Assembly: GCA_031259655.1 (NCBI GenBank)
Contig: JAIRLF010000011.1
Location: forward strand, 1 to 11,857
Length of the DNA: 11,857 bases
Direction: 5' to 3'
Origin: Prevotellaceae bacterium
GTDB lineage: Bacteria; Bacteroidota; Bacteroidia; Bacteroidales; UBA932
In this document: positions 1 through 11,857 of the stretch, in pieces
Position numbering within the stretch: the first letter of the stretch is position 1
How the letters are laid out: every line of letters begins with the position of its first letter
The notes under the pieces: model-generated
What the model saw: the letters and a program-made list of their open reading frames with translations, nothing else
Databases searched by the model: none
Told to the model about the DNA's origin: nothing
Made by a program: the position numbers and the translations under genes

Positions 1-1846
1 TTTTAACTTTAGTAAATTCTCTTGGCGAGAGCCCTGTGATTTGTTTGAAAGAGCGGTAGAACGAAGTCCGGCTTCGAAACCCCACCATTCCGTACAGTTC
101 GTCGATGTACAGATTTTGATGTTTGGAAATAATCCTCAGCGCCTCCTTAATTCGGTACTCGTTGATAAAGTTATTAAAATTTTTTCCTGTCACGGCATTG
201 ATAGCATGAGACAGGTTATTCCGGTTGATGTTTAGTTTTTTAGCGAGAATATCCAGCGTCAATTCGTGACCTTTAAATGCTCCGTCGAGCATAAACTCGT
301 GTACCAGTTTGACGATTTCGTTGTCTTCGTCGGTAGGAACAAGTCTGTCGCTGTCGCTGTCGTCACCGAAATTTTCTTCAGTCCGGTTAATGATTTCGAA
401 ATAATTTTGGTTAGCCCATTGCAGGTTTTTATGAACCAGGTCGTTCAATGTTTGCCGCTTTTGTCTGTAAAAATAGGCGATAACAAATAAAGCAAGCATA
501 ATCAGGATTATAATAGCGAAAGACATTTGCAGCCGGTTTTTCAGTTTTTGTTCCTGTTCGTTTTTCATTGCGATTTCGGCTTCGTGCAGTTCCTGTTCCG
601 CACGAAGGATAATCAGGGAGTTTGTTTTTTTCTCGTGTATGTCATGCGCCCACTGCATGGAGTCGACATATTGATATGCCAGGTCGGTTTGTCCGACGTT
701 CAGGTTATAGCGAAACATCTGTTCGAAGAGTTTCTTTTTTCTGAAATATAAATCCGGATATTGTCTTATCAGGGCATTAACCGAATCAATCATCACTTTG
801 GCTTGCGGGTATTGTTTTTCAGCGAGGTGGCATTCGCATAAAGCGATACAGGCGTCGAATATGCTTTTTCTTAAGCATTCCTTGAATGCTTCGGGCAGCC
901 ATCGTTTCAGTATTGGCATAGCTTTGCGGTGCATATTACGTCTTATCAGGTTGTTTGCGATTCCCACCGCCGCCATGGCATCGTAAGATGGGCGAAAGCG
1001 CACCATGTTAGTATCGTCGTATATCGAACGGTAATAGAAGTCGGACGAATCGAGCTGATTTATTTCGGCGTAATATTCTGCGAGCAGAAACCGCGCCCGC
1101 AAGTCAGACCGGTCGGCAAAGTGCGTTGGCGGAGAGTGCAAGGCTTTTTTCAGGAAAAAAACGGCGCGTTCGTAATCGCGGAAATTGTAGTAATCGCTGC
1201 CGATATGATAGTAAATGTAATGATAATTAATATATTCTTCCGGCGTTATCTGTTTGAGCAAATCGACTATGGGGGGTATATATTTGAACATTTTGGCGTA
1301 GTTGCCGAAATCGCGGTACATGTGATAAGATTCCGCCAGATACTCCAGATACCTTGCTTTGTCGTTTTTGAAAACAAGTCGGTCGATATATTTGTGCATT
1401 TCCTGCACGGCGTTTTCCATTTCTTCCTCCGTCACGCCGCCTCCTGAGAACAGTTTGGAGTAGAACAGCCCGTGTATTTTCATATAATCGGCTTCGTAAT
1501 TCAACAGGGCGGAGTTGTATTTCTTTGCAGCGTCTTTTATTTTGCGATAGCCTTCTTCGACCTGCTTTGCCGAAGCATAATCCAATATTTCCCAGTAATA
1601 GTAATGCACCAGGTCTTCGGTGTAAACGCTACGCCTGTCGGCGACCATGTGATAACAGAGACTGTCCAGATTAAAATACCAGACTTCGTTGTATTTTGCG
1701 ACGACTACGCTGTCGCCGTCCGGCGTTCGCGGATAGTTGAGCGCGCGCATACGCCACGGATATTTCCTTATCTCCAGACCCTCGTGAACCTGTCCATAAC
1801 CGGCAATGTTGCAAATCAACAAAAGTATAGTTATAAAATGTCTCAT
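1..1846 (-). CDS. Membrane-anchored TPR/AraC-type HTH transcriptional regulator (3' end off window)
   Basis: Reading the minus strand from the ATG at 1846-1844 gives at least 615 open codons running off the left edge. Seen: a hydrophobic N-terminus (MRHFITILLLICNIAGYGQ) that looks like a signal peptide; a long helical, Tyr/Ala-rich region (about residues 60-400) resembling degenerate TPR repeats; a charged, probably coiled-coil segment (about 415-440, with EQEQKLKNRLQ); one membrane segment at about 442-462; and an AraC-type HTH at about 528-613 (LDILAKKLNINRNNLSHAIN, then GFRSRTSFYRSFKQITGLSP). HTH_18 domains end shortly after this motif, so only a few residues should be missing. By family, such Bacteroidetes proteins are one-component regulators with a periplasmic sensing part and a cytoplasmic DNA-binding part. 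The ligand and targets are unknown. It is divergent from the CoA transferase, 665 bp away. High confidence in the architecture, none about the signal sensed. Confidence 0.88.
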   Translation of the reverse strand, partial: MRHFITILLLICNIAGYGQVHEGLEIRKYPWRMRALNYPRTPDGDSVVVAKYNEVWYFNLDSLCYHMVADRRSVYTEDLVHYYYWEILDYASAKQVEEGYRKIKDAAKKYNSALLNYEADYMKIHGLFYSKLFSGGGVTEEEMENAVQEMHKYIDRLVFKNDKARYLEYLAESYHMYRDFGNYAKMFKYIPPIVDLLKQITPEEYINYHYIYYHIGSDYYNFRDYERAVFFLKKALHSPPTHFADRSDLRARFLLAEYYAEINQLDSSDFYYRSIYDDTNMVRFRPSYDAMAAVGIANNLIRRNMHRKAMPILKRWLPEAFKECLRKSIFDACIALCECHLAEKQYPQAKVMIDSVNALIRQYPDLYFRKKKLFEQMFRYNLNVGQTDLAYQYVDSMQWAHDIHEKKTNSLIILRAEQELHEAEIAMKNEQEQKLKNRLQMSFAIIILIMLALFVIAYFYRQKRQTLNDLVHKNLQWANQNYFEIINRTEENFGDDSDSDRLVPTDEDNEIVKLVHEFMLDGAFKGHELTLDILAKKLNINRNNLSHAINAVTGKNFNNFINEYRIKEALRIISKHQNLYIDELYGMVGFRSRTSFYRSFKQITGLSPREFTKVK

Positions 1847-1972
1847 ATCAAAAGCGTTCTCAAACCGATTTCCGTCTTGCGGATTCACCTGCCAAAAAGT
1901 TTATCTTTCATCTTTCAACTAAAATTTATGCGCGTAAACTCCATAAGAACGAATATCATATATTTCGCGGCT

Positions 1973-1980
1973 CAAATATA
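1973..1980 (-). promoter_or_regulatory. Putative -7 element of the regulator gene
   Basis: On the minus strand this reads TATATTTG, an exact match to the Bacteroidetes TAnnTTTG -7 box. No good TTG sits at the expected 19-nt spacing; the nearest is about 26 nt upstream. The promoter may therefore be weak or activator-dependent. The implied leader is about 120 nt. Confidence 0.5.
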
Positions 1981-2023
1981 ATATATTAAGTTGAAAAACG
2001 ATGCGTCAATTTGTAAAAAAAAT

Positions 2024-2064
2024 GCGTCGACGCAATTTTGATATCGTCGGCACAATTTTGATAT
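2024..2064. repeat. Tandem 20-bp direct repeats, candidate operator
   Basis: Two adjacent copies of a unit close to CGTCGRCRCAATTTTGATAT begin 20 bp apart. The last 12 bases (CAATTTTGATAT) are identical at 2033-2044 and 2053-2064. The first copy overlaps the perfect 12-bp palindrome TGCGTCGACGCA (2023-2034). Looser relatives (GCGTCAATTT at 2004, GCGTCAAAATTT at 2102) flank them. A period of two helical turns is typical of AraC-family half-sites, and the block lies just upstream of the regulator's -7 box. That the regulator binds here is inference. Confidence 0.5.
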
Positions 2065-2222
2065 TGGAAAATATGAGATTAAAGAAATGAAACAATTTGT
2101 CGCGTCAAAATTTTTTTCGAAAGAAACGGTGTTTCGCTTTCCTTTTCTCCCGTATGCGGCAAAATTTCCTCACTTATGGAGCAAAATTTTAACGAAATAT
2201 TGTCCACTGATTCCACGGGATG

Positions 2223-2306
2223 CATTCCAAAATGTCGTTTTTGAGGATAACCTGCTTTTCAAGCCGGTTATCCTCATACAAAAAGGCGACATTTTAGAAT
2301 GTCGCC
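2223..2306. repeat. Long nested inverted repeat with an alternative hairpin
   Basis: Positions 2223-2301 fold into one long stem: CATTC/GAATG, AAAATGTCG/CGACATTTT, TTTTT/AAAAA, GAGGATAACC/GGTTATCCTC and GCTT/AAGC around a TTC loop. That is about 33 pairs with small bulges. The 3' arm can instead pair with the next bases as GGCGACATT-TTAG-AATGTCGCC (2285-2306), which excludes part of the long stem. Read on the minus strand, the short hairpin is followed by TTTTT and resembles an intrinsic terminator; on the plus strand no T-run follows. It lies about 150 bp upstream of the CoA-transferase promoter. It could be a MITE-like repeat, an antisense terminator or a leader switch. Confidence 0.65.
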
Positions 2307-2444
2307 GGAAAAAACTTTGTCGAAAGGTAAAATTGTTCATCAAACAGTGGATTCGTTAAATCGAAACTGAATATTTTTTACGGGCATTACACACTGTAAA
2401 TCATAAAAATAAACATAGAATATTTGTCGCGGGCATATTTTTAT

Positions 2445-2475
2445 TTTGTAGAATGTCATAAAAGGAATAATTTTG
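2445..2475 (+). promoter_or_regulatory. Promoter of the CoA-transferase gene
   Basis: TTTG (2445-2448), a 19-nt spacer and TAATTTTG (2468-2475) match the Bacteroidetes primary-sigma consensus at every defined position. Transcription would start near 2482, leaving a leader of about 30 nt. The long hairpin at 2223-2306 would then lie outside the mRNA. A 14-base string starting at the -7 box (TAATTTTGCGCCCT) recurs at the rpsU promoter. Confidence 0.75.
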
Positions 2476-2511
2476 CGCCCTAATTTCGAAAAAATGTACA
2501 GATAGATTATT

Positions 2512-3996
2512 ATGAACATGAAATACACATTGATGTCGCCGGAAGAAGCGGCGAGTTTTATAAAAGATGGTGATAATGTAGGATTTAGCGGTTTCACTGC
2601 CGCAGGTTGCCCGAAAGCCGTGTCTATGGCGATAGCAAAGCAGGCAGAAGCAAAACATGCACAAGGCGAGCCTTTTAAGATAGGAATGTACACGGGCGCT
2701 TCGACAGGCGACAGCATCGACGGATATCTGGCGCGCGCAAATGCAATCAAATTCCGCACACCATATCAGTCAAACAAAGATTTGCGACAGGCAATGAACG
2801 ATGGTACAACCAATTATTTCGATTTGCATCTCTCGCATCTCGCTCAAATGCTGCGATACGGTTTTCTCGAAAAAATCAACTTCGCAATAATCGAAGCCGC
2901 TGATATTACCGGCGATGGAGAAATTATCCCGACTTGCGGAGTAGGTATCGCGCCGACAATATGCGAATATGCCGACAAAATCATCGTCGAGCTTAACAGC
3001 TGTCACCCCAAAGAAATCAGAGGAATACATGATATTTACGTTCCACTCGACCCGCCTCTGCGCAGAGAACTGCCGGTATATAAAGTAAACGACCGAATCG
3101 GAACGCCGTATATTAAGGTAGACCCCTCGAAAATTCTGTGCGTGGTCAATACCGACCTCGAAAATGAAGGCGGAGCGTTTACTCCTGTCGATGAGACAAC
3201 GGCGCGTATCGGAGACAATGTTGCCGACTTTTTGGTGAAGGAAATGAGCCTTGGACATATTCCGAAATCGTTTTTGCCGATTCAATCGGGCGTAGGAAAT
3301 ATTGCCAACGCGGTTTTGGGCTCTATGGGCAACAATTCGGCTATTCCCCAATTCGAGGTTTATACCGAAGTGATTCAGGATGCGGTGATTGAGCTGATGC
3401 GAAAAGAACGCGTCAAATTTGCAAGCGGATGTTCGCTCACCGTCAGCAATCCGACTATCAACGAGATATATGGCGATTTGGCGTTTTTCAGAGACAAAAT
3501 ACTCTTGCGTCCGCAGGAATTGTCGAACAATCCGGAAATTATCCGCCGTCTCGGTCTGATAACTATCAACACCGCTTTGGAAGCCGATATTTTCGGAAAT
3601 ATCAATTCGACGCATGTTGTCGGGACAAAAATGATGAACGGAATTGGCGGTTCGGGCGATTTTACCCGTAACGCCTATTTGTCGATATTCACAACTCCCT
3701 CGGTTGCTAAAGGTACTAAAATCAGCGCGATTGTGCCTATGGTCTCGCATCACGACCATACCGAACATTCGGTATCGGTGTTGATTACCGAACAGGGCGT
3801 AGCCGATTTACGGGGAAAATCGCCGATACAACGCGCTAAAGCAATAATAGATAATTGCGTACATCCGGAATACAAACAGTTGTTGTGGGATTATCTGAAA
3901 CTCGGAAAAGGACATACGCCTCACAATCTGAAATCTTGCTTCGCCTTCCATAATGCATTCAACGAAACAGGAGATATGCATAATGCGAAATATTAG
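2512..3996 (+). CDS. Acetyl-CoA hydrolase/transferase family protein (succinate/acetate/propionate CoA-transferase)
   Basis: This 494-residue protein matches the length and motifs of the class I CoA-transferase family that includes Cat1, AarC and YgfH/ScpC. It probably moves CoA between succinyl-CoA (or propionyl-CoA) and acetate or succinate in the cytoplasm. Seen: an N-terminal GFSGFTAAGCPKAV segment (about residues 24-37); the CoA-site motif QSGVGNIANAV (258-268); the expected catalytic glutamate, E286 in YTEVIQD, which in this family forms the glutamyl-CoA intermediate; and EQGVADLRG (427-435) near the C-terminus. No truncation is visible. Start: ATG 2512, with ATG 2518 two codons on equally possible; an upstream ATG at 2494 hits a stop at once. 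It is monocistronic, with its own promoter, and ends facing the rpsU terminator. The exact acyl donor and acceptor cannot be read from sequence; plain acetyl-CoA hydrolase activity is the main alternative. Confidence 0.93.
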   Translation: MNMKYTLMSPEEAASFIKDGDNVGFSGFTAAGCPKAVSMAIAKQAEAKHAQGEPFKIGMYTGASTGDSIDGYLARANAIKFRTPYQSNKDLRQAMNDGTTNYFDLHLSHLAQMLRYGFLEKINFAIIEAADITGDGEIIPTCGVGIAPTICEYADKIIVELNSCHPKEIRGIHDIYVPLDPPLRRELPVYKVNDRIGTPYIKVDPSKILCVVNTDLENEGGAFTPVDETTARIGDNVADFLVKEMSLGHIPKSFLPIQSGVGNIANAVLGSMGNNSAIPQFEVYTEVIQDAVIELMRKERVKFASGCSLTVSNPTINEIYGDLAFFRDKILLRPQELSNNPEIIRRLGLITINTALEADIFGNINSTHVVGTKMMNGIGGSGDFTRNAYLSIFTTPSVAKGTKISAIVPMVSHHDHTEHSVSVLITEQGVADLRGKSPIQRAKAIIDNCVHPEYKQLLWDYLKLGKGHTPHNLKSCFAFHNAFNETGDMHNAKY

Positions 3997-4062
3997 ATGA
4001 GGTTTAAGACATCATAAATTGACAATGGTTTATCTGTGCGGATATCTCAACGTTGTCCAGTA

Positions 4063-4088
4063 TAGAGACGATGCATGCAACGTCTCTA
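4063..4088. repeat. REP-like palindrome, copy 1
   Basis: The arms TAGAGACG and CGTCTCTA flank ATGCATGCAA, whose centre TGCATGCA is itself palindromic. The 26-bp unit is symmetric apart from one central A/A mismatch. It lies 67 bp after the CoA-transferase stop and is related to the palindrome at 4125-4158. It could fold at the 3' end of the transferase mRNA, but there is no T-run after it. Confidence 0.7.
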
Positions 4089-4124
4089 CGACGCCCTTGA
4101 TGACCACACAACGACCGCATAATC

Positions 4125-4158
4125 TACGAGGAGATGTTGCATGCAACGTCTCCTCGTA
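4125..4158. repeat. REP-like palindrome, copy 2
   Basis: The arms TACGAGGAGA (4125-4134) and TCTCCTCGTA (4149-4158) enclose GTTGCATGCAAC (4136-4147). The result is a 34-bp palindrome broken only by one T/G position. It shares the GAGAyG...TGCATGCAACGTCTC core with copy 1, 37 bp away. From memory, similar palindromes recur as interspersed repeats in other bacteria, so a genome-wide family is likely. Confidence 0.7.
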
Positions 4159-4168
4159 AAAAACAAAA

Positions 4169-4193
4169 GAGTATGACTAAGATAGTCATACTC
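4169..4193 (-). terminator. Intrinsic terminator of rpsU
   Basis: GAGTATGACTA (4169-4179), an AGA loop and TAGTCATACTC (4183-4193) form a perfect 11-bp stem. On the minus strand it is followed by TTTTGTTTTTT, as expected of a Rho-independent terminator, and it begins 22 bases after the rpsU stop. There is no T-run on the plus side, so it serves rpsU. Confidence 0.88.
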
Positions 4194-4215
4194 CCCACTT
4201 TATTAAAAAATCATA

Positions 4216-4407
4216 TTAAAAATCTTCAGATCTCAATTTTTGACGATAGATAGCGCTTTTAATTTCATCGCGGCGCACCACCGACCTTTTCGTGAAGTTT
4301 TTACGCGCTCGGAGTTCTCTTAGAACCCCTGTTTTCTCGAATTTACGTTTAAATTTCTTTAGCGCTCTTTCTATGTTTTCGCCCTCTTTAATAGGTACTA
4401 TAATCAT
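4216..4407 (-). CDS. rpsU: Small ribosomal subunit protein bS21
   Basis: The 63-residue basic protein starts MIIVPIKEGENIERALKKFK and continues RKFEKTGVLRELRAR, the bS21 pattern in its Bacteroidetes form. bS21 binds the 30S platform near the 3' end of 16S rRNA. In Bacteroidetes ribosomes it helps bS18 and bS6 sequester the anti-Shine-Dalgarno sequence. The start is ATG 4407-4405; the upstream in-frame GTG (4422) lies inside the SD and would add five residues outside the family. The gene is monocistronic, with its own promoter upstream and terminator downstream. It is convergent with the CoA transferase and divergent from the carboxylase gene. Confidence 0.96.
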   Translation of the reverse strand: MIIVPIKEGENIERALKKFKRKFEKTGVLRELRARKNFTKRSVVRRDEIKSAIYRQKLRSEDF

Positions 4408-4420
4408 ACGTTCAAAAAAC

Positions 4421-4430
4421 ACCTCCTTTC
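4421..4430 (-). promoter_or_regulatory. Strong Shine-Dalgarno sequence of rpsU
   Basis: The minus strand reads GAAAGGAGGT, containing the full AGGAGG core (4427-4422). It lies 14 nt before the rpsU ATG, longer than the usual spacing. None of the other starts in this window has an SD of this strength at a usable distance. Strong SDs on rpsU are known in Bacteroidetes and have been tied to autoregulation by bS21. The SD appears to sit almost at the 5' end of the transcript. Confidence 0.8.
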
Positions 4431-4436
4431 AGGGCG

Positions 4437-4466
4437 CAAAATTACTCATTATTTTTGATTCTGCAA
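4437..4466 (-). promoter_or_regulatory. Promoter of rpsU
   Basis: On the minus strand, TTG (4466-4464), 19 nt and TAATTTTG (4444-4437) match the Bacteroidetes consensus. The predicted start near 4431 leaves a leader of about 24 nt that begins almost directly with the Shine-Dalgarno sequence. Confidence 0.72.
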
Positions 4467-4475
4467 TTTTTAATG

Positions 4476-4504
4476 TTGTTTTTACAATAAAATAATTAAC
4501 TTTG
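4476..4504 (+). promoter_or_regulatory. Promoter of the carboxyltransferase gene
   Basis: TTG (4476-4478), 18 nt and TAACTTTG (4497-4504) resemble the Bacteroidetes consensus. Predicted initiation near 4510 gives a leader of about 90 nt. The elements lie just upstream of, and back-to-back with, the rpsU promoter (4437-4466). Confidence 0.6.
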
Positions 4505-4539
4505 CTATCGTTTTGGATAGCATTTTCGTATTGCGAAAA
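4504..4539 (+). other. Two small hairpins in the carboxyltransferase leader
   Basis: GCTATC-GTTTTG-GATAGC (4504-4521) and TTTTCG-TATTG-CGAAAA (4523-4539) are adjacent 6-bp stems at the expected 5' end of the mRNA. They may protect the 5' end. There is no T-run after them and no riboswitch class I recognise. Confidence 0.4.
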
Positions 4540-4599
4540 GCCGGTCTGGGACATATATGGTATTAATATACAATGTTTTGTAATTAAATAATTAGTTTT

Positions 4600-6381
4600 A
4601 TGAGACGAGAAATTAAATTTAGTCTTTTGTACAGAGACATGTGGCAATCTTCCGGGAAATATGTACCTCGGGCAGACCAGTTGGAACAAATTGCTCCTGC
4701 GATTGTGGAAATGGGTTGTTTTGCGAGAGTCGAAACGAACGGCGGCGCTTCGGAGCAAGTAAATTTGCTGTACGGCGAAAATCCGAATAATTCCGTCAGG
4801 ACTTTCACTAAACCCTTCAACAAGGCGGGTATTCAAACGCACATGCTCGACAGGGGATTGAACGGTATCAGAATGTATCCTGTGCCTGCCGACGTCAGGA
4901 AGTTGATGTACAAGGTAAAAAAAGCTCAGGGAGTTGATATTACAAGGATTTTCTGCGGATTGAACGACGTGAGAAATATCATCCCTTCGATTGCTTACGC
5001 AAAAGAAGGCGGAATGATTCCTCAAGCTGCCCTGTGTATCACTTACTCGCCTGTACATACGGTTGATTATTACGTAAATATGGCGACAACATTGATTGAA
5101 GCGGGAGCGGAAGAGATTTGCCTGAAAGACATGGCAGGAATCGGACGTCCTCACAGCAACGGACAGATTGTGAAAGGTATAAAGGATAGATATCCGGACG
5201 TGATGGTTCAATATCACGGACATAGCGGTCCGGGCTTTTCTGTCGCATCGATGCTCGAAGTTGCAAAAGCGGGCGTAGATTATATCGATGTGGCGATGGA
5301 ACCGCTTTCGTGGGGCATGATTCATCCCGACGTCATAACTATACAGGCAATGCTCAGGGACGCAGGATTTTCGGTTCCCGACATCAATATGAAAGCGTAT
5401 ATGGAAGCAAATCGCCTTACGCAATCGTTTATTGACGATTTTCTCGGATATTTTATCGACCCCTCGAACAGGATAATGACTTCGTTACTTGTAGGATGCG
5501 GGCTTCCGGGAGGTATGATGGGCTCGATGATGTCCGACTTGAAAGGAATGCACGGAGCAATCAATATGGCGTTGCGCCAGAGCGGGAAACCCGAAGTTTC
5601 GCTAAATAGTCTCGTTGTACAATTGTTTCAGGAAGTCGAATATGTATGGCCCAAACTCGGATATCCTCCATTAGTAACCCCGTTCAGCCAGTATGTTAAA
5701 AACATAGCGTTGATGAACATTTTTTCGATGGCAAAAGGCGAACCCCGTTTTTCGAATATCGACAAAGACAGCATGAACATGATAACCGGCAAAATGGGTA
5801 AACTACCCGGCGAACTTGCTCCCGAAATAATGAAGATTGTCGAAGAAAAAAGTCTGGAATTTTATACCGGCAACCCGCAAGACCCTTATCCCGATGCTTT
5901 AGAGCAATATAAACAGGAAATGAAGGATAATAAATGGGATTTCGGCCCCGACGACGAAGAGTTGTTCGAACTGGCAATGCACGACCGTCAATACAGAGAT
6001 TATAAGTCGGGTATAGCAAAACAGCGATTCGTGCAGGAACTGGAGGCGGCGAAAGAAAAAGCCGGAGCGCCAAAATCAGTTTCGCGTCCGGTTGTGGAAA
6101 TACCTAATTTCGACATCAATCGCGTCCGAGAATTGTATCCCAAAGCACAACCCGTCCAGGCAACCTGCAAAGGAACAGTCATCTGGCAATACGATGTCGA
6201 GGATAAGTCTACCGCCCCCGTAATCGGCGCCGAATTTAAGAAAGGCGACACAATCTGTTTTATTGAAGCATATTACGGCTTGGAACCGGTTAAAGCCCTG
6301 TCCGACGGTAAAATTGTTCAGATAGAAACAAAGCAGGGAACGAAAGTCGAAAAAAATCAGGCGCTTGCGTTTCTGAATTGA
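4600..6381 (+). CDS. Carboxyltransferase of the pyruvate carboxylase B / oxaloacetate decarboxylase alpha type, with a lysine-less biotinyl-like domain
   Basis: This 593-residue protein has an HMGL-like carboxyltransferase barrel (about 1-290), a conserved carboxylase domain (about 290-480), a linker, and a C-terminal biotinyl/lipoyl-like domain (about 525-593). Relatives move CO2 between biotin and pyruvate/oxaloacetate. Seen: RDMWQSS (D13, Q16) in place of RDAHQS, LCLKDMAG-type KDMAG (K176) and HGH (H206, H208). D13, K176, H206 and H208 match in kind and spacing the metal ligands and carbamylated lysine of transcarboxylase 5S. The carrier domain reads FIEAYYGLEPVKA where EAMKM is expected, so tyrosine 559 replaces the biotin-accepting lysine. 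Further divergence: ETNGG (45-49) for EVWGG. Start ATG 4600. The gene is monocistronic, divergent from rpsU. It may use a separate biotin carrier or no longer be biotin-dependent. The fold is sure; the reaction is not. Confidence 0.85.
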   Translation: MRREIKFSLLYRDMWQSSGKYVPRADQLEQIAPAIVEMGCFARVETNGGASEQVNLLYGENPNNSVRTFTKPFNKAGIQTHMLDRGLNGIRMYPVPADVRKLMYKVKKAQGVDITRIFCGLNDVRNIIPSIAYAKEGGMIPQAALCITYSPVHTVDYYVNMATTLIEAGAEEICLKDMAGIGRPHSNGQIVKGIKDRYPDVMVQYHGHSGPGFSVASMLEVAKAGVDYIDVAMEPLSWGMIHPDVITIQAMLRDAGFSVPDINMKAYMEANRLTQSFIDDFLGYFIDPSNRIMTSLLVGCGLPGGMMGSMMSDLKGMHGAINMALRQSGKPEVSLNSLVVQLFQEVEYVWPKLGYPPLVTPFSQYVKNIALMNIFSMAKGEPRFSNIDKDSMNMITGKMGKLPGELAPEIMKIVEEKSLEFYTGNPQDPYPDALEQYKQEMKDNKWDFGPDDEELFELAMHDRQYRDYKSGIAKQRFVQELEAAKEKAGAPKSVSRPVVEIPNFDINRVRELYPKAQPVQATCKGTVIWQYDVEDKSTAPVIGAEFKKGDTICFIEAYYGLEPVKALSDGKIVQIETKQGTKVEKNQALAFLN

Positions 6382-6386
6382 ACAGC

Positions 6387-6414
6387 TAAGAGTTAAGAGT
6401 TAAGAACTAAGAGT
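6387..6414. repeat. Four-copy heptamer tandem repeat
   Basis: TAAGAGT, TAAGAGT, TAAGAAC and TAAGAGT follow one another with a 7-bp period, starting 6 bp after the carboxyltransferase stop. No function is evident. Replication slippage may vary the copy number. Confidence 0.6.
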
Positions 6415-6671
6415 GGCTGACGCCAGATATTCTTTAACTCTGGTTTTCTGCGGGCAAGTCCTAAAATTTTGTGTACCCTCACTGTTTCAAAACTTTGTTA
6501 GAGGGTTCACATTATTTTATCCGTTTAAAAATATGAATCTCCTTCGGAGATTTAATTTCCTGCGTCTTTTTTCTCAATTGCAGCCCCAATCATGTACAAA
6601 CATAATAGATTAATTAATAAAAGGATACAAGTTGAAATACATATTTGATGTGTTGTTAATATTTTTTTTCA
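6415..6671. other. Gene-free stretch with a short hairpin
   Basis: I find no convincing gene in this gap. CCAGA/TCTGG (6423-6443) followed by TTTT could be a weak terminator for the carboxyltransferase. AATCTCC-TTC-GGAGATT (6536-6552) is a perfect 7-bp hairpin without a T-run. A 66-codon plus-strand frame (6413-6613) starts without family resemblance and is probably spurious. The stretch could be a decayed repeat element. Confidence 0.4.
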
Positions 6672-6679
6672 TACATTTG
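6672..6679 (+). promoter_or_regulatory. Putative -7 element of the MCE gene cluster
   Basis: TACATTTG matches TAnnTTTG exactly. The nearest TTG upstream is at 16 nt and another at 24 nt, so the -33 box is poor. The short palindrome CTCCTTTAAGGAG (6683-6695) lies near the predicted transcript start. It includes AAGGAG, but 21 nt from the ATG, too far for a normal SD. Confidence 0.55.
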
Positions 6680-6716
6680 TGCCTCCTTTAAGGAGATTAA
6701 AAAGTATATAGTAAAG

Positions 6717-7643
6717 ATGAGACTGTCGAAAGAAATTAAAATAGGTATTTATTTCAGTATAACGCTGATAGCTTTAGTGTGGGGCATAAATTTTTTGAAA
6801 GGGAAAGATATTTTTAACAAAGTACAGACACTGTATGCTGTTTACGACGATATCGAAGGGTTGCAAACGACCGCGCAAGTCTCAATAAAAGGGTTGAAAG
6901 TGGGAACAGTCAGCAAGATACGTTTCGACCAGAAGTCCGAAAAGTTCAAAATCGAACTCCAAATCCGGTCGAATTACAGCATTCCCGACAATTCCGTAGC
7001 CTATCTTTATAGCTCTGACATTATGGGAAATAAAGCGATAAAAATAAAGTTCGGCGATTCTCACGAGATGTTGACCGAAAATTCCATAATCAAGACCGGC
7101 ACCGAAGAAGACGCTTTTTCGCTTTTAATGGACGATTTGCCTTCGATAAAAAACAATCTGAACCAAACAATTAAAGATGTTGATTCGGCTTTTAGGAATA
7201 TCAACAGGTTATTTTCGGATGAAAATATCGACAATCTGTCAAAAAGCTTCTCACATCTCGAACGCACAATGCAAAATATTTCCCAACTGTCGGCGACGTT
7301 GAACAAAAACAAACAAAATATAGTGTCGTCGTTAGAAAATATTGATTCCATAACTTCGAATCTGCGGAATAATTCGGCGAATATCAATCATATCATCAAC
7401 AATTTCGTCGAATTGAGCGACTCGTTGAAAACTGTCCGGCTTGCGGAAACAGTCGACGAACTGAAAACCATTATCGACAAAATAAATTCGGGCGACGGCA
7501 ACATCGGCAAACTGATTTACGACGAATCGATATACGATAATCTCACAAACACGTTGAACAGTCTTGACGCTTTGTTATCAGACATTAAAGAAAATCCGAA
7601 ACGCTATATCAATGTTTCGATATTCGGAAAAAAATCTAATTGA
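6717..7643 (+). CDS. MCE/MlaD-family lipid-transport protein
   Basis: This 308-residue protein has a short basic N-terminus, one membrane anchor (about 9-26, IGIYFSITLIALVWGINFLK) and an MCE domain (about 36-114). The family's Gly-Leu ... Val ... Gly-x-x-Val-Gly-x-Val pattern is visible in GLQTTAQVSIKGLKVGTV (48-65). A long Asn/Ser/Ile-rich, probably helical tail follows (about 130-290). By family, anchored MCE proteins form hexameric rings that pass phospholipids across the periplasm with an ABC transporter. No MlaE, MlaF or MlaB gene is next to it, so partners must be elsewhere. It heads a tight cluster, with the next start 5 bp past its stop. Start ATG 6717. Substrate unknown. Confidence 0.9.
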   Translation: MRLSKEIKIGIYFSITLIALVWGINFLKGKDIFNKVQTLYAVYDDIEGLQTTAQVSIKGLKVGTVSKIRFDQKSEKFKIELQIRSNYSIPDNSVAYLYSSDIMGNKAIKIKFGDSHEMLTENSIIKTGTEEDAFSLLMDDLPSIKNNLNQTIKDVDSAFRNINRLFSDENIDNLSKSFSHLERTMQNISQLSATLNKNKQNIVSSLENIDSITSNLRNNSANINHIINNFVELSDSLKTVRLAETVDELKTIIDKINSGDGNIGKLIYDESIYDNLTNTLNSLDALLSDIKENPKRYINVSIFGKKSN

Positions 7644-7648
7644 ATAGA

Positions 7649-8284
7649 ATGATTGCAGTAATTTTTGACATGGATGGGGTTTTGGTAGACAACGCCCATT
7701 TTCACGAACGCGCTTTTGCCGAATACTTCAGTAAATTCGGGACGAAGCTTGCCCCCGAAATGTTCGGCAGAGGAAACGACGAGCTTATGGCAGAACTGTT
7801 TCCAAACGAAAGCAAAGAACGGCATCGCGAACTTGCTGCCGGCAAAGAAGCATATTACCGTCAAATATACGAGCCTCATATCGAACCCGTAGCAGGTTTG
7901 GTCGAACTGCTTCGAGAGTTGAAGACCGACGACAGTATCCGCATAGCAGTAGGTTCGTCGGCGCCTGTAGAAAATATTGATTTTGTGCTGGATAAATTGC
8001 AGATACGGAATTATTTCGATATTGTGGTCGTTGCCGCTATGGTGCAACGGGCAAAACCCGCTCCGGATATTTATCTGAAAGCGGCTGAATTGTTGAACGT
8101 TAAACCCGAAACCTGCTTAGTGTTCGAAGACGCTTTGGCTGGAATATCGGCGGCAAGGTCGGCGGGAATGAAAATCGTAGGAATAGCAACTTCGCTCCCA
8201 AAAGAACGACTGACCGAAACGGACAGGATTATAGACGATTTTACGGAAATAACAGTAGCCGAAATAAAACAGCTTACAGATTGA
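7649..8284 (+). CDS. HAD-superfamily phosphatase, beta-phosphoglucomutase-like
   Basis: The 211-residue protein carries all four HAD motifs: DMDG (D7 nucleophile, D9 acid/base), the GSSAP motif II serine (S103/S104), the lysine of AKPAPDIY (K136) and FEDALAGISAA (E160-D161, Mg binding). A helical cap lies at about 15-80. This is subfamily IA/I-3, which includes beta-phosphoglucomutases and small sugar-phosphate or glycerol-phosphate phosphatases. The sequence does not fix the substrate. The start chosen is ATG 7649; a TTG at 7640 would overlap the MCE stop and adds three residues before the usual N-terminus. It is tightly linked to the MCE gene (5 bp) and the methyltransferase (7 bp), so almost surely cotranscribed. 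Confidence 0.9.
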   Translation: MIAVIFDMDGVLVDNAHFHERAFAEYFSKFGTKLAPEMFGRGNDELMAELFPNESKERHRELAAGKEAYYRQIYEPHIEPVAGLVELLRELKTDDSIRIAVGSSAPVENIDFVLDKLQIRNYFDIVVVAAMVQRAKPAPDIYLKAAELLNVKPETCLVFEDALAGISAARSAGMKIVGIATSLPKERLTETDRIIDDFTEITVAEIKQLTD

Positions 8285-8291
8285 ACTTGTG

Positions 8292-8948
8292 ATGAATACG
8301 AAAGAGTCGTTGATTTTACAGGGACTGAGAGCCATCTTGGTCGAAAGGCTGAAAGAAAAAGGAATACAGGATGTTCGAGTGTTGAACGCTATCGGCAAAA
8401 TTCAACGGCATCTGTTTATCTCAAAAGGTTTCGAAAAACAGGCATACGAAGACAAACCGTTTTCTATCGCCTGTGGACAGACTATTTCTCAACCGTTTAC
8501 GGTCGCAATCCAAACGGAATTGCTGCAAGTGCAACGTTTTGACAAAACGCTCGAAATCGGCACAGGTTCGGGATATCAGGCTGTCGTTTTGGCAGAAATG
8601 GGCGCTAACGTTTATACCATCGAAAGGTTCAGAGAGCTGTATCTCAGTGCGCGCCGTATCTTCCGGCAATTAGGATATTCGATAAACTCTTATTGGGGCG
8701 ACGGTTACGAAGGAAAAGAAAATTTCGCGCCTTTCGAAAAAATACTGATAACGGCGGCTGTTCCTCAGATTCCCCAAACATTATTAGACCAGCTTGCCGT
8801 AGGCGGACGTTTGGTTGCTCCTGTCGGGGAAGGAAGTACGCAAATAATGACAATAGTAGACAAAATCGATGAAAATAATTTTAATACTGCGTACTATCAC
8901 AATCCGTTTCGGTTTGTACCTATGCTGCAAGGAATTTCGGAGAATTGA
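8292..8948 (+). CDS. pcm: Protein-L-isoaspartate O-methyltransferase
   Basis: The 218-residue protein methylates L-isoaspartyl residues from S-adenosylmethionine, starting repair of aged proteins in the cytoplasm. Seen: the N-terminal GIQDVRVLNAIGKIQRHLFI region (family: VP-RHxFV); the substrate-loop motif CGQTISQP (61-68); SAM motif I LEIGTGSGYQA (87-97); and the late motif ILITAAVPQIPQTLLDQL (151-168) followed by GGRLVAPVG. Length is normal and every motif is intact. ATG 8292 is preferred over the GTG directly before it (8289). It is the third gene of the MCE-HAD-pcm cluster. Some bacteria pair pcm with stress genes; no such partner is visible here. Confidence 0.95.
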   Translation: MNTKESLILQGLRAILVERLKEKGIQDVRVLNAIGKIQRHLFISKGFEKQAYEDKPFSIACGQTISQPFTVAIQTELLQVQRFDKTLEIGTGSGYQAVVLAEMGANVYTIERFRELYLSARRIFRQLGYSINSYWGDGYEGKENFAPFEKILITAAVPQIPQTLLDQLAVGGRLVAPVGEGSTQIMTIVDKIDENNFNTAYYHNPFRFVPMLQGISEN

Positions 8949-8973
8949 GACTTCTATTATTTGCCTGTCGGGA

Positions 8974-9017
8974 TGTGATTTTCCTGCAATTGAGATATAT
9001 TAATCATTAAAATCACA
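8974..9017. repeat. Inverted repeat between pcm and the FKBP operon
   Basis: TGTGATTTT (8974-8982) and AAAATCACA (9009-9017) are perfectly complementary over 9 bp around a 26-nt spacer. The loop is too long for a typical terminator. It ends 42 bp upstream of the next -7 box, so it could be an operator or a weak pcm terminator. Confidence 0.4.
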
Positions 9018-9058
9018 GCGGCGACGAATTTTTTTATCACCGGATTAATAAAAATATG

Positions 9059-9066
9059 TATCTTTG
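9059..9066 (+). promoter_or_regulatory. -7 element of the FKBP/lipoprotein operon
   Basis: TATCTTTG, followed by CACG, is the common Bacteroidetes TAnnTTTG form. The expected -33 region is T-rich without TTG. Predicted initiation near 9073 gives an AT-rich leader of about 35 nt. Confidence 0.6.
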
Positions 9067-9108
9067 CACGATTTTTTAATTATATAAATTTTAAATAATA
9101 ACATTTTT

Positions 9109-9816
9109 ATGAAACATCTTATTTATGTATTTACTGTAGTACTATTATTATCCGCGTGTAATGGCGGAAATGTTAAACTGTTGTCCTCATCCAAACCGAT
9201 AGACTCTGTCAGTTATGCGATTGGAATGTTTGAAGCGTATTCCACTCTTGAGCATATTAAGGGAAGCGGACAATCGCTGGAAGGGTTGGATTACGATTAT
9301 CTGGTTGCTGGGTTCAAATCGGTATTGTTGAAAAGCGATTCTATTGACAATGAAAGAAGACAATGGTCTTCGGATGTAATCAACCGGTATATTACGCAAA
9401 AACGACAGGAAGAATTAGAACGGATTAAAACGGAAGATGCCGTTTTCTTGAAAAAAAATGCGGAAAACGACAGTGTAACAGTTCTCCCAAGCGGACTGCA
9501 ATACAAGATTATCGCGGAAGGCACGGGCATTTCTCCTAAAGTTTCGGATACCGTAAACGTTATATACACCGGTACTTTAGCAGACGGAACGACTTTCGAT
9601 TCGTCAAGAGGCGACACAGTGAAAATGCCGCTGTCACGAATGATAAAAGGATGGCAGGAAGGTCTCCCGTTGATGAAAGAAAAAGCAAAATATAAATTTT
9701 ACATACCTTCCGATTTGGCATACGGAGAGTCGGGACGGCTTGCAGGCAGAGTTCTGATTTTCGACGTCGAATTGATAAGCGTAAACAAGGGACCGGCTAC
9801 TAAAGAGAAAAAATAG
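9109..9816 (+). CDS. FKBP-type peptidyl-prolyl cis-trans isomerase, lipoprotein
   Basis: The 235-residue protein begins with a lipoprotein signal (MKHLIYVFTVVLLLSAC; lipidated Cys17). It continues with an FKBP N-terminal helical domain (about 30-120, with DSVSYAIGMFEAY) and ends in an FKBP catalytic domain (about 130-228). It should catalyse proline isomerisation in envelope proteins, probably as a dimer as in Mip/FkpA. Seen: VNVIYTGTLADGTTFDSS (149-166), GWQEGL with W182, AYG with Y205, and LIFDVELI. The loop between AYG and LIFDVEL is only RLAGR-length and lacks the usual IPPN. It is the first gene of an operon, with the next start 4 bp downstream. Start ATG 9109, no SD. Confidence 0.93.
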   Translation: MKHLIYVFTVVLLLSACNGGNVKLLSSSKPIDSVSYAIGMFEAYSTLEHIKGSGQSLEGLDYDYLVAGFKSVLLKSDSIDNERRQWSSDVINRYITQKRQEELERIKTEDAVFLKKNAENDSVTVLPSGLQYKIIAEGTGISPKVSDTVNVIYTGTLADGTTFDSSRGDTVKMPLSRMIKGWQEGLPLMKEKAKYKFYIPSDLAYGESGRLAGRVLIFDVELISVNKGPATKEKK

Positions 9817-9820
9817 GTAA

Positions 9821-11602
9821 TTGTTACAATTGTCGAAAGATAACAAGTTTGTTGCGTTTTTGCTGACTGCAATATCGTTGTATGGTTTATTGACCTCAAT
9901 GATATCGGGTTGCGCCAACTCGTCCGTTGCTCCCACAGGTGGACCAAAGGATACTATCGCTCCCGTACTGTTGAAAATGGAACCTCCGCAACGAACAAGG
10001 GAATTTAAGGGTAAAGAGTTGATTTTCACGTTCAACGAATATGTTCAGCTTAAAGACCAGAACAAGAATTTCGTGATATCGCCTCCTTTACCCTCTAAAA
10101 AACCGGTCTTGAAGATAAAAGGCAAAAGTATCGTTGTTTCTTTTCCTTCAATAGCCGACAGCGTTACTTATTATATTGATTTTGGGGCAAGTGTGGTTGA
10201 TGTGAATGAAAGTAATCCTGCAAGTTATCTCAATTTTATTTTCTCTACAGGCGAGGCGCTCGACACGATGATTTATGTCGGGCATGTGGTGGACGCGCTT
10301 ACTTTAGACCCTGCCAATGCTGTGCATATCTTTTTATATGAGGACAATATCGATTCTTTAGTGTTCAAACGCAATCCTTCGGCACTTTCGATAACGAACA
10401 AAGAAGGCGTCTTCATAGTCAAAGGGTTGAAAAATAAGCGGTACAAAATGGTAGCCGTCGAAGACAAAAACTCGAATATGCGCTATGATGCGGGTATAGA
10501 GCAAATTGCATTCTCCGATTCGCTGATTCAACCTACTCCGTTTTCCGAAAACGATTCTATTTCGTTCTATTCGCTTCCCGTATTCAACTTATTCACCGAA
10601 AACGTTAAGCGACAGGCTTTGATGGAAACCAAACGACCCGAAGAACGTTTGATAAGCCTGCGTTTCAATGAAATCTATCCAGTGATTCAAAGTTTTAGAC
10701 TCGACGACATCCCCCCTGCGAGAATTATCGAAGATGCAAGCGCCCAAAGAGACAGTATCAATTTTTGGATTACTTCGCGGGAAATCAAAGATACGATAAC
10801 CGGCGAGTTGATATACCTGAAAACCGATACTGCAAATAAACTTTCGCCCGATACGGTGAAAATCAAATTGATTCACTCAAAGCCCAAACTCAAACGTAAA
10901 AGCAGGGATAAGGACGATGACGACGAAGAAGAGGATGAGGAGGAAATCATTCCCATAGCGCCGGATATTCACGCTGCTGCTGCAGGCGTTGTGGAAAACG
11001 ACATAACTTTTGTATTCAAAACGCCTCTGCTTCGGGTCGATACTTCCAAAATGCATCTGTCGATATTCGACGATACCGGTAAGGAGAAAATTCCGGTGAA
11101 AGCCATATCGTTTACACAGGATTCGATTCGCGTGACAAATTACAAGTTGTCGGCAAAATGGAAAGTTGCCTCAAAATATGAGTTATCTATCATGCCCGAG
11201 GCTTTTGTCGATGTGTATAGTATAACTAACGATACTGTAACCAAGACGTTTGAAACCGCCGACCCCGAAAAGTTCGGCAAACTGATTCTCGAAATAATCA
11301 ATTCCGAAAATCAGTATATCTTTCAATTGATGAAAGACAAAGACAAAAAAGTTACTCAGGAAAAAATCATGGATGGTAATGGAGAGGTTGTTTTCCAATA
11401 TCTTAACTCCGGAAAATACCGAGTCAGGGTAATCGAAGACCTTAACCGTAACGGCAAATGGGATACCGGAAGTTATTTGGATAAACGACAGGCGGAACGA
11501 GTTCTGTTCCTTGTGTTTTCGACCGGCGAAACTTTACTCGATATAAAAACTAACCGCGAAGACGAACAAACAATCGACGCAAATATGCTGTTCGTGAAAT
11601 GA
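9821..11602 (+). CDS. Large Ig-like-domain lipoprotein (SbsA Ig-like type)
   Basis: With a TTG start at 9821 this is a 593-residue protein. No ATG exists before the lipobox except one four residues from it, so a non-ATG start (9821, or TTG 9830) is needed. Seen: a signal peptide with a lipobox ending ISGC (Cys31); a PTGGPKDTIAPVL segment opening an SbsA-type Ig-like domain (about 41-143); a beta-rich region with a carboxypeptidase-regulatory-like unit (about 150-240); an Asp/Glu run at 363-375; and a C-terminal unit with EDLNRNGKWDTGSY. The latter echoes VEDKNSNMRYDAG earlier, suggesting an internal duplication with calcium-loop-like residues. The family is a conserved Bacteroidetes envelope lipoprotein of unknown role. 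Coupling to the FKBP suggests envelope folding or assembly, which is inference. Confidence 0.82.
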   Translation: MLQLSKDNKFVAFLLTAISLYGLLTSMISGCANSSVAPTGGPKDTIAPVLLKMEPPQRTREFKGKELIFTFNEYVQLKDQNKNFVISPPLPSKKPVLKIKGKSIVVSFPSIADSVTYYIDFGASVVDVNESNPASYLNFIFSTGEALDTMIYVGHVVDALTLDPANAVHIFLYEDNIDSLVFKRNPSALSITNKEGVFIVKGLKNKRYKMVAVEDKNSNMRYDAGIEQIAFSDSLIQPTPFSENDSISFYSLPVFNLFTENVKRQALMETKRPEERLISLRFNEIYPVIQSFRLDDIPPARIIEDASAQRDSINFWITSREIKDTITGELIYLKTDTANKLSPDTVKIKLIHSKPKLKRKSRDKDDDDEEEDEEEIIPIAPDIHAAAAGVVENDITFVFKTPLLRVDTSKMHLSIFDDTGKEKIPVKAISFTQDSIRVTNYKLSAKWKVASKYELSIMPEAFVDVYSITNDTVTKTFETADPEKFGKLILEIINSENQYIFQLMKDKDKKVTQEKIMDGNGEVVFQYLNSGKYRVRVIEDLNRNGKWDTGSYLDKRQAERVLFLVFSTGETLLDIKTNREDEQTIDANMLFVK

Positions 11603-11666
11603 ATATGCAACCATGAATGAATGACGCGACATATTGGTAGAAAAAACACAAGCGAACAATCAAAAA

Positions 11667-11715
11667 GGGGCTGTATCAAAAGTCGGTTTTTTGTCATTAT
11701 AAGCGGTGAAACGCA
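11667..11715. mobile_element. Insertion-sequence-like terminus
   Basis: GGGGCTGTATCAAAAGTC (11667-11684) followed by GGTTTTTTGTC closely resembles the terminal inverted repeats of transposases of the IS1182/IS5-like groups (GRGGCTGTNTCAAAAGT). Recognition is from memory. No partner repeat or transposase frame is visible in the window, so this is either one end of an element extending right or a remnant. The right boundary given is approximate. Confidence 0.45.
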
Positions 11716-11721
11716 ATCTAA

Positions 11722-11857
11722 AACGTCAATAAATCAAGAGATTTAGACGGACAAATATTTGTAACAATATATGATGTTCATCTGAAAAAAGGATGGAACA
11801 TAATATATGAAGCACAGTATATCGTTGCAAACAGCGACAATCCTCAGGGGTACGAAT
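11722..11857 (+). pseudogene. Headless reading frame running off the right edge
   Basis: From the stop TAA at 11719-11721 the frame stays open to the window end. It encodes protein-like sequence: DLDGQIFVTIYDVHLKKGWN, then IIYEAQYIVANSDNPQGYE. No ATG or GTG, and no TTG, occurs in frame. The composition resembles the beta-strand-rich C-terminal part of a Bacteroidetes surface or lipoprotein, but I do not recognise a family. The simplest reading is a gene whose 5' part was lost or displaced, possibly by the adjacent insertion-sequence-like terminus. If the element's boundary is elsewhere this could be chance coding. Confidence 0.4.

Follow-up and report, generated by a model that had tools for sequence, protein, structure and literature searches.

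RESULTS

A carboxyltransferase gene with tyrosine at the biotin site

The window, by which we mean the whole 11,857-nucleotide stretch analyzed here (Prevotellaceae bacterium assembly GCA_031259655.1, contig JAIRLF010000011.1, positions 1 to 11,857, forward strand), contains the following features.

2512..3996, plus strand: CoA-transferase of the succinate/butyryl-CoA:acetate type, upstream of the carboxyltransferase
4600..6381, plus strand: lysine-less OadA/5S-type carboxyltransferase, 593 amino acids, ATG to TGA
4600..5499, plus strand: HMGL-like carboxyltransferase barrel (residues 1-300), with motifs placed by multiple alignment
4633-4648, plus strand: R12, D13, and Q16 of the LRDxxQS motif
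4852-4854, plus strand: R85 of the RGxN motif
5125-5127, plus strand: K176 of the KDMA motif
5215-5217, plus strand: H206 of the HxH motif
5221-5223, plus strand: H208 of the HxH motif
5620..6045, plus strand: PYC_OADA conserved carboxylase domain (profile match, alignments)
5677-5679, plus strand: T360 of VTPFSQ, aligned with VTPSSQ of 5S
6142..6378, plus strand: degenerate biotinyl domain (residues 515-593; PF00364 match, AlphaFold2 model, alignable with the biotinyl domain of K-bearing OadA)
6265..6279, plus strand: EAYYG in place of EAMKM (codons GAA GCA TAT TAC GGC; Tyr559 codon, 6274-6276)

The CoA-transferase scored 865 bits against NF053666 (cut-off, 740), 755.6 against TIGR03458 (658.7), and 627.7 against NF053853 (500). 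A minus-strand frame at 2-1900 looks, by eye, like a regulator of the AraC type that includes a sensor part, and the plus strand from 6717 to 11602 carries MlaD-like, HAD hydrolase, PCMT, FKBP isomerase, and Big_5/DUF2141 protein genes. No tRNA was found in the window.

The initial annotation had read EAYYG where EAMKM is expected, with tyrosine at residue 559, clean codons, and a proper end to the frame, and the translation bears out each of these points. The C-terminal domain (...CFIEAYYGLEPVKAL...) runs in frame to LAFLN-stop, and the column of Tyr559 is the biotinyl lysine column of 22 K-bearing, OadB-linked relatives. No lysine lies within 5 residues of Tyr559 in the window protein, the next being Lys565. 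Judged by its profile score, the domain is a weak match, yet recognizable: PF00364 covered residues 543-590 at 21.3 bits, just below the cut-off of 22.1 (25.1 bits in a six-frame search), and gave 44.5 bits on the homologous lysine-less domain of a relative, L127. In the AlphaFold2 model, block pLDDT over residues 511-593 was 82-88, except for 58 at residues 531-540. With tyrosine at position 559, the window protein is predicted to have no biotin attachment on its own subunit.

The remainder of the protein looks catalytically intact, if the aligned residues have the roles that we take from the literature on 5S, OadA, and pyruvate carboxylase. In a 60-sequence alignment, R12, D13, Q16, R85, K176, H206, and T360 were invariant, and H208 was conserved in at least 90% of sequences. 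Multiple alignment with distant OadA/5S-type proteins matched R85, K176, H206, H208, and T360 in 7/7 and R12, D13, and Q16 in all four of the proteins having that end. Pairwise alignment to 5S agreed for K176, H206, H208, and T360 and placed the RGxN motif two positions off, so that the match of R85 rests on the multiple alignment. The protein thus has a 5S-type carboxyltransferase fold with its catalytic motifs, and its best PDB match by sequence was the transcarboxylase 5S subunit (4.1e-43). Since it scored 173 bits against the 5S model NF008984 (cut-off, 827), we describe its action as 5S-like and leave it outside the 5S family itself; its score against TIGR01108 (OadA) was 225 bits (cut-off, 756.5).

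Tyr559 is conserved among relatives

The initial annotation had named two alternatives, a sequencing error at the motif and a nearby lysine that accepts biotin, and had proposed alignment with homologs. We aligned the window protein with 80 genome loci, the best of at least 596. Position 559 was tyrosine in 81/81 sequences, and among 121 proteins (the query and the 120 matches listed), the motif could be located by pattern in 113, with tyrosine in every one, leaving 8 without a location. The lysine-less state is not peculiar to the window gene but is common to all 80 nearest genome loci. Because tyrosine recurs in all 81 sequences, a sequencing error is excluded in practice, and with the 113 located motifs, a pseudogene is ruled out as well. 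A shifted lysine, which would probably be a poor biotin acceptor, is absent from the window protein, ruling it out as the biotin site there; lysine occurs one position earlier in 2/81 sequences (at 558) and in L129, where it may still take biotin. Trp529, Gly525, Pro540, and Gly570 are invariant in the 81 sequences together with Tyr559.

A candidate biotin carrier elsewhere in the genome

The window gene lies on contig 31 of a genome in 408 contigs that is 77.7% complete. On a different contig, 177, one strand carries genes for methylmalonyl-CoA epimerase, MmdA, an OadG-like protein, a biotin carboxyl carrier protein (BCCP) of 149 amino acids with LEAMKMEN, and OadB; the OadG-like protein has a membrane helix. 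The epimerase and OadB passed their NCBIfam cut-offs; MmdA (814 versus 998.8 bits) and the BCCP (68.6 versus 200) did not, and the names MmdA and MmdC therefore rest on best match and context. This MmdA scored 610 bits to the 12S subunit 1on3 and higher to propionyl-CoA carboxylase beta chains, which were its best PDB matches. The BCCP is the sole AMKM domain among six PF00364 hits in the genome, which has one PF01039 protein and one PF02436 protein, the latter being the window protein. Partners of the 12S type (MmdA) and of the 1.3S type (the BCCP, with EAMKM) are thus present. The initial annotation had offered a separate carrier protein as one source of biotin; this idea gains support from the one recognizable BCCP in the Mmd locus and from the occurrence of MmdA in 33/33 lysine-less genomes.

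The lysine-less form co-occurs with MmdA

These counts come from 198 Bacteroidales genomes, at least 90% complete except for the window's own. MmdA was called at E ≤ 1e-240, a threshold set after a gap between 4e-241 and 9e-220 had been seen. A phylum-wide search included just three genomes from the window's order and took most of its matches from one distant family, and because of that skewed draw it was left out of the counts. A close relative of the window protein occurred in 68/198 genomes: 33 had the lysine-less form, six of them together with a K-bearing form, and 35 had K-bearing forms only. MmdA was present in 160/198 genomes overall, that is, in 33/33 with the lysine-less form, 26/35 with K-bearing forms only, and 127/165 of all others than the lysine-less set, and none of the 38 genomes without MmdA had the lysine-less form (Fisher p, with relatedness ignored, was 0.0006 in the comparison with all other genomes and 0.002 when only the family was compared). 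Because MmdA is so widespread in this sample and the genomes are related, co-occurrence alone is weak evidence.

Gene order is not our main argument either. Conserved neighborhood was considered as support and set aside, since the Mmd locus lay nearby, about 5 kb downstream, in only one of 80 named loci (L049; many of these loci are short). The lysine-less gene was joined to mmdA in only 1 of the 31 lysine-less sample loci read.

Carriers were searched for in eight lysine-less genomes (PF00364, E 0.001). A single AMKM domain was listed, beside mmdA, in five (G409, G303, G230, G310, and G373), and a second AMKM domain was present elsewhere in G385 and G462. Two ESMKM domains stand in tandem in one 252-amino-acid carrier frame adjoining mmdA in G332 (locus L243), and G344 (L160) has two EAMKT domains in its OadA.

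Many records name proteins of this kind pyruvate carboxylase subunit B, which would work with a biotin carboxylase subunit and the carrier of that subunit. We consider this highly improbable for the window protein: a biotin carboxylase (PF02785) was not found in its own genome, at 78% completeness, and a match was absent in 17 of 25 lysine-less genomes searched (all at least 93% complete) and present in 8. It also seems rather doubtful that the protein is a biotin-independent aldolase or simple oxaloacetate decarboxylase that works by its barrel alone, the biotinyl domain being a relic. The motifs aligned with biotin-dependent carboxyltransferases are kept, Tyr559, Trp529, and other residues of the supposed relic are invariant, the between-domain divergence ratio is nearly equal in K-bearing OadA (2.08 against 2.39), and the lysine-less form co-occurs with MmdA.

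Most pump-less Mmd loci read carry short scaffolds without a membrane helix

OadB (PF03977) was found in 156/198 genomes, weakly in two of these, both without MmdA. If the window protein were a second alpha subunit of a shared Na+ pump, the carboxyl group of oxaloacetate would pass to the Mmd BCCP and on to OadB/MmdB, so that oxaloacetate decarboxylation would also drive Na+ export. In keeping with such a role, OadB is present in the window's genome and in 29/33 lysine-less genomes, and for 21 of the 22 K-bearing, OadB-linked (MK[TV]) proteins, the fetched stretch also contains an OadB match. Against it, an OadB match is absent in four lysine-less sample genomes (G303, G310, G414, and G376) and in three named Dysgonomonas genomes (Dysgonomonas sp. 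PH5-45, D. hofstadii DSM 104969, and Dysgonomonas sp. Marseille-P4677), so a pump-input role cannot cover the whole family, and we consider it unlikely for the window protein. OttesenSCG-928-M11 and a Cryptobacteroides metagenome-assembled genome likewise have lysine-less OadA and no OadB match. OadB was present in 4/9 named genomes searched, whose completeness is not given; an MmdA gene was seen in PH5-45, the one of the nine that was searched for it.

Nine of the 198 genomes have MmdA without OadB, and they include the four lysine-less sample genomes named above, of which G303 belongs to the window's own family and G414 is a single contig. G402, G411, and G431 (loci L236, L237, and L165) encode a carboxyltransferase of 563-610 amino acids without a biotinyl domain, along with MmdA, a short scaffold, and a BCCP, and G431 additionally has a K-bearing long form. 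G442 has a 5S-like protein with an adjoining BCCP match, and G464 showed no OadA/5S relative at E 1e-15. A relative of some kind was thus found in 8/9 pump-less but only 66/151 pump-bearing MmdA genomes (Fisher p 0.012, relatedness ignored).

In 8 of the 10 pump-less Mmd loci read (Dysgonomonas PH5-45, G376, G414, G402, G411, G431, G303, and G310), the OadG-like scaffold is 57-88 amino acids long, with a maximal 19-residue hydropathy of 0.3-1.45 and no membrane helix; neither scaffold nor carrier was found beside mmdA in the other two, G442 and G464. The eight loci read that combine a scaffold with OadB have scaffolds of 114-334 amino acids with a hydropathy of 2.4-3.4 and a helix. G373 has a second, short scaffold besides its helix-bearing one, and G486, with OadB on another contig, has only a short scaffold (93 amino acids) by mmdA. 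What the short scaffolds keep is the C-terminal part of the OadG-like protein. In the Salmonella pump, the C-terminal tail of the gamma subunit holds the alpha subunit (PMC7274780).

In G376, the genes follow in the order lysine-less OadA (L127, 6783-8552), MmdA (8623-10182), a 66-amino-acid scaffold, and BCCP (10526-10957), with other genes after the BCCP; this genome gave no match to OadB or to biotin carboxylase. About 2 kb past this array begins a frame that looks Cas9-like by eye (L127, 12959-15001).

K-bearing relatives and carrier fusions

In a quick tree of 88 rows, 40 of them lysine-less, the lysine-less proteins surround the clade of 22 K-bearing (MK[TV]) proteins and 19 long ones. 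A single loss of the lysine was considered and looks unlikely: on this tree, whose outgroup branch is very long, the 40 lysine-less rows do not form one clade, and the count is five changes, at least three of them forced by starred branches, each of which may be a loss or a gain.

The long relatives, 16/19 of which are 718-735 amino acids long, have AMKMEN or SMKMEN, with a few lysine-less rows among them. In the K-bearing long relatives, such as L128 (4663-10344, in G376) and L205 (5631-11283, in G362), a biotin carrier is joined to the C-terminal end of this carboxyltransferase. For the carrier part of L205, free carriers are the top PDB matches, and Pfam gives the carrier alone; aligned to the alpha subunit of human methylcrotonyl-CoA carboxylase (MCC), the match reaches past the carrier domain (chain residues 555-713, E 2.9e-8). 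An mmdA-like gene lies in the fetched stretch of 14/19 long relatives; the one at L128 gave 596 bits to human MCC beta. Enoyl-CoA hydratase genes occur beside both, with an HMG-CoA lyase-like gene at L128 and an acyl-CoA dehydrogenase at L205, all below NCBIfam cut-offs. No biotin carboxylase was found in G376 or G426, the two long-relative genomes searched. Together, these features point to a possible methylcrotonyl-CoA transcarboxylase that would serve leucine breakdown without ATP.

Three further loci, L163, L228, and L238 (in G422, G351, and G442), encode 5S-like proteins of 503-517 amino acids with an adjoining BCCP match and a C-terminal tail that resembles, by eye, the OadG scaffold tail.

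DISCUSSION

Our preferred reading, and a reasonably probable one, is that the lysine-less protein is a 5S-like half-enzyme that draws in trans on the carrier of Mmd, so that the system would act as a pyruvate/methylmalonyl-CoA transcarboxylase of the Wood-Werkman type, most clearly where there is no pump. Judging by family and genome content, the biotin of the BCCP from the Mmd locus would visit both MmdA and the lysine-less protein: MmdA would carry out the half-reaction from methylmalonyl-CoA to carboxybiotin, and the lysine-less protein would convert carboxybiotin and pyruvate to oxaloacetate, or the reverse. The whole would resemble the Wood-Werkman transcarboxylase (12S, 5S, and 1.3S) and would be assembled from components of a Na+-pumping decarboxylase. 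In relatives without OadB, carboxybiotin would most obviously be discharged by transcarboxylation. Because OadB persists in the window's own genome, two roles fit there: the protein may divert carboxyl groups to pyruvate, or it may pass those of oxaloacetate to the shared pump. Since this genome keeps OadB and a membrane-anchored scaffold, its Mmd could pump without the lysine-less protein. The degenerate biotinyl domain is probably kept as a structural or docking element. This structural reading, compatible with the transcarboxylase as an addition to it, draws on the five residues of the domain that are invariant in the 81 sequences.

The initial annotation had also raised the prospect of a new role. 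This holds in part: the likely role is the known one of 5S, but it would have been reached separately. We put at even chances the wider proposal that soluble transcarboxylases of Bacteroidales evolved independently of that of Propionibacterium from a dismantled Na+-pump decarboxylase, in which the subunit for pyruvate/oxaloacetate lost its biotin lysine and the pump and membrane anchor were lost, leaving a short scaffold and a shared carrier. Under the same proposal, this subunit family was also fused to the carrier-bearing part of MCC alpha, replacing the biotin carboxylase domain, which predicts the ATP-free methylcrotonyl-CoA transcarboxylase.

Should the transcarboxylase reading be correct, Bacteroidales proteins annotated as "oxaloacetate decarboxylase" or as "pyruvate carboxylase subunit B" may have neither activity alone and may instead transfer carboxyl groups, without ATP, between the metabolism of propionate and that of pyruvate. 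Energy balances for propionate fermentation by these bacteria would change, and the case would illustrate a route from an ion pump to a soluble enzyme.

5S subunits that lack the lysine and work with a separate carrier are already known, and Mmd itself is not known to contain an OadA-type subunit. In the open-access literature on transcarboxylase in Dysgonomonas and Bacteroidales and on lysine-less biotinyl domains, we found neither pump-less Mmd loci with soluble scaffolds nor a lysine-less OadA that retains its biotinyl domain and is linked to an Mmd carrier in Bacteroidales. One survey of human gut genomes places transcarboxylase only in two actinobacterial genera (PMC9403272), and a paper on Xylanibacter ruminicola states that the pump acts "rather than" transcarboxylase (PMC11575231).

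Compared with the beta subunit of two-subunit pyruvate carboxylase (PDB 5ks8), the window protein lacks the lysine, and a biotin carboxylase partner was not found. It differs from the OadA of Na+ oxaloacetate decarboxylase (TIGR01108; PDB 2nx9) in having neither the biotin lysine nor an adjacent OadB. The Na+-translocating methylmalonyl-CoA decarboxylase (MmdABCD) is the proposed source of the shared carrier, but several of the genomes encoding the lysine-less protein lack its pump and membrane anchor. With the 5S subunit of Propionibacterium transcarboxylase (PDB 1rqb), the window protein shares 26% identity; unlike 5S, it keeps a degenerate biotinyl domain, the lysine-less gene is rarely a neighbor of the MmdA and carrier genes, and most genomes that have it retain parts of the Na+ pump. 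The G376 locus has the same part list as the Propionibacterium enzyme (5S, 12S, and 1.3S), with one small extra peptide.
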